Assembly: GCA_013299105.1 (NCBI GenBank)
Contig: JAAFJY010000038.1
Coordinates: 1-64,000, forward strand
Direction of reading: 5' to 3'
From: Chitinophagales bacterium
GTDB taxonomy: Bacteria; Bacteroidota; Bacteroidia; Chitinophagales; Saprospiraceae
DNA length: 64,000 nucleotides
Under the pieces are notes generated by a model, which saw nothing but the letters and a program-made list of their open reading frames with translations, was not told where the DNA came from and searched no databases. This document shows positions 1 through 64,000 of this stretch, in pieces. The stretch's first letter is position 1; every line of letters begins with the position of its first letter. A program made the translations under genes and the position numbers.

Positions 1-69
1 GCGTCCCTTGGAAAAGTGACCTCGTTTGATTACCATCGTAATTTAGATTTTGAAACCACAAATTACTAG
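1..69 (+). CDS. C-terminal end of an unidentified protein (partial)
   Basis: Frame 1 is open from the window edge to a TAG at 67-69 and gives 22 residues ending DFETTNY. It may be the tail of a gene that begins before the window. The piece is too short to identify, and chance openness cannot be excluded. A repeat-bearing intergenic stretch follows. Confidence 0.3.
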   Translation, partial: ASLGKVTSFDYHRNLDFETTNY

Positions 70-117
70 GCCGATTCCCTTTTACAAAATCCTCAAAATT
101 CTGCCCCAGAATTTTTA

Positions 118-255
118 AACAGCTTCGTAGGCTTCTTGCGAAGCAAGACCCTGTCTTTGGAATCCATTTTCTACAAAGCTTTTGGCTTCTTGTGAAGCGC
201 ACACGCTAATGGGATTTCAAGGGTGTAATGGATATTTCGTTACACGTTTGGACAA
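118..255 (+). repeat. Half copy of the four-hairpin GCTTCTTGCGAAGC repeat
   Basis: This stretch matches the right half of the two full copies at 4815-5040 and 23995-24215. It has a first hairpin GCTTCTTGCGAAGC, then a segment with ACAAAGCTTTTGGCTTCTTG, then the tail GCTAATGGGATTTCAAGG and a segment ending CGTTACACGTTTGG. The tail is nearly identical, in inverse orientation, to 23995-24030. The left two hairpins are missing. No gene is seen between 70 and 359 apart from this element. Confidence 0.75.
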
Positions 256-359
256 CTGGAATGGTTATAGGCTTCAATCAAAACCAAGCATTCAATTTTA
301 ATAAATATTTCATACTTTGCTTTTTTAGCTGCCTAATTTTTTTGTAAAACTTCATTCTA

Positions 360-818
360 TTAGTGAAACCATCTTTGGAAAAAGATCACTTCTTTAATTT
401 TTTTGCTAACATAAATCAATTCAATTACTTGAAAATCATTACTAAATATATCATGTGAATTTTTTATAATAACTTCCTTGTTATTTGAATATTCTAAAAT
501 ATTATTTTTGGTTTCTTCGATTGATTTCAAAACGAACGCAGTATTCGAATCTTGTGTAAATATTTTGGGGGAAGAAGTAAATTGCTTGGTATGATTAAAT
601 AATTCGGCAAATATGTTATCCAAAACACCTTCAAGTTCTCCTAATTGCAATTTTACTTTTAGGTTATCATCAATTGTTGTGAATGATAAGTTTTTGTTAC
701 CTTTTAATTCAGTTTCCTCAAATGATATTACTGAAAGCATATACCCATCTGATAGTATCTCAAAAATACGGTTTAGATAATAAATTTGAGTTTCTAATTC
801 AGGTTGAAACATAGCCAT
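360..818 (-). CDS. Hypothetical protein, 152 aa
   Basis: This 152-residue protein was not recognised. It is soluble-looking and rich in Asn, Ile, Lys and Glu, with no signal peptide, membrane segment or metal motif. The ATG at 816-818 is used; a second in-frame ATG two codons on is equally possible. The gene is clearly more AT-rich than its neighbours, which may mean a recent arrival or weak expression. It stands alone, with the smc gene downstream on the same strand after about 140 bp and a repeat remnant on its other side. No function can be inferred. Confidence 0.6.
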   Translation of the reverse strand: MAMFQPELETQIYYLNRIFEILSDGYMLSVISFEETELKGNKNLSFTTIDDNLKVKLQLGELEGVLDNIFAELFNHTKQFTSSPKIFTQDSNTAFVLKSIEETKNNILEYSNNKEVIIKNSHDIFSNDFQVIELIYVSKKIKEVIFFQRWFH

Positions 819-955
819 TGGTTTTCGCTTTTAAAAAAATAATACAAGCACGTATATTGATAAGATAAAACATCTTGAACATGAAGATAAGCTCGGTCTA
901 TGAACATTGCAAATTTCTTTGCTTTGAATTGTAAAGGCACCAAATCCCTCACCAC

Positions 956-3900
956 TCAATTCAAAGCCACCTCAAAAGCCCCCACATTGTCATAATCCCT
1001 AAAATCCACGGGCATTACACCCGATACACCTTGCTCCACCATGTACACCCCATAAATCGTATCCACCGCAGCCATCGTAAGCTTGTTGTGAGTAACAATA
1101 ATGAACTGCGATTCCTTCGAGAATTTCTTGATGATGCGGTTGAACTTGGTGATGTTGGCATCGTCCAAGGGGGCATCTACTTCGTCGAAAATACAGAAGG
1201 GCGCGGGCTTGAGCAGGTACAAGGCAAACAGCAAGGCAGTCGCGGTCAGGGTTTTTTCGCCGCCGGAGAGCTGGCTGATGGTCTGCGGGCGCTTGCCTTT
1301 GGGTTTGGCCACGATTTCGATCTTGGAATCGAGCGGGTTGTCGGGATCGAGCAGGATCAGGTCGCAGTTGTCGTCTTCGGTGAAGAGGCTGCGGAATACG
1401 TCGATGAAGTACAAACGCGCCTTGTCGAAAGCCTCCAAAAACTGGCGGGTTGCCGTTTCTTCGATCTCCTGGATGGTTTGCTCCAGGGATTTTTTAGCGG
1501 CCACGATGTCGTCCCTTTGCTGCGAAATGCTGTCGTAGCGCACCTTGATCTCGTCGTAAGCTTCTACGGCCATGGGGTTGATCTCGCCATAAGTATCCAG
1601 GCGTTTTTTGAGCTTGTCCACCTCTTCTTGTAGCTCGGCTTCGGGGCGGGTGCTTTTTACTTCTTCGTTCAGGATGTCGTTGATGCCAATTTCAAACTCG
1701 ATGCGCAGGCGTTGGGCAATGGAGCTGATTTCAAATTTGACATCGTTGAACTGGTCTTTTTGGGTATTGATTTTGATTTGTAAATCCTGTTGCTGACGGG
1801 TCAGTTTGCGCAGGCGGTCTTCCATTTCCACCATGCCACTGCGGGCTTGGAAGTAGAGCTGCTCCGCCTCGGTGAGGGAGGTTTCGCGGCTGCCCCTTTC
1901 GCCATAAAAATTTTGCAACTGCACGGTCATTTGATCGAGCTCCTGGTTGAGGATGTCGATTTCCTGGCCAGCGTTGACGATGGCTTGCTGGTTGACGAGC
2001 ATCGACTGCTTGGCCTCGGCAATTTGTTTTTCGCGGAAACTCAATTCCTGCTGGAAAGTATTGACCTTGTTTTGTTGGCGGATGAACTGGATGTTTTTTT
2101 CATTGTACGCTGCCGAGGCCTGGCTCAATTGATCGGCCAATTGGCGGTAAGAGCCATCGGTTTCGGAAATTTTGGCCTTTACTTCCTCCAAAGCCAACAA
2201 GCGCGCTTGCAAGTCTTTCTCGATTTGGGCCACGCTTTGGCTCAACTCGGTGATGCGTTGCTCGTGGTCGGCCCTTTTGCTGGCGACTTCCGAAATCAGG
2301 GTCTCAAAGTTTTGCAAACTGGTCGCCAAGCCTACTTTTTCCTGGGCCAATTTGTTGAGCACCAAGCGTTGTTGCTGGATTTCGAGGTCCGAGCGCTTGG
2401 TTTTGAGCTGGTCAACCTTTTCTTTCAGGCTGAAATAGCTGCTGGACAGGCGGTTTTCTTCCTGCTCGCCTTTTTTGATGGCTTCTTCCAGTATTTCGAG
2501 GTTCTTTTTACGGCCAATTTTTTTGCCTTCAAACAAGCCAATCGAGCCGCCCGACAAGCTGAACCTGCGCTTGGTGATGCGCCCACTGCGCGACAACAAC
2601 ACGATGTCTTGATCGGGCAAAGTGCCGGAAATTTCGTCTTTTTCACTCATCAGCACATTTTCGAGCAGGTAGCTGACGAGGTTGCGGTATTGAGGTTCGG
2701 TTTGTACCAATTCGATGGCCATTTGCGTATCAGGCAAAAGGGTCATCGGTGGCTGGTAGTCGGTAAAAGACTCCAAAACGAAGAAATTGGCCTTGCCTTT
2801 TTGGGTTTTGCCCAACAATTCAACCGCTTGGTAAGCGTCTTCCAACTTGGGCACTACATAATAATTAAGGTAGGGCTCCAGGTAGTTTTCGATGGCAATC
2901 CGGTAGTCTTCTTTCACGTAAATCAGGTCCGAAAGCAGGGGCGCGTCTTTGTTCCATTCCTTGCTTTTGGCCAAAAACTGAATGGACTCAGGGAAGCCTT
3001 CCAGGTTTTCGACCATGCTTTTGGTCAGCTTGAATTCGTTGCGCTTGGCATCGAGTTCGCGGCGAACCTTGGCCATTTTCTGGTTGAGTTCGTTGAGTTC
3101 GGTCTCGCTTTTTTGCAAATCCTGGATGCGCTGTTCTTCGGCTTTTTCCAGGCTGCTTACAATATCGCCTTGGCTTTTTTCTTGTTTTTCGAGTTCGGCT
3201 ACTTTTTGCTGCAAGCCAGCAATAGCTTCGGTGCGTTGCTCAATTTCGGCTTCGCTTTGGCTCAGGTTGCGGCGGTGGTTGTCGATCTGGTTGAGGCTGA
3301 TGGCCTTTTGCTTCTCCAGTTCGTTCACCGCCCGTTCGAGGGCTTGCTGGTTTTGCATTACTGCGTCTAGGTCGGCCTTCATGGTGCCGTGGCCGCCGCG
3401 AATTTTTTCCAGGTTTTGCTCGGCAGTTTCCAGTTCTAGTTCCAAGCGGGCTTCCACCCTTTTCTCGACCTGCAATTCAGAACGGTAATGCTCCACGTCT
3501 TGCTCCAATTGCACGATGCGTTGGCGGGCGGCACGGATTTCACCTTCCAGTTTGAGCTGGTTTTGCTGCACAAACTGCTGCTTTTGCTCCATCATCTTGC
3601 GGTCGTTCTCCAGGCCACGGATGCGGCCCACCAGGCTGTTGAGGTCGTGTTGGCGTTCGGAGAGGGCCTTTTCTTTGTCGAGGTGGGTTTTGTGTTCTTG
3701 TTCCAAAACGGCTTCCAACTGGCGGCTTTCCACGTCCACTTTGCGGTAAGCATCCTGGTCTTGCTCGATGATGGCGGTCAAAGACTTGTGTTTGTCTTTG
3801 AGCGTGGCCACTTTCAAGAGGGAAAGATCTACGCTCAAGAGCTTGTATTCCTCGCGCAACTCAAAGTATTTCTGGGTGCGTTTGGCTTGTTTTTCCAGGG

Positions 3901-4510
3901 ATTTGAGGTTGCCGCTGATTTCGTGCAAGAGGTCTTCGATGCGCTCCAGGTCGTCGGCGGTGCTGCGGAGCTTGTTGAGGGTTTCTCGTTTGCGCATTTT
4001 GTACTTCGACACCCCAGCGGCCTGCTCGAACATCTTGCGGCGCGAGTCTTCCTTGTCTTCCAAAATGTCGTCCACCATGCCCAGGGCGATGATGGCGTAA
4101 GAATTGGAGCCGATGCCCGTGTCCAAAAACAAGCTGGTGATGTCTTTCAAACGGCAAGTCACGCCGTTGAGTCGGTATTCACTTTCGCCAGTGCGGTACA
4201 GGATGCGCGAAATGGTGACTTGGTTGTAATCGGTGGGCAGCAGGTTGCGGGTGTTCTCAAAAGTAAGCGAGACCTGCGCGATCCCGGAAGGCTTGCGTTT
4301 TTTGGTGCCGTTGAAAATCACGCTCGACATTTGGTCCAAGCGCAATTCCCTACTGCTCTGCTCACCAAGCACCCAGCGAATGGAGTCCACGATATTCGAC
4401 TTCCCCGATCCATTGGGGCCTACAATGCCAATCACATCCTCGTTGAAATTGACGATGGTTTGATTCGCAAAACTCTTGAACCCCTTGATTTCCAAACTCT
4501 TCAAACGCAT
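956..4510 (-). CDS. smc: Chromosome segregation protein SMC
   Basis: This is the bacterial SMC condensin ATPase (1184 aa), which with ScpA and ScpB organises and segregates the chromosome. The N-terminal ABC half carries Walker A GPNGSGKS near residue 32. A long coiled coil follows, then a hinge (about residues 500-670, with YLEPYLNYYVV), a second coiled coil, and the C-terminal half with signature LSGGEKTLTA and Walker B FCIFDEVDAPLDD. The frame is open 13 codons further upstream, but the family start MRLKSLEIKGF fits the ATG at 4510. Length is normal for the family. scpA and scpB are not in the window. A TAnnTTTG-like box on the minus strand at 4634-4641 could be its promoter, with no good -33 partner. 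Long ORFs on the opposite strand are coding shadows. Confidence 0.97.
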   Translation of the reverse strand: MRLKSLEIKGFKSFANQTIVNFNEDVIGIVGPNGSGKSNIVDSIRWVLGEQSSRELRLDQMSSVIFNGTKKRKPSGIAQVSLTFENTRNLLPTDYNQVTISRILYRTGESEYRLNGVTCRLKDITSLFLDTGIGSNSYAIIALGMVDDILEDKEDSRRKMFEQAAGVSKYKMRKRETLNKLRSTADDLERIEDLLHEISGNLKSLEKQAKRTQKYFELREEYKLLSVDLSLLKVATLKDKHKSLTAIIEQDQDAYRKVDVESRQLEAVLEQEHKTHLDKEKALSERQHDLNSLVGRIRGLENDRKMMEQKQQFVQQNQLKLEGEIRAARQRIVQLEQDVEHYRSELQVEKRVEARLELELETAEQNLEKIRGGHGTMKADLDAVMQNQQALERAVNELEKQKAISLNQIDNHRRNLSQSEAEIEQRTEAIAGLQQKVAELEKQEKSQGDIVSSLEKAEEQRIQDLQKSETELNELNQKMAKVRRELDAKRNEFKLTKSMVENLEGFPESIQFLAKSKEWNKDAPLLSDLIYVKEDYRIAIENYLEPYLNYYVVPKLEDAYQAVELLGKTQKGKANFFVLESFTDYQPPMTLLPDTQMAIELVQTEPQYRNLVSYLLENVLMSEKDEISGTLPDQDIVLLSRSGRITKRRFSLSGGSIGLFEGKKIGRKKNLEILEEAIKKGEQEENRLSSSYFSLKEKVDQLKTKRSDLEIQQQRLVLNKLAQEKVGLATSLQNFETLISEVASKRADHEQRITELSQSVAQIEKDLQARLLALEEVKAKISETDGSYRQLADQLSQASAAYNEKNIQFIRQQNKVNTFQQELSFREKQIAEAKQSMLVNQQAIVNAGQEIDILNQELDQMTVQLQNFYGERGSRETSLTEAEQLYFQARSGMVEMEDRLRKLTRQQQDLQIKINTQKDQFNDVKFEISSIAQRLRIEFEIGINDILNEEVKSTRPEAELQEEVDKLKKRLDTYGEINPMAVEAYDEIKVRYDSISQQRDDIVAAKKSLEQTIQEIEETATRQFLEAFDKARLYFIDVFRSLFTEDDNCDLILLDPDNPLDSKIEIVAKPKGKRPQTISQLSGGEKTLTATALLFALYLLKPAPFCIFDEVDAPLDDANITKFNRIIKKFSKESQFIIVTHNKLTMAAVDTIYGVYMVEQGVSGVMPVDFRDYDNVGAFEVALN

Positions 4511-4576
4511 GTGCTTACTGGTTTTTTCTGTTTTGAGGTAAAAACTCAAGACAGTGGGCTTGTTGCTCGTCGCTCG

Positions 4577-4596
4577 TTCAAGTCTCCAGACTTGAA
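4577..4596. promoter_or_regulatory. 20-bp palindrome upstream of smc
   Basis: TTCAAGTCT-CC-AGACTTGAA is a perfect inverted repeat with 9-bp arms. It lies 67-86 bp before the smc start, inside the presumed leader. It could be an operator or a leader hairpin; the sequence does not show which. Confidence 0.35.
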
Positions 4597-4680
4597 TGCG
4601 ACATTGGCGCGTCTCTGACGCATTGCCAGCCTACAAAAGTAGGTAAAAGCTCCTCCCCTAGCCGTTGATAAGCAAAAGAG

Positions 4681-4703
4681 TTATCCACAAGGACTGTGGA
4701 AAA
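4681..4703. promoter_or_regulatory. DnaA-box-like pair upstream of smc
   Basis: TTATCCACA (4681-4689) is a perfect match to the general DnaA box. Five bases later comes TGTGGAAAA (4695-4703), one mismatch from the inverted box TGTGGATAA. No larger cluster of boxes or AT-rich unwinding element is evident, so this is a candidate DnaA-binding site rather than a proven origin. Confidence 0.3.
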
Positions 4704-4814
4704 GGTGGAAAGTTTTGAACACAAAAAAGGAAAGTGGTGGAAAACTGGGGGACTGGGGCGAAATAATAAGACATTCACATTTTAGCACTGATACATTAAT
4801 GCACCCCTAATACC

Positions 4815-5040
4815 CAGCTTCGCAAGAAGCTTAACATTTGTAGAAACCCGATGTTCGACCCGATTTCTCAACTACTGGCTTCGCAAGAAGCCTAAGATTT
4901 TTGATTTCTTGGGCTTCTTGCGAAGCCCAGACCCGCCTTTGGGTCCCACCTGTGCTACAAAGCTTTTAGCTTCTTGCGAAGCACGCCCGCTAATGGAATT
5001 TCGAGGTCAATTATTAGGATTTCGCTGCCCGTTTTGAAAC
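4815..5040 (+). repeat. Full four-hairpin repeat (copy 2)
   Basis: Four copies of the hairpin core lie in this element: two as GCTTCGCAAGAAGC (about 4817-4830 and 4878-4891), then two in the opposite sense (about 4912-4927 and 4969-4982). The middle pair faces each other and would fold into one long stem of about 20 bp. The same architecture is seen in 23995-24215 on the other strand, and half of it at 118-255. The gap 4511-5374 otherwise holds a palindrome, DnaA-like boxes, the next repeat family and no supported gene. Confidence 0.85.
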
Positions 5041-5053
5041 TGGTTTGGGCTTT

Positions 5054-5246
5054 AGTGACAAGCCACGAATAAACCTTACCAAATCGCAACTTCGTTGCCT
5101 CGCTGCGCGAGGCCATTTTTGGAACACGGATGACACGGATGACACGGATTAAGCGGATTTACACGGATTTTCAGCATGACGTTGACCATGATGTTGACAA
5201 CTGGCAATTAAAAAATTGGTAAGGTTTATTTTTGAACCGTTACTTA
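5054..5246 (+). repeat. CACGGAT-type dispersed repeat, copy R1
   Basis: The element starts with GCCACGAATAAA, passes through the hairpin GCCTCGCTGCGCGAGGC, then tandem ACACGGATG units, then GACGTTGACCATGATGTTGAC, and ends TTATTTTTGAACCGTTAC. It is closely similar along its length to 35829-36010, with shorter relatives at 34108-34205 and 37311-37432. Confidence 0.8.
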
Positions 5247-5328
5247 TCCTTCAATTAAACTCAAGCATTCATTCATCAAAATACATAGACCTTATTTTAT
5301 TTTGTTTCCAGCCAACCAGTTTTGAAGT

Positions 5329-5361
5329 TTACGTTTACCAAACTTTTGAAGTTGAGCAAAC
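5329..5361. repeat. Short hairpin motif downstream of the aminotransferase
   Basis: A segment with arms CGTTTACCAAAC and GAGCAAACG lies just past the aminotransferase stop. Its core (TTTACCAAACTTTTGAAGTT) is nearly the same as the loop of the long hairpin at 6586-6642 on the gene's other side. It could act as a terminator or be a remnant of a small element. Confidence 0.4.
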
Positions 5362-5374
5362 GCAAAGGCCAAAA

Positions 5375-6550
5375 CTAGACTGGCAGCATGGTTTTAGCCT
5401 TTGCTGCCGCCTTGAAGCACCCCAACAACACCTCAAAATCACCCTCGTCATTGTACACATTCGGTGCCACCCGGATGGCATTGCCGCGCACTGAAACCAA
5501 GACTCGTTTTTCACTGAATTGTTGTTGCAAAACGGCAGGGTCAATGTTTTCACCCAAGCGCACCCCGATCAGGTGATTGGCGCGGCTTTCGAAGGGATCG
5601 ACCTGGCAACCCAAATCCTGCAAGGCCGCAATGGTATCGCGTGAAATTCTGGCACAATAGGCCTGGATATTGTCAATGCCCCATTCCAGCAACTGCCGCA
5701 TGGCTTCGGCAAACATCGGCGCGAGTACAAATTGGCTTTGTTCGCCCATCGAATAACGCCCTGCGCCGGGTTGGTAAGCAGGTTGGTAATTGACCAAATT
5801 GCGGAAATCTTCGCTGTGCAGGCGGTTGATCCAGTTTTCTTCAATGGGTGTACCCTGGTCAAAAAGCGGACCGTAATAAGCAGCACCCAAAGAATAAGGC
5901 CCCATCAGCCACTTGTAGCCGCCACACACCACCGCATCGGGTTGGAATTTGGCTACATCGAAGGATAAAGCCCCTATCGACTGGGTGCCGTCGATGACCA
6001 AGGCCGAGCCCACTGAGCGGGCTTTTTGGCCAATGGCTTCGAGGTCGTACAAAGTGCCGTCGGCCCAATGGACATGGCCTAAAGTGACTACTGCGGTTTT
6101 TTCGTCGATTCCATCCAAAACGGCTTGGGTAAGGGCCTGTCCACGGTTACTGGACGGGGCAGCGGAGACGGTTTTGAGGCTGCCGTTTTTTTCTTCCACC
6201 AAACGTTGCCAAATGTAAAAGTTACTGGGGAATTGTTCGGCGGCCAGCACAATGTTTTGGCCAGCCCGAAAAGGCAAATTTCTGGCTACATTCGCCAAAC
6301 CATACGATACCGAAGGTACAATGGCTACCCTTTGTGGATCCGAAATGTTCAAAATGGCCGCAAAACGGGCTTTTACTTCATTGGGAGCGCCGAAAAAATC
6401 AGGGATGGTGGTTTCCCAGGGGCTGTTTTTGCGCAGCACACTTCTCAGCCCAATCTCGTCCACCGATTTCATTTGGGGCGACATGTAGGCGCAATTGAGG
6501 TAGGTTATGTCTTCGGGGATGGAGAAAAGGTGTTTTTGGCAAGAGAGCAT
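5375..6550 (-). CDS. Class V aminotransferase-fold PLP enzyme
   Basis: This 391-aa cytosolic PLP-dependent enzyme belongs to the class V aminotransferase group (cysteine desulfurase, isopenicillin-N epimerase and kynureninase relatives). Visible features are the cofactor Asp in DGTQS (D187) and the Schiff-base Lys in GGYKWLMGPY (K213). The exact substrate is not evident. No Cys-containing desulfurase loop is obvious, so a desulfurase call is not supported. It starts at the ATG at 6550, is transcribed away from yciH, and is flanked on both sides by related hairpin sequences (5330-5360 and 6586-6642). It is probably monocistronic. Confidence 0.85.
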   Translation of the reverse strand: MLSCQKHLFSIPEDITYLNCAYMSPQMKSVDEIGLRSVLRKNSPWETTIPDFFGAPNEVKARFAAILNISDPQRVAIVPSVSYGLANVARNLPFRAGQNIVLAAEQFPSNFYIWQRLVEEKNGSLKTVSAAPSSNRGQALTQAVLDGIDEKTAVVTLGHVHWADGTLYDLEAIGQKARSVGSALVIDGTQSIGALSFDVAKFQPDAVVCGGYKWLMGPYSLGAAYYGPLFDQGTPIEENWINRLHSEDFRNLVNYQPAYQPGAGRYSMGEQSQFVLAPMFAEAMRQLLEWGIDNIQAYCARISRDTIAALQDLGCQVDPFESRANHLIGVRLGENIDPAVLQQQFSEKRVLVSVRGNAIRVAPNVYNDEGDFEVLLGCFKAAAKAKTMLPV

Positions 6551-6585
6551 ATGGATGAGGATTTTTTGGCTGAACCAGAAATTGA

Positions 6586-6642
6586 CGGATAGTCTGCACG
6601 TTTACCAAACTTTGGAAGTTTAGCAAACGTGCAGACTATCCG
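6586..6642. terminator. Perfect 18-bp inverted repeat at the end of yciH
   Basis: Bases 6586-6603 and 6625-6642 are perfect reverse complements (CGGATAGTCTGCACGTTT and its complement) around a 21-base loop. The right arm covers the last codons and the stop of the SUI1 gene, so transcription of that gene runs straight into the hairpin. There is no T-run, so a role as processing or stabilising hairpin is as likely as termination. The loop repeats the motif seen at 5329-5361. Confidence 0.5.
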
Positions 6643-6998
6643 CCCGCTTTTTTGCTTTGGGTGTAGCCTTTTTCGATCAAAAGCTTGAGGACTTTGTCGC
6701 GGTGGTCGCCTTGGATCACAATTTCGCCGTCCTTGGCGCTGCCGCCTACGCCACATTTGGTTTTCAGGAATTTACCGAGTTCTTCCAGAGCGTCATTGGG
6801 GCCGATGAAGCCTGTGATCAGGGTCACTTCCTTGCCGCCGCGTTGCTTGCGGTCGATCTGGATGCGCAGTTTTTGTTGATTGGCTGGCAGTTCGGCTGCT
6901 GCTTCTTCCTCTTCGTATGCGTAGTTGAAGTCGGGGTCGGTGGAATAAACCACGCCGATTCTTTTGTCTTTGTCCTTTCCTTTGTCTTTCTTACTCAT
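6636..6998 (-). CDS. yciH: SUI1/eIF1-like translation factor (YciH)
   Basis: This 120-aa protein has a Lys/Asp-rich N terminus and a C-terminal SUI1 (eIF1) domain. The domain carries QIDRKQRGGKEVTLITGF, then KTKCGVGGSAKDGEIVIQGDHRD, the typical core of bacterial YciH. In Archaea and eukaryotes such proteins proofread start-codon choice; the bacterial role is less clear. Start ATG at 6998. The gene lies between hscA-type hsp70 (upstream, same strand, own terminator) and the aminotransferase, and ends inside a long hairpin. Confidence 0.9.
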   Translation of the reverse strand: MSKKDKGKDKDKRIGVVYSTDPDFNYAYEEEEAAAELPANQQKLRIQIDRKQRGGKEVTLITGFIGPNDALEELGKFLKTKCGVGGSAKDGEIVIQGDHRDKVLKLLIEKGYTQSKKAGG

Positions 6999-7027
6999 GC
7001 TTGTATAAATATGGTAAAATGACGAAA

Positions 7028-7047
7028 AGACAGGGCATGCCCTGTCT
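7028..7047 (-). terminator. Terminator of the Hsp70/HscA gene
   Basis: AGACAGGGCATGCCCTGTCT is a perfect 20-bp palindrome 3 bp past the stop of the chaperone gene. On the minus strand it is followed by TTTTCGTCATTTT. This fits an intrinsic terminator. Confidence 0.75.
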
Positions 7048-7049
7048 CT

Positions 7050-8927
7050 CTACACTCTCTTCCCTTTCATCGCCTCCACAATCGCATGGTCCATTGCGCG
7101 GTGCGCCAGTGGGCCAGTGTAGTTGTTCAGCTCCTCTAGGTGGCGGTTGATCGCATCTTTGTCGTTACCAGCCACAGCTTCGCGCAGGGTTTGGGCCAGG
7201 GATTGGGTGGTGGCAATTTCCTCTTCATTGAGGATTTCGCGGTTTTGCACCACAAATCGTTCGGCACTCAAGACTACATTGTTTCCTTCGTTGCGGGCTT
7301 CGAGCAAGGAGCGCGCTTGCAAGTCATCGGCTGCGTTTTGGATGGAGTCGATCAACATCAAAGCCATTTCCTCTTCGCTGATGCCATAAGAAGGTTTTAC
7401 TTCGATTTCCTGCTCTAAATTTGAACGCAGTTCCTGGGCTTTGACCCGTAGGATGCCATCGGCATTGAGCAAAAACTGGATTTCGATTTTGGGCAGACCC
7501 GCTGGCATCGGCGGAATACCTTTGAGGATGAACTCGCCGAGTTTGCGGTTGTGCTCCACCAGATCGCGTTCGCCCTGGAAAACCGAAATTTTCAGGTTGC
7601 GTTGGCCATCAATCGAGGTGGTGTAGCGGCGGCCCACGCGGGTCGGGATTTTAGAATTGCGGGGGATGATCACGTCCATCAAGCCGCCTACGGTTTCGAT
7701 GCCAAGAGAAAGTGGGGTTACGTCCAGCAGCAGGATATTTTTTTGGTTACCAGCCAAAACATCGGCCTGGATGGCTGCACCGAGGGCCACTACTTCGTCG
7801 GGGTTCACGTCGTCAAATACGGAGCGACCGAAGAAGTCCGACACCATTTTTTTCACCAAAGGCGTGCGGGTTGAGCCCCCAACCATGATGATCTGTTCTA
7901 CCTGATTCGCCAATAAACCTGCATCGCGCAAGGCACTTTGGCAGGCATTGATGGTTTTTTGAACCAAAGGGCGGATCAATTGCTCGAATTCAACCAAACT
8001 GAGTGAAAAATTCCAGTCGCTGATCGTACCATTGAAATTGGCTTGGGTACTGAGTTGTTTTTTAGCTTGTTCGGCCAAAAGGCGAATAGCTTGATTGAAG
8101 TTTTTGTCTTGTTCCAAAACTGTGGGGCCAATCTGCTGGACCTTCAACCAATGGTCGATGATGGTCCGGTCGAAATCGTCGCCGCCCAAAAAAGTATCGC
8201 CATTGGTGGCTAACACCTCAAAAACTCCTTGCTCAATGCGCAAGATAGAGATGTCAAAAGTACCCCCACCCAAGTCGTAAACCGCGACCGTTTGTGAAAG
8301 CGCAGGATCCAGACCAATACCATAAGCCAAGCTAGCTGCGGTAGGTTCGTTGACGATGCGGAGCACGTCCAAACCCGCCAATTTGCCCGCATCACGGGTC
8401 GCCTGGCGCTGAGAATCATTGAAGTAAGCGGGAACAGTGATCACTGCTTTGTTTACAGTTTCGCCCAATTCAGCTTCGATGCGTTGTTTCAAAGCCTTCA
8501 AAATCTCTGCTGAAAGCTCAATTGGCGTGTAATATTTGTCTTTTACCCGGATTTTGACCAAACTATCCTGGTCGTCGTCGATTATTTTGTAACCAAAATA
8601 ATTATGAACCGCCTGAATATCGCGATAAGACTTGCCCATTAATCTTTTAACCGAAAAAATGGTATTTTCCGGATCGCTGATGAGTTTTTCCCTGGCTTCG
8701 TCTCCTACCAGAATTTGACCTTCTTGCGTAAAGTGCAAAACCGAAGGTACCAGGGTGTTTTTGCCATTGGTGCCTTTCACCGCCACTGCTAGCCCGTCTT
8801 TGATATAGGCGACGAGGCTGTTGGTGGTGCCCAAATCAATGCCCACGATCAATTCTTTTGGTGCTTCGATGGGGGTTTCATCGGCTTTGAGATTTCCGGT
8901 TTTGAGGTCTATCGCAAATTTGGCCAT
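7050..8927 (-). CDS. hscA: HscA-like Hsp70 chaperone
   Basis: This 625-aa protein belongs to the DnaK/Hsp70 family. The ATPase domain has the phosphate loops IDLGTTNS (about residue 30) and YDLGGGTFDIS and the adenosine motif VGGSTRTP. The substrate domain follows, with the TPLSLGIETVGG linker region. A leading ~25-residue extension, the length and the lack of a DnaK-type acidic Gly-rich tail favour the HscA (iron-sulfur cluster assembly) branch over DnaK. HscA works with HscB on IscU, but no isc/suf or hscB gene is adjacent, so the sub-family assignment is an inference. Start ATG at 8927; intrinsic terminator at 7028-7047. Confidence 0.8.
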   Translation of the reverse strand: MAKFAIDLKTGNLKADETPIEAPKELIVGIDLGTTNSLVAYIKDGLAVAVKGTNGKNTLVPSVLHFTQEGQILVGDEAREKLISDPENTIFSVKRLMGKSYRDIQAVHNYFGYKIIDDDQDSLVKIRVKDKYYTPIELSAEILKALKQRIEAELGETVNKAVITVPAYFNDSQRQATRDAGKLAGLDVLRIVNEPTAASLAYGIGLDPALSQTVAVYDLGGGTFDISILRIEQGVFEVLATNGDTFLGGDDFDRTIIDHWLKVQQIGPTVLEQDKNFNQAIRLLAEQAKKQLSTQANFNGTISDWNFSLSLVEFEQLIRPLVQKTINACQSALRDAGLLANQVEQIIMVGGSTRTPLVKKMVSDFFGRSVFDDVNPDEVVALGAAIQADVLAGNQKNILLLDVTPLSLGIETVGGLMDVIIPRNSKIPTRVGRRYTTSIDGQRNLKISVFQGERDLVEHNRKLGEFILKGIPPMPAGLPKIEIQFLLNADGILRVKAQELRSNLEQEIEVKPSYGISEEEMALMLIDSIQNAADDLQARSLLEARNEGNNVVLSAERFVVQNREILNEEEIATTQSLAQTLREAVAGNDKDAINRHLEELNNYTGPLAHRAMDHAIVEAMKGKRV

Positions 8928-9238
8928 TCGTTTGGATTTTGATCTTCAGCTTGTTTGTGCCGAGAACTGAGCTCGCTTCTTGCGGGCGAAGGTAGTGATA
9001 AAAAAAGAAGACCAAGCTGATGGTTACCCATTCTTTTTATCGCCAACTAAACAGTACTTGAGTTCAGAATGTTTTGTTGAAATATCAGCTTGTTTTTTCA
9101 GCTTTCAATCTGCGTTCAGCCTCAAAATAATCTCCTCTTTCGTAAATATTGTACCTTTTGACTAAACCTTTTTCTCCCAATGCTATTTCTACCAAGTCAT
9201 TTGATCAATTTAGTAAGAAGCTAAAATTGATCAACCAA

Positions 9239-9374
9239 GTGTTCGAGCTAAATCAAGACAGACCAATTTGCTTTGAGGTTTCGCAAAAAAAGAACGCAAC
9301 TCTTTTTTCCGTCAGCTGCTTATCTTTTTTCAAAACCCAAATTCGTTTACCTCATTTTTTTAAGCTCCTTAAGC
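9239..9374 (-). mobile_element. Palindromic MITE-like element, copy A
   Basis: This is the most diverged of five copies of a ~140-bp element. Read on the minus strand it runs from AAGGAGCTTAAAAAAATGAGG through a TTTTGAAAAAAGATAAGC segment to TTTAGCTCGAAC. The two ends are imperfect reverse complements. It sits immediately before the yhhQ start (9384); reading frames that extend that gene upstream run through this element and are not real coding. The rest of 8928-9383 holds nothing recognisable. Confidence 0.7.
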
Positions 9375-9383
9375 CAAAACTGC

Positions 9384-10232
9384 ATGAAGACTTTGCAATC
9401 ACATACTCCTATTCACCAGGAAGATCCCGAACTTTCAACGACCAGCAATGTCGATGTCATCAAGCACCGCGCTTCTCGGCTGTTCATCATTTTGGGTGGT
9501 TTTTTCGTGGCCAACGCACTAGTGGCTGAGTTCATCGGGGTGAAAATTTTTGCCCTAGAAAAAACCCTGGGGATCAATCCCTTCAACATTGAATTGTTTG
9601 GCCAAAAAGGTGCCTTGCAATTTTCGGCAGGCGTGCTGCTGTGGCCGATTGTGTTTGTAATGACCGACCTGATCAACGAGTACTACGGACGTCGTGGGGT
9701 GAAAATGTTGTCGTTTCTCTCGATGGGCTTGATCGCCTATGCCTTCATCATGATTTTCGCGGCCATCAACCTCGCTCCTGCCGATTGGTGGGTGACCCAA
9801 AACCAAGCCCAAGGTATTCCCGATATGCAGAATGCCTTCAGCGTGATTTTTGGCCAGGGCATGTTGATCATCGTGGGCTCGATCGCGGCGTTTTTGATGG
9901 CCCAATTGGTTGATGTTTTCATTTTTCACCGCATCAAAAAGAGTACTGGAGAAAAGTACATTTGGCTACGGGCAACGGGCTCTACGGTAGTTTCTCAGCT
10001 TTTCGATAGCTTGGTAGTGCTTTACATCGCCTTCAAAGGTGGCCCAGAACTCACAGGCACGCTTGAGCCTTGGTCTTGGAATCAATTGCTCGCGGTAGCT
10101 ACCGTTCAGTACACTTACAAGTTGATCATGGCCATCGTGTTGACCCCGGCGATTTACTTGGCGCACCATTTTATTGAAAAGTATTTGGGTGCTAACTTAG
10201 CTGCTAAAATGAAGGAGCGGGCGGCTAGTTGA
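9384..10232 (+). CDS. yhhQ: Queuosine precursor transporter (YhhQ family)
   Basis: This inner-membrane protein (282 aa from the ATG at 9384) belongs to the VUT/YhhQ family (COG1738), which imports queuosine precursors for tRNA modification. It has six or so hydrophobic segments, beginning at RLFIILGGFFVANALVAEF. Family hallmarks are TDLINEYYGRRG after the third segment and the polar stretch in ATGSTVVSQLFDS. The frame is open 37 codons further upstream, but that part is translated repeat DNA, so MKTLQSHTP is the better start. The following GTPase starts 30 bp after its stop and may be co-transcribed. Confidence 0.92.
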   Translation: MKTLQSHTPIHQEDPELSTTSNVDVIKHRASRLFIILGGFFVANALVAEFIGVKIFALEKTLGINPFNIELFGQKGALQFSAGVLLWPIVFVMTDLINEYYGRRGVKMLSFLSMGLIAYAFIMIFAAINLAPADWWVTQNQAQGIPDMQNAFSVIFGQGMLIIVGSIAAFLMAQLVDVFIFHRIKKSTGEKYIWLRATGSTVVSQLFDSLVVLYIAFKGGPELTGTLEPWSWNQLLAVATVQYTYKLIMAIVLTPAIYLAHHFIEKYLGANLAAKMKERAAS

Positions 10233-10262
10233 TTCGAGTCCAAAAAAAATCTATTTCCTATT

Positions 10263-11228
10263 TTGATCAAAGTCACCATTATAACTGGTTTCCTTGGAGC
10301 AGGCAAAACCACCTTGCTCAACCGCCTCATTGCACAATACCAAGATCGGCAATTGGCGATCATCGAAAACGAATTTGGGGCAGTTGGCATCGACAGCGAC
10401 CTGCTTGTGGCCCTTGACAAAGACGTGTTCGAACTCAGCAATGGCTGCATTTGCTGCACCCTCAATGGTGAATTGATCGATACCCTGGGCAAATTGCTCG
10501 CCCAGAAACGCCCCATTGAGCACCTCATCATCGAAACCACAGGCATCGCAGAACCTGACAGCATTGCCGCCGCTTTTCTGAGCGATCCGGCCATTCAATC
10601 GGCCTTTCAACTGGATGGAGTGATTTGTTTGGTAGACGCCATCAACCTGGCTGATGCCCTGGACGACAGTCCCAGCGCCCATCGTCAAATTACTTTCGCC
10701 GATGTGTTGATCTTGAACAAAGTTGCCGAAGTACACTCCAATCACCTCCTGGAATTGAAGACAAGACTGGCTGAAATGAACCCCTTGGCCGAGCTTTTGG
10801 AGGCCAATAAAGGCGAGTTTACAGGCCAAAACCCCGATTTGCTCCAGCTAAATGCCTACCAGAATCAAAACTTAGAGGCCAAAATTCAAGCGCTTTCCAT
10901 AGATACCAGCTCCGCCAAGCACCCGGGCGTCAAAGCCCATACTTTTCAATTCGAATGGCCTTTTGATTTCCTTAAATTCATGCACTGGAGCAGGGTTTTG
11001 CTGCTGATCCAAGGGCAAAACATCTACCGCATCAAGGGCATCCTCGACCTGGGGCCAGATGAAGCCCAAAAAATGACTTTCCAATCGGTGCGGGGCCAGG
11101 CTGCTTTTTCACGTGGCAGCGAATGGACAACGATTGAACCTCGCAAGTCGAAGATTGTGGTCATTGGGAAAGATTTGAAAAGAGAGATGTTGGAGAAGGC
11201 TTTGAGGTCTTGTTTTAAAAATGTCTGA
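10263..11228 (+). CDS. COG0523 (CobW/YjiA-type) GTP-binding protein
   Basis: This 321-aa G3E GTPase is a metallochaperone or metal-insertion type. Walker A GFLGAGKTT is at residues 9-17. The family metal-binding motif GCICC gives C62, C64 and C65. The guanine-specificity motif is LNKVAE, and a C-terminal CobW_C domain follows from about residue 220. It opens with TTG (10263); no nearby in-frame ATG precedes the Walker motif, so the rare start is well supported. The target metal or protein is not shown, as no Zur-like site, cobalamin gene or nitrile hydratase is near. Probably co-transcribed with yhhQ. Confidence 0.88.
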   Translation: MIKVTIITGFLGAGKTTLLNRLIAQYQDRQLAIIENEFGAVGIDSDLLVALDKDVFELSNGCICCTLNGELIDTLGKLLAQKRPIEHLIIETTGIAEPDSIAAAFLSDPAIQSAFQLDGVICLVDAINLADALDDSPSAHRQITFADVLILNKVAEVHSNHLLELKTRLAEMNPLAELLEANKGEFTGQNPDLLQLNAYQNQNLEAKIQALSIDTSSAKHPGVKAHTFQFEWPFDFLKFMHWSRVLLLIQGQNIYRIKGILDLGPDEAQKMTFQSVRGQAAFSRGSEWTTIEPRKSKIVVIGKDLKREMLEKALRSCFKNV

Positions 11229-11296
11229 ACTGTGATTTTCTGGTCGAAAACTGGCTCATTTTTGACTTCAACTCTAAATTTAAACATCCTCTTAGC

Positions 11297-11313
11297 GAGC
11301 AGCGTTGCTGCTC
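11297..11313 (+). other. Hairpin after the CobW-like gene
   Basis: GAGCAGC-GTT-GCTGCTC is a perfect 7-bp stem with a 3-base loop, 70 bp past the GTPase stop. No T-run follows. The rest of 11229-11803 contains the palindromic element at 11596-11765 and no supported gene. Confidence 0.35.
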
Positions 11314-11595
11314 CATGTCAATGCCAAGTTTTTTAAGAAAGCCATGTTCAGCGTATTAAGTCCCCGAGCCTCTACTGTGCTCAACACACTCAAACCACCA
11401 TGCCCTGAACCAAACCCATATTTGCTATCATGGTCTTCGATTGGAGCCATCACCCAAATTTTGCAACGCGAAGACACAATGCTCATCACAAACGGCTTTA
11501 AATCCAATTTCGCAAAATCCTGGTTAACCCTTTGAGAATGTACACCTATTTGTACCTGGTCTTTACGCCAAAAGTCTTCGCACTGCACAGCGGAG

Positions 11596-11765
11596 CACTA
11601 GTGGTCCAAATTGTAAATCTGCCCCAAGTTCCACGGGCTATTTGTATCCGTAGCTGCGTTGTTCGTCGGTCAAATAGTCCACTATTTTCCCTCCTCTCGC
11701 CTTGCTACAAAGCCAAATAGCCTGCCTTCAACCTAGGGGGTATTTGTAATTCGTACCACTAGTGG
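11596..11765. repeat. Single palindromic element with ~30-bp imperfect inverted ends
   Basis: The left arm 11596-11625 begins CACTAGTGGT, continues with AAATT and AAAT blocks and ends CCCC. The right arm 11736-11764 is its imperfect reverse complement (about 21 of 29 positions). Inside, GGCTATTTG (11635-11643) faces CAAATAGCC (11713-11721). This looks like a small non-coding element or a long hairpin between the convergent CobW-like gene and the LytTR regulator. No second copy is seen in the window. Confidence 0.55.
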
Positions 11766-11803
11766 AACGAAATCGATAAGCACTAACTTCACCAATGGGC
11801 CCA

Positions 11804-12571
11804 TCACCGCTCTTCTAGCCACTTCAAAAAAGCACCTGCTTTTTCTTTGCTTACTTTCAATTGTTCAGGCATTTTCAAACAAGGCACGACCAAAAGTTTG
11901 CGCGCTGAATCGTGTTCTACATGTTTGATGGCTTTGTAGTTGACAATGAATTGTCGGTTGAGGCGGTAAAATAGTTGTTGATCAAGGGCCTGTTCAATGT
12001 CTTCAAGTGAATGTGGGTAGTAGTACTCTTCTTGCTGAAAAGTACGCAAGTATGTAGCTCCTCCAATCAGGTAAAAGGCAGCAATGTCCTGGACCGCCAA
12101 GGGTAGGTATTTGTCTTGAAAAGGTACCAATACGCTGGTTTTGGCTTTTTTATTCAATGCAGCAAATGTTTCGTGGTAATTTTGCTGGATATTGACTTGA
12201 TTTTGGGCATAATGCACTTGTAAACGCTTGGATTTTTCCAAAGCGCGTTCAATAGAAACCCGATCAAAGGGTTTCAACACATAATCAATCCCATTAGTTT
12301 GAAAGGCTTTCACTGCATATTCGTCATAAGCGGTGCAAAACACCACCGGGCTTTCGACTTTCACTTCCTCAAAAATGTCGAAGCTAAGCCCATCAGCTAG
12401 TTGAATGTCCATAAAAATTAGGCTAGGAGTTGGATTGGCTTTCAACCAGTTGATTGCCCCCTGCACAGTGTCGATGATGCGCAGGATTTCTAGTCCTGGG
12501 TCGATTTCTTTGAGCGTATTTTGTAGATAAACAGCAGTAATAGGTTCGTCCTCAACGATCAGGATTTTCAT
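11804..12571 (-). CDS. LytTR-family response regulator
   Basis: This 255-aa regulator has a receiver domain (residues 1-115) with phospho-acceptor D55 in FMDIQLADG and the acidic pair E7-D8, followed by a C-terminal LytTR DNA-binding domain (about 150-250, with YYPHSLEDIEQAL and RLNRQFIVNYKAI). It is the partner of the kinase directly upstream (12-bp gap). Both follow the carbonic anhydrase at 17 bp and a SulP transporter, so all four are likely one operon. This makes control of inorganic-carbon genes a reasonable inference. Start ATG at 12571. Confidence 0.93.
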   Translation of the reverse strand: MKILIVEDEPITAVYLQNTLKEIDPGLEILRIIDTVQGAINWLKANPTPSLIFMDIQLADGLSFDIFEEVKVESPVVFCTAYDEYAVKAFQTNGIDYVLKPFDRVSIERALEKSKRLQVHYAQNQVNIQQNYHETFAALNKKAKTSVLVPFQDKYLPLAVQDIAAFYLIGGATYLRTFQQEEYYYPHSLEDIEQALDQQLFYRLNRQFIVNYKAIKHVEHDSARKLLVVPCLKMPEQLKVSKEKAGAFLKWLEER

Positions 12572-12583
12572 GTGCTTCTTTTT

Positions 12584-13624
12584 TTACCCTATCAAAGGTT
12601 CAGTCCCATTGGAAATGATTGGCAAACTGACCGAAAAAAACAAATCCGATTGCTCAATATTGATCCCGCGCCCACAGAGCAATTTATAGCGTTGGTCAAT
12701 ATTAGGTAAACCAATGCCAGTTGAGGTGCTGGTCGAGCGCTTAGGCTGTCGGTTGTTGCGCACTTCAATGGCTTGTTGATCAGGTTTCCATTCAATCCAG
12801 ATATGCAATGGATTTTCGCTTGACACTACATTGTGCTTTACCGCATTTTCCACCAACAACTGCAAAGTCAAAGGCGGCATAATGCGAGGATACAACGCAT
12901 TAGGGATATTAAGGTGGAGGTTGAAATTGTCTTGAAACCTGGCTTGAAGCAGATAGGAATACGCTTTCAGCATGCTCAATTCTTGCTCCAAAGTCACCTT
13001 GTTTTCCTGGCTATTCTGCAGCAAGTAACGATAAACTTCTGACAGTTGAACCACGAAATTGCCCGTTTCAGGGTGCTTTAATTGCACAAAAGAACGCAAA
13101 GTGTTCAGTGCGTTGAATAAAAAGTGAGGATTGACCTGCTGTCTGAATACATCGAGTTGGGCTTGGACATTTTCTTCTCTTAGCCGCAAGTTTTCTACTT
13201 CCATTTGCCGGTTTTGATACACGGCACTGATGCTATAAAACAATACTTGAATGATGGCAGTGATCAACAAGCCTCTAATCACAAAATAAAACAGTGGCCC
13301 TGTTTCTTCATTGATTGCGCTGAACACGAGTAACTCGATAACGACAGCCAATACTACCCCCACAAAAACCGAGATGCTGGTTTTCCAGATTTGTTCGTAG
13401 CGCTTATTACCACTGGAAAATTTGTTGAATAGTGGCTTTCTGCGATCAAGCCAAAAGCTAATCGCCCAAATTAGCCCCGCGTAAGTCATCAGCACCAGTA
13501 GATCTGCAAGCCTGTGCAAAAGATCAATGTAATCATGCCTTGTTTCGCGTAATAGCACAAACAAGAAAGTGATGATTAAAGTGGCCCAAAAAGCCAGTCT
13601 ACGAAATAGGTATTTGAAATCCAA
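12584..13624 (-). CDS. LytS/YehU-type sensor histidine kinase
   Basis: This 346-aa membrane kinase has four predicted transmembrane segments (about residues 10-27, 42-58, 83-102 and 113-132), a short coiled coil, then a His_kinase domain with the phospho-acceptor His in QQVNPHFLFNALN (H167). The HATPase domain has N-box LLVENAVKHN and G-box GIGLPN. There is no extracytoplasmic sensor domain, so sensing probably involves the membrane part. The start is TTG (13624), 17 bp after the carbonic anhydrase stop; no ATG fits. It pairs with the LytTR regulator downstream. Confidence 0.92.
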   Translation of the reverse strand: MDFKYLFRRLAFWATLIITFLFVLLRETRHDYIDLLHRLADLLVLMTYAGLIWAISFWLDRRKPLFNKFSSGNKRYEQIWKTSISVFVGVVLAVVIELLVFSAINEETGPLFYFVIRGLLITAIIQVLFYSISAVYQNRQMEVENLRLREENVQAQLDVFRQQVNPHFLFNALNTLRSFVQLKHPETGNFVVQLSEVYRYLLQNSQENKVTLEQELSMLKAYSYLLQARFQDNFNLHLNIPNALYPRIMPPLTLQLLVENAVKHNVVSSENPLHIWIEWKPDQQAIEVRNNRQPKRSTSTSTGIGLPNIDQRYKLLCGRGINIEQSDLFFSVSLPIISNGTEPLIG

Positions 13625-13641
13625 ACCAATCAGTATTGTGC

Positions 13642-14280
13642 CTAAAGGTCATCATACTCATAAATATGATCAATATGGGTACCTGGATGCATGTCACAAA
13701 TTGGCTTCAATATACCATTATTTAAACCATAAACCCAACCGTGTAGGTGTGGGCGCTGATCATATTTCCAGGCTTTTTGTACAATGGAGGTTTTCGCCAG
13801 GTTTAATACTTGCTCCTGCACATTCAACTCTACCATTCGATTTACCCTTTCTTCTTCTTCTTCAATTTCCAATAATTCCTGTTCGTGAATCCGATAAACG
13901 TCTTTGATGTTGCGTACCCACTTGTTGATAATACCGAGATTGTGGTGCCCCATTGCGGCTTTGACTCCACCACAGCCATAGTGTCCGCAGACAATAATAT
14001 GCTTGACATGTAAGTGTTCAACAGCATATTCCAGTACGCTAAGCAGGTTAAAGTCAGTATGCACCACCATATTGGCGATGTTCCGTTGTACAAATATTTC
14101 ACCAGGTTGGGTCCCCGTTATTTCGTTAGCAGGGACACGGCTATCGCTGCACCCAATCCAAAGAAATTCAGGCGTTTGAATTTTTGCCAACCGGTTGAAA
14201 TAGTCGGGATCTTCCTCCACTTTTTCATGGGCCCAAGCCTTATTTTCTAGCAACAGTTTTTCAAAAGAACGCATAGACAT
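13642..14280 (-). CDS. Beta-class carbonic anhydrase
   Basis: This 212-aa enzyme interconverts CO2 and bicarbonate. The zinc ligands of the beta class are plain: C44 in GCSDSR, and H100 and C103 in CGHYGCGG. The D46-R48 dyad is also present. Start taken at the ATG at 14280 (MSMRSFEKLL); an upstream extension lacks family similarity. It follows a SulP transporter by 83 bp and precedes the kinase by 17 bp. A carbonic anhydrase next to a SulP transporter and opposite DabAB points to bicarbonate/CO2 supply. There is no signal peptide, so it is probably cytosolic. Confidence 0.95.
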   Translation of the reverse strand: MSMRSFEKLLLENKAWAHEKVEEDPDYFNRLAKIQTPEFLWIGCSDSRVPANEITGTQPGEIFVQRNIANMVVHTDFNLLSVLEYAVEHLHVKHIIVCGHYGCGGVKAAMGHHNLGIINKWVRNIKDVYRIHEQELLEIEEEEERVNRMVELNVQEQVLNLAKTSIVQKAWKYDQRPHLHGWVYGLNNGILKPICDMHPGTHIDHIYEYDDL

Positions 14281-14363
14281 TTTATTTTGACGGACTACAA
14301 AAGCCAACAAGTTTGAATTGGAAACGGACCTTTGCAGCCACGAATGAACACATGAAAATGAAA

Positions 14364-15932
14364 CTACACCATTATCCTTTGTTGGGTATCAGTGAAAATA
14401 GGTTGGTTTTCCGATTTACCAGGTTTGACGTACACCCGGATACCACGAATCTCGGCATTGACGATGAAGTCATTGACCATTTCAATGATGTCGCGATCGA
14501 TAAAATCGGATCGGGAAGGATCTAGCAAGACCGCTGAGTTGTCTGGAATTTTCAACAAAGCTTGTTTGAGGTAAGCTTTGTTCATGAAAGAAACTTCCTT
14601 TTTAAACCTAACCAGGTAACGTTGCTCGTCCTTGGTAATGGTGATTGCCGAATGAAAATTGCTCTTCAACACAAAGTACAGGCCACTGATGATGCCGATG
14701 CAAATGCCAATCAGCAAGTCAGTGAGCAAAATGGCCACAATGGTGATGATAAAGGGTAAGAACTGGTCCAAGCCCTTCTTCCAATATTCTTTGAACAGAG
14801 ATATTTTAGCAAGCTTATATCCTGTAAAAATCAAAATCCCTGCCAACGCTGCTTTAGGAATCATATTCAAAACAGTTGGGATAAACAGCACGGATAGCGA
14901 AAGCAGAATACCATGATACATCGCAGACCACTTACTTTGTGCACCAGCAGCAACATTGGCACTGCTTCTCACGATGACTGAAGTAACTGGTAGGCCTCCT
15001 AAAAGACCGGAAACAATATTACCTACCCCTTGGGCTTTCAATTCTTGATTGGTTGGGCTGATGCGTTTTTGGGTATCCAATTTATCCACTGCTTCCAAGC
15101 TCAACAAGGTTTCTAAACTGGCCACCAAAGCCAACGTTAAACCACTGATCCAAACCTGAAGATTGACCAAGCCCTGGAAATTAGGGAAGTACAGGCTACG
15201 AAAAAAATCAACTGGACTGGAGGTAATGGGAATGTCAACCAAGTGATCTCCACCTAAAGTTTTGCTGTGGTCTTGTAGATCGAACAAATGATTGATCAAA
15301 ACGCCAGTCATTACCACAACCAAAGGACCGGGTATCAATTGTAAAAACTTGGACTTTTTGAAAAAACTGGTTTCGTAAATTGCCAAAATAAGCAATGATA
15401 CCACCCCGATGATGATCGCGGTGGGAGCCAGGTAATTCAAGGACAAGAAAATTTCTGAAAAAGTGTTTTGACCATCAATTTGAAAAAAAGACTCATCTCC
15501 TTCAGGATCTTTATCAAAGCCTACTAAGTGTGGCAATTGTTTGAGAATTAAGATAATACCAATGGCTGCGAGCATCCCTTTGATTACAGCATTGGGAATG
15601 AATTCACCAATGATACCGGCTTTCAAATAGCCCAGGATTACTTGTAGAACGCCACAAATGACCACACTAATCAAAAAGAATTCGAAGGAAGGCAAAAGTG
15701 CCAGAGCACTAGCTACAATAGCGGTAAGGCCAGCTGCGGGACCACTTACGCTCAATTGCGAGCCAGATATTGCTCCTACTACAATGCCGCCGGCAATGCC
15801 AGCGACGATTCCGCTGATGGCTGGCGCTCCAGAAGCCACTGCAACACCGATACAAAGAGGCAGAGCGACTAAAAATACTACGACTGAAGCAGGAAGGTCC
15901 TGCCCCAGGGTTTTTAATGGGTTGGATTTCAT
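14364..15932 (-). CDS. SulP-family anion transporter (first, possible bicarbonate carrier)
   Basis: This 522-aa inner-membrane carrier belongs to the SLC26/SulP family. About a dozen hydrophobic segments include the family regions VALPLCIGVAVASGAP and GSQLSVSGPAAGLTAIV near the N terminus. A cytosolic STAS-like tail follows (about 445-522, with LLDPSRSDFIDRDIIEMV). Bacterial SulP proteins carry sulfate, bicarbonate (BicA) or carboxylates. Linkage to beta-carbonic anhydrase and DabAB favours bicarbonate here; this is an inference. Start ATG at 15932. The repeat element copy B sits in its upstream region. Confidence 0.92.
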   Translation of the reverse strand: MKSNPLKTLGQDLPASVVVFLVALPLCIGVAVASGAPAISGIVAGIAGGIVVGAISGSQLSVSGPAAGLTAIVASALALLPSFEFFLISVVICGVLQVILGYLKAGIIGEFIPNAVIKGMLAAIGIILILKQLPHLVGFDKDPEGDESFFQIDGQNTFSEIFLSLNYLAPTAIIIGVVSLLILAIYETSFFKKSKFLQLIPGPLVVVMTGVLINHLFDLQDHSKTLGGDHLVDIPITSSPVDFFRSLYFPNFQGLVNLQVWISGLTLALVASLETLLSLEAVDKLDTQKRISPTNQELKAQGVGNIVSGLLGGLPVTSVIVRSSANVAAGAQSKWSAMYHGILLSLSVLFIPTVLNMIPKAALAGILIFTGYKLAKISLFKEYWKKGLDQFLPFIITIVAILLTDLLIGICIGIISGLYFVLKSNFHSAITITKDEQRYLVRFKKEVSFMNKAYLKQALLKIPDNSAVLLDPSRSDFIDRDIIEMVNDFIVNAEIRGIRVYVKPGKSENQPIFTDTQQRIMV

Positions 15933-16127
15933 CTACGCTGTGTTGGCAAAAGTTTGGCCGGATGTTGAGGTCTTTTGTAGCCTAAACAGGGAACACCAAG
16001 GTCTTTTGCTAAAAAATAGCATTACTTTTATTGTAAAAAGCAACGAACAACTCAAATGTAAGTACTATTTTGTCAAAAAACCTACAGCGGAAAGCGATTT
16101 AACAATTTTTTTTGGTCATATCGGCAT

Positions 16128-16270
16128 CTGAGTATTTGAGCCAAAAAAAATGGACGTATTTGCTTTTGAAGTTTAGCAAAAAAAAAAGAACAAAGCTTCC
16201 TTTCATCCAGTTGTTTATCTTTTTTCACTAAACCCAAATCCGTCCACCTTATTTTTTTACGCTCCCTAAG
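16128..16270 (-). mobile_element. Palindromic MITE-like element, copy B
   Basis: Read on the minus strand it goes from TTAGGGAGCGTAAAAAAATA through GGTTTAGTG to GGCTCAAATACTCAG. The ends and inner blocks pair as one long imperfect hairpin. It fills most of the 15933-16276 gap between the DUF2490 gene and the first SulP gene. Confidence 0.85.
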
Positions 16271-16276
16271 CAAGTT

Positions 16277-17062
16277 CTACTTTGCTCCAAAGTTTACGTT
16301 CTGCAAAATGGAGAGGTGGAAAATGTTGTTTTTCGCATTAGGGGCCGTTTTTGTATGTAAATACTGGTTCATGTAGCCAAGTTCGTAACGGGTATGCTTG
16401 CTCGTCCATACTCCCAGGGCTAAAAGCAAACGGTTTTGGTCAAAAAAATGGGGATTGATTTCCTCAGCACCAAAATTGAGGAACACTTCATCTTGGAGCG
16501 CAAAGTAAAGGATGTTCTTTTTTTCCAAATCAGACAAGTTAAAGACTGTACGATTGAAATATCGGAACCGGTTGCCGTAAAAATCATTCAAGCGATTGAT
16601 CTGGTTGTTTTCTGACACCAAGTGTCCCACAAAACGTTGTTCGAGGCGAAAGCGCTCAGTCATGGTAATGCGCTCGTTCAAAGTATGGTTGACTAGCAAT
16701 TGCTCCCAGAGGCGATTCTCTGGAACGTAAGCATTCAATCCTTTGTTGTAGGAATGAATATCCGCAAAACCCAGCGTAATACTTGTATTTTTGCCCGGGT
16801 AATATTGCAAACCCGAACGCAGCAAAGTCTGGTTGGCTCTGGCAGCCTCACCATCCATGCGAAATTGCATATCAAGGTGCATGCCCCATTTTGGGGTGAA
16901 CTTGTATTGCCCAAAGTAAGTAAACCAATTGCCTTGATTGACTGCTGTTTTCTGGGCAGCCAGATTGCTGGTGTTGAAAAAAAATAAAACCAGCAAAAAT
17001 AAGGGCATAAGAATAGTACCCGCGCTACGGAAGCACAGCAGGAAATGCTTTTGAGATGCCAT
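16277..17062 (-). CDS. DUF2490-family outer-membrane protein
   Basis: This 261-aa exported protein has a signal peptide (hydrophobic segment 14-36, cleavage near LAAQ) followed by alternating amphipathic strands. Examples are WGMHLDMQFRM, YYPGKNTSITLGFADIHSYN and TRYELGYMNQYLH, typical of DUF2490 beta-barrels. Its role is not known for the family. Placed between two SulP genes, it could be the outer-membrane passage for the anion they carry, which is an inference. Start ATG at 17062, 71 bp after the upstream SulP stop, with a fragment of the palindromic repeat in the gap. Confidence 0.82.
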   Translation of the reverse strand: MASQKHFLLCFRSAGTILMPLFLLVLFFFNTSNLAAQKTAVNQGNWFTYFGQYKFTPKWGMHLDMQFRMDGEAARANQTLLRSGLQYYPGKNTSITLGFADIHSYNKGLNAYVPENRLWEQLLVNHTLNERITMTERFRLEQRFVGHLVSENNQINRLNDFYGNRFRYFNRTVFNLSDLEKKNILYFALQDEVFLNFGAEEINPHFFDQNRLLLALGVWTSKHTRYELGYMNQYLHTKTAPNAKNNIFHLSILQNVNFGAK

Positions 17063-17096
17063 ATGTGAATGGTTAACAGGTCTGAATCAGCCTGGT

Positions 17097-17140
17097 GAGG
17101 GAGCGTAAAAAAACAAGTACATTAGATTTGGGTTTACTTC
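17097..17140 (+). repeat. Fragment of the palindromic MITE-like element
   Basis: GAGGGAGCGTAAAAAAACAA followed by TTTGGGTTTA matches the first ~42 bp of the ~140-bp element. The rest is absent, and the fragment runs into the end of the SulP gene. Confidence 0.6.
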
Positions 17141-18723
17141 GATTTCTTAAGCGCGGCAAACGGGTGATCTGATACGGGTTTGTGGTTGACCAAAGCTTCC
17201 ATTATCATTTTACCCCCGCTCTGTTGGAACTCTCTCTGTAAATGGTGAAGGTTTTCCATCACCGTGTGGTCTACATAATAAGTGTTGTTGGCGTCGATCA
17301 CCACTTGAGCTTCTTTGGGTAGTTTTTCCAAGGTCTTCTTGATCCCCAAATAATTGCTAAAAACACCTGCACCATTGATTTTCAGTAGGTATTGTCCATT
17401 TTCATATTTCATCTCGGTATCAGCCCGGAACAGGTTCTTCAGTGGCACACCATTGATCAATTCGATTGCCAACTTCAGTGCAATTCCTGCACCAATGCCG
17501 ATGAGCAAGTCAGTAGCAAGGGTAACGATGATCGTGACCATAAAAATGGCCAATTGCTCCCTACCAATGTGCCACATATGGGCAAATTCTTTGGGATTGG
17601 CCAGGCGAAACCCTACATAGATCAACATTGCTGCCAGCGAGGCCATTGGGATCATTTTGATAATGGGGGTAAGGGCTAAAACAAAAATCAATAAAAAGAC
17701 CCCATGAAAAAAGTTGGCCCAGCGGCTCTGACCACCGTTGTTGATATTGGCCGAGCTACGCGCTACTTCCGAGATCATCGGCAAACCGCCCAATAACCCC
17801 GATGCCATGTTGCCAAGCCCAACGGCAAATAAGTCTTTGCTCAGGTTACTTTTATTTTGTTTTGGATCCAGAATATCAATAGCCTTACCTGTTAACAGAG
17901 ACTCAAGGGAACCAATCAGTGCAAACATCAGCAGGTATTTCAGAAAAATGGGCAGTAAGTCACCTGTCATGCCCGCAAAACTGACGTTGAAGCCCAAGGC
18001 AAAATCCCCAGGGTTCACCAATGGTTTTACATCCGCATATTGTGCGCCATTCAAGCCCATTACTTGACCAAGGACCACGCCAACGATCAGTACAATCAGG
18101 GCCGGTGGGATTTTTTTAACGATCGGGTTGTTGATCTTAGGCATTCCAAAGAGGATAACCAGACTGATCAAACCAATGATCGCAATGGGTACGGTGGGAT
18201 GAGACAAACTATGCGGAACAAGCGCCAGCAATTCCAGTGGCTCTTTCCCTTTGGTCAGGGCTGGATTTACGCCCAGTGCCCAGTGAATTTGCTTGGACAT
18301 GATGATGATACCAATGGCCGCCAACATACCGTGCACCGCTGATAGAGGGAAAAAGTCAGAGAGTTTGGCCACTTTTAGCAAACCCAAAACAACTTGGATC
18401 GCGCCAGCAACCAAAACCACACCCAAGGCAAGCTTCCAACCCAATTCGTTGTTTCCACGGCCTAGTTCTTCAACCGCACCCGCTACAATAACTATAAGGC
18501 CAGCAGCCGGACCTTTGATGGTCAATTCAGAACCTGCTAATGGGGCAACCAACATGCCGCCAATAATTGCAGTAAGCACACCCATGATTGGCGGGAAGTT
18601 GCTGGCACCAGCGATACCTAAACACAATGGCAAGGCGATCAATGAAACCAAAAAACCAGAAAGTAAGTCTTTTGTCCAGTTTGTGCGGAAGCTTCCTATT
18701 TGTTTGCTTTGTTGACTTTCCAT
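17134..18723 (-). CDS. SulP-family anion transporter (second)
   Basis: This 529-aa paralogue of the SulP protein at 14364-15932 shares the N-terminal region ALPLCLGIAGASNFPP and SELTIKGPAAGLIVIVAG. About 12 membrane segments precede a C-terminal STAS domain (about 440-520, with VVIDANNTYYVDHTVMENL). The frame is open 87 codons further upstream, but those residues lack family character; MESQQSKQIG at the ATG 18723 is the natural start. It is the first minus-strand gene of the carbon island and diverges from dabA across a 580-bp AT-rich spacer. Substrate bicarbonate is inferred from context; sulfate cannot be excluded. Confidence 0.9.
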   Translation of the reverse strand: MESQQSKQIGSFRTNWTKDLLSGFLVSLIALPLCLGIAGASNFPPIMGVLTAIIGGMLVAPLAGSELTIKGPAAGLIVIVAGAVEELGRGNNELGWKLALGVVLVAGAIQVVLGLLKVAKLSDFFPLSAVHGMLAAIGIIIMSKQIHWALGVNPALTKGKEPLELLALVPHSLSHPTVPIAIIGLISLVILFGMPKINNPIVKKIPPALIVLIVGVVLGQVMGLNGAQYADVKPLVNPGDFALGFNVSFAGMTGDLLPIFLKYLLMFALIGSLESLLTGKAIDILDPKQNKSNLSKDLFAVGLGNMASGLLGGLPMISEVARSSANINNGGQSRWANFFHGVFLLIFVLALTPIIKMIPMASLAAMLIYVGFRLANPKEFAHMWHIGREQLAIFMVTIIVTLATDLLIGIGAGIALKLAIELINGVPLKNLFRADTEMKYENGQYLLKINGAGVFSNYLGIKKTLEKLPKEAQVVIDANNTYYVDHTVMENLHHLQREFQQSGGKMIMEALVNHKPVSDHPFAALKKSK

Positions 18724-19303
18724 GTTGATTAAAAATTTTGGATGAAGCAAGCGAAAGCAATTACAAGTTGTACTTTTGCGCAATTGTCTTTCGATGCCAC
18801 AAAGTTGAAGGGACTTGATAAATACTGTTTTGGCAATCTGCCCGCTTGAACCACGATTCTGTCCGGTTGAGGAGCACACCTTGAATAGGAAGTTTTTAGC
18901 AACGGCACTAAAGGGTTGAAAAAATTTACATAAAAAATTGATTGTCAATATTTTAAATAAATAAAACACGTAAATATTAATCAAAATCGAAGCCCCCTTA
19001 AATTTTCAAGAAAAATGGATTCAATTTTTGTCCGCTTTAGGTTTAAAAATGCCCGTTTCAATTTGAGCAAGGAGAAAAACAAAGTTGCCCTCTCGCTCCT
19101 ACTATTGGTCAAAAAAAACAAATAATTATCTCATTTACATAGATTAACAATTGATAAAACAATCAAAATCATTAAGAAAAAATTACCTTTCTCGATATTT
19201 TTATCCTACTTTCTGAATTAGGAGCTCGTAGTTAAAATCCGTAAATTTGTAGTGATTTTCTCAAAAAGCAAGTCACACCCGCAGCAATCTCAATTCCACT
19301 AAA
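18724..19303. promoter_or_regulatory. Divergent control region between SulP and DabA
   Basis: This 580-bp non-coding spacer lies between two divergent transcription units and is AT-rich, especially from about 18920 to 19200. It must hold both promoters. No strong palindrome or known operator stands out. A TAnnTTTG-type box is listed separately. Confidence 0.5.
19242..19249 (+). promoter_or_regulatory. Possible -7 box for dabAB
   Basis: TAAATTTG fits the Bacteroidota -7 consensus TAnnTTTG and lies 55 bp before the dabA start. No convincing TTG -33 element is seen at the usual spacing, so the call rests on the -7 match alone. Confidence 0.35.
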
Positions 19304-21904
19304 ATGCTGCTAATTTCTTTCTCCATGCGTGATTCAAATACTGATATACCATTCAATGGCGTACAACCAAACCATCCTTTTCTGGATGAACACATCGCCC
19401 CATTGAATCGCCAACGCGCTTTTGACGAGCACAAGGTTTTGCATGATCTCAAGCATTACCTTCCTGCCCAAGCCCCACTCAAAGACTTCATCCACCACAA
19501 TACCTTGCATGCTTTTCAAAGTAAGCCTTTCTTTGAAGGCTTGAACACTGCCTCTGAAATCTTTGGTTACAAGGTGCAATTGTCACTTGAAGAGTATCGT
19601 CAACTTTTCCAAGACAAACGCATCCGTGAAGATATGCTGCGCAAAGTAGTGATGGACCGTAAAGGCCCGGTTCTCAGCCCACTTTGGTTGAACAAATTGC
19701 TGAACGAGCCCCTTCCCAAAAAGCGCTCACCCCGCATTGGCATCCTGCGTTCACATTGGAAAAGGCAATTCAAAATTGACATGGACTCCTTGGTACACCC
19801 AACCCTGTTTCGGGTTTTAGGTGCTTACCTGGACCAAGGCATCTCGATGTGGAATTTCCCAGTTGGCGAAATGGGTTTTCTGGCAGCCATGCGAGAAATG
19901 GACATCAACAGCTATTTCAGCCTCCTCCAATCCAAAAGAGCGCGTAAGTTGTTGCGAGACAGTAAGCACTGCAGCATTGCCAATTTGCTCGAAATCCTGG
20001 TTTTTGACGAAAGCTTATACGAGCAATACTTGTTTGATCAACAATTTGCTCACCAGGGTTGGTCTGGTATGGTCTCTACGGTAGAAGACCAACCTGAAAC
20101 CATGATCGATCGCAAGAAGATTTCGCTACACGATGTGATCATTTTTGAGCTGTTATTGGAAATTGATGCCTTGGATACCCATTTTGGAGAAATTTGGTCC
20201 CCTCTCGGTCCAAAATTGAAAGCCAAACCAAGGGAATTATTTGCACCAGTACAGCAAAGTGACTTGCAAGAAGTACTGGAAATCTGGCAGGAGGTCTTTG
20301 AATGGAGCTACTACGACCAGGTATTGGCAGGGATTCAAATGAGCAAAAGCAAGCCCCCCAAAACAGATGAAAAAAGTTTGCAAGCCATGTTTTGTATTGA
20401 TGACCGGGAATGTTCACTGCGTCGCTACATCGAAAAACTGGACCCGCAAGCAGAGACCTTCGGCACCCCTGGTTTCTTTGGCGTAGAATTCTATTTCCAG
20501 CCGGAACATGCCAAATATTTGACCAAACTCTGTCCAGCACCAGTAACGCCTAAATTCCTAATCAAAGAACAAGGTGGCCAAGGCAAGGAGCAAAACGACA
20601 TCCACTTCAACAAAGGCACTTCTACGCTTTTAAGGGGTTGGCTGGCGTCCCAAACGCTGGGTTTCTGGGCAGCAATTCGACTGATTGGCAACATCTTCCG
20701 CCCTCAAATGAGCGCGACGATGGCTTCTTCCTTCCGTCAGATGGATCACCAATCGCAGCTCAGTATTGTAAATGAAAGCCCCGAACGCCACGAACACGGC
20801 CTGCAAGTAGGTTTTCAAATCAGCGAAATGGCCGATAGGGTTGAAGGGTTACTCAAAAGCATAGGCTTGGTGCATAATTTTGCACCAATCGTATATGTAG
20901 TTGGCCACGGCTCAAGCAGTGTCAATAATCCTCACTATTCGGCTTACGATTGTGGCGCTTGTTCAGGTCGGCCAGGTTCGGTCAATGCAAGGGTAATTTG
21001 CTTCATGGCCAACCATCCTGAAGTAAGGACCTTACTGCGAAAAAGAGGCATCGACATTCCCATCACTACCCAATTCATGGGTGGCCTGCACGATACTACC
21101 CGCGATGAGATTCAGTTTTTTGATGAAAAAGAATTGGCACCTATCAATCTCAACCACCACCAGCACAACCTTTCGGTATTCCAACAAGCCTTAGACCTCA
21201 ACGCCAAGGAACGCTCCCGTCGCTTTGAGTCGATCAACACCAATCAGCGCGAGGACAAGATTCACGAGCAAATCAAAATCCGTTCAGTTTCCGTCTTTGA
21301 ACCACGCCCCGAACTGAATCACGCGACCAACGCCTTGTGCATCGTGGGTCGCAGGTCTTTGTCGCAGGGTTTGTTCCTGGATCGCCGCTCCTTCCTGAAC
21401 TCTTTTGATTATCGGGTTGACCCAGAGGGCAAGTACCTGTTCAATATCCTCAAAGCAGTGGCTCCAGTGTGTGGCGGGATCAATTTGGAATACTTCTTCT
21501 CCAGGGTTGACAACAACAAGCTAGGGGCTGGCACCAAACTTCCCCACAACGTAATGGGCCTGATTGGTGTAGCCAACGGCATTGATGGCGATTTGCGCCC
21601 AGGTTTGCCCAGTCAAATGATCGAAGTACACGATCCGGTGCGGCTTTTGGTCATTGTCGAACACTATCCGCAAGTAATTTTGAACACCATCCAGCGCGAT
21701 GCCGCCACTTATGAGTGGTTCAAAAACCAGTGGGTGCGCCTAGCTTGTGTTGATCCTCAAACCCGCAGTACCATGATTTTTGATGGTACCCAAGAGCAGT
21801 TTAAGCCATATGAGCCGATTGCGAAAACACTGCAAACCGTTACAGATGTAGTGCCTGTGTTGCAACGCAATCCTGAAAATTTACCAGTTTATCTCATCGC
21901 TTAA
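19304..21904 (+). CDS. dabA: DabA, zinc subunit of the DAB inorganic-carbon transporter (DUF2309/UPF0753)
   Basis: This 866-aa protein belongs to the DabA/MpsB family, which with DabB makes a cation-gradient-driven CO2-to-bicarbonate pump at the inner membrane. The beta-carbonic-anhydrase-like site is complete: C364 and D366 in MFCIDDRECS, H535 in VVGHGSS and C550 in YDCGACSGRPG. The 15-residue H-to-C spacing is as in characterised DabA. Other family stretches are FIHHNTLHAF near residue 65 and TQFMGGLHDTTRDE. Start ATG at 19304; M8 (19325) is an alternative. dabB follows after 9 bp. In autotrophs the pair feeds carbon fixation; in heterotrophs (MpsAB) it supplies bicarbonate for carboxylases. 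Confidence 0.95.
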   Translation: MLLISFSMRDSNTDIPFNGVQPNHPFLDEHIAPLNRQRAFDEHKVLHDLKHYLPAQAPLKDFIHHNTLHAFQSKPFFEGLNTASEIFGYKVQLSLEEYRQLFQDKRIREDMLRKVVMDRKGPVLSPLWLNKLLNEPLPKKRSPRIGILRSHWKRQFKIDMDSLVHPTLFRVLGAYLDQGISMWNFPVGEMGFLAAMREMDINSYFSLLQSKRARKLLRDSKHCSIANLLEILVFDESLYEQYLFDQQFAHQGWSGMVSTVEDQPETMIDRKKISLHDVIIFELLLEIDALDTHFGEIWSPLGPKLKAKPRELFAPVQQSDLQEVLEIWQEVFEWSYYDQVLAGIQMSKSKPPKTDEKSLQAMFCIDDRECSLRRYIEKLDPQAETFGTPGFFGVEFYFQPEHAKYLTKLCPAPVTPKFLIKEQGGQGKEQNDIHFNKGTSTLLRGWLASQTLGFWAAIRLIGNIFRPQMSATMASSFRQMDHQSQLSIVNESPERHEHGLQVGFQISEMADRVEGLLKSIGLVHNFAPIVYVVGHGSSSVNNPHYSAYDCGACSGRPGSVNARVICFMANHPEVRTLLRKRGIDIPITTQFMGGLHDTTRDEIQFFDEKELAPINLNHHQHNLSVFQQALDLNAKERSRRFESINTNQREDKIHEQIKIRSVSVFEPRPELNHATNALCIVGRRSLSQGLFLDRRSFLNSFDYRVDPEGKYLFNILKAVAPVCGGINLEYFFSRVDNNKLGAGTKLPHNVMGLIGVANGIDGDLRPGLPSQMIEVHDPVRLLVIVEHYPQVILNTIQRDAATYEWFKNQWVRLACVDPQTRSTMIFDGTQEQFKPYEPIAKTLQTVTDVVPVLQRNPENLPVYLIA

Positions 21905-21913
21905 TCCCCAGTT

Positions 21914-23785
21914 ATGCTGACTTCAATATTGCCATTTTTTCTCTTGCTGCCACTCTTAGGCTATGTCATTAGCTTATTTATTCCGGCTAAGAATGAGACA
22001 TTTATCTCTAGGTTTGCCTTCGGCACTATGGGTTTGCACCTGTTCAGTAGTCTGGGATTTGTAGGTCTTTGGTTGAGCCGAGGTTTGCCTTCAATCAATT
22101 TGCGCGAATGGTCTTTATACAAAAACCCACATTACGATTTTTTCATTGCTTTTTACTTTGATCACATCAGTGCCGTGTACTTGCTAGTGGGTTCATTTTT
22201 AACCTTTCTGGTCACTTTGTACAGCCGCTATTATTTGCACCGCGAATCGGGTTACAAGCGCTTTTTCAATACCATTTTGTTCTTTTTCCTGGGTTACAAC
22301 CTGGTCATTTTATCCGGAAATTTGGAAACTTTGCTGATTGGTTGGGAAATTCTGGGCTTGTCGTCCTTTTTGTTAATTGCATTTTACCGCGATCGCTACG
22401 TACCTGTTAAAAACGCGGTCAAGGTGTTTTCGATTTATCGCATTGGCGACGTGGGTTTGATCCTAGCCATGTGGATGAGTCACCACTTGTGGCACGCCAA
22501 CATCACTTTCGCCCGTTTGAACAACTACGAGCTAGTCAGCGAACACTTGCAGCGCCATACCTTGATTGGTGTTTTTGTATCACTCATGATTTTAGTTTCT
22601 GCCGCTGCTAAATCGGCTCAATTGCCTTTTTCTTCCTGGCTACCCAGGGCGATGGAAGGCCCTACCCCATCGAGTGCTATCTTTTATGGTTCCTTATCGG
22701 TACACCTTGGGGTGTTTTTAATGCTGCGTACATTCCCGTTTTGGGAACACCAATTGTCGGTTCGTATCATGATTGGGTTGATGGGCTTGACCACCAGTTT
22801 CTTGGCGTCGGGCATCACCAGGGTACAGTCTTCGGTCAAAAGCCAAATTGCTTACGCCTCCATTGCCCAAATTGGCTTGATTTTTGTTGAAATTGCCTTC
22901 GGTTTGAACACCTTGGCCTTGATCCATTTCGCTGGCAATGCTTTCTTGCGTACCTATCAATTGTTGGTTTCTCCATCGGTGGTGAGCTACCTGATCCGCC
23001 AGCAATATTATCACTTTGTACCTCGCGTACCTGCTTTTGAAGGAAAATGGCCCAAGCGCTTCCGTTATACATTTTACACTTTTTGCCTCAAAGAAGGTAA
23101 CCTTGACGCTTTTATGTACCGCTACCTTTGGAATCCATTGAAGTTAGCGGGCAAACAATTCGATTATTTAACGGTTGATCGGGCTTTCTACATTTTCACT
23201 CCAATTTTCGTATTGGGATTTATGGCACAGTATTTTAATGCGCACCTGCCAGAACAGTTCAGCCACTACTTGCCCATTGGATTTTCATTGATTGGGCTCT
23301 TGTTGGTGCTCAAGGCATTTACCGAGCGACGTCGGGTAGAACTGAGCTGGACCCTGGTCATGATGAACCACTGCTGGGTGGCACTGGCCATATCCTTCAA
23401 CGAAAAAGTGACCATGCACCAAATTGGCTTGTACCTGAGTGGCATCTTGCTGGCGGGTTTTGCAGGCATCATCGTGCTGAAACGCTTGCGCAGGCTGGAA
23501 GGTGACATCGACCTCAACCGCTTTCACGGCAATTCTTACATCCATCCGCGCATCGCGCTGTGGTTTTTGCTGTGCAGTTTGGGCTTGTCGGGTTTCCCGA
23601 TTACCCCGGCTTTCATTGGCGAAGACCTTGTATTCAGCCATATCCATGCCAACCAGCTCACCCTCGCCTTCATTACGGCCCTGAGTTTGATCTTGGATGG
23701 CCTGGCGATCATTCGCATCTACGCCCGGGTATTCTTGGGGCCACATGTGAAATCGCAGTACGACATGGCTTATCGCTCATCCTGA
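21914..23785 (+). CDS. dabB: DabB, membrane subunit of the DAB transporter (NuoL-like)
   Basis: This 623-aa polytopic protein belongs to the proton-antiporter (NuoL/MrpA-like) family. Typical signatures are WEILGLSSFLLIAFYRDR with the conserved Glu, AAKSAQLPFSSWLPRAMEGP and TPSSAIFYGSLSVHLGVFL. About 14-16 membrane segments are expected. No other nuo, mrp or mnh gene is present and dabA precedes it by 9 bp, so it is DabB (MpsA) rather than complex I subunit L. It provides the ion-coupled energy for DabA. It is longer than many DabB proteins; the extra length is C-terminal membrane sequence. A strong terminator follows at 23874-23909. Confidence 0.93.
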   Translation: MLTSILPFFLLLPLLGYVISLFIPAKNETFISRFAFGTMGLHLFSSLGFVGLWLSRGLPSINLREWSLYKNPHYDFFIAFYFDHISAVYLLVGSFLTFLVTLYSRYYLHRESGYKRFFNTILFFFLGYNLVILSGNLETLLIGWEILGLSSFLLIAFYRDRYVPVKNAVKVFSIYRIGDVGLILAMWMSHHLWHANITFARLNNYELVSEHLQRHTLIGVFVSLMILVSAAAKSAQLPFSSWLPRAMEGPTPSSAIFYGSLSVHLGVFLMLRTFPFWEHQLSVRIMIGLMGLTTSFLASGITRVQSSVKSQIAYASIAQIGLIFVEIAFGLNTLALIHFAGNAFLRTYQLLVSPSVVSYLIRQQYYHFVPRVPAFEGKWPKRFRYTFYTFCLKEGNLDAFMYRYLWNPLKLAGKQFDYLTVDRAFYIFTPIFVLGFMAQYFNAHLPEQFSHYLPIGFSLIGLLLVLKAFTERRRVELSWTLVMMNHCWVALAISFNEKVTMHQIGLYLSGILLAGFAGIIVLKRLRRLEGDIDLNRFHGNSYIHPRIALWFLLCSLGLSGFPITPAFIGEDLVFSHIHANQLTLAFITALSLILDGLAIIRIYARVFLGPHVKSQYDMAYRSS

Positions 23786-23873
23786 TTTTTGATTGTTTCG
23801 TCTTCATTCATACTAATTTTTTTAGGGTTGGAAAATCCAAGGTGAACTGGGAACGACACTTTGGTTACGCAGG

Positions 23874-23909
23874 TGCTTGGGAGCTTGATCCCAGGCATCT
23901 TTTTTTTGA
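23874..23909 (+). terminator. Intrinsic terminator of dabAB
   Basis: TGCTTGGGA and TCCCAGGCA form a 9-bp stem (one G-T pair) around a 6-base loop, followed by TCTTTTTTTT. It lies 90 bp past the dabB stop. Confidence 0.85.
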
Positions 23910-23994
23910 TGGGTGGGTCAGGAACAAAATAAATGTCTATATACTTGGTGAATGAATGCTTGATTTCGATTGAAGTCTAAAACCATCCCAGTTA

Positions 23995-24215
23995 CCCAAA
24001 CGTGTAACGAAATATCCATTTTCCCCTTGGAATCCCATTAGCGAGCGCGCTTCGCAAGAAGCCAAGAGCTTTGTAGAATTTGGATTCCAAGGGCAGGTCC
24101 TGGCTTCGCAAGAAGCCTAAGGCATCAAAAATCTTAGGCTTCTTGCGAAGCCAGAAGTTGGGAAATGGGGAGGGAATGATCGATGCTACAAATCTTGTGC
24201 TTCTTGCGAAGCTGG
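23995..24215 (-). repeat. Full four-hairpin repeat (copy 3, inverted)
   Basis: Four hairpin cores lie near 24049-24062, 24101-24116, 24137-24152 and 24199-24212. The reverse complement has the same order and spacers as 4815-5040. The central pair is a perfect 22-bp inverted repeat (24099-24120 with 24133-24154). The outer end matches 118-255 down to the ACGAAATATCC segment. Confidence 0.88.
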
Positions 24216-24246
24216 GCATTCGGGATGCTTTAAACCGTAAATTATT

Positions 24247-24307
24247 AATGGCTTATTATTTCGTTCCCAATGCACAAGTTCCTCGAAAACGAAATAATTA
24301 AGCCATT
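24247..24307. repeat. Long inverted repeat (hairpin) of unknown role
   Basis: AATGGCTTATTATTTCGTT (24247-24265) faces AACGAAATAATTAAGCCATT (24288-24307), a ~19-bp stem with a single extra base and a 22-base loop. ACTTTTTTG follows 10 bases later on the plus strand. It could be a terminator-like hairpin or a mobile-element remnant. The stretch 24308-24600 shows nothing recognisable. Confidence 0.6.
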
Positions 24308-24600
24308 AGCAACGTGACTTTTTTGTCTAAACCAGGATTTTCAGAATTGCAGCATTTCTTGCGTGATATTGACCAAACCAGAATTTCAAAGAATTTTTGA
24401 ATTGACCCGCTTCGCGGTCTAGGCCCAGATAATGAAGGCGCGAATTGGTAGGGTTTCACCAGGAACATAGACGGTTGGTTTGTTCTTTGCCTACTAGTGG
24501 CTGAAAAAAATTCACTTTTTTTCAAGCTCTGGGAACTTCCCCGATCAAGTTTTGGTTATTGCTTTTGTATTTGTTATTCAAAACACAAATTCTTCTGCTC

Positions 24601-24717
24601 ATGCAAACTCAAATGATTCAAGTCCATACGCTACGACCCGCTGCCCAGCCGCAGCGACATATTCGTATGCCACGAATTCATTGCATTCAGCATGGTCCTC
24701 AACTTCGCTGCGTATAG
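24601..24717 (+). CDS. Candidate small ORF (38 aa) before an orphan terminator
   Basis: An ATG at 24601 opens a 38-codon frame rich in Gln, Arg, His and Pro (starting MQTQMIQVHT, ending QLRCV). It stops 26 bp before a strong terminator. Nothing similar is known to me and no clear ribosome binding site precedes it. The terminator shows that something is transcribed here on the plus strand; it may be this small protein or an untranslated RNA. Confidence 0.3.
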   Translation: MQTQMIQVHTLRPAAQPQRHIRMPRIHCIQHGPQLRCV

Positions 24718-24742
24718 CGCTCTTCTTACGCAAATGAAGCAG

Positions 24743-24782
24743 AAACCCGCCAGCTTGGATGCATCCACTGGCGGGTTTTTGA
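24743..24782 (+). terminator. Strong intrinsic terminator ahead of the tRNA array
   Basis: AAACCCGCCAG (24743-24753) pairs with CTGGCGGGTTT (24768-24778), and the T-tract GGGTTTTTGATTT follows. The loop holds a palindrome TGGATGCATCCA. No known gene precedes it for almost 1 kb. Confidence 0.85.
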
Positions 24783-24865
24783 TTTTACCCTTTTCAAGAA
24801 CCAATCAGCTGAGACACTGGAAAACAGCTTGTTTTTCAGCTACTTGAGAAGGAGCCCCAAGGCCC

Positions 24866-24898
24866 CTCACTCATAACTCATAATTCATAACTCATAAC
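24866..24898. repeat. Short tandem repeat CATAACTCATAA
   Basis: Three and a half imperfect units of a ~10-bp sequence (ACTCATA, ATTCATA, ACTCATA) lie immediately before the first tRNA. A similar run is seen on the other strand near 36606-36627. Confidence 0.5.
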
Positions 24899-24904
24899 CA
24901 TTCT

Positions 24905-24977
24905 GGTAGCCCTGGTGTAATTGGCAGCATGGCGCTCTGTGAAAGCGAAGGCGAGGGTTCGAATCCCCTGGTTACCC
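24905..24977 (+). tRNA. tRNA-His (GTG), divergent
   Basis: The acceptor GGTAGCC/GGTTACC has seven pairs including one G-T. The anticodon loop is CTGTGAA (anticodon GTG at 24939-24941), and the T loop is TTCGAAT. Oddities: the base before the acceptor is T rather than the G-1 expected of tRNA-His genes, position 8 is C, the D stem pairs only about 3 bp, the anticodon stem has 4 pairs and the T stem has an A-C mismatch. CCA is not encoded. It is the first of six tRNAs. Confidence 0.7.
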
Positions 24978-24987
24978 AAATTCTATT

Positions 24988-25063
24988 TACTCGGTTAGGC
25001 GAATTGGTTAAGCCGTCACGCTGATAACGTGGAGATTGGAGGTTCAAGTCCTTCACTGGGTAC
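24988..25063 (+). tRNA. tRNA-Ile (GAT)
   Basis: The acceptor TACTCGG/CTGGGTA pairs fully with two G-T pairs. The D arm contains GAATTGGTTAAG, the anticodon loop is CTGATAA (GAT at 25023-25025) and the T loop TTCAAGT. This is the most canonical member of the array, though its acceptor differs from the usual G-rich bacterial tRNA-Ile. No encoded CCA. Confidence 0.8.
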
Positions 25064-25079
25064 GATTTTTTAAACTTTT

Positions 25080-25150
25080 GTAGAAGTATTACAATGGTAG
25101 TAGGCTTGATTTGGGATCAAGCGGTGTCGGTTCGATTCCGGCCTTCTGCA
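25080..25150 (+). tRNA. tRNA-Pro (TGG)
   Basis: The acceptor GTAGAAG/CTTCTGC pairs in all seven positions, one as T-G. The anticodon stem CTTGA/TCAAG holds loop TTTGGGA (anticodon TGG at 25112-25114). The T arm is GTCGG-TTCGATT-CCGGC. It is compact at 71 nt, with discriminator A and no encoded CCA. Confidence 0.8.
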
Positions 25151-25164
25151 CAGCATTTTCAAAC

Positions 25165-25235
25165 TGCGCCGTAGAATAATGGTAATTCCCTGGACTTTGA
25201 CCCCAGGCATACTGGTTCGATTCCAGTCGGCGTTG
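25165..25235 (+). tRNA. tRNA-Gln (TTG)
   Basis: The acceptor TGCGCCG/CGGCGTT has an unpaired first T-T position and then six pairs. A weak or open first pair and discriminator G are in keeping with tRNA-Gln recognition. The D stem is GAAT/ATTC, the anticodon loop CTTTGAC (TTG) on a CTGG/CCAG stem, and the T arm ACTGG-TTCGATT-CCAGT. It is 71 nt long and lacks CCA. Confidence 0.75.
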
Positions 25236-25250
25236 CAAAATTAAAAACAT

Positions 25251-25324
25251 GCCCTTGTGGTGAAATAGGCAAACACGGCCGTCTCAGAAACGGCATTTTG
25301 TGGGTTCGAGTCCCACCTTGGGTA
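25251..25324 (+). tRNA. tRNA-Leu-like (CAG) without a long variable arm
   Basis: The anticodon stem GCCGT/ACGGC holds loop CTCAGAA (CAG at 25285-25287). The T arm is GTGGG-TTCGAGT-CCCAC. The D region TGGTGAAATAGGCAAACAC resembles bacterial tRNA-Leu. The variable region is only ATTTT, whereas bacterial tRNA-Leu normally has a long arm. The acceptor GCCCTTG/CTTGGGT has two T-T mismatches. It may be a relaxed or pseudo-tRNA, or a specialised one. Confidence 0.65.
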
Positions 25325-25335
25325 CATCTTTTTCT

Positions 25336-25406
25336 AACGCCATCGTTCAATGGAAGGATGCAACTTTGCGAAGGTTGTGATGGTGGTTCGACTCCACTTG
25401 GCGTTA
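25336..25406 (+). tRNA. tRNA-Arg (GCG)
   Basis: The acceptor AACGCCA/TGGCGTT pairs perfectly. The anticodon stem CAACT/GGTTG holds loop TTGCGAA (GCG at 25368-25370), which would read CGC directly. Bacteria mostly read CGN with an ACG anticodon edited to inosine, so GCG is unusual. The T arm is GGTGG-TTCGACT-CCACT. Its last three bases overlap the stop codon of the convergent hydrolase gene. Confidence 0.75.
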
Positions 25407-26297
25407 CACATCAATCAACACTTTTTTCTCCTGGAAAAAGGCCATGAGGCTGCCGACCATGCGCTCGGCGGCCTCTTCTTGTACAAAATGCCCCGCTTCT
25501 TCACAGCGGATGACTTGGGCATCGGGGAATGCTTCAATCCACTTGTCCAACTCGTATTTGGGTACAAAAATGTCTTTCATGCCCCAAAAGATCAGCAATG
25601 GCTTCGACGCCAGTACTTGTTTTTTTTCCCACAAACGCTGCCACCAAGCACCTGCGTTGGCTAGTTCATGCACGAAAGTATAAGCAGCGACCCGTGATTC
25701 GGCATTGGGCAAAGCCATTTTGTAATGTCGATGGATTTCTTTTGTCAGGTATTTTTTGCGATTGCCAAAAGCCATCGGCATAATGAAATTGACGGGGAAG
25801 TTGAGTTTATTGTACAAAAACCGCCCCAAAGCCCCACGATAAAGCTTAATCCCCATAGCATAATGCGGATCAGTATCCAAACGCCACATCCAGCCATTAA
25901 AAATGCTGATTTGAGCCACTTTTTCGGGGTGCTCAATGGCATACGACAGGGCGATGGCCAGGCCAAAATCGTTTCCTACAATATTGAAAGGGGCTTGTAA
26001 GTCCAAATTATTGATGAATTGGGCAAAACGAGCAGCATGGGCCTCAACCGTATAATCTGCATCCTGGGGCTTGTCCGACAAGCCCATGCCCAATAAGTCA
26101 GGTGCAATGCATCGAAAATGAGCCCTCAATGGCTTGATCAAATCCCTCCAGCCAAAAGACCACTCCGGGGTGCCGTGCGAAAAAACAATGACAGGGCCCT
26201 CTCCTTCGTCAACATAATGCATTTGCTGACCATCAATTTCCAGGAAGCGCGATTGGAAAGGGAACAAATCGCGGTTTACCCATTCAAAATTCTGCAT
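25404..26297 (-). CDS. Alpha/beta hydrolase, haloalkane-dehalogenase/epoxide-hydrolase type
   Basis: This 297-aa alpha/beta-fold hydrolase has an HGTPEWSFGWR oxyanion region (residue 41 on), an Asp nucleophile in VGNDFGLAIA (D110) and the catalytic His in CEEAGHFVQEE near the C terminus. The nucleophile type matches haloalkane dehalogenases and epoxide hydrolases, but the halide-binding Asn and Trp positions are Thr and Phe, so dehalogenation is doubtful. The frame stays open upstream; MQNFEWVNRDLF (26297) is the right start, overlapping the TetR gene by 14 bp. Translational coupling and control by that repressor are likely. The stop codon overlaps the tRNA-Arg 3' end. Confidence 0.88.
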   Translation of the reverse strand: MQNFEWVNRDLFPFQSRFLEIDGQQMHYVDEGEGPVIVFSHGTPEWSFGWRDLIKPLRAHFRCIAPDLLGMGLSDKPQDADYTVEAHAARFAQFINNLDLQAPFNIVGNDFGLAIALSYAIEHPEKVAQISIFNGWMWRLDTDPHYAMGIKLYRGALGRFLYNKLNFPVNFIMPMAFGNRKKYLTKEIHRHYKMALPNAESRVAAYTFVHELANAGAWWQRLWEKKQVLASKPLLIFWGMKDIFVPKYELDKWIEAFPDAQVIRCEEAGHFVQEEAAERMVGSLMAFFQEKKVLIDV

Positions 26298-26835
26298 GTT
26301 GATACTTGTTGATGATGAAGTTTTGCATTGCTGCGATTGGATATTGTGCTGGAGTCTGTAGCCAATGCAAGCAGACCCCGTCAATGAGCGCGAACAAAAT
26401 GCGGGCCTCTTCCCTAGGGTTTTTTGCCCCCAAACGTTCAAAATTGAACTGTAAGCCTTGCAAAACAAAGCTGTTTACTTGTTCAATGAGTTCAGCACCA
26501 TTGTACTGGACGCTATTGTGGAAGCGCATCTGGGTGGCGAAACGCCAAAAAACGTGTTCTTTTTGAAATATTTGGAAAGCCGCTTTGATGTGCTCGACAA
26601 TAGCTTGCCGGGGCTCCAGGTCTTGCTGATAAGCCTCCATGCTGCTGGCAATTTGCTCAAATCCCAGCTGCATGATCGCCGTTAATAAACCCACCTTGCT
26701 GTCGTAATGCCTAAAAATCAAGGCTTCGGACACCCCAGCGTGTTGAGCAATTGTTTTGGTCGAAGTGCCATCATAACCTGCTTCACCGAACAATTGCATG
26801 GCACTTTGCAGTATCTTGAGTTTGTTTTCAGTCAT
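26284..26835 (-). CDS. TetR/AcrR-family transcriptional regulator
   Basis: This 183-aa repressor has an N-terminal helix-turn-helix typical of TetR (AMQLFGEAGYDGTSTKTIAQHAGVSEALIFRHY, residues 12-44 in outline) followed by an all-helical ligand-binding domain. Start ATG at 26835. A 20-bp palindrome abuts the start codon (26836-26855), which strongly suggests autoregulation. It overlaps the hydrolase gene downstream and so probably controls it. The inducer is unknown. Confidence 0.93.
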   Translation of the reverse strand: MTENKLKILQSAMQLFGEAGYDGTSTKTIAQHAGVSEALIFRHYDSKVGLLTAIMQLGFEQIASSMEAYQQDLEPRQAIVEHIKAAFQIFQKEHVFWRFATQMRFHNSVQYNGAELIEQVNSFVLQGLQFNFERLGAKNPREEARILFALIDGVCLHWLQTPAQYPIAAMQNFIINKYQHAEF

Positions 26836-26855
26836 GTAAGTAAGTACTTACTCAC
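26836..26855. promoter_or_regulatory. Probable TetR operator
   Basis: GTAAGTAAGTACTTACTCAC is palindromic at nine of ten position pairs, with a perfect 14-bp core AGTAAGTACTTACT. It lies directly before the repressor ATG, where bound protein would block expression of the tetR-hydrolase pair. Confidence 0.7.
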
Positions 26856-26957
26856 AAAAATGAAGCATTTTTCAATACCACGCAAGCGTTGCACGAACTT
26901 TTTTTTCGTTTCACGCTCAAATCAGGTACATCAAGTTTATCTTGCCACAAAAAACAC

Positions 26958-27281
26958 ATGGCTTACTTTATCGAATCACGCGATTTAGCGGAAAGGCAGA
27001 TGGCCCCAGGTATTTTTGGCCGCCCGCTGCACAGTGAGCAGATGACCGTCAATTATGTACGTTTGGAAAAAGGCGCTATCCTGCCTTTGCATCACCACCC
27101 GCATGAGCAAATCACCAATGTTTTGGAAGGCGAATTGGAAATGACGGTAGGGGATGAAACTTACCTGTGCAAGTCGGGTTGCATCGTCGTCATCCCATCC
27201 AACGTGCCCCACCATGCCGTAGCAATCACGGATTGTGAGGTGATCGATGTTTTCAATCCAGTCAGGGAAGATTTGCGCTGA
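26958..27281 (+). CDS. Small cupin-domain protein
   Basis: This 107-aa single-domain cupin has first motif LHHHPHEQITNVLEGELEM, with three or more His and a Glu as metal ligands, and second motif VIPSNVPHHAV. Start at ATG 26958 (MAYFIESRD); residues further upstream in frame do not look like protein. Such stand-alone cupins are often sugar- or small-molecule-binding enzymes, and the substrate cannot be told. It diverges from the TetR gene and precedes the PmoA-like gene by 25 bp, so the two may form an operon. Confidence 0.85.
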   Translation: MAYFIESRDLAERQMAPGIFGRPLHSEQMTVNYVRLEKGAILPLHHHPHEQITNVLEGELEMTVGDETYLCKSGCIVVIPSNVPHHAVAITDCEVIDVFNPVREDLR

Positions 27282-27306
27282 ACACGTCTTTTCAGAAAAT
27301 TGAAAC

Positions 27307-28341
27307 ATGGTTCGTTTACGCTTGCTGCTTATTTTTACTGTAAACACCTTCATTTTGAGCGCCCAAATGCCCAAAATAAGCTTGCGCAATTTGCCACAAG
27401 AACGCAAAGTAGAGGTCTTGGTAGATGGCCAATTGTTCACGGCTTATTGTTATCCGCATGATTCAGTGATGAAAAAACCAGTTTTGTTTCCAGTGGCCAG
27501 CCCCAAAGGCACGATGGTGACACGCGGATACCCTATGCAACCCCGCGACGGCGAAAGGGTGGATCATCCGCACCATGTGGGCGTTTGGCAAAACTATGAA
27601 TCGGTCAATGGATACGATTTTTGGAACAACTCTACGGCCATCAAGGACCGCAGCAAGTATGGGACGATCAAACACGTAGCCATCACCAAAAGCAAGGCCA
27701 AAAATAACCAAGCTCTGATCGAAACCACAGCCGATTGGATCGTCAACGATGGAAAAGGGGCCAAAGTCGCCACCGAAATCACTCAATTCAAATTCCAGGC
27801 CCAGCCCAAGTGGCGCATCATCGACCGCACAACGACCATCAAAGCCCAAAAAGACAGTGTTCACTTGAAAGACGTCAAGGATGGTTTCTTCGCCATTCGG
27901 GTTGCCCGCGAATTGGAGCACCCCAATGACAAAGCCGATTTTTTCACCGACTCCAGGGGCATTGTAACCAAGCTTGAAAAATTGGACAATTCAAGAATCA
28001 CGGGCAATTACCGCAGCAGCGAGGGCATCGAAGGCGAAGCCGTGTGGGGTACCCGCGCCCGCTGGATGAATTTGAGAGGCCGCATTGGCCAGGAAGACAT
28101 TTCAGTGGCCATCATCGATCATCCACAAAACCTGAGCTACCCATCTTACTGGCACGCCAGGGGCTATGGGCTTTTTGCGGTCAATCCGCTCGGTGCCAAG
28201 ATTTTTTCCAACGGCAAGGATGTATTGAATTTTAGCCTGTCCCCTGGGCAGGAAGTCACTTTTCGCTACCGCCTGGTCATTGCCAGTCACCATTTGAGCG
28301 ATGCGGAAATGGAAGCTTTGGCTGCGGAATTTGCAAAATAG
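27307..28341 (+). CDS. Secreted PmoA-like (DUF6807) protein
   Basis: This 344-aa protein has a signal peptide (MVRLRLLLIFTVNTFILSAQ). The mature part carries RDGERVDHPHHVGVWQNYE and NGYDFWNNST, hallmarks of the family labelled PmoA/DUF6807 in Bacteroidota and Planctomycetota. Despite the label there is no evidence for methane oxidation. These proteins occur with carbohydrate-catabolic genes and may act on sugars. It probably acts in the periplasm. A bidirectional terminator follows at 28374-28409. Confidence 0.78.
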   Translation: MVRLRLLLIFTVNTFILSAQMPKISLRNLPQERKVEVLVDGQLFTAYCYPHDSVMKKPVLFPVASPKGTMVTRGYPMQPRDGERVDHPHHVGVWQNYESVNGYDFWNNSTAIKDRSKYGTIKHVAITKSKAKNNQALIETTADWIVNDGKGAKVATEITQFKFQAQPKWRIIDRTTTIKAQKDSVHLKDVKDGFFAIRVARELEHPNDKADFFTDSRGIVTKLEKLDNSRITGNYRSSEGIEGEAVWGTRARWMNLRGRIGQEDISVAIIDHPQNLSYPSYWHARGYGLFAVNPLGAKIFSNGKDVLNFSLSPGQEVTFRYRLVIASHHLSDAEMEALAAEFAK

Positions 28342-28373
28342 GCGATGAATACGCGTAACTGTTTAAATAAACC

Positions 28374-28409
28374 GCAAAAGCCAGCTCCAAAACGGTAGCT
28401 GGCTTTTGC
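28374..28409. terminator. Bidirectional terminator
   Basis: GCAAAAGCCAGCT (28374-28386) and AGCTGGCTTTTGC (28397-28409) form a perfect 13-bp stem with a 10-base loop and A/T-rich flanks. It separates the convergent PmoA-like and CocE-like genes. Confidence 0.88.
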
Positions 28410-28454
28410 TTTTCTCCTCAACTCCATCAACAACTAAACTCCTCAACCAAAAGG

Positions 28455-30356
28455 CTACTTCATCACTTCCACCTCCAATAAACTGGCCTTGCCAGCTTGG
28501 TGGTACACACGTTGGGTAGCTTTGATGTAATCGCTGGGGTTGGCTTGGAAGATATTGGGCACGTATTTTTGTGGATTCAAGTCGATCAATGGGAACCAGG
28601 AGCTTTGCACTTGTACCATCATTCGGTGGCCTTTTTTAAAAGTGTGCATCACATCTTGCAACTTGAACGTAATCGGCGTCAGGGCACCGGGTTTCAGGGG
28701 TTCGGGTTTTTCAAAACTATTTCTGAAACGGCTGCGCATCACCTCGCTGCGCACCATCATTTGATAGCCCGACATGCTGATGCCAGCCGGCGTATAAGGG
28801 CTGTTCTTTTCGTGGCCTGGAAAAACGTCTACAAGTTTCACCACCCAATCCGCATCAGTCCCAGTGCTGCTGACCCAGAGTTTTACGGTGATTTCTCCGC
28901 CCAAAATCAGGTTTTCGGTCAAGGTATCCGTTTCAAAAACCAAAACATCGGGTCTACTGGAGGCAAAACGCTGGTCTTCCGACATGTAATTGCGCGGGGT
29001 GATCTGAAAAGAGCCTGGTACATCAGTGGTGTATGGTACTGGTTTGGCGGGGTCGCTCACATACTGCGAAAAAGAGAGAGGTTTATTGGGCGCGGTAAAA
29101 CCTAATTTTCCGCCTTCCTGCAAGTATAAATTGCGCTTTTCGCTGGTGCCAGTAGGCCATTTGCCAAAAGTTTTCCATTCTTTTGACCCCGTATCGTACA
29201 TGTAAGCCTCGGCTAATCCTGCATCGCTGCTGCCACTGCCTTTGAGGAAATGCTTGAAAAACTTCGCTTCAATTTCTTTTTGGTAAAAAGTGGCCAAGCT
29301 GTCGCCAAAATACAAATGGTGGTGCAAATGATGCCCTTGCTCGTAAGACCAACCGCCGTGCGCAAAAGGCCCCATCACGATGGAGTTAAAAGCTCCAGGG
29401 TTATGCTTTTCGATTTCTTTGTAGGTGGTCAAAGCACCATAGAGGTCTTCGGCGTCAAACCAACCGCCAACTACCAAAAAAGCGTGCTTGAGGTTGCGCA
29501 AATGATCGACGATGCGGCGTTTTTTCCAAAATTCGTCATAGTTGACATGGGCAGTCAGCTCTTGCCAGAAAAAATTCTCCGGACCGTAATACTTACTGGC
29601 ATTTTTCAATGGCCCCAAACGGCGATAAAAATCGTAGGAATCTTGAGTTGGACGATCAAAAAACTTGAACCAATCCTCGCTGGTTGGCTTGTCTTTTTGA
29701 ATGCCAAACAAGGGCGTATTCCACAAATAACCGAGGGTGTAAGCCCCGTTGTGGTGAAAATCGTCAAAAAAGAAGTCGGCAATCGGTGCTTGTGGCGAAG
29801 ATGCTTTCAAGGCCGGATGCGCGTCGATGGCGCTGGCTGAAGTGTAGAATGCCGGATAAGAAATGCCCCACTGCCCCACCTTGCCATTGTGGTTTTTGAC
29901 GTTTTTGAGCAACCAGTCGATGCTGTCGTAGGCATCGGTACTTTCGTCCACATCTCCAGGTTTTTTGTTGGGGATATGGGGCGTCATATTGGTCCATTTG
30001 CCCTCGCTCATGTAGCGCCCGCGCACGTCTTGGTGCACAAAAATGTATTTTTCCCGAACTGCATAAGGCGATGGCCCCAGATCGTTCACTGAATATTGGT
30101 CAACACCATAGGGTCCTACCGAATAACAAGTCCGATTCATCATAATTGGATAAGTATTTTCGGGCGAGGCATCTTTGGGCACATAAACTGCCGTAAAAAG
30201 TTTCACTCCATCCCGCATGGGAATGTTGTACTCATATTTTTGGTAGTTATCTTTGACAAATTGTTCCATCTGCTTCCAAAACTGAGCATTGGCATTTTGA
30301 GCAGAACTGGTTAAAAGCCAGCCAAACAAGATTAGAAAGGTGAAAAACGGTTTCAT
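28455..30356 (-). CDS. Secreted CocE/NonD-family hydrolase (X-Pro dipeptidyl-peptidase S15 type)
   Basis: This 633-aa exported hydrolase has a signal peptide of about 19 residues (LLTSSAQ). The alpha/beta-hydrolase core has nucleophile S166 in GQWGISYPAF, an N-terminal YNIPMRDGVKLFTAVY region and a conserved FAHGGW. A C-terminal jelly-roll (PepX_C-like) domain follows from about residue 400. Members cleave acyl esters, amides or X-Pro peptides; the substrate here is open. Start ATG at 30356. It is convergent with the PmoA-like gene, and repeat copy C lies upstream. Confidence 0.9.
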   Translation of the reverse strand: MKPFFTFLILFGWLLTSSAQNANAQFWKQMEQFVKDNYQKYEYNIPMRDGVKLFTAVYVPKDASPENTYPIMMNRTCYSVGPYGVDQYSVNDLGPSPYAVREKYIFVHQDVRGRYMSEGKWTNMTPHIPNKKPGDVDESTDAYDSIDWLLKNVKNHNGKVGQWGISYPAFYTSASAIDAHPALKASSPQAPIADFFFDDFHHNGAYTLGYLWNTPLFGIQKDKPTSEDWFKFFDRPTQDSYDFYRRLGPLKNASKYYGPENFFWQELTAHVNYDEFWKKRRIVDHLRNLKHAFLVVGGWFDAEDLYGALTTYKEIEKHNPGAFNSIVMGPFAHGGWSYEQGHHLHHHLYFGDSLATFYQKEIEAKFFKHFLKGSGSSDAGLAEAYMYDTGSKEWKTFGKWPTGTSEKRNLYLQEGGKLGFTAPNKPLSFSQYVSDPAKPVPYTTDVPGSFQITPRNYMSEDQRFASSRPDVLVFETDTLTENLILGGEITVKLWVSSTGTDADWVVKLVDVFPGHEKNSPYTPAGISMSGYQMMVRSEVMRSRFRNSFEKPEPLKPGALTPITFKLQDVMHTFKKGHRMMVQVQSSWFPLIDLNPQKYVPNIFQANPSDYIKATQRVYHQAGKASLLEVEVMK

Positions 30357-30376
30357 GTGTTTTTTATCTTTGTGGG

Positions 30377-30515
30377 TAAGGGAGCGTAAAAAAATATGGT
30401 GGACAGGTTTGGGTTTAGTGAAAAAAGAAAAGCAACTGGATGAAAGAAAGTTGTATTCTTTTTTTGCTAAACCTCGAAAACAAAGATGTCCATCTTATTT
30501 TAGCTCAAATACTAA
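30377..30515 (+). mobile_element. Palindromic MITE-like element, copy C
   Basis: It begins TAAGGGAGCGTAAAAAAATA, contains GGTTTAGTGAAAAAAGA and TCTTTTTTTGCTAAACC facing each other, and ends TTATTTTAGCTCAAATACTAA (in two overlapping parts). The ends AAGGTGGAC-like and GTCCATCTT-like also pair. No ORF inside. Confidence 0.9.
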
Positions 30516-30637
30516 ATGAGGTAAAAGTTTGAGTCGCTGGCATTTCGGCCCAAAAAAGCCACTTTTTTGTCTCGAACTACGGACTGTGCTTTTACCAAAT
30601 AGGCTATCAAAATACACTTTTTTTGAAAAATACCAGC

Positions 30638-31156
30638 ATGGACCATCATCAGCAGCGAAAATCATTCAAATATTCTCAGTCCTTCAAAATGATGGGACTC
30701 ATTTTTGCCGGCATTTCGCTTATGCAGTTGCTGGCGTGCAATGTTAATGACCCAACCAAAACCCAAGCCCGGAACCGCAAGATCTCCAGCCAATTGATCC
30801 AGCTCGATTCAATTGAAATGAATGCCTTGTTCTATGGCGATACCACTATTTTGAAAGAATTATTGGTTGAAGATTTCACCTTGGTAGATGAACATGGGAA
30901 AATGCTCAACAAACCTGATTTGTTGGCCAAATTCAGTAAGGGTATGGTCATCGATACCAATACCACTATTTTTGTAGAAAACAGTGAAACCAAAGTGTAT
31001 CAAGATGGTAAATCAGCCATACAAACGGGCATAAAAGTGCAAGAAACCAAGGATCGATATGGATTGATTATTTTCCGCAGCAGATTCACAAATTCTTATA
31101 TCAAAGAGCAGAGCCAATGGTATGTTACAGCTAGCCAATTAACAAGGATAAAATGA
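30638..31156 (+). CDS. DUF4440-like (NTF2-fold) lipoprotein
   Basis: This 172-aa exported protein has lipobox LLAC around residue 31-34 after the hydrophobic stretch MMGLIFAGISLMQ. The mature part fits the SnoaL/NTF2-like DUF4440 fold (ALFYGDTTILKELLVEDFTLVDEHG). Such domains bind small ligands, and no catalytic role can be assigned. The frame opens at a TTG, but the first ATG is 30638; a later ATG pair at 30689 is an alternative closer to the signal sequence. It appears to stand alone. Confidence 0.7.
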   Translation: MDHHQQRKSFKYSQSFKMMGLIFAGISLMQLLACNVNDPTKTQARNRKISSQLIQLDSIEMNALFYGDTTILKELLVEDFTLVDEHGKMLNKPDLLAKFSKGMVIDTNTTIFVENSETKVYQDGKSAIQTGIKVQETKDRYGLIIFRSRFTNSYIKEQSQWYVTASQLTRIK

Positions 31157-31301
31157 TGGTTCTTGCTTCATGAATTGCCGCTTCACTCTGTTCCCACTAT
31201 CCTCCAAAATCTTTCACCAGATTTATACAGATTTTTTTAATTTCGCAAAGCAGTGATTCAGGCATAATTTTTCTACAAACCAATCACAAAAGAACACTAC
31301 T

Positions 31302-31928
31302 ATGGCGTACATCGAAACAGGGATCAATCAACCAGGCATTGTTGAGCTCCTTTTTTACAAAAACAGCACCGGAAATGCTTTGTCAAACTTGGCAAATGCA
31401 CTTTTGCTTGAAAAATCACCGCTTAGTTCTGGCGAACGCGAATTGATCGCTTCCTATGTTTCGTATTTGAATGAATGCGAATTTTGTCACCTGTCTCATT
31501 CAGCTGCGGCCAATGCACACTTGGGTGACAATGGAGAAACGGTGACTTGTATAGTGCAGAACTTTGAAACTGCAAACATTTCAGACAAACTAAAACAACT
31601 GCTGAAAATTGCCGGAAAGGTTCAAAAAAGTGGAAAATTGGTAACCCCGCAAGACATCGAAGTTGCTAAATCGAGCGGGGCTTCCGACGAAGAAATTCAT
31701 GATGCAGTATTAATTGCCGCCGCATTTTGTATGTTCAACAGGTATGTGGATGGCTTGGGAACCACCCCCGCAAAAAAAGAAGAATATGCTGAAATGGGGC
31801 GAAGAATGGCCAAAGGCTATAAAATGCCGCCTAATTTCTTGAAAAAGATAATCCTGAAAATAATGAACCGGAAAACGGATGACGGGGCCGTAGCGTTCAT
31901 GAAAGAAAAGGGGGAAGGGAGTATTTAA
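31302..31928 (+). CDS. Carboxymuconolactone-decarboxylase/AhpD-like peroxidase-related protein
   Basis: This 208-aa cytosolic helical protein has the AhpD core: C59-x-x-C62 in ECEFCHLSHS, with H66 shortly after. These residues serve as a redox relay in alkylhydroperoxidases. It matches the 'peroxidase-related enzyme' branch of the CMD family. The C-terminal tail is Lys/Met-rich. Start ATG at 31302. No partner peroxiredoxin is near, so the electron donor is unknown. Confidence 0.87.
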   Translation: MAYIETGINQPGIVELLFYKNSTGNALSNLANALLLEKSPLSSGERELIASYVSYLNECEFCHLSHSAAANAHLGDNGETVTCIVQNFETANISDKLKQLLKIAGKVQKSGKLVTPQDIEVAKSSGASDEEIHDAVLIAAAFCMFNRYVDGLGTTPAKKEEYAEMGRRMAKGYKMPPNFLKKIILKIMNRKTDDGAVAFMKEKGEGSI

Positions 31929-31977
31929 ATAAAAACATACCCAGGGCGCATATTTTCGTTTTCACTAAAACCCTACT

Positions 31978-32016
31978 GTAGTTGAAATGTTGAAGGGTTG
32001 AAATGTTGAAAAGAGG
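31978..32016. repeat. Short tandem repeat GTTGAA
   Basis: Four imperfect units of (A/G)(G/T)GTTGAA(A/G) follow one another (GTTGAAATG, TTGAAGGG, TTGAAATG, TTGAAAAG). A closely related run occurs at 37003-37049. The rest of 31929-32209 shows only the U32 leader. Confidence 0.5.
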
Positions 32017-32178
32017 TAGCCTAATTGAACTCAAAGCACAGTGGATTTGGGTATTTTATTCATTGTTTGCCCCCTGAAAGGGTAAGTCAGAGGTTTTGAG
32101 CCGCAAGAATTGACAGCTTTTGTCAGTAATGCTTGTAGTTGAACGCCATGAGGCCTCAAAAAGCCAATACTTTTTGCT

Positions 32179-32186
32179 TATCTTTG
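32179..32186 (+). promoter_or_regulatory. Possible -7 box for the U32 gene
   Basis: TATCTTTG matches the Bacteroidota consensus TAnnTTTG exactly and stands 24 bp before the chosen ATG, leaving a short leader. No good -33 TTG at standard spacing is seen. Confidence 0.4.
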
Positions 32187-32209
32187 CGCCCGATTTCACA
32201 GTTTTTGAC

Positions 32210-34081
32210 ATGAGAAGAAAGATCGAGATCCTGGCCCCGGCCAAAAACCTCTACCAAGGAATGGCTGCCGTCAATGCAGGTGCAGATGCGGTTTATATTG
32301 GCGCACCCCTCTTTGGTGCCCGTACCAACGCCACCAACTCTCTGGAAGACATTGCCGAAATGGTCAAGTACGCGCACTTGTTCAAGGCCAAGGTCTTGGT
32401 TACTTTGAACACCATCTTCTACGACAACGAGCTCGAAGACTGCCGCAAACTCATCCATGAACTGTACCGAATCGGCGTGGACGCCATCATTGTACAAGAC
32501 ATGGCCATCCTCGAAATGGACCTCCCACCCATCGCCATCCACGCCAGTACCCAAGCCAATAACCGCGACGCCGCTCATGTTAAGTTCCTTGCCGACGCGG
32601 GCATGAAACGGGTGGTTTTAGCCCGCGAACTCAACCTCGATCAGGTGCGTGAAATCCACGAAGCCAGCGAAGTGGAGTTGGAGTTTTTTGTCACCGGAGC
32701 GCTTTGCGTGTCATTCAGTGGCAACTGCTACATGAGCATTGCCAATGGCGAGCGCTCGGCCAACCGCGGCTCTTGCGCCCAAAACTGCCGCCTGCCTTAT
32801 CAACTGATCGATGGCAATGGCAATGTGCTGATCCAAAACAGCCACCTGCTCTCGATCAAAGACCTGGACCTGAGCGACGAACTGCCCAATTTGATCAAGG
32901 CTGGCGTTTCTTCCTTTAAAATTGAAGGCCGCTTGAAGGACGTGGTCTATGTCAAAAACAACACTTCTTACCTGCGTAAAAAATTGGATACCTTTCTGGA
33001 GTCCAATGCTGATCTTTACGAAAAAGCTTCTTCGGGCCGCACTTTCTACAATTTCGAGCCCGAACTTGACCGCAGTTTCAACCGGGGCTATACCGACTAT
33101 TTTGTCAACCAGCGCCACGCCAAAATCGGGTCCTGGGAAAGCCCCAAGTCCAAGGGGCAGTACATTGGTAACTTGTTGGAAATGAAAGCCAATGGTTACG
33201 TGATCGAAAACCACGACAAGCTCAACAACGGCGATGGCCTGTTTTTTGTGAACGAACAAGGCGAAGCAGAAGGGGTAAATGTGAACATCATTGTCAACGA
33301 CATTGTGGTGCCCAACACCCTCAAGCCCCTGCCCATCGGCACCGAAATCTACCGCAACTACGACGCGGAGTACAACCGGATTTTGGAAAACGAAAACAGC
33401 GCAGTGCGGAAGATTGGCGTAAAAATGCACTTCAGTGAAACCGAAAATGGTTTCCAACTCCAGGTCATCGACGAGGACGGCCATACCTGCACCACCTCAA
33501 TGGATGCACCCAAAGAAGTAGCCAAAAACACCGAGGGCCTCGTCGACAACGTCAAAAAGAACCTCGCCAAAACGGGCAATACGCCCTTTATGGTGGACGA
33601 AATTGAAGTGGATTTTGCCCAAAACTGGTTTTTGCCCAACTCGAAAGTCAACGAAATTCGCCGCATCGCCCTGGAACAATTGATCGAAACCCGCATCAAG
33701 GAATACCAGCGCGAAGAAAAGCCCATCGTCAAAACCGATCACCCATACCCGGTCAAGGAACTGGATTTTACCTACAATGTGTCCAACAAGCTGGCCCGCA
33801 AATTTTACCAGCGCCACGGTGTGACCGAGATCGAGAAAGCCTTCGAATTGCAGTGGGACCCCGGCAAGTCAAGGGTGATGGTCACCAAGTACTGTGTGAA
33901 ATACGAACTCGGCAAGTGCCCCCGCTTCCAACGCGCCACGATGGGCACCAAACTGGCCGAGCCCCTCACGCTCAAGCATGGTGAGGTGGAATACAAACTC
34001 AAATTCAATTGCAAGCCCTGCGAAATGGAGATTTGGGAGAAAGACGCGGAGTTGGTTTTGGAGGACGAGTTTGCGGAATAA
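32210..34081 (+). CDS. U32 family protein (RlhA/TrhP-type RNA hydroxylation)
   Basis: This 623-aa protein has the U32 barrel (KIEILAPAKNLYQGMAAVNAGADAVYIG) and the conserved Cys region GALCVSFSGNCYMS...GSCAQNC, thought to hold an iron-sulfur centre. A C-terminal extension holds a further cysteine set (KYCVKYELGKCP, NCKPCEM). Although named peptidases, characterised members (E. coli RlhA, TrhP) hydroxylate rRNA C2501 or tRNA U34 using prephenate. Its length resembles RlhA (YdcP) rather than TrhP (YegQ). Start at ATG 32210 (MRRKIEIL), as the longer frame reads through the promoter region. It is monocistronic. Confidence 0.9.
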   Translation: MRRKIEILAPAKNLYQGMAAVNAGADAVYIGAPLFGARTNATNSLEDIAEMVKYAHLFKAKVLVTLNTIFYDNELEDCRKLIHELYRIGVDAIIVQDMAILEMDLPPIAIHASTQANNRDAAHVKFLADAGMKRVVLARELNLDQVREIHEASEVELEFFVTGALCVSFSGNCYMSIANGERSANRGSCAQNCRLPYQLIDGNGNVLIQNSHLLSIKDLDLSDELPNLIKAGVSSFKIEGRLKDVVYVKNNTSYLRKKLDTFLESNADLYEKASSGRTFYNFEPELDRSFNRGYTDYFVNQRHAKIGSWESPKSKGQYIGNLLEMKANGYVIENHDKLNNGDGLFFVNEQGEAEGVNVNIIVNDIVVPNTLKPLPIGTEIYRNYDAEYNRILENENSAVRKIGVKMHFSETENGFQLQVIDEDGHTCTTSMDAPKEVAKNTEGLVDNVKKNLAKTGNTPFMVDEIEVDFAQNWFLPNSKVNEIRRIALEQLIETRIKEYQREEKPIVKTDHPYPVKELDFTYNVSNKLARKFYQRHGVTEIEKAFELQWDPGKSRVMVTKYCVKYELGKCPRFQRATMGTKLAEPLTLKHGEVEYKLKFNCKPCEMEIWEKDAELVLEDEFAE

Positions 34082-34107
34082 GTATTGTTAGAGTGCACCG
34101 CTATTTT

Positions 34108-34205
34108 TTGTTTGCTTCGCAAGTGGTCCGCTTACGCGGCCCGAAAATAGGAACACGGATGTAACGGATGCAACTAATTTTCACAGATTTCCAACATGAC
34201 TTTGA
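34108..34205 (+). repeat. CACGGAT-type dispersed repeat, copy R4 (diverged)
   Basis: A hairpin-prone head (TCCGCTTACGCGG) is followed by GGAACACGGATGTAACGGATG, a CACAGATTTCCA segment and TGACTTTGACCGTGAT. It is the same order of motifs as R1 and R2 but shorter and more diverged. Confidence 0.55.
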
Positions 34206-34343
34206 CCGTGATATGTAAATGACCGCTTAACTGCGAAGCAGTCTTGGTAATCCTGAAAATCCAGCTTGCAGACAAAAAAGCCAGCTCGATTCCATCCTTC
34301 CGCTCGTTTTTCATTATGTTAGCATTGAAAATTGCATAAACAA

Positions 34344-35816
34344 ATGAAAAACACCGTTCTTTTTCTGCTTTGCTTAGTCAGCATTGCGGCCAAAGCCCAG
34401 CCTTTGCGCTTGCACCCAACCAATCCGCATATTTTTCAGTACAAAGGCAAGCCGCTGCTCATCATCGGTTCGGGCGAGCACTATGGCGCGGTGTCGAACC
34501 TCGATTTCAACTACTCACTTTATCTCCAAAGCATCCAGGCCGCTGGCTTGAACACCACTCGCTTGTTTACAGGCGGGCACCGCGAAAACCCCGGCGACTT
34601 TGGCATTACCCGCAATACTCTGGGACCTACGGGTGACCGCTTCATTTGCGCCTGGGCCCGTACCGATCAGCCTGGATTCAAGGGCGGCGGCAACAAATTC
34701 GACCTCAATCGCTGGGACGAAGCCTATTTTACCCGTCTCAAAGACTTCGTGAGCCAGGCCCTGGCCCGCGACATCATCATCGAAATCAACCTTTTTTCAG
34801 CCTATTATGGAGCCATGTGGCCCAACAACCCCATGCACCCGACCAACAATACCAATGGCACGCCGGAGATGGAGCACACCACGGTCAATACCATCAACAA
34901 TGGCGCTTACTGGGCTTACCAGGAAGCTTACATCCTCAAAATGGTAAGGGAATTGAATGGGTTTGACAACGTTTACTTTGAAATCCAAAACGAACCCTGG
35001 GCCGACAAAGGCGTGGTAGTTGGTGAATGGCTCGACAACATGCAAGCCGATTTGCTCAAAGACGCAGGCAACCAATGGCGCACCCGGCTCGAAGTCGCTT
35101 CGCCCCAATCCCTGGCCTGGCAGAAAAAAGTAGCAGCCGTGGTCCGCAACGAGGAGCAAAAACTGCCAAAAAAGCACCTCATTTCGCAAAACTATGTCAA
35201 TTTCAAAATGCCCCTGCGCGAAGTAGATGCCAACGTCGACATCATCAACTTCCACTACGCCCACCCCGAAGCCGCGACCTGGAACCTGCACTGGAACAAG
35301 GCCGTAGGCTGCAACGAAACCGGATTTTCGGGAATGAAAGGCGATCCCTACCGCAAACAAGCCTGGCGATTCATGCTCTCCGGCGGAACCTTGTTCAACA
35401 ACCTCGACTACTCCTACACCGTTGGCAACGAAGCCGGGACTGATACCACGGCCACCGCCCCCGGTCACGGCAGCCCGCGCTTCAGAAGCCAGTTGCGCTT
35501 TTTGCGGACTTTCTTGGAAGGCTTCGACTTGCTCACCCTGAAACCACAGCCCAACCTGATCAAATGGAGCAAAGGTGCCCAGCCCTACCTCTTGCGCGAC
35601 GCCAAGGGCCAATATGCCCTGTATTGTGACGGCTACGAGCCTTTCCAACTGAACTTGAACCTACCCGCTGGCCGTTACAGCCTCGAATGGTACGATCCCC
35701 GCACTGGCCAATTGCTAAAAAAAGAGACCCTCAACCTGGCCCCCAACAAGCCCATCAACTCCCCCGAAACCAATTACCAGGAAATTGCCGGGAAATTGCG
35801 ATATTTAGGCAAATAA
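34344..35816 (+). CDS. Secreted clan-A (GH5-like) glycoside hydrolase
   Basis: This 490-aa exported protein has signal peptide MKNTVLFLLCLVSIAAKAQ and a TIM-barrel of glycoside hydrolase clan A. The acid/base Glu is in VYFEIQNEPW (E217) and the probable nucleophile in VGCNETGFSG (E325). A small C-terminal beta domain (LPAGRYSLEWYDPRTGQ) closes the protein. The exact family and substrate are uncertain. Start at ATG 34344, as the frame's earlier TTG is before the signal sequence. It may serve with the SusCD pair 6 kb on, though they are not contiguous. Confidence 0.82.
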   Translation: MKNTVLFLLCLVSIAAKAQPLRLHPTNPHIFQYKGKPLLIIGSGEHYGAVSNLDFNYSLYLQSIQAAGLNTTRLFTGGHRENPGDFGITRNTLGPTGDRFICAWARTDQPGFKGGGNKFDLNRWDEAYFTRLKDFVSQALARDIIIEINLFSAYYGAMWPNNPMHPTNNTNGTPEMEHTTVNTINNGAYWAYQEAYILKMVRELNGFDNVYFEIQNEPWADKGVVVGEWLDNMQADLLKDAGNQWRTRLEVASPQSLAWQKKVAAVVRNEEQKLPKKHLISQNYVNFKMPLREVDANVDIINFHYAHPEAATWNLHWNKAVGCNETGFSGMKGDPYRKQAWRFMLSGGTLFNNLDYSYTVGNEAGTDTTATAPGHGSPRFRSQLRFLRTFLEGFDLLTLKPQPNLIKWSKGAQPYLLRDAKGQYALYCDGYEPFQLNLNLPAGRYSLEWYDPRTGQLLKKETLNLAPNKPINSPETNYQEIAGKLRYLGK

Positions 35817-35828
35817 TCCCTAACCACG

Positions 35829-36010
35829 AAGTGACGAGCCACGAATAAAAGCCCAATTCGCAACTTTGTTGCCTCGCTGCGCGAGGCTGTTTTTAGCACA
35901 CGGATGACACGGATGACGCGGATTTACACGGATTCCAGCGTGACGTTGACCATGATGTTGACCATTAGCAATGTTGAAAATTGGAATGGTTTATTTTTGA
36001 ACCGTTACTA
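35829..36010 (+). repeat. CACGGAT-type dispersed repeat, copy R2
   Basis: It has the same head (GCCACGAATAAA), hairpin (GCCTCGCTGCGCGAGGC), ACACGGATG tandem units, GACGTTGACCATGATGTTGAC and tail TTATTTTTGAACCGTTAC as R1 at 5054-5246. Confidence 0.82.
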
Positions 36011-36044
36011 ACCATTAACCACTAACCACTAACAACTAAAAAAA

Positions 36045-36608
36045 ATGTTTCGCAGCCTCACACTCCTACTACTGGCCCTCATTACGTTGGCCTGCAACCC
36101 AAAATCCAGCAGCAAAACCGCTGATACATCTACTGCCGATCTGGACGAAATCAGCGCCGTGATCCACAGTTTTTACAGTTGGTACGATGGCTTGGTGATG
36201 GACACCACGATCCGCATCAGCTTTGCCGTACCCGACGGCGAACATTTGAAGCTCGACGAAGCCAAATTCAAGGAATATTATGCCTATTTTGAAAAATCCG
36301 GCTACGTCAGCACCGATTTTGTAGCCCAGGAACTGGCTTTTTTCAAAAAATGCGCCAACTATTGGAAAAACGAAAACATCGAAGACGTGCCCACCTGCAT
36401 GGATGCCGACAAGTACTTCTGCGGCCAGGATTGGGATATCGACTACCTGCGTAGTGCCCCCATCAGCATCGCCGAAGTAGTGGACGGAAAAACCGCTGCC
36501 ACCGTGGAGCCACAGCGGGAAGGAGACGCAGCCCGCGAGATCAAAATGGTCAAGGAAAACGGGAAATGGAAGATTCAGGAGATTGTTTGTGACATGGGGG
36601 TGGAGTGA
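36045..36608 (+). CDS. DUF3828-like lipoprotein
   Basis: This 187-aa predicted lipoprotein has signal MFRSLTLLLLALITLAC with lipobox Cys at residue 17. The mature domain has SFYSWYDGLVMD and a closing KMVKENGKWKIQEIVCDM, consistent with DUF3828 (NTF2-like, YbjP-type). Two Cys pairs may form disulfides. Function is unknown. The ATG is preceded by a (TAACCAC)n-type run and an A-tract, with no classic Shine-Dalgarno, as often in Bacteroidota. Confidence 0.75.
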   Translation: MFRSLTLLLLALITLACNPKSSSKTADTSTADLDEISAVIHSFYSWYDGLVMDTTIRISFAVPDGEHLKLDEAKFKEYYAYFEKSGYVSTDFVAQELAFFKKCANYWKNENIEDVPTCMDADKYFCGQDWDIDYLRSAPISIAEVVDGKTAATVEPQREGDAAREIKMVKENGKWKIQEIVCDMGVE

Positions 36609-36710
36609 GTTATGAGTTATGAGTGGGGGCTCGCTGAAGAAATTAGCGGTACCCAAAGCTTTTTTGCAGAAAACTTCGTAGAAGTTCTTAGCATTATTCA
36701 TCCCCCATAC

Positions 36711-36992
36711 CTAAATCATCACCCAAAGCACCCCCATCACCCCCAAACTCGCCAAGCCTGCCCAGCCAAAAAGCTTGCCCAAGGGCCTGCGGCCCACCAA
36801 CATGCCCAGGCCAATCATAAAATTGACCTGCGAAACGGCAAAAAACATCAGGGAAATTTCCAGCAAGCTGATCTTACCCCGCGAAAGCTCGTAGGCTGGA
36901 AAAACGGTGATGAACAAGACCAAAATGTCGATGCCGATCACGATCAGCCAGTTTTTCAGGGTGTAGATAGGTGTGGATGTTGCTAGGTTCAT
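36711..36992 (-). CDS. Small membrane protein, 93 aa
   Basis: From the ATG at 36992 (MNLATSTPIY) the protein has three hydrophobic segments: NWLIVIGIDILVLFITVF, ISLLEISLMFFAVSQVNFMIGLGML and LFGWAGLASLGVMGVLWV. It was not recognised. The frame continues 30 codons upstream through a tandem repeat (37003-37049) and is better excluded there. It is probably an inner-membrane protein of unknown role. Confidence 0.65.
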   Translation of the reverse strand: MNLATSTPIYTLKNWLIVIGIDILVLFITVFPAYELSRGKISLLEISLMFFAVSQVNFMIGLGMLVGRRPLGKLFGWAGLASLGVMGVLWVMI

Positions 36993-37002
36993 GTTAGGTG
37001 AG

Positions 37003-37049
37003 TTGAAAAAAGTTGAAAAGTTGAAAAGTTGAAGGGTTGAAATGTTGAA
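37003..37049. repeat. Short tandem repeat GTTGAAAA
   Basis: Five imperfect 8-9-bp units of GTTGAAA(A/G) follow one another just upstream of the small membrane gene. This is similar to 31978-32016. Confidence 0.5.
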
Positions 37050-37072
37050 GAGAAAGGGATTCAGCCAGTGAA

Positions 37073-37294
37073 ATGGAATCAATTTTGACTTTATTTCTGC
37101 ACTTTATTTTTTCATCGGCAAGCTTTACATTATTTGCCCAATCATTAGACAACACAAAGATAAACAAGGTTTTAGAAGGTAATTGGGAATTGCAAAAAAG
37201 GCTCGACTCAAATTTTTTGAGAATTATTCGCCCTGATGCACCAAATATTCGTTCGGGCTTTTTTACTTTTAGCCAATCTTTGTTGCCGGGGTAG
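37073..37294 (+). pseudogene. Truncated secreted lipocalin-like protein
   Basis: An ATG opens 73 codons with a plausible signal peptide (LFLHFIFSSASFTLFAQS). The start of a lipocalin-type domain follows (KVLEGNWELQKR), then a short tail ending at a TAG where repeat copy R3 begins. Complete proteins of this kind are about twice as long. It is best read as a gene remnant cut off by, or decayed next to, the repeat. An intact small protein cannot be excluded. Confidence 0.45.
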
Positions 37295-37310
37295 CCACGG
37301 GTTGTAGCTT

Positions 37311-37432
37311 TTTAGCCGCAGATTGTGGTTTTTTCAGCGCTGCGCGCTGTGGTTGGGAACACTGATGAAACGGATGAGACGGATTTACACGGATTTCCAG
37401 CGTGATGTTGACCAATACGTTGACCAAGCTGC
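37311..37432 (+). repeat. CACGGAT-type dispersed repeat, copy R3
   Basis: A hairpin AGCGCTGCGCGCT heads the element. GGGAACACTGATGAAACGGATG, TTTACACGGATTTCCAGCGTG and GATGTTGACC units follow, as in R1 and R2. It abuts the truncated gene at 37073. Confidence 0.65.
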
Positions 37433-37496
37433 TGCTGTTTTTCATGTTTTCATCCAAACAAACTATAAACCAACACAAACAAGCTCATAACTGGTC

Positions 37497-38711
37497 ATGA
37501 ATCAAAATATTCGTTTGCAACTTTCGGTGATGATGTTCCTGGAGTTCTTCATTTGGGGATCTTGGTACGTCACCATGGGTACTTTTTTGGGTAAAAATTT
37601 AGGGGCCTCTGGGGTACAGGTGGGGCAGGCTTATGCCACCCAGAGTATTGGTGCCATCATCGCGCCTTTCATCATTGGTTTGATCGCTGACCGCTTCTTT
37701 GCGGCTCAGCGCATTTTGGGGGTTTTGCACTTGTTGGGTGCAGCGGCCCTGTACATGGCTTCACAGAGTGGTACTTTTGCACAGTTTTATCCGTATATAT
37801 TGGTGTACATGATTTTGTACATGCCTACCTTGGCTTTGGTCAATTCTGTTTCGTTCAAGCAAATGCTCAATCCATCGGCGGAGTTTCCCAGTGTTCGGGT
37901 TTTGGGTACAATTGGCTGGATTGTGGCGGGCCTAACCATCGGTTTCCTGGCTTGGGAGGGCAGCAATTCACTGGACAAAACCTACCTCATGGCGGCGGGC
38001 GCTTCTTTGATCCTGGGCATCATGAGTTTTTTCTTGCCCAATACGCCTCCACCCAAAGCCAAAGACGGCAAAGTACAAGTCAAAGACATCCTCGGCCTCG
38101 ATGCCCTGAGTTTGCTGAAAAGCCCATCCTACTTGATTTTCTTCATCGGTTCGGTTTTGGTGTGCATTCCGCTGTCCTTTTACTACAACTTCACCAATCC
38201 CTTCCTCAACGAAGCGGGCATGGTTGGCGCGGCTGGTAAAATGTCGATGGGCCAGATGAGTGAGGCTTTGTTCCTACTGGTTTTACCTGTGTTGTTGAGC
38301 CGTTGGGGCATCAAGCGCATTTTGCTGATCGGCATGGCGGCTTGGTTGTTGCGTTACATCTGCTTTGCTTATGGCGACGTTGGGGCCAACTACTGGATGC
38401 TGATCCTGGGCATCATTTTACACGGCGTTTGCTACGACTTTTTCTTTGTGACGGGTCAAATTTACACCGACCAAAAAGCGGGCGAGAAATTCAAAAGCTC
38501 GGCGCAGGGCCTGATCACCTTGGCTACTTATGGCTTGGGCATGTACATCGGGGCCTACATCAGTGGCATCATAGTGGACAAGTACGTATTGGCCAGTGGC
38601 GGGCACGATTGGACCAGCATCTGGTTGGTGCCTGCGGGCTTGGCTTTTGTCATTTTGCTGGCTTTTGCCCTATTTTTCCGCCAAGAAAAGACCGACACTT
38701 CAAAGAGTTAA
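37497..38711 (+). CDS. MFS transporter, nucleoside:H+ symporter (NHS/NupG-like) family
   Basis: This 404-aa inner-membrane carrier has 12 predicted segments. Family features are MMFLEFFIWGSWYVTMGTFL at the N terminus, ADRFFAAQRILG in loop 2-3 and PSVRVLGTIGWIVAGL. The family takes up nucleosides in E. coli, but in Bacteroidota many members sit with sugar-catabolic genes and may carry other solutes. Start ATG at 37497. A strong terminator at 38768-38799 separates it from the next gene. Confidence 0.88.
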   Translation: MNQNIRLQLSVMMFLEFFIWGSWYVTMGTFLGKNLGASGVQVGQAYATQSIGAIIAPFIIGLIADRFFAAQRILGVLHLLGAAALYMASQSGTFAQFYPYILVYMILYMPTLALVNSVSFKQMLNPSAEFPSVRVLGTIGWIVAGLTIGFLAWEGSNSLDKTYLMAAGASLILGIMSFFLPNTPPPKAKDGKVQVKDILGLDALSLLKSPSYLIFFIGSVLVCIPLSFYYNFTNPFLNEAGMVGAAGKMSMGQMSEALFLLVLPVLLSRWGIKRILLIGMAAWLLRYICFAYGDVGANYWMLILGIILHGVCYDFFFVTGQIYTDQKAGEKFKSSAQGLITLATYGLGMYIGAYISGIIVDKYVLASGGHDWTSIWLVPAGLAFVILLAFALFFRQEKTDTSKS

Positions 38712-38767
38712 CCTGCCAGCAAGCAGGTCAAGAATAGAAACACAGTCCTTGTTTCTTCTGCCAATTA

Positions 38768-38799
38768 CCCGGCAGCCGTATGTGCTGCCGGGTTTTTTT
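38768..38799 (+). terminator. Intrinsic terminator after the MFS gene
   Basis: CCCGGCAGC and GCTGCCGGG form a perfect 9-bp stem around a 7-base loop, followed by seven T. The next gene's ATG comes 2-20 bp later, so a frame that begins at 38780 inside the hairpin is not a credible start. Confidence 0.9.
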
Positions 38800-38818
38800 A
38801 ATGCCAAATTCCCATGCC

Positions 38819-40576
38819 ATGAGCAAAGATTTATACGGTTCGGATCAGGTTTTGCCCATGCTGAAGCCTTTGAACGCGGGGCCAGTCAGCATTGGTTTTG
38901 AAAACGGAGCCTTGCGGTATGTACGGATAAATGGCCGCGAAGTGTTGCGCAGCGTGTACATGACTCTGCGCGACCACAACTGGGGTACTTTCAATCCCAT
39001 TATCGAAAACGAAAATTGGGACATTGCCAGGGACCAATTCAAGGGCAAATTCACCTGCCGTTATGAACGCGAGGGGCAAACCCTTTTTGTTTGGCAAGTG
39101 CAAATCAGCGGCAGCCAAAGTGGCCAAATCAAGTTCCGCATCGAAGGCGAAGCCAAGGCCGATTTTCTTAAAAACCGCGCAGGCTTTTGCATTTTGCACC
39201 CCATCGAAGAATGCGCGGGGCAAAAGGTATGGATCACCGAGCCCAATGGACAAGAAACCGAGCAAGTTTTTCCCAAATTGATCGCCCCTGATCGGCCTTT
39301 TCCATATTTGAGGGGCATGAGGTGGGAAGTTTCTCCGGGTATTCAGGCGCTCCTGAAAATGGAGGGCGACGACTTTGAAACCGAAGACCACCGCAACTGG
39401 ACCGATACTTCTTACAAAACCTTTTGTACCCCACTCAACATCCCTTTTCCAGTGGAGTTGAAGGCGGGTGAAAAAGTGGTGCAGTCCATTCAACTCAGCT
39501 TCTCAGGCCTACTTGGTATCGGCAAAGGGACGGAAAACCAAGGACAAGCTATCGCATTGGAGATAGGCGACACGCTCCTACCCTTTCCTGAAATCGGCAC
39601 TTTGTTGGGCCCGGAGCGCCTCAGCGAAGCCCAACTCAAGCTGGCCAAGACCCTGAACTGGTCACATTTGCGGGTGGAGTTGGATTTTGAGCAAAAAGGT
39701 TGGCCCGCGCTGCTGGAACATGCCAAAGCGGAAGCCCTGGCTTTGGCTTGTCCTTTGTGGGTGTCGATGACTTTGGGGGCAAATCCTCACGTTCAATTGG
39801 AAACTTTACTGACCAAGCTCGCCAATTTCCCCGCCAGCCATTTTTCAATTTTTCAAAAAAACACTTACGCTACACCCAGTGCTTTGATTGCCGATGTGGT
39901 CCCTCAAATCCGCTTGGCTTATCCGAATGCCAAAATCGGAGCCGGAGTGCAGACGAATTACACGGAATTGGGCAGGAATATTTTTGAGGCCAATGGTTTA
40001 GATTTTGTGTGCTTCGGCATCCACCCCCAAGAGCACGCATTTGACCTACGGAGCCTGGTCGAAAACCTGGAATCCCAAGCCGATGTGGTTGCCTCAGCGC
40101 AAGCTTTGTATCCAGCCCAGTCGGTCATCGTTTCGCCGGTCAACCTATGGAAACGCTTCAATCCTTATGCTCGCGGGCAGTCCGAACATTTCATTGAAGT
40201 GCCTTTGTCGGCTCAAAACGATGCCCGTTATGCCAGTAGTTTTGGCGCTGGCTGGTTTTTGGGCAGTTTGGCGGTGTTGGCACAAACGGGGCTACCCACT
40301 TTGACTGTGTTTCGGCACAGCGGCTTGTCTTGTTGGTTCGAAGCCGAAAAGACCATGCCTTGTGCGGAACTTCTAAAAACCATCCATTCCTTTGCCCCAA
40401 GCCACTTGCGAGTGGTGAAAACCAGCGACAAGCTGCGTTGCAGTGCTTTGATTTTGGAAAAACCTGGCCAAACACGCCTGCTGCTCGCCAATCACCAGGC
40501 CGATGAACTGCGGGTTTTGATAAAAGAGCAAGTACTTTTAGTGCCTGGTTTTCAGTGGGTTGCTTTGGATGCTTGA
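38819..40576 (+). CDS. D-apionate lactonase-like protein (ApnL family)
   Basis: This 585-aa cytosolic protein begins MSKDLYGSDQ (ATG 38819; 38801 is an alternative). An N-terminal beta-sandwich has GALRYVRINGREVLRSVY, LRDHNWGTF, GFCILHPIEECAG and DHRNWTDTSYKTF. A TIM-barrel-like middle and a short C-terminal beta domain follow. From memory these stretches match the ApnL family, which opens the lactone of D-apionate in apiose catabolism. No other apiose gene is seen. The gene starts directly behind a terminator, so it either has its own promoter in the hairpin region or depends on readthrough. Family recognition is good; function in this organism is inferred. Confidence 0.65.
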   Translation: MSKDLYGSDQVLPMLKPLNAGPVSIGFENGALRYVRINGREVLRSVYMTLRDHNWGTFNPIIENENWDIARDQFKGKFTCRYEREGQTLFVWQVQISGSQSGQIKFRIEGEAKADFLKNRAGFCILHPIEECAGQKVWITEPNGQETEQVFPKLIAPDRPFPYLRGMRWEVSPGIQALLKMEGDDFETEDHRNWTDTSYKTFCTPLNIPFPVELKAGEKVVQSIQLSFSGLLGIGKGTENQGQAIALEIGDTLLPFPEIGTLLGPERLSEAQLKLAKTLNWSHLRVELDFEQKGWPALLEHAKAEALALACPLWVSMTLGANPHVQLETLLTKLANFPASHFSIFQKNTYATPSALIADVVPQIRLAYPNAKIGAGVQTNYTELGRNIFEANGLDFVCFGIHPQEHAFDLRSLVENLESQADVVASAQALYPAQSVIVSPVNLWKRFNPYARGQSEHFIEVPLSAQNDARYASSFGAGWFLGSLAVLAQTGLPTLTVFRHSGLSCWFEAEKTMPCAELLKTIHSFAPSHLRVVKTSDKLRCSALILEKPGQTRLLLANHQADELRVLIKEQVLLVPGFQWVALDA

Positions 40577-41007
40577 GTATAAAGGTGAGGGTAAAGTTCA
40601 AAAGGGCTGATGTAAAAAACAGGGTCCTGAAGTAATATTTGCCGATCTTTTTCCAAGGGAAGAAAAAATCGCACTTTCGAGACTACTGCGGCTTTTCTAA
40701 AACCTCATTTTCGTCAAAAACTTTCTAAAAAAACGCTTCAATTTTTTAGAAGAAACCACTCATTTCCAAATTTCCTTTTGAAGCCAAATTCGAAGATTGA
40801 CAATTTTACAATCAAATATTCCTCATTCCATTTTTTTTGTGAAATTTTTATTGGTGTTTCTTGCGAAAAATGCAAAGAGCAATTACATTAGTGAATTATT
40901 TTACAAAGTCTCTACTAGTGATTCCATGAATTGATTGACATTGCCCCCTGTTTAATCCAACTTTTGAATCAATGTGCTTTTCTCACTAAAAACCAAACGC
41001 ACTATTT

Positions 41008-44000
41008 ATGAAACAGAAAAGGTTTTACTTCACCATCGCTTTGCTGTTGGGGGTATTTTCCTTTGCTTTGGCGCAAGTCAGCGTCACAGGTAAGGTAAAT
41101 TCCAGTTCAGGCGAAGCCTTGACGGGTGCCAATGTAGTTGAAAAAGGGACTACTAATGGTGCAGTCACCGATCTTGACGGCAATTTTAGCCTTTCGGTCA
41201 AACCCGGAGCAGTTCTACAGATTTCAATGATTGGATTTACCACTCAAGACATTGAAGTGGGCAACCAAACTAGCTTTAGCATCAGTTTAGCTGAGGGGGC
41301 CAACCTCGACGAGGTGGTAGTCACTGCCTTGGGCATCACCCGCGAACAAAAGGCCCTGACTTATGCCACCCAAAAAATTGGCGGCGAACAACTCAATGAA
41401 ATTCGCGACGGCAACTTCATGAACACCCTATCGGGAAAGGTTGCGGGTTTGACCGTGACCCAAGCCGCTGGAGGCCCTGGTAGCGCAACTCGCTTTGTGT
41501 TGCGCGGCAACCGTTCCATTCAAGGCAACAACAACGCATTGATGGTAATCGACGGGGTGCCAGTGGACAACAGCGTAGTTGGAGGTAACGTTGGTAACGA
41601 CTTTGGTGGTTACAACGGCTCCGACGGTGCTTCCAACATCAATCCCGATGACATTGAGTCGGTGCAAATCCTCAAAGGCGCAGCAGCAGCTGTACTTTAT
41701 GGTAGCCGTGCAGCCAATGGGGTCATCATGATCACCACCAAAAAAGGCAAAGCTGGCAAATTCAGCGCCGATGTCAACGCGGGGATCGTAACCGAATCGC
41801 CATTTATCCTGCCTGAGGTACAAAATGAATTCGGCCAGGGCAATGCAGGAACTTCTAACACCACTTCAAGTGGCAGCTGGGGAGGTAGCGCTGCCACTTT
41901 CCCTGACAACATCAGTTCCTTTTTCCGCAATGCGCTCTCTAGTAACACCTCAATCGGGATTACGGGTGGTACGGAAAAAATGCAGACTTACCTCTCTTAT
42001 ACCAATGCTCAGAATCAGGGGATCATCCCCAACAATGACCTGGTCCGCAACACCATCAACCTGCGCATCAGCAACCAGATCAGCAAACGTTTCTCGACCG
42101 ATGCCAAGGTCACTTTCACCAACCAAGTGATCAACAACAAGATCAAAGTAGGCGAAGAAAGTGGAATCGTGATGAACCTGTATAAAGTACCGCGCAGCAT
42201 CAGCGATGCCAGTATGCGGACTTTTGAAAACGCCAACGGAGATCCACAATACTGGACTTCTTCTTCGATCTACATGAACCCTTACTGGACCTTGAATCGG
42301 GTTTTGAACGATGAAAACCGGAACCGAATCACCTCCTTTCTTTCAGCCAGTTATGACCTGAACTCTTGGATCAAAGTGACCGGACGTGCCAGTTTTGACC
42401 GTTATACTGACCGCTTAACGCGCTCATTTTACGACAAAACTTTGTTGTTCGCACAGCAAGGCGGTTCTTACTCGGAAGGTTATTTCAACGTGTTGGAGCG
42501 CAACCTGGAAGCATTTGTTACAGGTAATCGAAACTTGGGTAGCAGTTTGAACGTCAATTTCATCGCAGGTACTGCAGTATCCCGCCGCGAAAACAGTTCA
42601 ACCTTTGCCAATGCCAACGGCCTTTTGGTGCCCAATCGCTTCGACTTGAGCTTTGCTCGCCAGTTGTCGACGGGATCATCGACTTCCAAGCGTGAAATCC
42701 AGTCGGTTTTTGCTTCGGCTTCGTTCAGCTACAAAGGTTATTTGAACGTGGACCTGACAGGCCGCAACGACTGGGCCTCTACGCTGCCCCCTGAAGCCAA
42801 TTCTTATTTCTACCCATCGGTGGGGGTGAATACCATCCTTTCGCAAATGATGGATATGCCAGATTGGATCAGCTTCATGAAATTACGTGGATCCTGGACT
42901 CGGGTGGGTAACGACGTACCACAGGGTATTTTGTTCCAAACTTATAGCTTCGAGCAAGGTGGTACTGGTGGTTTCGTTCGCCGCGATGGCACCCAGCCGA
43001 TTCCTGATGCCAAGCCTGAGTTGACTACTTCTTTGGAATTTGGTTTGGAGTGGAAAATGTTCCGCAACCGCTTGGGCTTGGACTTGACCTGGTACAAGAC
43101 CAACTCTATCAACCAGTTGCTGCGCTTGGAACTGGCCGCGCCCTCTGGTTTCAGCGACCAATTCATCAATGCAGGTAATATCCAAAACACTGGCATTGAA
43201 TTGGCTTTGAATGCATCTCCAGTGCAGTCTGAGAAAGGCCTTAACTGGGACATCATGCTGAATTTTGCCCGCAACATTCCAAAAGTCATCGAATTACACC
43301 CTGACATCAAGCAAGCTTTCCTCGCGGGTGGATATGGCCGCACCGCAGGCCCCATCGTGCGCGAAGGTGGCAAGTTTGGCGACTTGTATGGCGAAGGTTG
43401 GAAGCGCGACGCCCAAGGCCGCTTTATCGTGGATGGCAACGGCAAACCTGTAGGAAGTGGAGCTGGTGGTACCCTGGTGGGCAACTACAATCCAGATTTC
43501 ATGCTGGGTTTGACTAACTCCTTCAGCATTGGTCGTTTGGCCTTGAGTATCCTGATCGATGGCCGTTTTGGCGGCGTCATGACTTCTGGCACGGAGGCCA
43601 ACCTGGCATTTGACGGCACGGCTGCTTATACCACGGCCAATCGCACAGGTGGCTGGGTTTTGGATGCAGTAACCGCAACGGGTGAAAAAAATACCAAGGC
43701 TATCAATGCCGAAACTTTCTGGACCACCGTTTCGGGTGGTCGCTACAGCTGGGGTGAATTGTTCACTTACGACGCGACCAACGTGCGCATCCGCGAATTG
43801 TCTTTGGGGTATGACTTGAACATTCCGAATACCTTTATTCGCAATGCCCGTATCTCTCTGGTGGGTCGTAACCTCTTGTTCTTGTATCGCGGCAAGGCTA
43901 TTCTGGACATTCCTGGCTTACCTGATCGCCGCATGGGCTTTGACCCAGATGTGAATTTGGGTGCTGGCAACTTCCAAGGGGTGGAATATGGCAATTTGCC

Positions 44001-44043
44001 GTCTACCCGCACCATTGGTCTGAACCTGAAACTGGGTTTCTAG
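41008..44043 (+). CDS. SusC/RagA-family TonB-dependent outer-membrane transporter
   Basis: This 1011-aa outer-membrane protein has signal peptide to about residue 22 (FSFALAQ). A carboxypeptidase-regulatory-like domain follows (VTGKVNSSSGEALTGANVVE), then a plug with VVVTALGITREQKAL and VLRGNRSIQGNNNALMVIDG, then a 22-strand barrel ending in GLNLKLGF. With SusD it imports large nutrients by the pedal-bin mechanism. The susD gene follows after 67 bp. Neighbours suggest a carbohydrate or plant-derived ligand. The 430 bp upstream (40577-41007) is AT-rich with no gene, ECF sigma gene or anti-sigma gene. Confidence 0.95.
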   Translation: MKQKRFYFTIALLLGVFSFALAQVSVTGKVNSSSGEALTGANVVEKGTTNGAVTDLDGNFSLSVKPGAVLQISMIGFTTQDIEVGNQTSFSISLAEGANLDEVVVTALGITREQKALTYATQKIGGEQLNEIRDGNFMNTLSGKVAGLTVTQAAGGPGSATRFVLRGNRSIQGNNNALMVIDGVPVDNSVVGGNVGNDFGGYNGSDGASNINPDDIESVQILKGAAAAVLYGSRAANGVIMITTKKGKAGKFSADVNAGIVTESPFILPEVQNEFGQGNAGTSNTTSSGSWGGSAATFPDNISSFFRNALSSNTSIGITGGTEKMQTYLSYTNAQNQGIIPNNDLVRNTINLRISNQISKRFSTDAKVTFTNQVINNKIKVGEESGIVMNLYKVPRSISDASMRTFENANGDPQYWTSSSIYMNPYWTLNRVLNDENRNRITSFLSASYDLNSWIKVTGRASFDRYTDRLTRSFYDKTLLFAQQGGSYSEGYFNVLERNLEAFVTGNRNLGSSLNVNFIAGTAVSRRENSSTFANANGLLVPNRFDLSFARQLSTGSSTSKREIQSVFASASFSYKGYLNVDLTGRNDWASTLPPEANSYFYPSVGVNTILSQMMDMPDWISFMKLRGSWTRVGNDVPQGILFQTYSFEQGGTGGFVRRDGTQPIPDAKPELTTSLEFGLEWKMFRNRLGLDLTWYKTNSINQLLRLELAAPSGFSDQFINAGNIQNTGIELALNASPVQSEKGLNWDIMLNFARNIPKVIELHPDIKQAFLAGGYGRTAGPIVREGGKFGDLYGEGWKRDAQGRFIVDGNGKPVGSGAGGTLVGNYNPDFMLGLTNSFSIGRLALSILIDGRFGGVMTSGTEANLAFDGTAAYTTANRTGGWVLDAVTATGEKNTKAINAETFWTTVSGGRYSWGELFTYDATNVRIRELSLGYDLNIPNTFIRNARISLVGRNLLFLYRGKAILDIPGLPDRRMGFDPDVNLGAGNFQGVEYGNLPSTRTIGLNLKLGF

Positions 44044-44110
44044 GTTAAATTGAATACCTCAACAGGATTTCTTTGAACCCTGTTTTAAAAAATTTAAAAC
44101 GTCGAATACC

Positions 44111-45685
44111 ATGAAAATCTTCAAAACCAAGTTTTTGTCCTTGGGTATCATGGCAGTTCTGGCTGTGGCTTCGTCGGTCTACTTTTCGTCTTGCACGAAA
44201 GATTTCGAGGAATTAAACACCGACAAGACCAAACTGACTACCCTCACCAAAACTGAGTTTCCGTACTTGTTTTCCAAGGCCCAATCGGCCTCTTCTTATG
44301 CATTTTGGCGCTACCAGGTGGCTCAAAACCTTTTTGCCGACTTGTATTGCCAATATTATGCCACCAGCGCCACCTATTTCCCCTCGGATCGTTACGTGAT
44401 CCGCATGGACTGGATGCGTTGGCACTGGACACCGATCTACACCGAGGCCGTTCCACAGTTGAAAACCTTGCTCGACCAAACCGACAAGGCTTCTGCTGAA
44501 AACGCACTGGCCAAAATCATGTGGGTGTACACTTTTCACCGCGTGACCGATTATTATGGCCCCATTCCGTACTTCAAAGCGGGTGAACCAGGTCGCACGG
44601 TGACTTATGATCCACAAGACAAGATTTACGACGACTTTTTCGTCAAACTCAACGAAGCTGTAACGGTCCTCAAGGGCAAAACCAGTGAGAAACCTTATGG
44701 TAACTTTGACCTGGTTTACAAAGGTGACGTAAACAAGTGGATCAAGTTCGCCAACACCCTGCGCTTGCGCCTGGCCATGCGTATTTCCAAAGTTAATCCA
44801 GCCAAAGCCAAAACTGAAGCAGAAGCAGCGGTAGCTGGCGGTGTGATGACCGATATTGCTGACGATGCCTTGATGGTGAAGTCACTGAATGGCTCTGACT
44901 TCAATGGTCTGTCTGGGATTTCGGTGTGGAATGAATTCCGCATGAGCGCTTCGATGGAATCAGTTTTGAAAGGCTACTCCGACCCTCGCATCGGCGTTTA
45001 CTTCCAACCTGCTAGCAACACCGGCACTTACGAAGGCTTGCGGAATGGCTTGACTCCAGCCCAATTGGGTATCGCTGCCAACAGCAACGACAACAACTCG
45101 AACGTTGGCGAACGCTGGGTACGTGGCAAGGGTTCAGCATGGACCGGGCAAAATACCAACCCTCAAAACGTAATGCACGCTGCTGAAGCATACCTGCTCC
45201 GCGCCGAAGCTGCACTGAATGGCTGGAGTGTGGGCGGAACTGCCAAAGACTTATATGAAAAGGGCCTGGAAACCTCCATGCGCCAATGGGGCATCACCGA
45301 TGCTGCTGCGATTGCAGCTTATGTGGCCAGCGACAAAACACCCATTGCCCCTGGCGACCAGCAAAACTCGCCTGCATTGAGCAATATTCCGGTGAAATTT
45401 GGCAGCACTGAAGCCCAACAACGTGAGCAAATTGCCACCCAAAAATGGCTGGCCTTATTCCCCGACGGTATCGAAGCCTGGGCCGAATTCCGCCGCACGC
45501 GCATGCCCAAGTTGTATCCTCCTGTCAATAGTGAAAATGGCGATATTCCCCAGGGTCAATTCCTGCGGCGAATTCCATTTCTGGACTTGGAGAAAAACAC
45601 CAACAAAGCGGCCGTTGACGCAGCAGCAGGCTTATTGGGTGGCCCCGACAAGGCTAGCACTCCTTTGTGGTGGGATAAAAACTAA
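44111..45685 (+). CDS. SusD/RagB-family nutrient-binding lipoprotein
   Basis: This 524-aa surface lipoprotein has signal to SSVYFSSC (lipobox Cys near residue 28), then DFEELNTDKTKL, the usual N-terminal mark of SusD-like proteins. Tetratricopeptide-like helices follow, with the C-terminal region QKWLALFPDGIEAWAEFRRT typical of the SusD/RagB (SusD_2) type. It forms the lid of the SusC transporter encoded just before. The stop codon runs directly into the palindromic repeat copy D, and a terminator follows at 45858-45892. Confidence 0.95.
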   Translation: MKIFKTKFLSLGIMAVLAVASSVYFSSCTKDFEELNTDKTKLTTLTKTEFPYLFSKAQSASSYAFWRYQVAQNLFADLYCQYYATSATYFPSDRYVIRMDWMRWHWTPIYTEAVPQLKTLLDQTDKASAENALAKIMWVYTFHRVTDYYGPIPYFKAGEPGRTVTYDPQDKIYDDFFVKLNEAVTVLKGKTSEKPYGNFDLVYKGDVNKWIKFANTLRLRLAMRISKVNPAKAKTEAEAAVAGGVMTDIADDALMVKSLNGSDFNGLSGISVWNEFRMSASMESVLKGYSDPRIGVYFQPASNTGTYEGLRNGLTPAQLGIAANSNDNNSNVGERWVRGKGSAWTGQNTNPQNVMHAAEAYLLRAEAALNGWSVGGTAKDLYEKGLETSMRQWGITDAAAIAAYVASDKTPIAPGDQQNSPALSNIPVKFGSTEAQQREQIATQKWLALFPDGIEAWAEFRRTRMPKLYPPVNSENGDIPQGQFLRRIPFLDLEKNTNKAAVDAAAGLLGGPDKASTPLWWDKN

Positions 45686-45819
45686 GGGAGCGTAGAAAAA
45701 AGAAGGTGGAGGATTTGGGTCAGTGAAAAAAGAAAAACAACTGGATTAAAGGATTTGTGTTCTTTTTTTACTAAACCTCAAAAGCAAATATGTCCACTTT
45801 ATTTTAGCTCAAATACTAA
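45683..45819 (+). mobile_element. Palindromic MITE-like element, copy D
   Basis: It starts TAAGGGAGCGTAGAAAAA, where the TAA is also the susD stop codon, and ends TTTTAGCTCAAATACTAA. The two halves are imperfect reverse complements. It lies between susD and its terminator, so it is transcribed in the 3' untranslated region. Confidence 0.9.
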
Positions 45820-45857
45820 GTGTACTACTTATTCAAGTTTGAATTTTTCTGATATTG

Positions 45858-45892
45858 CAGGGACGACGTTGGACGTTGTCCCTGTGTTTTTT
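45858..45892 (+). terminator. Intrinsic terminator of susCD
   Basis: CAGGGACGACGT and ACGTTGTCCCTG form a 12-bp stem with one G-T pair and a 3-base loop, then GTGTTTTTT. The next gene starts 22 bp on, so the lipoprotein may partly depend on readthrough. Confidence 0.85.
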
Positions 45893-45913
45893 ATCTAAAA
45901 ACGCGTTTTTCGC

Positions 45914-48900
45914 ATGAGAGGTTTTTTGCTTTATACCTTGATTCTGTGCGGCATCAGCGCTTGCTCTGATTCCAAAAAACAGCTTTTTTCCCAATTGGGC
46001 AAAGGCCGAACTGGCATAGATTTTCGCAACTTGTTGATCGAAAGTGAGGACCTCAATGTGCTCAATTACCAATATTTTTACAACGGCAGCGGGGTGGCTG
46101 TCGGGGACATCAACAACGACGGGCTGAGCGATTTGTGTTTTGTAGGAAACATGGTCAAAAACCGACTTTACCTCAATAAAGGCAATTTTAAATTTGAGGA
46201 CATTACCATTCAATCCACCATCGCCGACCAACAAGGCTGGTGTACTGGCGTGACCATGGTCGATATCAATCAGGATGGATGGCTGGACATTTACATTTGC
46301 CGCTCGGCGGATGTGGAACCTACACGCCGCCGCAACCTATTGTTTGTCAACAACAAAGACCTGACTTTTACCGAAAAAGCGGCGCAATACGGCATCGACG
46401 ACCCAGGCTATTCAACCCACGCGGCCTTTTTTGACCTAGACCGCGACGAAGACCTTGACCTGTTTTTAATCAACCACTCCAGCAACGAGTTCGCGGGATT
46501 TCGCAAAGAGATGACCGGGCTAAAAAACCAAAAAAATGAGTTTTTCGGTAGCAAATTGTACCGAAACGATGGCGGAAAGTACACCAATGTTACTGAACAA
46601 GCAGGTATCACCAGCAATGTGTTGAGCTTTGGCTTGGGGCTGGCAATTTTGGATGTCAACAACGACCAATGGCCGGATATTTACGTGAGTAATGACTTCA
46701 ACGAGGAAGATTACCTTTTCGTCAACCAACAAAATGGCACCTTCAAAGAGCAAGTTCGTGAGGCGTTCGACTATGTTTCGCTCTTTTCGATGGGTTGTGA
46801 CGCCGCCGACGTCAACAACGACGGCAAAATGGACCTGATGACCCTCGACATGCTGCCCGAAGACAACCGTACCCAAAAAATGCACTCTGGGGCGGAGAAC
46901 TACGACAAGGTTCAAATGCTTTTTCAAAACAGATTCCACTACCAGTTCAGCCGCAACATGCTGCACTTGAACAATGGTGACGGCAGTTTTTCAGAAATCG
47001 GACAGTTGGCGGGCGTATCGAATACCGATTGGAGTTGGGCCGCCCTTTTTGCCGATTTTGACCTGGATGGCCAAAAAGACTTGTTTGTGAGCAATGGCTA
47101 TGTGAAGGACTACACCAACATGGATTTCCTGCGCTATTCAGCCGAATTGGCCAACGCCGCCGAGCGCCAATTGCCCGAAAAAGAAATGATTAAAAGGCTC
47201 TTGGAAAAAATGCCGGGTTCTAAAACCGAAAACTACCTTTTTCAAAACCAGGGGCAATGCCAATTCGCCAATGTCAGCAAAAAATGGGGCATCGAAGGCA
47301 CGGGATTTTCAGCTGGGGCCGCTTATGCCGACTTAGACAATGACGGCGACCTGGACCTGGTGGTCAACAAAATCGACGAGTACGCGGGCATTTACCGCAA
47401 CAATGCTGAAACCCTGGTAAAAAACAAATACCTCAAAGTTCAGCTCGAAGGACAGGGGCAAAACCCCGAAGGAATCGGTGCCACCGTGTATGTTTACAAT
47501 AGCAAGTCCGTTCAAACCCAGCAATTTCAACCCTCGCGAGGCTATGCTTCCTCGGTGGAACGGAGTCTTGTTTTTGGTTTGGGGCAAGAAAATGAGGTAG
47601 ATTCCATCGTGGTGGTTTGGAACAATGGCCAAAAACAAAAAATTGGTGCCACCAAGGCCAATCAAACCTTAAAAATTGAGCAAAAAACAGAAAATCAGGT
47701 GATTTTGGCTCAAAATGCACCTCAGTTCTTCAATCCAAGCCCAGGTTTTGACTTTTTACACGAAGAAAACAAGTTTCAAGATTTCAAGACCCAGCCTTTG
47801 CTGCCGCATTTTTTATCGCGTTGCGGGCCTAAGTTTGCCAAAGGTGATGTCAATGGCGATGGCTTGGAGGACATTTACGCTTGTGGGGCCAAAGGTTTCA
47901 GCGGGCAATTGTTTTTGCAAAATGCAAGTGGTGTTTTTACCAAAAAAGACCAAGCTGCCTTTGCTGCTGATGCAGGCAATGAAGATGGTGACGCCTTGTT
48001 TTTTGATGCCGATGGTGACCGGGATTTGGACTTGTATGTGTGCAGTGGTGGCTACGAATTTGCCGAAAATGATCCAGCCCTGCAAGATCGCCTTTACTTA
48101 AACGACGGGCGGGGCAATTTTAGCAAGAAAGCCGAGAGCTTGCCGCAAGAAAGCAACAGCACAGCTTGCGTGCGCGCAGGAGACATTGACACGGATGGGG
48201 ATTTGGACTTGTTTGTGGGCGGCTATGTACAACCTGGCAAGTATCCCCTGGCTCCTCCAAGCAGCCTTTTGATCAATGATGGCAAGGGGAAATTCAGCGA
48301 TCAAACGAGTACTTTGGCTCCTGCCTTGGCCCAAATCGGGATGGTACGCGATGCCATGTGGCTGGATTTAAATGCGGATAAAAGCCCAGAGCTGATTGTA
48401 ATTGGAGAATGGATGCCCATTCAAGTTTTTTCCCAAAAAAATGGGAAATGGCAGCTCGATCAACAATGGTCCGTCCCTAATAGCAGTGGTTGGTGGAACC
48501 GCCTCCAAGCAGCGGACTTTGACCAGGATGGAGACCAGGACCTGGTATTGGGTAATTTGGGACAAAATGCACAGTTTAAGGCTTCGGTAGAAAAACCCTT
48601 GACCTTAACCTTCAAAGACTTCATGGGCTCGGGTGCAATCAACCCAATTTTGAGTTACTACATTGGGGACAAAAGCTATCCGGCAGCCTCAAGGGATGAT
48701 TTATTGGAGCAGTTGGTGTTTTTGAAGAAAAAATACACCTCTTATGAAGCTTATGCAGATGCTCAGGTGGAAAGCATTTTCAGCCCGGAGCAATTGAAAG
48801 ATGCCCAAACTTTGAAAGTGGAGCAATTGGCTAGCCTATACTTAGAAAACACGGGCAAGGGTTGGAAAATACGACCTTTGCCCATTGAAGCCCAGTTTTC

Positions 48901-49186
48901 GCCAATTTATGCCCTGCAAGCCCTTGACGTAAACAAAGATGGCCACCTTGACCTACTGGCAGCTGGCAATAACCGCAACACCCGCGTGAAATTTGGGCAT
49001 TATTCAGCCAATCACGGTTTGCTGATGCTTGGCGATGGGCAAGGGGCTTTCAAGGCTGTTTCCAATGCCAAATCGGGGCTGAATATCCGAGGGGATGTTA
49101 GGGATTTACAATTGGTACAGACTAAAAATGGGGTGAAAGTGCTAGTGGGCATCAATGAGCAAAAGGCTGGGATGTGGTCGTTTTGA
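45914..49186 (+). CDS. FG-GAP/VCBS repeat lipoprotein with ASPIC/UnbV domains (CRTAC1-like)
   Basis: This 1090-aa exported lipoprotein (signal MRGFLLYTLILCGISAC) has about 13 calcium-binding DxDxDG-type repeats (DINNDGLSD, DINQDGWLD, DVNNDGKMD, DLDNDGDLD, DVNGDGLED, DFDQDGDQD and others), which form beta-propellers. An ASPIC/UnbV domain around residues 495-590 carries GIGATVYVYNS and VWNNGQKQKI. These proteins regularly follow SusCD pairs in Bacteroidota and probably help bind the nutrient at the surface. Start ATG at 45914. Confidence 0.9.
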   Translation: MRGFLLYTLILCGISACSDSKKQLFSQLGKGRTGIDFRNLLIESEDLNVLNYQYFYNGSGVAVGDINNDGLSDLCFVGNMVKNRLYLNKGNFKFEDITIQSTIADQQGWCTGVTMVDINQDGWLDIYICRSADVEPTRRRNLLFVNNKDLTFTEKAAQYGIDDPGYSTHAAFFDLDRDEDLDLFLINHSSNEFAGFRKEMTGLKNQKNEFFGSKLYRNDGGKYTNVTEQAGITSNVLSFGLGLAILDVNNDQWPDIYVSNDFNEEDYLFVNQQNGTFKEQVREAFDYVSLFSMGCDAADVNNDGKMDLMTLDMLPEDNRTQKMHSGAENYDKVQMLFQNRFHYQFSRNMLHLNNGDGSFSEIGQLAGVSNTDWSWAALFADFDLDGQKDLFVSNGYVKDYTNMDFLRYSAELANAAERQLPEKEMIKRLLEKMPGSKTENYLFQNQGQCQFANVSKKWGIEGTGFSAGAAYADLDNDGDLDLVVNKIDEYAGIYRNNAETLVKNKYLKVQLEGQGQNPEGIGATVYVYNSKSVQTQQFQPSRGYASSVERSLVFGLGQENEVDSIVVVWNNGQKQKIGATKANQTLKIEQKTENQVILAQNAPQFFNPSPGFDFLHEENKFQDFKTQPLLPHFLSRCGPKFAKGDVNGDGLEDIYACGAKGFSGQLFLQNASGVFTKKDQAAFAADAGNEDGDALFFDADGDRDLDLYVCSGGYEFAENDPALQDRLYLNDGRGNFSKKAESLPQESNSTACVRAGDIDTDGDLDLFVGGYVQPGKYPLAPPSSLLINDGKGKFSDQTSTLAPALAQIGMVRDAMWLDLNADKSPELIVIGEWMPIQVFSQKNGKWQLDQQWSVPNSSGWWNRLQAADFDQDGDQDLVLGNLGQNAQFKASVEKPLTLTFKDFMGSGAINPILSYYIGDKSYPAASRDDLLEQLVFLKKKYTSYEAYADAQVESIFSPEQLKDAQTLKVEQLASLYLENTGKGWKIRPLPIEAQFSPIYALQALDVNKDGHLDLLAAGNNRNTRVKFGHYSANHGLLMLGDGQGAFKAVSNAKSGLNIRGDVRDLQLVQTKNGVKVLVGINEQKAGMWSF

Positions 49187-49286
49187 GATCGATTTTGCGG
49201 GCCTGGGGAAGGTTCCGGTCAGGAGACCGTTAACCAGCGTCCGGTCAGGATAAACCAGCTTTTCAAGGTGAAGCCAAACGGAGGCA

Positions 49287-50762
49287 CTATACCTGTGGAG
49301 GTTGGCTGGCCTGAAAATGCTTCTCTAAAAAACGACGGGCATTGTTGAACATAATATCTTCAACACGATCCTGGATGTTCCCCGTCTTGAAATCAAATCC
49401 AGGGAATTTTTTGGCTGCTGCTTGCAGTGCCCTGGGCAACATTTTGGGCAATTCCTGCTCCAGGACGAACATTTCAGTCAGGTTTTTGCAGGCCTTGATC
49501 GGTGAAATGAGTCCGTCAAAGTCGGATCCGATGCAGAGGTGTTCCCAAGTTTTAGGACCGCCACAGCGCACGGCGTGTACGATTTGATTGCACAAGTGCC
49601 AAAGGTCTTTTTCGGCATTCATTCTGGACATTGGCTTGCTGGTATCTTGTCCGTCTTTTTCGCCCTCGAAATCACTTTCTTCCACGAATCCATCGTCATC
49701 GCGGGTGAGCGAAAGGCCCAAGGCTTTGAATTCTTCTGGATGAAAATACTCAGCGGCGACGCCTTTTGCCCCTAAGACCCTGCGGTCGAGGATGAGGCCG
49801 ATCAGGCCATCCGAGGCGATGACGAGCGGAATTTCTTCATCATAAAGGTTGACACTCCAAGGGTTAAACTCACTTTTCCATTCTGAATTTTCTAGCCCCT
49901 TGGGCTTGTCAAATTTCACCCGTACATACTCTTCATCGCGCACGGCACTGCGGATGTGGTCATCAATTCGGTTCCAACTCATACCCGCCAAACCCATGTG
50001 GCTGGCGATGATGGGAATGTTTTCGTAGCCTTTTTCCTTGCGATAAGCGTAAAAATTCTTGCGGCTCACCAGGCTCATGTGCTTGAGGTCGATAAAAACT
50101 CGGTGTCCGCCGCTGTTTCGGTCGTAAGCCACATCAATAAGTTTTCTCCCTTCTTCCTGCAAACCAAAGCGCTGGGGCCGAAATTGCTTGTTGCCTTTGA
50201 GCATTTTCACACTATAAGCGTGGCTGCAGGTGATAAAATTGGTCTGGTGTACAATGGTGATGTACAAAAAACGGTTTTCACCCTTTTCCTTTAATGCCCT
50301 CAAACTTGCCGAAGGCGTCATTCCCGCGCCTTGAATGGTATGTGCGCCTTCGATCGCCAAAATGAGGTTTACACCATCTTTATTGTATTCCCCCATGTGT
50401 TTGATCACCCGTGCTTCATTGCTACGGCCATGCAATGAAGCTTGCAAGTGCCTGATTTCTTCCGTGAAATAAGTCAAGCCATCGTTGCCTTCGGGACGAT
50501 TGAGCATGTCTCGGTCAAGGCATGATAGCTCAGGCACGATGTTTTGCAACATAAAACTGGTAGAATATGCTTGCTCAATGGTGATCATTGCCGCTACACC
50601 AATATTCAATTTTCCCTGGTGGGCCTGGGTAAGGTTGCTTTGTGAAGCCAGCATGTCCACAATCGAATTGCAAGCCGACCAACACGAAGGTCGCTCCCGA
50701 GAAACGTTGTTGGACAAAAAGCTTTTCATCGAAGGGTGGCAGTGCAAATCGAAGTAGGGCAT
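49287..50762 (-). CDS. Peptidase M19 (membrane/renal dipeptidase-like)
   Basis: This 491-aa metal-dependent amidohydrolase-fold dipeptidase has metal ligands in DLHCHPS at the N terminus, the bridging Glu in LAIEGAHTI, His residues in FIDLKHMS and IIASHMGLAG, and the terminal Asp in CIGSDFDGL. It is longer than typical M19 enzymes (about 350-400 aa), with extra loops around residues 330-400. It has no signal peptide and probably acts in the cytosol. Start ATG at 50762. The amidase 44 bp upstream on the same strand may be co-transcribed, suggesting a peptide or cell-wall link. Confidence 0.88.
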   Translation of the reverse strand: MPYFDLHCHPSMKSFLSNNVSRERPSCWSACNSIVDMLASQSNLTQAHQGKLNIGVAAMITIEQAYSTSFMLQNIVPELSCLDRDMLNRPEGNDGLTYFTEEIRHLQASLHGRSNEARVIKHMGEYNKDGVNLILAIEGAHTIQGAGMTPSASLRALKEKGENRFLYITIVHQTNFITCSHAYSVKMLKGNKQFRPQRFGLQEEGRKLIDVAYDRNSGGHRVFIDLKHMSLVSRKNFYAYRKEKGYENIPIIASHMGLAGMSWNRIDDHIRSAVRDEEYVRVKFDKPKGLENSEWKSEFNPWSVNLYDEEIPLVIASDGLIGLILDRRVLGAKGVAAEYFHPEEFKALGLSLTRDDDGFVEESDFEGEKDGQDTSKPMSRMNAEKDLWHLCNQIVHAVRCGGPKTWEHLCIGSDFDGLISPIKACKNLTEMFVLEQELPKMLPRALQAAAKKFPGFDFKTGNIQDRVEDIMFNNARRFLEKHFQASQPPQV

Positions 50763-50805
50763 TGTTGAAAGGGTTTTAGAGCGTGTTAAATCTCTTGATA
50801 GTAGT

Positions 50806-51858
50806 TCAAAGATCAGTCACTGCAAATTGCTGATCCATCCAGTCATCGTCATTCATGTCCTGATCTGATTTATCTCCATCAAGTTCAAGAGCGAATGGAT
50901 CAAATGTAGCAAAATCTTTGTATAAATTATTCAACATGTCAATAAATTCCGGCTGAGGGAAGCAATCGGTTTTATCAAGCCTAAGATTGGAATGAGTCCA
51001 TACACCCGGATCGGTAAATGCCGCATTTTGCAACTCGAACCATTTTGCATCGTACTTCCTGTTGGGAATAGGTATGTCAAAGAAATAGGCCAAGGTCAGG
51101 ATCAAGCGCCGAGTCGACTCAATCTGTGCTGACGAGTACCGCAAAAAATACTGGTAGCCCCGCCATTCATAACCAAGGTCACAAACTTGGTCTTCTGGGA
51201 TGCTGTATTGGCTAATTTTGGAGTCATCTTTCAGGATCACTGGGTAGAATTTCCCATCGTCGCCTTTGAACAAGGGGCCTAAAGCGCAAATTTCAATGCC
51301 GATAGCGGCTTGATTCAAGGGCGTATTGCGGGCTCCTCTCAAGCCGAGGTGGTGAGCCCAATAGATTTCGGGAAAGCCGCGGTAAATGACCCCATCATGT
51401 GTGGCATTGCCTGTTCGGCTGGTTCCTCCAACGGTAAATGCGGTAGCAACCCGACGGCGTTCGCCGTTGTCCTGCCGATCCTGTAACCACCAACTAAAGA
51501 CCCGATCAGGCCAATGCCAGCCTGCGGTATGGTGCAAAATGATGGTTTTTTTTTCGTGTTGACCTTTGATGTACTCATTGTCGGGTAAAAAATTGACTTG
51601 GGCACCTGGTGCCACCCAATTTCTGATACCTGTGCGGTATTGATAGCCCAATCGGAAAAGCGGACGCCAACTGGTATCTTCCACAATTCCTGAAGGAGGA
51701 AGTCCTTGGGATTGCTGAAAAGCTTCGACCGCTTTTTGGGTTTTGAGTCCAAACTGGCCGTCAAGTTTGAGTACATCCCCATTTTTTCCCGCGTTATTGA
51801 GCAGGTATTGCAGGACTTTGACCAAGCGGCCACTGGCATTTTGCTGTAAGGTTTTCAT
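50806..51858 (-). CDS. N-acetylmuramoyl-L-alanine amidase (PGRP/amidase_2) with peptidoglycan-binding domain
   Basis: This 350-aa protein has an N-terminal peptidoglycan-binding domain (residues 8-60, LDGQFGLKTQKAVEAFQQSQGL) and an Amidase_2/PGRP catalytic domain from about residue 100. Its zinc His is in TIILHHTAGW, with a later stretch IGIEICALG. No signal peptide is visible, so it may be an endolysin-type or T6SS-type enzyme or leave by another route. No holin or phage gene is near. Start ATG at 51858; it diverges from the gliding-type adhesin. Confidence 0.88.
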   Translation of the reverse strand: MKTLQQNASGRLVKVLQYLLNNAGKNGDVLKLDGQFGLKTQKAVEAFQQSQGLPPSGIVEDTSWRPLFRLGYQYRTGIRNWVAPGAQVNFLPDNEYIKGQHEKKTIILHHTAGWHWPDRVFSWWLQDRQDNGERRRVATAFTVGGTSRTGNATHDGVIYRGFPEIYWAHHLGLRGARNTPLNQAAIGIEICALGPLFKGDDGKFYPVILKDDSKISQYSIPEDQVCDLGYEWRGYQYFLRYSSAQIESTRRLILTLAYFFDIPIPNRKYDAKWFELQNAAFTDPGVWTHSNLRLDKTDCFPQPEFIDMLNNLYKDFATFDPFALELDGDKSDQDMNDDDWMDQQFAVTDL

Positions 51859-52101
51859 GGTGTGTTGGAGTTTAGGTGTGAAAAATTTTGCGATAAAAAT
51901 AATGTGTATTGATGAGACTCACCTTAAACATAAATTATTTTTGGCTTATCTGTTTCAACTAATTCTGATGCAACTGCGGCATTGTTGTGCTTTTATTTAT
52001 CAAATTAGTCACCAAGCTTACAAGCAAAACTCAATAAAATCTGCGGATGCCCGTTTTTTTGGGTAAAAGGTCGTAATTTCCCAGCCGACAAAACACCGTC
52101 T

Positions 52102-54492
52102 ATGAAGCACAGGTTTTTTACCTTCCTCTTTTGTACGTTTATCGCTACTGCTTTCAACTCGCTCTTCTCCCAAACGACAAGTCGGGTTAAAATCGCCCCA
52201 GACCTGGACACTACCTTTGTATGTGGGCCCCAAGGTATTGATTTACAAGTCCTTGGAGGTTTCAATCACAGTTGGCGTCCGGCTAATATCCTCAATCGTA
52301 CCGATGGCAATAGCGTAATTGCCCGGCCTACTCAAAACACCTGGGTAGTAGTAGAAGGCTTTGTGAATGGTCGTTTGCAAAAAGACTCTATCTACCTGGC
52401 CATTGTCACACCAACCCTGCAACTGACTACAACCAATAGTACCGCAGTATGCAGGGGTACCCCAGTAACCCTTCGGGCCATCTCAAATACCCGTGGGCAA
52501 AGCATCGTATGGGACCCTGTAGAAGGTTTGAACAAAACTACAGGTGCTGCTGTCATTGCCACACCACCCAATACTGCTACTTATCGTGCCGTGATCAACC
52601 TGAGCAATGCTCCCGGATGCCGGGTCGAAAGGTCGGTGAGTGTAGAGATTGCGCCCGCCAAAATCGACATTGGCAATGGAGACACCCTCAAAGTATGTAA
52701 GGGCAAGACCAATACAGTGCGGCTTTTCGCTACCACCAACAATGGTTTGACCCAAGGCATCACCTGGTCAGCATCGGATGGAAGTCTCAACCGCACCAAT
52801 ACTTTCGAGTCAACTGTTTCGCCAAGAGTTTCTACCAAATATTATGTGAGTTTCAACTCGCAACAATGCCTGATACGCGATTCTATATTTGTAAAAGTCG
52901 ATTCCTTGCCCAAGCAAGAGATTACGATCGACCCTAAAAAGGAAGCCTATTGCTTTGGCCAGGTGGTAACTTTGAAATCGGACATTTTTGAAACCACCGC
53001 CTATCCAGGCATCAAGCACCTTTGGCGCCCACGACAGCGCACCAATGGCACTACTCCAGGGGTAACTACCGAAACTCCTGACTCATTGTGGAACATGGTA
53101 CTGACCCTGCAAGACAGTGTGGTGATGCTGCGCGAAACCAACATTGGTGGTTGCAAAGACAGTGCGGCCATTTTCATTCCAGTAATCAAGCCCAAAAACA
53201 TCATCATTACCCCTGAAAAACCCGAAGTTTGCCCTGGTGAAAGTGTGCAATTGCGGGCTTCCTGGGAGGGTGCTCAAGATAAAATATCCTGGTCGCCAAC
53301 CTCTGGACTTTCTTGTACCGATTGCCGCAACCCTACCGTTTCTGGCATCATGGCAACCCAAAGTTTTACCATTACTGTAGAAGAAAAAGGCTGTCCAAGC
53401 AGTGCCAGCAGGGAAATCATAGCACTGCCCAACCCCACCGTCATTTTCACCAATCAACGCAACATCTGCCCTGGCACCAGTGTGCGTTTATTGGCAGGAG
53501 CACAGCCCAATACCACTTATCGCTGGACCGCTCCACTTACTTCTACCGACCCTAACCTGAGTGTAGCACCAACCACGACCACCACTTATCGCTTGACGGC
53601 AACCTTGGGCAGGTGCAGCGTCAATTCGGACGTGACCATCACCGTAATCAGCCCACCTACCATTGATATTCAAGGCAAAAATGCGATTTGCGAAGGCGAA
53701 TCAGGTAATTTGACCCTCAATGTTAATCCCCCAGCAGCCAATGGCCGGGTAGACCAGGTGGTTTGGCAAATTCCAGGTCGTTCTATCCCCGGCAATACCT
53801 TGAGTTTTGCCGAATTGGGACAAACTACACAAGTGCGTGCCGTACTGACCTATGGCGTACAAAATGGCCCAACCTGCGGCACTGCAGTGGACACCCAAAC
53901 GGTAAGGGTTACCCGAATGCCAACTTTTGCCAATTCTCCTGGTGATGTATTTGTGTTTACCCCTGACACCGTGCTTGCCAATGGCGCACAAGAAGGCGAC
54001 CGCATCACGGTTGGCGTGCGTTTTCGCACTACACCTTCCCCTATTCCCAGTCTGACTTACCAGTGGAGGGTAAACAACGAGGCACCACAAAATGCCAATA
54101 ATACAACGATTCAAGTTGGAGCAAGGCCAAGTACCCAAACCTTTGCAGTGACGGTAACAGGTCCCAATGGCTGCGCGATCAGCAAGGAAATCACCATTCA
54201 AGTCAATCCAGCCAGGGTCACCATCCCCAATGCCTTTTCACCCAACAATGATGGCAGTAACGATTTCTTCCGGCCTTTGACCCTGAACAAGAACATCCAA
54301 TTTGTGGAGTTCAAAGTCTTCAACCGCTTCGGGCAAATCGTTTTCAATGATCCCGCCAATGCCCGCAAAGGTTGGGATGGCAACATCAGCGGCAAACCCG
54401 CACCTACAGATGTGTACGTGTACCGCATTTCCTACACTTTCCCCGATGGGCGCAAAGAAACCCGAACTGGGGACGTTGCGCTGTTGAGGTGA
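52102..54492 (+). CDS. Secreted Ig-like protein with type B T9SS/gliding C-terminal domain
   Basis: This 796-aa protein has a signal peptide (FLFCTFIATAFNSLFSQ). Many ~80-residue Ig/PKD-like beta domains follow with Cys pairs and phrases such as VCPGESVQLRA and ICPGTSVRLLAG. It ends in a CHU_C (gliding-associated, type B sorting) domain: IPNAFSPNNDGSNDFF, FNRFGQIVF and WDGNISGKPAPTDVYVYRI. The end marks it for type IX secretion and cell-surface attachment. It is probably an adhesin or surface structure component. A bidirectional terminator follows. Confidence 0.93.
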   Translation: MKHRFFTFLFCTFIATAFNSLFSQTTSRVKIAPDLDTTFVCGPQGIDLQVLGGFNHSWRPANILNRTDGNSVIARPTQNTWVVVEGFVNGRLQKDSIYLAIVTPTLQLTTTNSTAVCRGTPVTLRAISNTRGQSIVWDPVEGLNKTTGAAVIATPPNTATYRAVINLSNAPGCRVERSVSVEIAPAKIDIGNGDTLKVCKGKTNTVRLFATTNNGLTQGITWSASDGSLNRTNTFESTVSPRVSTKYYVSFNSQQCLIRDSIFVKVDSLPKQEITIDPKKEAYCFGQVVTLKSDIFETTAYPGIKHLWRPRQRTNGTTPGVTTETPDSLWNMVLTLQDSVVMLRETNIGGCKDSAAIFIPVIKPKNIIITPEKPEVCPGESVQLRASWEGAQDKISWSPTSGLSCTDCRNPTVSGIMATQSFTITVEEKGCPSSASREIIALPNPTVIFTNQRNICPGTSVRLLAGAQPNTTYRWTAPLTSTDPNLSVAPTTTTTYRLTATLGRCSVNSDVTITVISPPTIDIQGKNAICEGESGNLTLNVNPPAANGRVDQVVWQIPGRSIPGNTLSFAELGQTTQVRAVLTYGVQNGPTCGTAVDTQTVRVTRMPTFANSPGDVFVFTPDTVLANGAQEGDRITVGVRFRTTPSPIPSLTYQWRVNNEAPQNANNTTIQVGARPSTQTFAVTVTGPNGCAISKEITIQVNPARVTIPNAFSPNNDGSNDFFRPLTLNKNIQFVEFKVFNRFGQIVFNDPANARKGWDGNISGKPAPTDVYVYRISYTFPDGRKETRTGDVALLR

Positions 54493-54520
54493 TCCATTTC
54501 GATTTGAATGAATCCGAATA

Positions 54521-54562
54521 AAAAACCCCCGCTGAGTCTGAGATGATTCAGCGGGGGTTTTT
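54521..54562. terminator. Bidirectional terminator
   Basis: AAAAACCCCCGCTGA and TCAGCGGGGGTTTTT form a perfect 15-bp stem with a 12-base loop between two convergent genes. Confidence 0.93.
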
Positions 54563-54585
54563 GATTTGCCTCCACGAAAAGTGGC

Positions 54586-55287
54586 TTAATCGCGGTTGCC
54601 CAAAATGCGCAACAAGTACAAAAACAAGTTGATGAAATCCAGGTACAAAGTCAAAGCGCCCATGATGGCTTCTTTTTGGTCCTCCTCAGTCCCTTCGTTG
54701 CCGATGATGTTCATTTCCTTGATCTTTTGGGTGTCATAAGCGGTAAGTCCCACAAAAATTAACACCCCAGCATAAGTAATGATCCAGTACAAAGTGGAGT
54801 TCTTGAGAAAAATGTTCACCAAAGAGGCGATAATCAAGCCAATTAGGGCCATGAACAGCAAGTTTCCCATCTTGGTCAGGTCCGTTTTGGTAAAGTACCC
54901 GTAGGCACTCATCACCCCAAAAGTGGCTGCTGTAACAAAAAAAGTACTCGCTATAGACCCCAGCGTGTACACCAGGAAAATGACCGACAAAGTAAGGCCA
55001 TTGACAAGAGCATACATCAAAAAGACAAAAGTCGCCGTATTGGCCGACATGCGCTGGACTGCTGCGGACAAGTACCACACCATCGCCAATTCACCGATGA
55101 TCAAGCCCCAGAATACCAGCTTATTGGCTAGAAAAATGCTGATCAAAGTAGGTGAAGAAGCAACCGTCCAGGCAATGGCACCTGTAATCACCAGCGCTAA
55201 GGTCATCCAACCATACACTTTGGTAATGAAGCGTGATTGCTCGAGATTAATTTGTTCCTGCGTAAGGAACGAGGGATTTTGGTTCAT
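54586..55287 (-). CDS. Bax inhibitor-1/YccA family membrane protein
   Basis: This 233-aa protein has seven predicted membrane segments and the BI-1 signature ending TYAGVLIFVGLTAYDTQKIKEM. The C-terminal segment has YLDFINLFLYLLRILG. Bacterial members (YccA, YetJ) are linked to FtsH protease modulation or calcium leak; the role here is not shown. Start ATG at 55287. It is monocistronic and ends at the shared terminator at 54521-54562. Confidence 0.92.
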   Translation of the reverse strand: MNQNPSFLTQEQINLEQSRFITKVYGWMTLALVITGAIAWTVASSPTLISIFLANKLVFWGLIIGELAMVWYLSAAVQRMSANTATFVFLMYALVNGLTLSVIFLVYTLGSIASTFFVTAATFGVMSAYGYFTKTDLTKMGNLLFMALIGLIIASLVNIFLKNSTLYWIITYAGVLIFVGLTAYDTQKIKEMNIIGNEGTEEDQKEAIMGALTLYLDFINLFLYLLRILGNRD

Positions 55288-55422
55288 AATTTAAATAATG
55301 GTTTAATGATTCTGACGACAAGTTATGTTATTGTAACAAGCCACGCAATTATTTATTGGTAATTTCTGCGATTCCTTACTCCTGACCATCAAAATAACAC
55401 AAAGCTTTTCTTGTAAAATGTA

Positions 55423-55450
55423 AAAGGGTAAACCAAACAGCTTACCCTTT
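55423..55450 (-). terminator. Probable terminator of argS-glnS
   Basis: AAAGGGTAA and TTACCCTTT form a 9-bp stem with a 10-base loop 40 bp past the glnS stop, followed on the minus strand by a T-rich segment (TTTTACATTTTAC). Confidence 0.6.
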
Positions 55451-55490
55451 CTGAAACGCTTCGGGGTTTCAACCCTATTCCTTCTGCTTT

Positions 55491-57161
55491 CTATGGCTTG
55501 AAACTATCCTTTAAGCTAACCGTCAAGTTAAACACTGGCTTGCCTGGCTGGCTCTCGGTATCCACCGTAAAATAGCCTTTGCGCAAGAACTGAAACTGCG
55601 TACCAGGCGCTACATCCATCAATTTGGCATCGACCAAAGCATTGGAAATCACCTGCAAAGAATTCGGATTGATGAAGTCCAGGTAATCCTTGCCCTCGTG
55701 CGAATCAGGCGTAGGGTCGCTGAACAGACGCTGGTACAAGCGTACTTCAGCTTGGGCCGCACCTTGCGGAGCAATCCAGTGGATCACGGTCTTGGGTTTG
55801 ATGCCCGAAGTATCTGAACCAGAGCGGCTATTGGTCACATACGAGCAGCGCAACTCGGTGATCTCACCACCAGTGTCTTTGATCACCTCGTCGCAACGGA
55901 TGATGTAGGCTCCTTTCAAGCGCACATGCTCGCCGGGCGAAAGGCGAAAAAACTTAGGTGGAGGGGTTTCCATAAAGTCTTCTCGTTCGATGAAAACCTC
56001 AGCGCCGAAAGGAATTTCACGGGTGCCGGCGTTGGGGTCTTCTGGGTTGTTTTCAATCGGCAGCATTTCAACCTGGCCAGCTGGATAGTTGGTGATTACC
56101 ACTTTCAGCGGATCCAATACGGCCATCGTGCGGGTGGCGCTTTTGTTCAAAATTTCGCGCACACAAAATTCCAGGAGCTCGTATTTGATCAGGTTGTCGC
56201 GTTTGGCCACCCCTGCGCGCTCACAAAATTCTACAATGCCCGCAGGCGGATAGCCCAGACGGCGCAAGCCCGCCAGGGTGGGCATACGTGGGTCATCCCA
56301 AGCAGTGACTACATTATTTTGCACTAGTTTCATTAGCTTGCGCTTGCTGGTGAGCATGTATTCCACGTTCATCCTCGCAAACTCGATCTGGCGGCTGGGG
56401 AAAATTTCCAGGTTTTGAATCAACCAGTTGTACAATTCACGGTGGTGGATGAACTCCAATGAGCACAAAGAGTGCGTAATGCCCTCAATCGAATCACTTT
56501 GGCCGTGCGCAAAATCGTACATCGGGTAAATGCACCAGGCATCACCTGTGCGGTGGTGGTGAGCGTGTTTGATGCGGTAAATGATGGGGTCGCGCATGTG
56601 CATGTTCGGCGAAGCCAAGTCGCCTTTTACCCGCAGGACCCTTGCACCATCCGGGAATTCACCAGCCTTCATGCGGCGGAAAAGGTCAAGGTTTTCGGCT
56701 ATATTGCGCTCGCGGTACACGCTGGGAGTTCCAGGTTTGCCACGGTTGGGGTCGCCTTTCATCACCTCCATTTCCTCTTTGGGGGTGTCATCGACGTAAG
56801 CGAGGCCTTTTTCGATCAGTTTTTCGGCAAAATCATATAGCTGCTGAAAATAATCGGAAGCGTAGCACTCATTGTCCCATTTTGCACCCAACCACAACAC
56901 GTCGTTGCGGATGCTGTCAACGTATTCGGTATCTTCTGTAACCGGGTTGGTATCGTCAAAACGCAGGTTGAATTTACCACCATAACGTTGGGCAATGCCG
57001 TAATTGACCGTAATCGCCTTGGCATGCCCGATGTGCAAATAGCCATTGGGTTCCGGCGGAAACCGGGTATGTACATGCCCCTGGTATTTGCCAGCGGCGA
57101 AGTCTTCTTCGATGAATTGCTCGATAAAATTGAGCGTTCTTTCTTCTTTTTCCGTTGTCAT
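55491..57161 (-). CDS. glnS: Glutaminyl-tRNA synthetase
   Basis: This 556-aa class I aminoacyl-tRNA synthetase charges tRNA-Gln. HIGH motif in PPEPNGYLHIGHAKAI; KMSKS-type motif in MLTSKRKLMKLV. The C-terminal anticodon-binding beta-barrels follow, including the region GEHVRLKGAYIIRCDE. The start is set at ATG 57161 (MTTEKEERTLNF), as the earlier frame opens with TTG. It lies 30 bp behind argS, so the two synthetases are probably co-transcribed. A divergent tRNA-Gln lies in the array at 25.2 kb. Confidence 0.97.
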   Translation of the reverse strand: MTTEKEERTLNFIEQFIEEDFAAGKYQGHVHTRFPPEPNGYLHIGHAKAITVNYGIAQRYGGKFNLRFDDTNPVTEDTEYVDSIRNDVLWLGAKWDNECYASDYFQQLYDFAEKLIEKGLAYVDDTPKEEMEVMKGDPNRGKPGTPSVYRERNIAENLDLFRRMKAGEFPDGARVLRVKGDLASPNMHMRDPIIYRIKHAHHHRTGDAWCIYPMYDFAHGQSDSIEGITHSLCSLEFIHHRELYNWLIQNLEIFPSRQIEFARMNVEYMLTSKRKLMKLVQNNVVTAWDDPRMPTLAGLRRLGYPPAGIVEFCERAGVAKRDNLIKYELLEFCVREILNKSATRTMAVLDPLKVVITNYPAGQVEMLPIENNPEDPNAGTREIPFGAEVFIEREDFMETPPPKFFRLSPGEHVRLKGAYIIRCDEVIKDTGGEITELRCSYVTNSRSGSDTSGIKPKTVIHWIAPQGAAQAEVRLYQRLFSDPTPDSHEGKDYLDFINPNSLQVISNALVDAKLMDVAPGTQFQFLRKGYFTVDTESQPGKPVFNLTVSLKDSFKP

Positions 57162-57191
57162 GGTTCTTGTTCGTTTGGGTAGCAAAGGGGG

Positions 57192-59036
57192 TTACATTTT
57201 TTCGGGGGCCTCAATGCCCAACAAATCAAGGCTGCTGCGCAAAACCTGGCGCACTGCCATTGATAACTTGATGCGGAAAGCTTTCGCTGCTTCGCTTTCA
57301 GCTTGCAAAATCCGGAAATCGTGCCAGAAACGGTGAAAGTTTTTGGCCAATTCGTAACTGTAGCTGGCAATCATCGAAGGGTCGTGTTCCTTGGCTGCCT
57401 GCACAATCAGTTCGGGATATTGGTACAATTGCGAAATCAAATCCTTTTCCTGGGTTTCCAGCGCGGTATATTGGGCGGCTGGGCTCAAATCAGGGTTTCC
57501 AGCTTTGCTCAACATCGAACTGCAGCGCACGTAAGCATTTTGCACGTAAGGCCCCGTTTGGCCCTGCATGTCCACCGATTCTTCGGGATTGAAGGTCATG
57601 CGCTTCTTCGGGTGTACCTTGATGATGAAAAACTTCAAAGCGGCCAGGCCGATTTTGCGCACCACCTCAGCTTGTTCTGCCGCAGTAAGCTCGGCCAAAG
57701 TGCCTCTTTCATGGCTGTTTTTGCTGGCTTCCTCGATCACTTCCGCTACCAGGTCGTCGGCGTCAACTACCGTACCTTCGCGCGATTTCATTTTGCCAGT
57801 GGTCAGATCCACCATCCCGTACGAAAGGTGGAAAAGCCCCTCAGCGTAGGGCCTTTTCAAGCGCTTCATGATCTCAAAAAGCACTTGGAAGTGGTAGTTT
57901 TGCTCGTCGGCTACCACGTAAATCATTTTTTCGCAGGCAAAATCCTGGTAGCGCAACTCCGCAGTGCCCAAGTCCTGGGTCATGTACACTGAGGTGCCGT
58001 CGCGGCGCAGGATGATTTTTTTGTCCAATTTCGCATCCTCCAAGTCGATCCATACCGAGCCGTCTTCCTGCTTGTAAAATACGCTATCAGCCAAGCCTTG
58101 TTCAGCAATATCCTTGCCCAACAGATAGGTATTGGATTCGTAGTAGAGTTTATCAAAAGCAACCCCCAGTTTGTCGTAGGTTTCCTCAAAACCAGCATAC
58201 ACCCAGCGATTCATCTGCTTCCACAGGCTAATTGTCGCGGGGTCGTTGGCTTCCCAACGCAGGAGCATGGCGCGTACTTCCGCGCCAATTTTGCTGTACT
58301 CGTTGAAATAGAGGTCTTTAAAGCTTTTGAAAAAAGTCGCTTCGTCTTGGCCTTCTTTTTTCTTTTCGGCAAAGACGACTTGCCCAGCAGAACTATCCTG
58401 CCAGTTCTTGTACTCCTCCTGAAAATGCCTTTCGAAAGCCACATAATAGTCGCCTACCAAGTGATCTCCTTTAATTTTGCTCGACTCCGGGGTTGTGCCT
58501 TGGCCATAGTTTTGCCAGGCCCACATGCTTTTGCAAATGGCCACCCCACGGTCATTGATGATCTGGACCCGAACCACGTCGAAACCAGCCGCATCATATA
58601 TTTTATAGGTAGCCCAACCCAAAAGCATGTTGCGGATATGCCCCAAGTGCAGGGGTTTGTTGGTATTGGGCGAGCAAAACTCCACCATCACCTTGCGGCC
58701 ATTACGGGGCTGGCGGCCAAAATCGGGATTTTGGTAAATGCTGTTCAGAAAATCAAGCCAATACTGGTCTTCCACCACCAGGTTAAGGAAGCCTTTGACC
58801 ACATTGAAGTCCTTGACCTCAGGAGTATTGGCTTTGAGGTATTCGCCCAGTTCTTGACCCAGTGCTTCGGGGTTCTTTTTGACGTGTTTGGTCAGTGGGA
58901 AAACGACCAGGGTGTAGTCGCCCACAAATTCCTTGCGGGTGACATTCATGGTCACTTCGCTTGGATCAAGCTTGATGTCGTATAATTGTTTTGCGCCCTG
59001 GATCGCAGCTTGTACCAGGCTATCAACGATGTTCAT
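57192..59036 (-). CDS. argS: Arginyl-tRNA synthetase
   Basis: This 614-aa class I synthetase has the N-terminal Add-1 domain, then HIGH-type motif NTNKPLHLGHIRNMLLG, a GMVDLTTGKMKSREGT segment as the KMSKS-region equivalent, and the DALR C-terminal domain with the AYVRCSSML and LRSSLDLLGI regions. Start at ATG 59036 (MNIVDSLVQ); the frame also opens with GTG two codons earlier. It is the upstream gene of the argS-glnS pair; palindromic repeat copy E lies just before it. Confidence 0.97.
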   Translation of the reverse strand: MNIVDSLVQAAIQGAKQLYDIKLDPSEVTMNVTRKEFVGDYTLVVFPLTKHVKKNPEALGQELGEYLKANTPEVKDFNVVKGFLNLVVEDQYWLDFLNSIYQNPDFGRQPRNGRKVMVEFCSPNTNKPLHLGHIRNMLLGWATYKIYDAAGFDVVRVQIINDRGVAICKSMWAWQNYGQGTTPESSKIKGDHLVGDYYVAFERHFQEEYKNWQDSSAGQVVFAEKKKEGQDEATFFKSFKDLYFNEYSKIGAEVRAMLLRWEANDPATISLWKQMNRWVYAGFEETYDKLGVAFDKLYYESNTYLLGKDIAEQGLADSVFYKQEDGSVWIDLEDAKLDKKIILRRDGTSVYMTQDLGTAELRYQDFACEKMIYVVADEQNYHFQVLFEIMKRLKRPYAEGLFHLSYGMVDLTTGKMKSREGTVVDADDLVAEVIEEASKNSHERGTLAELTAAEQAEVVRKIGLAALKFFIIKVHPKKRMTFNPEESVDMQGQTGPYVQNAYVRCSSMLSKAGNPDLSPAAQYTALETQEKDLISQLYQYPELIVQAAKEHDPSMIASYSYELAKNFHRFWHDFRILQAESEAAKAFRIKLSMAVRQVLRSSLDLLGIEAPEKM

Positions 59037-59049
59037 TTGCACTGATCGG

Positions 59050-59184
59050 TTAGGGAGCGTAAAAAAATAAGGTGATTCAATTTGGGTTTAGCGAAAAAAG
59101 ATAAGCAACAGACTGTAAGGAAGTTGTGTTCTTTTTTTGCTAAACTTTAAAGCAAATTGGGTGCCTTATTTTAGCTCGAATACA
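59050..59184 (+). mobile_element. Palindromic MITE-like element, copy E
   Basis: It begins TTAGGGAGCGTAAAAAAATA, has GGGTTTAGCGAAAAAAGAT facing TCTTTTTTTGCTAAAC, and ends CTTATTTTAGCTCGAATAC. It starts 14 bp from the argS ATG and so occupies that gene's promoter region. Confidence 0.9.
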
Positions 59185-59285
59185 AAAGCAGGCCGCGAAA
59201 ATAAGGAATTTTCGGGGGTTTTTCGCAGCTGGAAGAGATTAATGGCGGTAAAATTACTTTGCTAAAAGCTGTTGGAGCAAGCTTC

Positions 59286-59726
59286 TCAAGCACGAGGCAC
59301 TTCTCGTTGCAAAAGCACCTTTCCCGGAATACAAGGTCCGTACACCGATTGGCCGTTCCATTTGCCCTCCAAAAACCAGGTTTTGCCTTTTTTCCGCAAT
59401 TGCAGATCACCCCATTTCAGGCACCAGACCATGTCTTTTAATTGTGAATAACGAATAATACGATCTTCTTTGAAAATTAACGTATTGCCTTTGAACTCGC
59501 CTTTGAAGGCCATTTCTGCCGATAAATCCTCTACGCTGACGTAAGTGGTGCCTACGAATTGATTGCCTTGTTTTTCGATCACCATTTCACAGTAATATTT
59601 TTGGCGAAAACCGCCTTCGTTTTGGGTCAACTCTCCTACCCATTTGCCCAAGAATTCTTCAGGCTTTTGGGCCCAAGACAGGCAAGGAAGAGTTGCCAAA
59701 AGGATGAAAACCAGGAAGTGTTTCAT
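59286..59726 (-). CDS. Small secreted protein, 146 aa
   Basis: It has signal peptide MKHFLVFILLATLPCLSWAQ and a ~125-residue beta-rich domain (FLGKWVGELTQ, KGEFKGNTLIFKEDRI, FLEGKWNGQSVYGPCIPG). It resembles lipocalin-like domains but was not assigned to a named family. The ATG at 59726 is used, since the longer frame overlaps the rsmD end without a signal sequence. It is the last gene of the DUF3822-rsmD run. Function unknown. Confidence 0.72.
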   Translation of the reverse strand: MKHFLVFILLATLPCLSWAQKPEEFLGKWVGELTQNEGGFRQKYYCEMVIEKQGNQFVGTTYVSVEDLSAEMAFKGEFKGNTLIFKEDRIIRYSQLKDMVWCLKWGDLQLRKKGKTWFLEGKWNGQSVYGPCIPGKVLLQREVPRA

Positions 59727-59773
59727 GATTCGGGTGTTTGGGAATTTTTGTTCAAGATACGGGAAAAGTAGTT

Positions 59774-60334
59774 TCAAGATTCAGTTTCGGCGGTCTCTAA
59801 AACAAAGAAACTAAAAATAGTGGTCCCATAGTTCCGTGATTCCAAAAAATGGGGGTGATTTTCAAACTTGTGCTTTGGATTGTGTTCCATCACAAACAAG
59901 CCTTCTGGGCGCAAAAGCTTGTACTTAAACACCAAATCAGGAATGGCATCAAGCTTGTCCAGTCCATAAGGCGGACCTGCAAAAATGTAATCGTAATCCT
60001 CGCCGCTGCTCTCTATAAACTTGAAAACATCAGCTCGAAGGGTGCGCATTTCTTTCTCGATTTGCAACAAGGCTGCTGTTTTTTTGACAAACTGCACCGC
60101 TGCTGGAAATTTGTCCACATAAGTCACATTGGTACAACCCCTTGAAATAAATTCGTACCCGTGACTACCCGTACCGCCGAAAAGGTCCAGCATTTTGGTT
60201 TCTTCAAAGTCAATGCGGTTATTGAGGATATTGAAAAGACCTTCCTTGGCAAAATCGGTAGTAGGCCGAGTAGGCCAGTTGTCGGCTGGAGGGCTGAAAC
60301 GACGGCCTTTGAATTTGCCACCAATGATGCGCAT
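59774..60334 (-). CDS. rsmD: 16S rRNA (guanine966-N2)-methyltransferase RsmD
   Basis: This 186-aa SAM-dependent methyltransferase modifies G966 of 16S rRNA. It begins MRIIGGKFKGRRF, the RsmD hallmark, followed by RPTTDFAKEGLFNIL and motif I LDLFGGTGSHGYEF. Motif IV, normally (D/N)PP(Y/F), reads AGPPYGLD here, so the catalytic Asp/Asn is Gly (codon GGT). Activity may therefore be changed, unless a sequencing error is present. Start ATG at 60334; it follows DUF3822, the usual Bacteroidota arrangement. Confidence 0.9.
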   Translation of the reverse strand: MRIIGGKFKGRRFSPPADNWPTRPTTDFAKEGLFNILNNRIDFEETKMLDLFGGTGSHGYEFISRGCTNVTYVDKFPAAVQFVKKTAALLQIEKEMRTLRADVFKFIESSGEDYDYIFAGPPYGLDKLDAIPDLVFKYKLLRPEGLFVMEHNPKHKFENHPHFLESRNYGTTIFSFFVLETAETES

Positions 60335-60377
60335 GGAAAAAAATTATTTACGTAAATGAAACCAAGCTGTACCGAGC

Positions 60378-61283
60378 TCACATCAAACTACTCAGCTGGG
60401 CAAAAGTAGAATGCAAAGGCACCTGAGAAAGTTTTTCGCCCAATTTCAATGGCGTCAAACCGGGTACAAAATACAAGGAATGGATGTAACGGCGCAAATT
60501 TCGGTATAAATCAGTGTCTTGGCTCATTTTCCCAATGATCCAGACCGGGGTAAAATCGGGGTTCAGGTTGAATTGCTCCAAAGTCAGCAAAACAAAATAA
60601 AGTACATCTTTAGGGCTGTGACAGGCAAATGAGTTGCTAAAAATCAATGAACTGCCACGGTAATAAAAAATAAAAATGCGCTGGAGGCCAAAACAAACCA
60701 CTACATTATCCGGTGCGCGAAAGTGTGCGGCTAAAGCACCATGCAGACTCCCCACTAAGTGGGTATATTGAGGCGAGACAGGCATTTTTTCAAGCCATTC
60801 ATGGGCACTTATCGGCGTTTCGAATACCTGATAAGCGTATTGTTCCGGGTATTCAGCAGCCAAAACCTGGCTGTTCTTGTTCAAATCACTGACGTGCAGC
60901 AAATAAGTTTTGCGTTCCTCTTCGCGGTACCATTGGGTAGGCACTATGGTAAATTTAGAGCTGGCAAAAACCACTTTCACTTGGCGGTAAGACAGGTGAA
61001 ATGCCCCATCCAAAGGGTCAAGTTTTTGGAAAAAATCCAACCAGTCGAAATTGGCGTCGTTTTGCTCTGGTAAATGGTACTCCCGATACAAGTGTACCCG
61101 CTGCTGGTTGTCACAAACCGCATAGGCAAAACTATCCAAGCCCACGAAAAGCCCCAAGCGACTCAAGGCTGCAATGTGTGGTGTGTAACTGTTCTCTTTG
61201 ATGTCGTGAATGAGCTTAGCCAATAGACAATATGGTTTATGGGGGAAAATTAAGTAAAAAAGTGGATTTTCCAAGTTTAGCAA
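60378..61283 (-). CDS. DUF3822 family protein
   Basis: This protein of about 270-300 aa is of the DUF3822 type found next to rsmD in Bacteroidota. Visible stretches are LGLFVGLDSFAYAVCD near the N terminus and the central HVSDLNKNSQVLA. The fold is suggestive of an actin/ASKHA-like or type II secretion pilus-assembly-like ATPase-related scaffold, but function is unknown. No ATG suits: the frame opens at TTG 61283, and later TTG codons near 61225 are alternatives, so the N terminus is uncertain. rsmD follows after 43 bp. Confidence 0.8.
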   Translation of the reverse strand: MLNLENPLFYLIFPHKPYCLLAKLIHDIKENSYTPHIAALSRLGLFVGLDSFAYAVCDNQQRVHLYREYHLPEQNDANFDWLDFFQKLDPLDGAFHLSYRQVKVVFASSKFTIVPTQWYREEERKTYLLHVSDLNKNSQVLAAEYPEQYAYQVFETPISAHEWLEKMPVSPQYTHLVGSLHGALAAHFRAPDNVVVCFGLQRIFIFYYRGSSLIFSNSFACHSPKDVLYFVLLTLEQFNLNPDFTPVWIIGKMSQDTDLYRNLRRYIHSLYFVPGLTPLKLGEKLSQVPLHSTFAQLSSLM

Positions 61284-61330
61284 GCCTTAAACAACAAGGA
61301 CATGCCGAATCTTTGACCCAGCTGTGAAAT

Positions 61331-62038
61331 TCATTGTCGTTCCCAAATCTCGTGTACAGGGTTGCCTGTTGAGCTTTTGCCTGTGTGCGTCCACTTGTTT
61401 CCTTCCACCATGGCATCGAAACTCAACGAAACACCCACTCTTGAGCTGTCGCGGGAGAAAAACTCCAATGTTTCGGTGTATTTGCCGTCTTTGAGGGTGT
61501 AAATGCCGCCGCCAGTACCCGAAAAATCGCCAGTCTGGGTATTGATCGCCGCCCATTGGAAACGGGTTCTGCTAAAAATCTTGATCGTTTTGCGCGCCGC
61601 TTTAGGCATCGCACTGAGTTGGCCGTTGTTCATGCGGGCAGTGATTTGCCAAAGTCCAGCCAGTGCAATTTCGCCTTTTTCTACCATTGGTTTCCAATCC
61701 ATTTCGTTTTCGCCTATTGGGTCCATCAAATGGATTTTACTTTTTTTGTGCTTGATCAACAAAACTTTAGTCGTGCCTACCAGCCCTTTGTTGTAGGTCG
61801 AAAACTCCATTTTAATCTTCAAGCTGTCTTTCACAATTTGGTAAGTTCCACCCCAAGAGCCTTTGAATTTTTTGTTGGCTACTGAAAAATCAGTCGCAGC
61901 CAGGTAATTGGGCGTACAAATGACCACCCCATCCGCACTTTGCCAGGCCCCTTCAAGCGAGGTGGCTGGCTTGGATGATCGGGGAAGCCAAAAAGCTGAC
62001 AACAGCAAAGTCGCAGAGAATGCCAGAAACTTGAACAT
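61331..62038 (-). CDS. Secreted lipocalin-like protein, 235 aa
   Basis: It has signal peptide MFKFLAFSATLLLSAFWLP, then what look like two related beta domains: SLEGAWQSADGVVICT...DFSVANKKFKGSWGGTYQI and LAGLWQITARMNNG...FSGTGGGIYTLKDGKYTETLEFFSRD. The duplicated W-x-S/T and GG-Y-T pattern recalls DUF4488/lipocalin-like proteins of Bacteroidota. The ligand is unknown. It is likely periplasmic. It starts 21 bp after the upstream amidohydrolase stop, so co-transcription is likely. Confidence 0.75.
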   Translation of the reverse strand: MFKFLAFSATLLLSAFWLPRSSKPATSLEGAWQSADGVVICTPNYLAATDFSVANKKFKGSWGGTYQIVKDSLKIKMEFSTYNKGLVGTTKVLLIKHKKSKIHLMDPIGENEMDWKPMVEKGEIALAGLWQITARMNNGQLSAMPKAARKTIKIFSRTRFQWAAINTQTGDFSGTGGGIYTLKDGKYTETLEFFSRDSSRVGVSLSFDAMVEGNKWTHTGKSSTGNPVHEIWERQ

Positions 62039-62059
62039 GGTGAATATTTTTCCTTGAAA

Positions 62060-63301
62060 CTATCCTTCATTCAGCAACGCCACAATCGCAGCAGTCATGT
62101 TGTTGACTCCCACGGGGATTGCCCTTAAATCGGGTGCGAACTTTGGGTGGTGCAACCCGGGTAAAAAACCCTTGACATGGCCATCAGGGCCAAATTTCTG
62201 AGGGTCAACGGCCCCTAGCCACACCAACGAAATGGGAATTTCGCCCCGCAAACCAAAGCTGGAAAAGTCTTCGCCGAAGGTGTAGGGTTCTTCTTGCACC
62301 ACTTGTTTTTCGCCTTGCATTGCTACAAATACCTTCTCAATCCGCTCGGTCAAAACCGGGTCATTGTTGAGGGGTTCGGTCAAAAAAGGCCGTTCTTCAA
62401 TACAAGGGTATTTGTCTTTGGGCAAGGCCGAGGCCATCGCTTCTGCATCGCAAATGCGGGCAATGGCGCCAATGATTTGCTCATACACTGCAATGGAGAA
62501 ACAACGAATCGTCAAGCGCAAATGCACTTCTTCAGGGATGATTGAGTGCTTGGTCCCCCCATTAATCGAGCCTACCGTGACCACCGCAGGTTCCAAGGGC
62601 GCAATTTCCCGGCTCACCACGGTTTGGATGCGCATGATGATACTAGCTGCTAAAACCACTGGGTCAATGGCCGTGTGTGGGTTGCCGCCATGCCCCCCTA
62701 CCCCGTAAATCCAGATGTCAACAAACTGGGCCAAGGCCAGAGCCCGTCCTTTTACCACCCCCAAAGTACCTACTGGCAAAGTAGGCGACATGTGGTAAGC
62801 CAGACCATAATCCGGTCGCCCAAAGTCCTGGTACAAGCCATCGGCCAGCATTTTGCCACTGCCATCAAAGCCCTCTTCGCCTGGTTGAGCGATGATCATT
62901 ACTTTGCCGCGCCATTGCTCACGAAGCTTTGCCAAATTGCGGGCTACCCCAATCAAAATGGTGCTCACCATCGCATGGCCACAAGTGTGTGCTTTGCCCA
63001 GATTTTGAGAAGCCCAGGGCAGGCCGCTTTCGTCGTTCATGTCAAGGGCATCCATGTCAGCGCGGTAGAGCACCGTAGGGCCAGGCACATTCCCTTCCAG
63101 AATGCCCACTACCCCGGTTTGGGCTTTTCGACCAGTGCGGTAGCCAACTTGTTGCAACTCTTGTTCCTGTCTATTGGCCGTTTCGAAGGTCTCCATTCCC
63201 GTTTCCGGGTGGCTGTGGTAGTGCTTGAAAAGCGCTTCGAGATGGGGTAAGTCCTGGGCCGTATGGCTTTGGATTTTATTTTTCAGTTCAGCATCAATCA
63301 T
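62060..63301 (-). CDS. M20D-family amidohydrolase (N-acyl amino acid/IAA-amide hydrolase type)
   Basis: This 413-aa metal-dependent amidohydrolase has ligands C107 and H109 in HTCGHAMV, E142-E143 in QPGEEG, H170 in YHMSPTLPVG and the C-terminal His in LHHPKFAPD. The lid domain has the family stretch GHGGNPHTAIDPVV. The usual Asp after CGH is Ala, but no metal ligand is lost. Typical reactions are removal of acyl, benzoyl or aminoacyl groups from amides; the substrate here is unknown. Start ATG at 63301; it is cytosolic. Confidence 0.92.
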   Translation of the reverse strand: MIDAELKNKIQSHTAQDLPHLEALFKHYHSHPETGMETFETANRQEQELQQVGYRTGRKAQTGVVGILEGNVPGPTVLYRADMDALDMNDESGLPWASQNLGKAHTCGHAMVSTILIGVARNLAKLREQWRGKVMIIAQPGEEGFDGSGKMLADGLYQDFGRPDYGLAYHMSPTLPVGTLGVVKGRALALAQFVDIWIYGVGGHGGNPHTAIDPVVLAASIIMRIQTVVSREIAPLEPAVVTVGSINGGTKHSIIPEEVHLRLTIRCFSIAVYEQIIGAIARICDAEAMASALPKDKYPCIEERPFLTEPLNNDPVLTERIEKVFVAMQGEKQVVQEEPYTFGEDFSSFGLRGEIPISLVWLGAVDPQKFGPDGHVKGFLPGLHHPKFAPDLRAIPVGVNNMTAAIVALLNEG

Positions 63302-63394
63302 ATCAGTAGCTATGTGGAGCGAAAATTAAGGTTAAATCACTGCAATTCGGCAAAAAATGTTACTTTTTGCGGCAAAACAACAACTACATCACAC

Positions 63395-64000
63395 ATGAAA
63401 AAGATCACAAGTGCATTTTGCCTGTTTCTGTTTGTATTCGGTACAATTGGGGCGCAAGCACCAGCTTGGCAATCGCAGTATCCACAGCAATTGAGCCCAG
63501 CCAAAACACCCGAAAGTGCGGGCTTGTCCAGCGAGCGCCTCAAGCGCATTGACATGGCATTAGAAGACCTCATCAAACGAGATCTACTACCTGGAGCGGT
63601 GGCTATTGTGGTGAGAAATGGACAAATTGCCTACCATAAAGCTTTTGGCACCGCCGACCCCAAAAATGGCCGTGCTTACAAAGTGGACGACATTTTTCGC
63701 ATCGCTTCCATGAGCAAGGCCATCACGGCCACTGCCGCCATGATGCTGTACGAAGAGGGAAAATTCACCCTGGACGACCCGATTTCCAAATGGATTCCGG
63801 AGTTCAAAAATCCGAAGGTAATCAAAAGTTTTTCGTTCAAAGACACCACTTATACTACCGAGCCTGCCAAAAGTGAAATCACTGTGCGGCAGTTGCTCAA
63901 CCACACTTCGGGCATCAGCTATGGAGTGATCGCCAATGAAGAGCGGTTCAGCGCCATCAATGCTAAGGCGGGGATCGTAGACCTGTACACCACCAAAAAA
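63395..64000 (+). CDS. Class C beta-lactamase-like serine hydrolase (5' part, cut by window end)
   Basis: An ATG at 63395 opens a frame that runs 202 codons to the window edge. It has a signal peptide (FCLFLFVFGTIGAQ), then the beta-lactamase/transpeptidase-like fold: PGAVAIVVRNGQIAYHKAFG, the SxxK motif with S105 and K108 in IASMSKAIT, and the region LLNHTSGISYG with the YxN-like Tyr. These periplasmic enzymes are mostly esterases or D-amino-acid peptidases, not necessarily antibiotic-degrading. It diverges from the amidohydrolase gene with a 93-bp spacer. Confidence 0.92.
   Translation, partial: MKKITSAFCLFLFVFGTIGAQAPAWQSQYPQQLSPAKTPESAGLSSERLKRIDMALEDLIKRDLLPGAVAIVVRNGQIAYHKAFGTADPKNGRAYKVDDIFRIASMSKAITATAAMMLYEEGKFTLDDPISKWIPEFKNPKVIKSFSFKDTTYTTEPAKSEITVRQLLNHTSGISYGVIANEERFSAINAKAGIVDLYTTKK

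Follow-up and report, generated by a model that had tools for sequence, protein, structure and literature searches.

A conserved SulP-DabAB locus for predicted inorganic-carbon acquisition in a heterotroph-like member of the Saprospiraceae

The 64,000-nucleotide stretch of Chitinophagales bacterium contig JAAFJY010000038.1 analyzed here (hereafter, the window) includes 12 kb in which genes for a CO2-trapping complex and a carbonic anhydrase accompany those for two anion carriers and a predicted outer-membrane barrel. We consider this island to be, probably, a conserved, modular inorganic-carbon (DIC) acquisition locus, with the transport functions predicted from sequence comparison.

Organization of the locus

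Searches with Pfam and NCBIfam models confirmed each of the genes named in a preceding sequence-only reading, at its place. Two genes are transcribed rightward, namely, those for DabA (19304–21904, +; PF10070, 739 bits) and the NuoL-like membrane subunit DabB (21914–23785, +; PF00361/PF00662), which adjoin on the same strand, as in DabAB/DAC complexes; this DabA is the sole DabA match of the whole genome. The leftward strand encodes the anion carrier SulP2 (ORF 17134–18984, −; PF00916; likely start, by homology, the ATG at 18723); 72 bases downstream, a predicted outer-membrane beta-barrel of the DUF2490 family (16277–17062, −; PF10677, 146.8 bits compared with a threshold of 29.8), with a signal-peptide-like N-terminus; a second anion carrier, SulP1 (14364–15932, −; PF00916); and a Can-type beta-carbonic anhydrase (13642–14310, −; PF00484; these are ORF coordinates, and the true start is perhaps about 30 bases inside). 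The divergent region (18724–19303), which would separate two transcription units, contains a -7-like sequence, TAAATTTG, at 19242 on the plus strand.

A LytS/YehU-type membrane histidine kinase (12584–13624, −; PF06580; about four hydrophobic segments by hydropathy) and a LytTR-family response regulator (11804–12571, −; PF00072 and PF04397) also belong to the island; the sequence-only reading was silent on both. The gap between the carbonic anhydrase and kinase genes is 17 bases, and that between the kinase and response regulator genes is 12 bases.

Linkage and fusion of SulP with DabA

The presence of both uptake routes in one locus was initially regarded as unusual. This view was not supported: in the window's DabA clade, 51 of the 66 loci have a SulP gene no more than 4 kb from DabA, compared with 0 of 13 DAB2-like loci (Fisher 1.4e-7, too small a value because the genomes are related), that is, DabAB of this clade normally has a SulP nearby. 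The occurrence of SulP near genes of this type was already reported in 2017 (PMC5700660). These 79 loci from the window's class are the window itself and 78 regions fetched from a larger list of DabA places, with the 4-kb contig L100 dropped. A SulP is also present in 53 of 80 named loci, the best 80 of at least 523 and hence leaning to close kin, when counted anywhere in the fetched stretch of up to 10 kb on each side. The 66 clade loci and the 80 named loci (146) yielded 131 non-redundant loci at 97% identity; in this pool, which includes the best 80 of at least 523, SulP occurs with DabAB in 94 loci, and the complete set of SulP1, SulP2, carbonic anhydrase and DabAB is rarer (8 loci).

SulP2 orthologues, defined as scoring at least 354 bits (the next score being 321) among up to five candidates per genome, were detected in 27 of 298 genomes of the family. 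DabA is present in 25 of these 27 and in 10 of the remaining 271 genomes (Fisher 3.7e-26, again too small given the relatedness of the genomes), the counts of DabA presence coming from a search with up to three candidates per genome. In four relatives from two genera, SulP2 and DabA form a single in-frame protein of 1391–1408 residues, in which 13–21 residues separate the SulP2-matched and DabA-matched stretches; one of these fusions sits on a single 7.5-Mb contig. Fusion of the carrier with DabA suggests that the parts work as one inorganic-carbon machine; when encoded separately, they may likewise be in physical contact. Such coupling is not obligatory because no SulP is in reach at 15 of the 66 clade loci, although contig ends truncate a few of these, and two SulP2-bearing genomes (G524 and G493) have no DabA match. 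The SulP-DabAB linkage recurs among the relatives. The exact gene layout of the window was not seen in the four other genomes of the genus that were compared; in three of these congeners, all draft, DabAB, SulP2-DUF2490 and SulP1-carbonic anhydrase are found on separate contigs or about 25 kb apart.

The neighborhood of SulP and ybcC/nuoL operons has, as noted above, been in print since 2017; specifically, COGNAT clade C of these operons resembles the window in its gene order, with ybcC (DabA) preceding the nuoL homologue, and often has SulP (COG0659) nearby (PMC5700660). The section of that paper on clade C mentions neither a fusion nor an outer-membrane barrel, carbonic anhydrase, two-component system or role in carbon metabolism, and the word 'carbonic' is absent from its text. 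Within the literature searchable in text, we found no mention of either the SulP2-DabA fusion or the barrel.

Identity of the SulP carriers

Grouping with sulfate carriers would have argued against the original proposal on the two SulPs; in the tree, they belong to clades apart from SULTR4;1, SLC26A11 and the third SulP of the genome, which groups with sulfate-type carriers. The 65 rows on the SulP1/SulP2 side, 16 of which make up the SulP1 clade, are split from the six rows that hold the references (support 100/100, with the long reference branches flagged by the tool). With the cyanobacterial bicarbonate carrier BicA (PDB 6ki1), the SulPs of the window share the fold and the proposed uptake of bicarbonate, but differ from it in tree position, model score and signature residues, and the possibility that they are BicA orthologues was dropped on these grounds. 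The two proteins score 119 and 139 bits against the NCBIfam BicA model, the cut-off of which is 880, and neither reaches the cut-off of any NCBIfam model listed. The helix-8 position that is Asp in BicA, where we take it to be the Na+ site, is occupied by Glu, as in SULTR4;1, SLC26Dg and DauA, in 16 of 16 SulP1 and 48 of 49 SulP2 proteins, and the helix-10 Gly of BicA is replaced by Arg, as in SULTR4;1, SLC26A11 and DauA, in 16 of 16 and 49 of 49, respectively. Both SulPs matched PF00916, with no Pfam STAS match at E 0.001; the SLC26Dg alignment extends to chain residue 468. The distance of both SulPs from BicA counts against the DIC-acquisition reading, as does the fact that we know of no SulP from either clade with a tested substrate.

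Zinc site and ion path of DabAB

The zinc site of DabA, described as complete in the sequence-only reading, is indeed so: C364, H535 and C550 along with the dyad D366/R368 align with C351, H524, C539 and D353/R355 of the solved DabA2, for which the roles of these residues have been described (PMC13144422). These residues are kept in 65 of 65 DabA proteins of the clade (65 rather than 66 because the partial DabA of L129 was excluded). The zinc ligands, the Asp-Arg dyad, the NuoL-like DabB and the two-gene complex are all shared with DAB2 (DabA2-DabB2) of chemolithoautotrophs (PDB 9rd0; PMC13144422), but the DabA of the window belongs to a different clade, with SulP linked or fused, which is separated from the DAB2-like clade at support 1.0 (FastTree). 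In this clade, DabA is located upstream of DabB in 141 of 141 paired loci, and the reverse order is seen in 12 of 12 DAB2-like loci (12 rather than 13 since one locus gave no DabB row). The window's clade is common in Bacteroidota and is also represented in Nitrosomonas, Nitrotoga and Azotobacter records. The solved DabA structures found in our search all correspond to one sequence, from the DAB2-like clade (9rd0 and two sister entries).

The proton path of the DAB2 type is not retained. The essential Glu444 of DabA2 (PMC13144422) aligns with Q450 of the window, and its equivalent is found in 0 of 65 DabA proteins of the clade. The path residues of DabB2 are changed as well, with H260 replaced by Tyr (65/65), H343 by Asn (64/65) and K347 by Arg (65/65; Y258, N342 and R346 in the window). 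In contrast, the four NuoL ion-pair residues, Glu144, Arg175, Asp178 and Lys229, are kept in 65 of 65 clade DabB proteins, including that of the window. Taken together, these features point to an ion path that is probably unlike that of the solved DAB2. R459, nine residues away, was aligned with Glu444 by HMMER alone and was rejected as its counterpart, two MAFFT alignments having given Q450; neither of these finger columns contains Glu in the clade.

Carbonic anhydrase and carbon use

The beta-carbonic anhydrase scores just above the cut-off of the NCBIfam model PRK10437 (253.4 and 251 bits, respectively) and contains CSDSR at 54 and GHYGCG at 109, instances of the CxDSR and GHxxCG motifs that we take as the mark of the Can type. 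It is the sole PF00484 match in the genome, which yielded no alpha-carbonic anhydrase match. Carbonic anhydrase is present in 10 of 10 SulP1-bearing DabA loci among the 79, and SulP1-carbonic anhydrase pairs were also identified in congeners (L214–L216). Pairs and fusions of SulP with carbonic anhydrase were reportedly described by Felce and Saier in 2004. A fusion of this kind is noted in PMC6689103 as well; here, SulP1 and the beta-carbonic anhydrase are adjoining but separate genes, with another SulP linked to DabA. A carbonic anhydrase beside DabAB is not obviously useful because MpsAB and carbonic anhydrase seldom occur in one species and their co-expression slightly reduced growth (PMC8552792).

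The first interpretation was supported insofar as a locus for inorganic carbon occurs here in a genome of heterotroph-like content. The whole genome yielded no match to the RuBisCO large subunit or to PEP carboxylase, and the latter was accordingly dropped as the chief bicarbonate user; a pyruvate-carboxylase-type gene (PYC_OADA) is present. It is therefore plausible that the locus supplies heterotrophic carboxylases. MpsAB of Staphylococcus aureus is likewise a DabAB homologue serving a heterotroph, and the available text of its description names no SulP or barrel alongside (PMC6689103).

The outer-membrane barrel

The suggestion that the DUF2490 protein could be a porin is supported by its structure model, a predicted barrel of 11 strands (pLDDT 80), with weak best fold matches to autotransporter barrels and the NanC porin (TM 0.44–0.49). 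The family, with which the window protein shares the Pfam match and the predicted barrel, is classified as putative porins (TC 1.B.81) and, as of 2016, had no established function (PMC4827864); here, a subgroup adjoins SulP2. SulP2 often has an outer-membrane barrel as its neighbor, either DUF2490 or an unnamed OprP-like porin, the two types being found at 19 and 36 of the 131 loci, never together (pool including the best 80 of at least 523). Among the loci with full flanks in the same pool, also including those best 80, a barrel gene is present in 39 of 69 with SulP compared with 2 of 22 without (Fisher 6.6e-5, too small as the genomes are related). Counted without de-duplication, 34 of 41 porin genes and 14 of 25 DUF2490 genes follow SulP2 at a distance of at most 400 bp.

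The two-component system

Within the genus (five genomes), the kinase follows SulP2: orthologues were identified in the three SulP2-bearing congeners (319–343 bits; next best, 159 bits) and are missing from the one that lacks SulP2. A likely orthologue of the response regulator (251 bits) is located next to the kinase in two congeners (G606 and G537). The link of the regulator to the locus is weak, however, because LytS/LytTR genes are numerous, with 33 kinase matches in this genome, and similar genes occur near DabAB in 9 further loci. Kinase or response regulator matches near DabA were listed for 10 of 158 loci: a response regulator alone at L062 (65 bits) and L232 (28 bits); pairs at L127, L128, L129, L238 and L239 (67–69/37–38 bits; congeners, some representing the same contig twice), at the DAB2-like L131 (145/160 bits) and, just upstream of DabA, at L269 (171/207 bits); and two kinases at L288 (137 and 133 bits). 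Given the abundance of LytS-type kinases, these occurrences may be due to chance. One simple scan of the divergent region for a LytTR-like direct repeat (10-mers repeated at 20–23 bp with at most one mismatch) found none.

Discussion

Under the reading that we favor, the DUF2490 barrel would admit anions to the periplasm, SulP2 would bring bicarbonate inward across the inner membrane, and DabAB next to it would hydrate CO2 to bicarbonate in one direction, at the expense of membrane energy, also recapturing leaking CO2. SulP1 and the beta-carbonic anhydrase, encoded on the SulP2 strand, would be a second pair of carrier plus interconversion enzyme; they would share the leftward unit with the two-component system, so that its regulation may be separate from that of DabAB. 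The users of the bicarbonate would be biosynthetic carboxylases, pyruvate carboxylase among them, rather than autotrophic fixation.

Alternatively, rather than acting as an independent carrier, SulP2 could belong to the DAB complex itself as its third membrane subunit, with anion or proton flow through SulP2 coupled to CO2 hydration by DabA. The four covalent fusions, with the short stretches between the matched parts, are compatible with this possibility, and SulP was termed an additional membrane subunit of such operons in PMC5700660. The loss of Glu444 and the altered DabB path residues, which point to a probably distinct ion path, also fit, but these changes are clade-wide, extending to members without a nearby SulP; together with the 15 of 66 loci with no SulP in reach and the occurrence of SulP2 and the barrel without a DabA match in G524, this makes a third subunit rather unlikely. 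It is less likely still that SulP1 and SulP2 carry another anion (sulfate, chloride or dicarboxylate) in an island for anion and pH homeostasis, with DabAB and carbonic anhydrase serving pH control: a separate third SulP is the one that groups with sulfate-type carriers, the two SulPs recur with carbonic anhydrase and DabA, and the 30 commonest neighbor clusters listed included no conspicuous sulfur-assimilation family, even though helix-8 Glu and helix-10 Arg replace the Asp and Gly of BicA in both carriers, and a wide range of anions could get through barrels of the DUF2490 and OprP-like types. An accidental gathering of separately useful genes, which the separate locations of the pieces in three congeners might suggest, is highly improbable, given that SulP2 and DabA can be fused and that SulP accompanies DabAB at 94 of the 131 non-redundant loci (best 80 of at least 523 included).

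On the most far-reaching view, the entire DabA clade would possess a three-part inner-membrane machine of DabA, DabB and SulP2, with SulP2 as a working subunit, ion coupling unlike that of the solved DAB2 and a dedicated outer-membrane barrel; we regard this view as speculative and, on balance, doubtful. DIC pumps have been studied chiefly in autotrophs, and we know of no other CO2 or bicarbonate pump described as spanning the whole Gram-negative envelope. The solved DabA sequence comes from a clade in which no SulP was seen, and in the natural SulP2-DabA fusion, the predicted anion carrier and the CO2-hydrating protein could be purified as a single molecule. The altered ion path of the clade bears on the question of proton versus sodium coupling (PMC13144422), and the DUF2490 family would gain its first testable role.

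Layout of the island and its putative regulators

Six genes of the island point leftward, encoding SulP2, DUF2490, SulP1, a beta-carbonic anhydrase (CA), a LytS-type kinase and a LytTR regulator, and two, DabA and DabB, point rightward; the two sets diverge from a 580-base gap. The genes named in the sequence-only reading are all where it placed them, the LytS/LytTR two-component pair being the part of the inventory that it overlooked. Near the zinc-dependent CA and DabA, the window encodes a CobW/COG0523-type GTPase (10263-11228), from a family that includes zinc chaperones.

Orthologues of the kinase (319-343 bits; next match, 159 bits) are present in the three congeners with SulP2, about 0.4 to 8 kb from that gene, and none was found in G419, the congener lacking SulP2, an association that spans five genomes only. 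The same three congeners, all draft genomes, have DabAB, SulP2-DUF2490 and SulP1-CA apart from one another, either on separate contigs or at distances of ~25 kb; thus, either the layout in the window is a local merger or the congeners have split. On contig C74 of one of them, G606, the kinase and SulP2 are separated by a plus-strand hydrogenase-4/Ehr-like complex I-type gene set (locus L196, 2173-9721), which has PF00361, PF00346 and PF01058 members and no NiFe cysteine motifs on inspection by eye, and a GTP-type PEP carboxykinase is encoded downstream of DUF2490 (13310-15172); on contig C358 of G606, an in-frame TAA breaks the SulP1 gene (L215, 1-2300). Another LytS/LytTR pair, scoring 171 and 207 bits against that of the window, is located directly upstream of DabA in a Spirosomataceae bin (L269, 7856-9717).

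Linkage of SulP and CA to DabAB

Score and gene order divide the 79 DabA loci compared (the window and 78 fetched regions of the same class) into two groups, and in a FastTree tree built from 78 of them and the solved DabA2, two DabA clades separate with support 1.0. In the clade of the window, SulP lies within 4 kb of DabA in 51 of the 66 loci, and the stretch contains CA in 14 and DUF2490 in 12, compared to 0 of 13 DAB2-like loci in each case. DabA precedes DabB in 141/141 paired loci of the window's clade (named loci included; 5 are unpaired or at an edge), and DabB precedes DabA in 12/12 paired DAB2-like loci (1 unpaired).

SulP2 orthologues (at least 354 bits) were detected in 27 of the 298 family genomes, and 25 of these 27 encode DabA, versus 10 of the remaining 271, namely, seven DAB2-like, two of the window's clade (G419 and G532) and G443, which was left unclassified. 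Among the named loci, the best 80 of 523 matches listed, 53 contain SulP in the fetched stretch, including Arcicella, Runella defluvii, Rudanella, Emticicia, Nitrosomonas, Candidatus Nitrotoga and Azotobacter chroococcum. The linkage of SulP with DabAB is real and common, and SulP genes near ybcC/nuoL operons had been described already in 2017 (PMC5700660), so the proposal that the union of both uptake routes is unusual does not hold. Of the 131 non-redundant loci (the window's clade and the named loci, thinned at 97% identity), 8 contain the full set of SulP1, SulP2, CA and DabAB: the window, G144, G557, Rudanella paleaurantiibacter, Runella defluvii, Arcicella rosea and two metagenome bins.

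In three loci, L061 (11548-12228), L070 (10295-10984) and L077 (11261-11956), a distant beta-CA, scoring 37-40 bits against the window's CA and recognized by Pfam Pro_CA in L061 and L070, lies between SulP1 and DabA; hence the CA slot is occupied by at least two subfamilies.

Predicted outer-membrane barrels

Clustering of the unassigned neighbours yielded a secreted-looking family of ~450 residues in 41 loci, the representative of which had no Pfam match. Its structure model (pLDDT 79) is a porin, and the nearest solved structures are the anion porins OprO and OprP (TM 0.51 and 0.52); the phosphate role of OprP is stated in the title of the structure entry. For DUF2490, the model (pLDDT 80) shows 11 strands, and its best fold matches, autotransporter barrels and NanC, are weak.

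DUF2490 and the OprP-like porin are found in 19 and 36 of the 131 loci, respectively, and never together (the probability of this by chance is 1.3e-3, and 7e-5 when only loci with SulP are considered). A barrel is present in 39 of 69 loci with SulP versus 2 of 22 without; 30 of the 69 have neither kind. Without de-duplication, the porin is at most 400 bases downstream of SulP2 in 34 of 41 cases (2 more just upstream), and DUF2490 in 14 of 25 (4 more just upstream), four of these 25 coming from stretches without DabA. Given this placement and the SulP2-DUF2490 pair in G524, a genome without a DabA match, an outer-membrane route appears to be part of the SulP2 half. The portion of PMC4827864 available describes DUF2490 as a putative porin family of function not established, and no tie to carbon uptake was found in the literature searched, as far as its accessible text goes.

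SulP1, SulP2 and the SulP2-DabA fusions

SulP1 (16 rows) and SulP2 (49 rows, three being longer kin) form separate clades. Both had been read as inorganic-carbon carriers, and neither groups with SULTR4;1, SLC26A11 or the genome's third SulP; a long branch sets the two clades together apart from these and from DauA, BicA and SLC26Dg, although some of the references in this tree are incomplete and the program flagged its long branches. At the position of the eighth-helix Asp of BicA, nearly all SulP1/SulP2 rows have Glu, and at that of its tenth-helix Gly, all have Arg; 46 of the 49 SulP2 rows carry an additional Glu within the tenth-helix motif. Eighth-helix Glu goes with proton coupling and Asp with sodium, so our guess is that carriage would be proton-coupled.

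Several SulP2 proteins are longer. Those of Candidatus Nitrotoga have ~720 residues (L285, 14553-16721; L300, 14663-16825), with a C-terminal TarH/four-helix-bundle ligand-binding domain (Pfam) in L285, which may be a carrier with its own built-in sensor. SulP2 kin of 734-759 residues (L193, L194, L195, L097, L098) have ~200 additional C-terminal residues, in which Pfam recognized no further domain for L193 and L097, the two analysed; those of L097 and L098 are located next to DabAB in divergent orientation.

In four family genomes of two genera, including the single-contig G410, SulP2 and DabA form one open frame of 1391-1408 residues that retains the DabA zinc-site residues. The four DabA halves comprise one group (support 0.988), and the SulP2 halves group with unfused G493 (98/93); a single fusion event, with a later change in G493, is therefore likely. 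No report of this fusion was found in the literature searched, which includes few subscription papers and not the DAB discovery paper, and the accessible text of PMC13144422, PMC10880623, PMC5700660, PMC6689103, PMC8567241, PMC12859837, PMC8438413 and PMC9080137 does not name it.

DabAB residues

All five zinc-site residues are retained in 65/65 members of the window's DabA clade. Replacement of Glu444 of DabA2 abolished DAB2 activity (PMC13144422); its equivalent is missing in 65/65 clade members (Q in 28, L in 18, H in 6, and others), and Glu444 is not universal in the DAB2-like clade either, with Ser in 5 of 13 rows. DabB of the window's clade retains the NuoL Glu144 that DabB2 has lost, whereas H260, H343 and K347 of DabB2 are replaced. 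These changes, clade-wide and not confined to the SulP-linked members, suggest that the ion path would differ from that of DAB2.

Proposed role

We favour a dual-species uptake locus, in which the barrel, SulP2 and DabAB would make up one arm and SulP1 with CA another, perhaps active at other times because CA alongside MpsAB brought no benefit (in the accessible part of PMC8552792). The function, substrates and contacts within such a locus are putative. The island encodes the only PF00484 CA, the only DabA and two of the three SulPs of the 7.67 Mb host genome (77 contigs), in which alpha-CA had no match. The genome-wide search that the sequence-only reading proposed for RuBisCO returned no large-subunit match, PEP carboxylase had none either, and a pyruvate-carboxylase-type gene is present; from this combination, we infer that use of the bicarbonate by heterotrophic metabolism is plausible.
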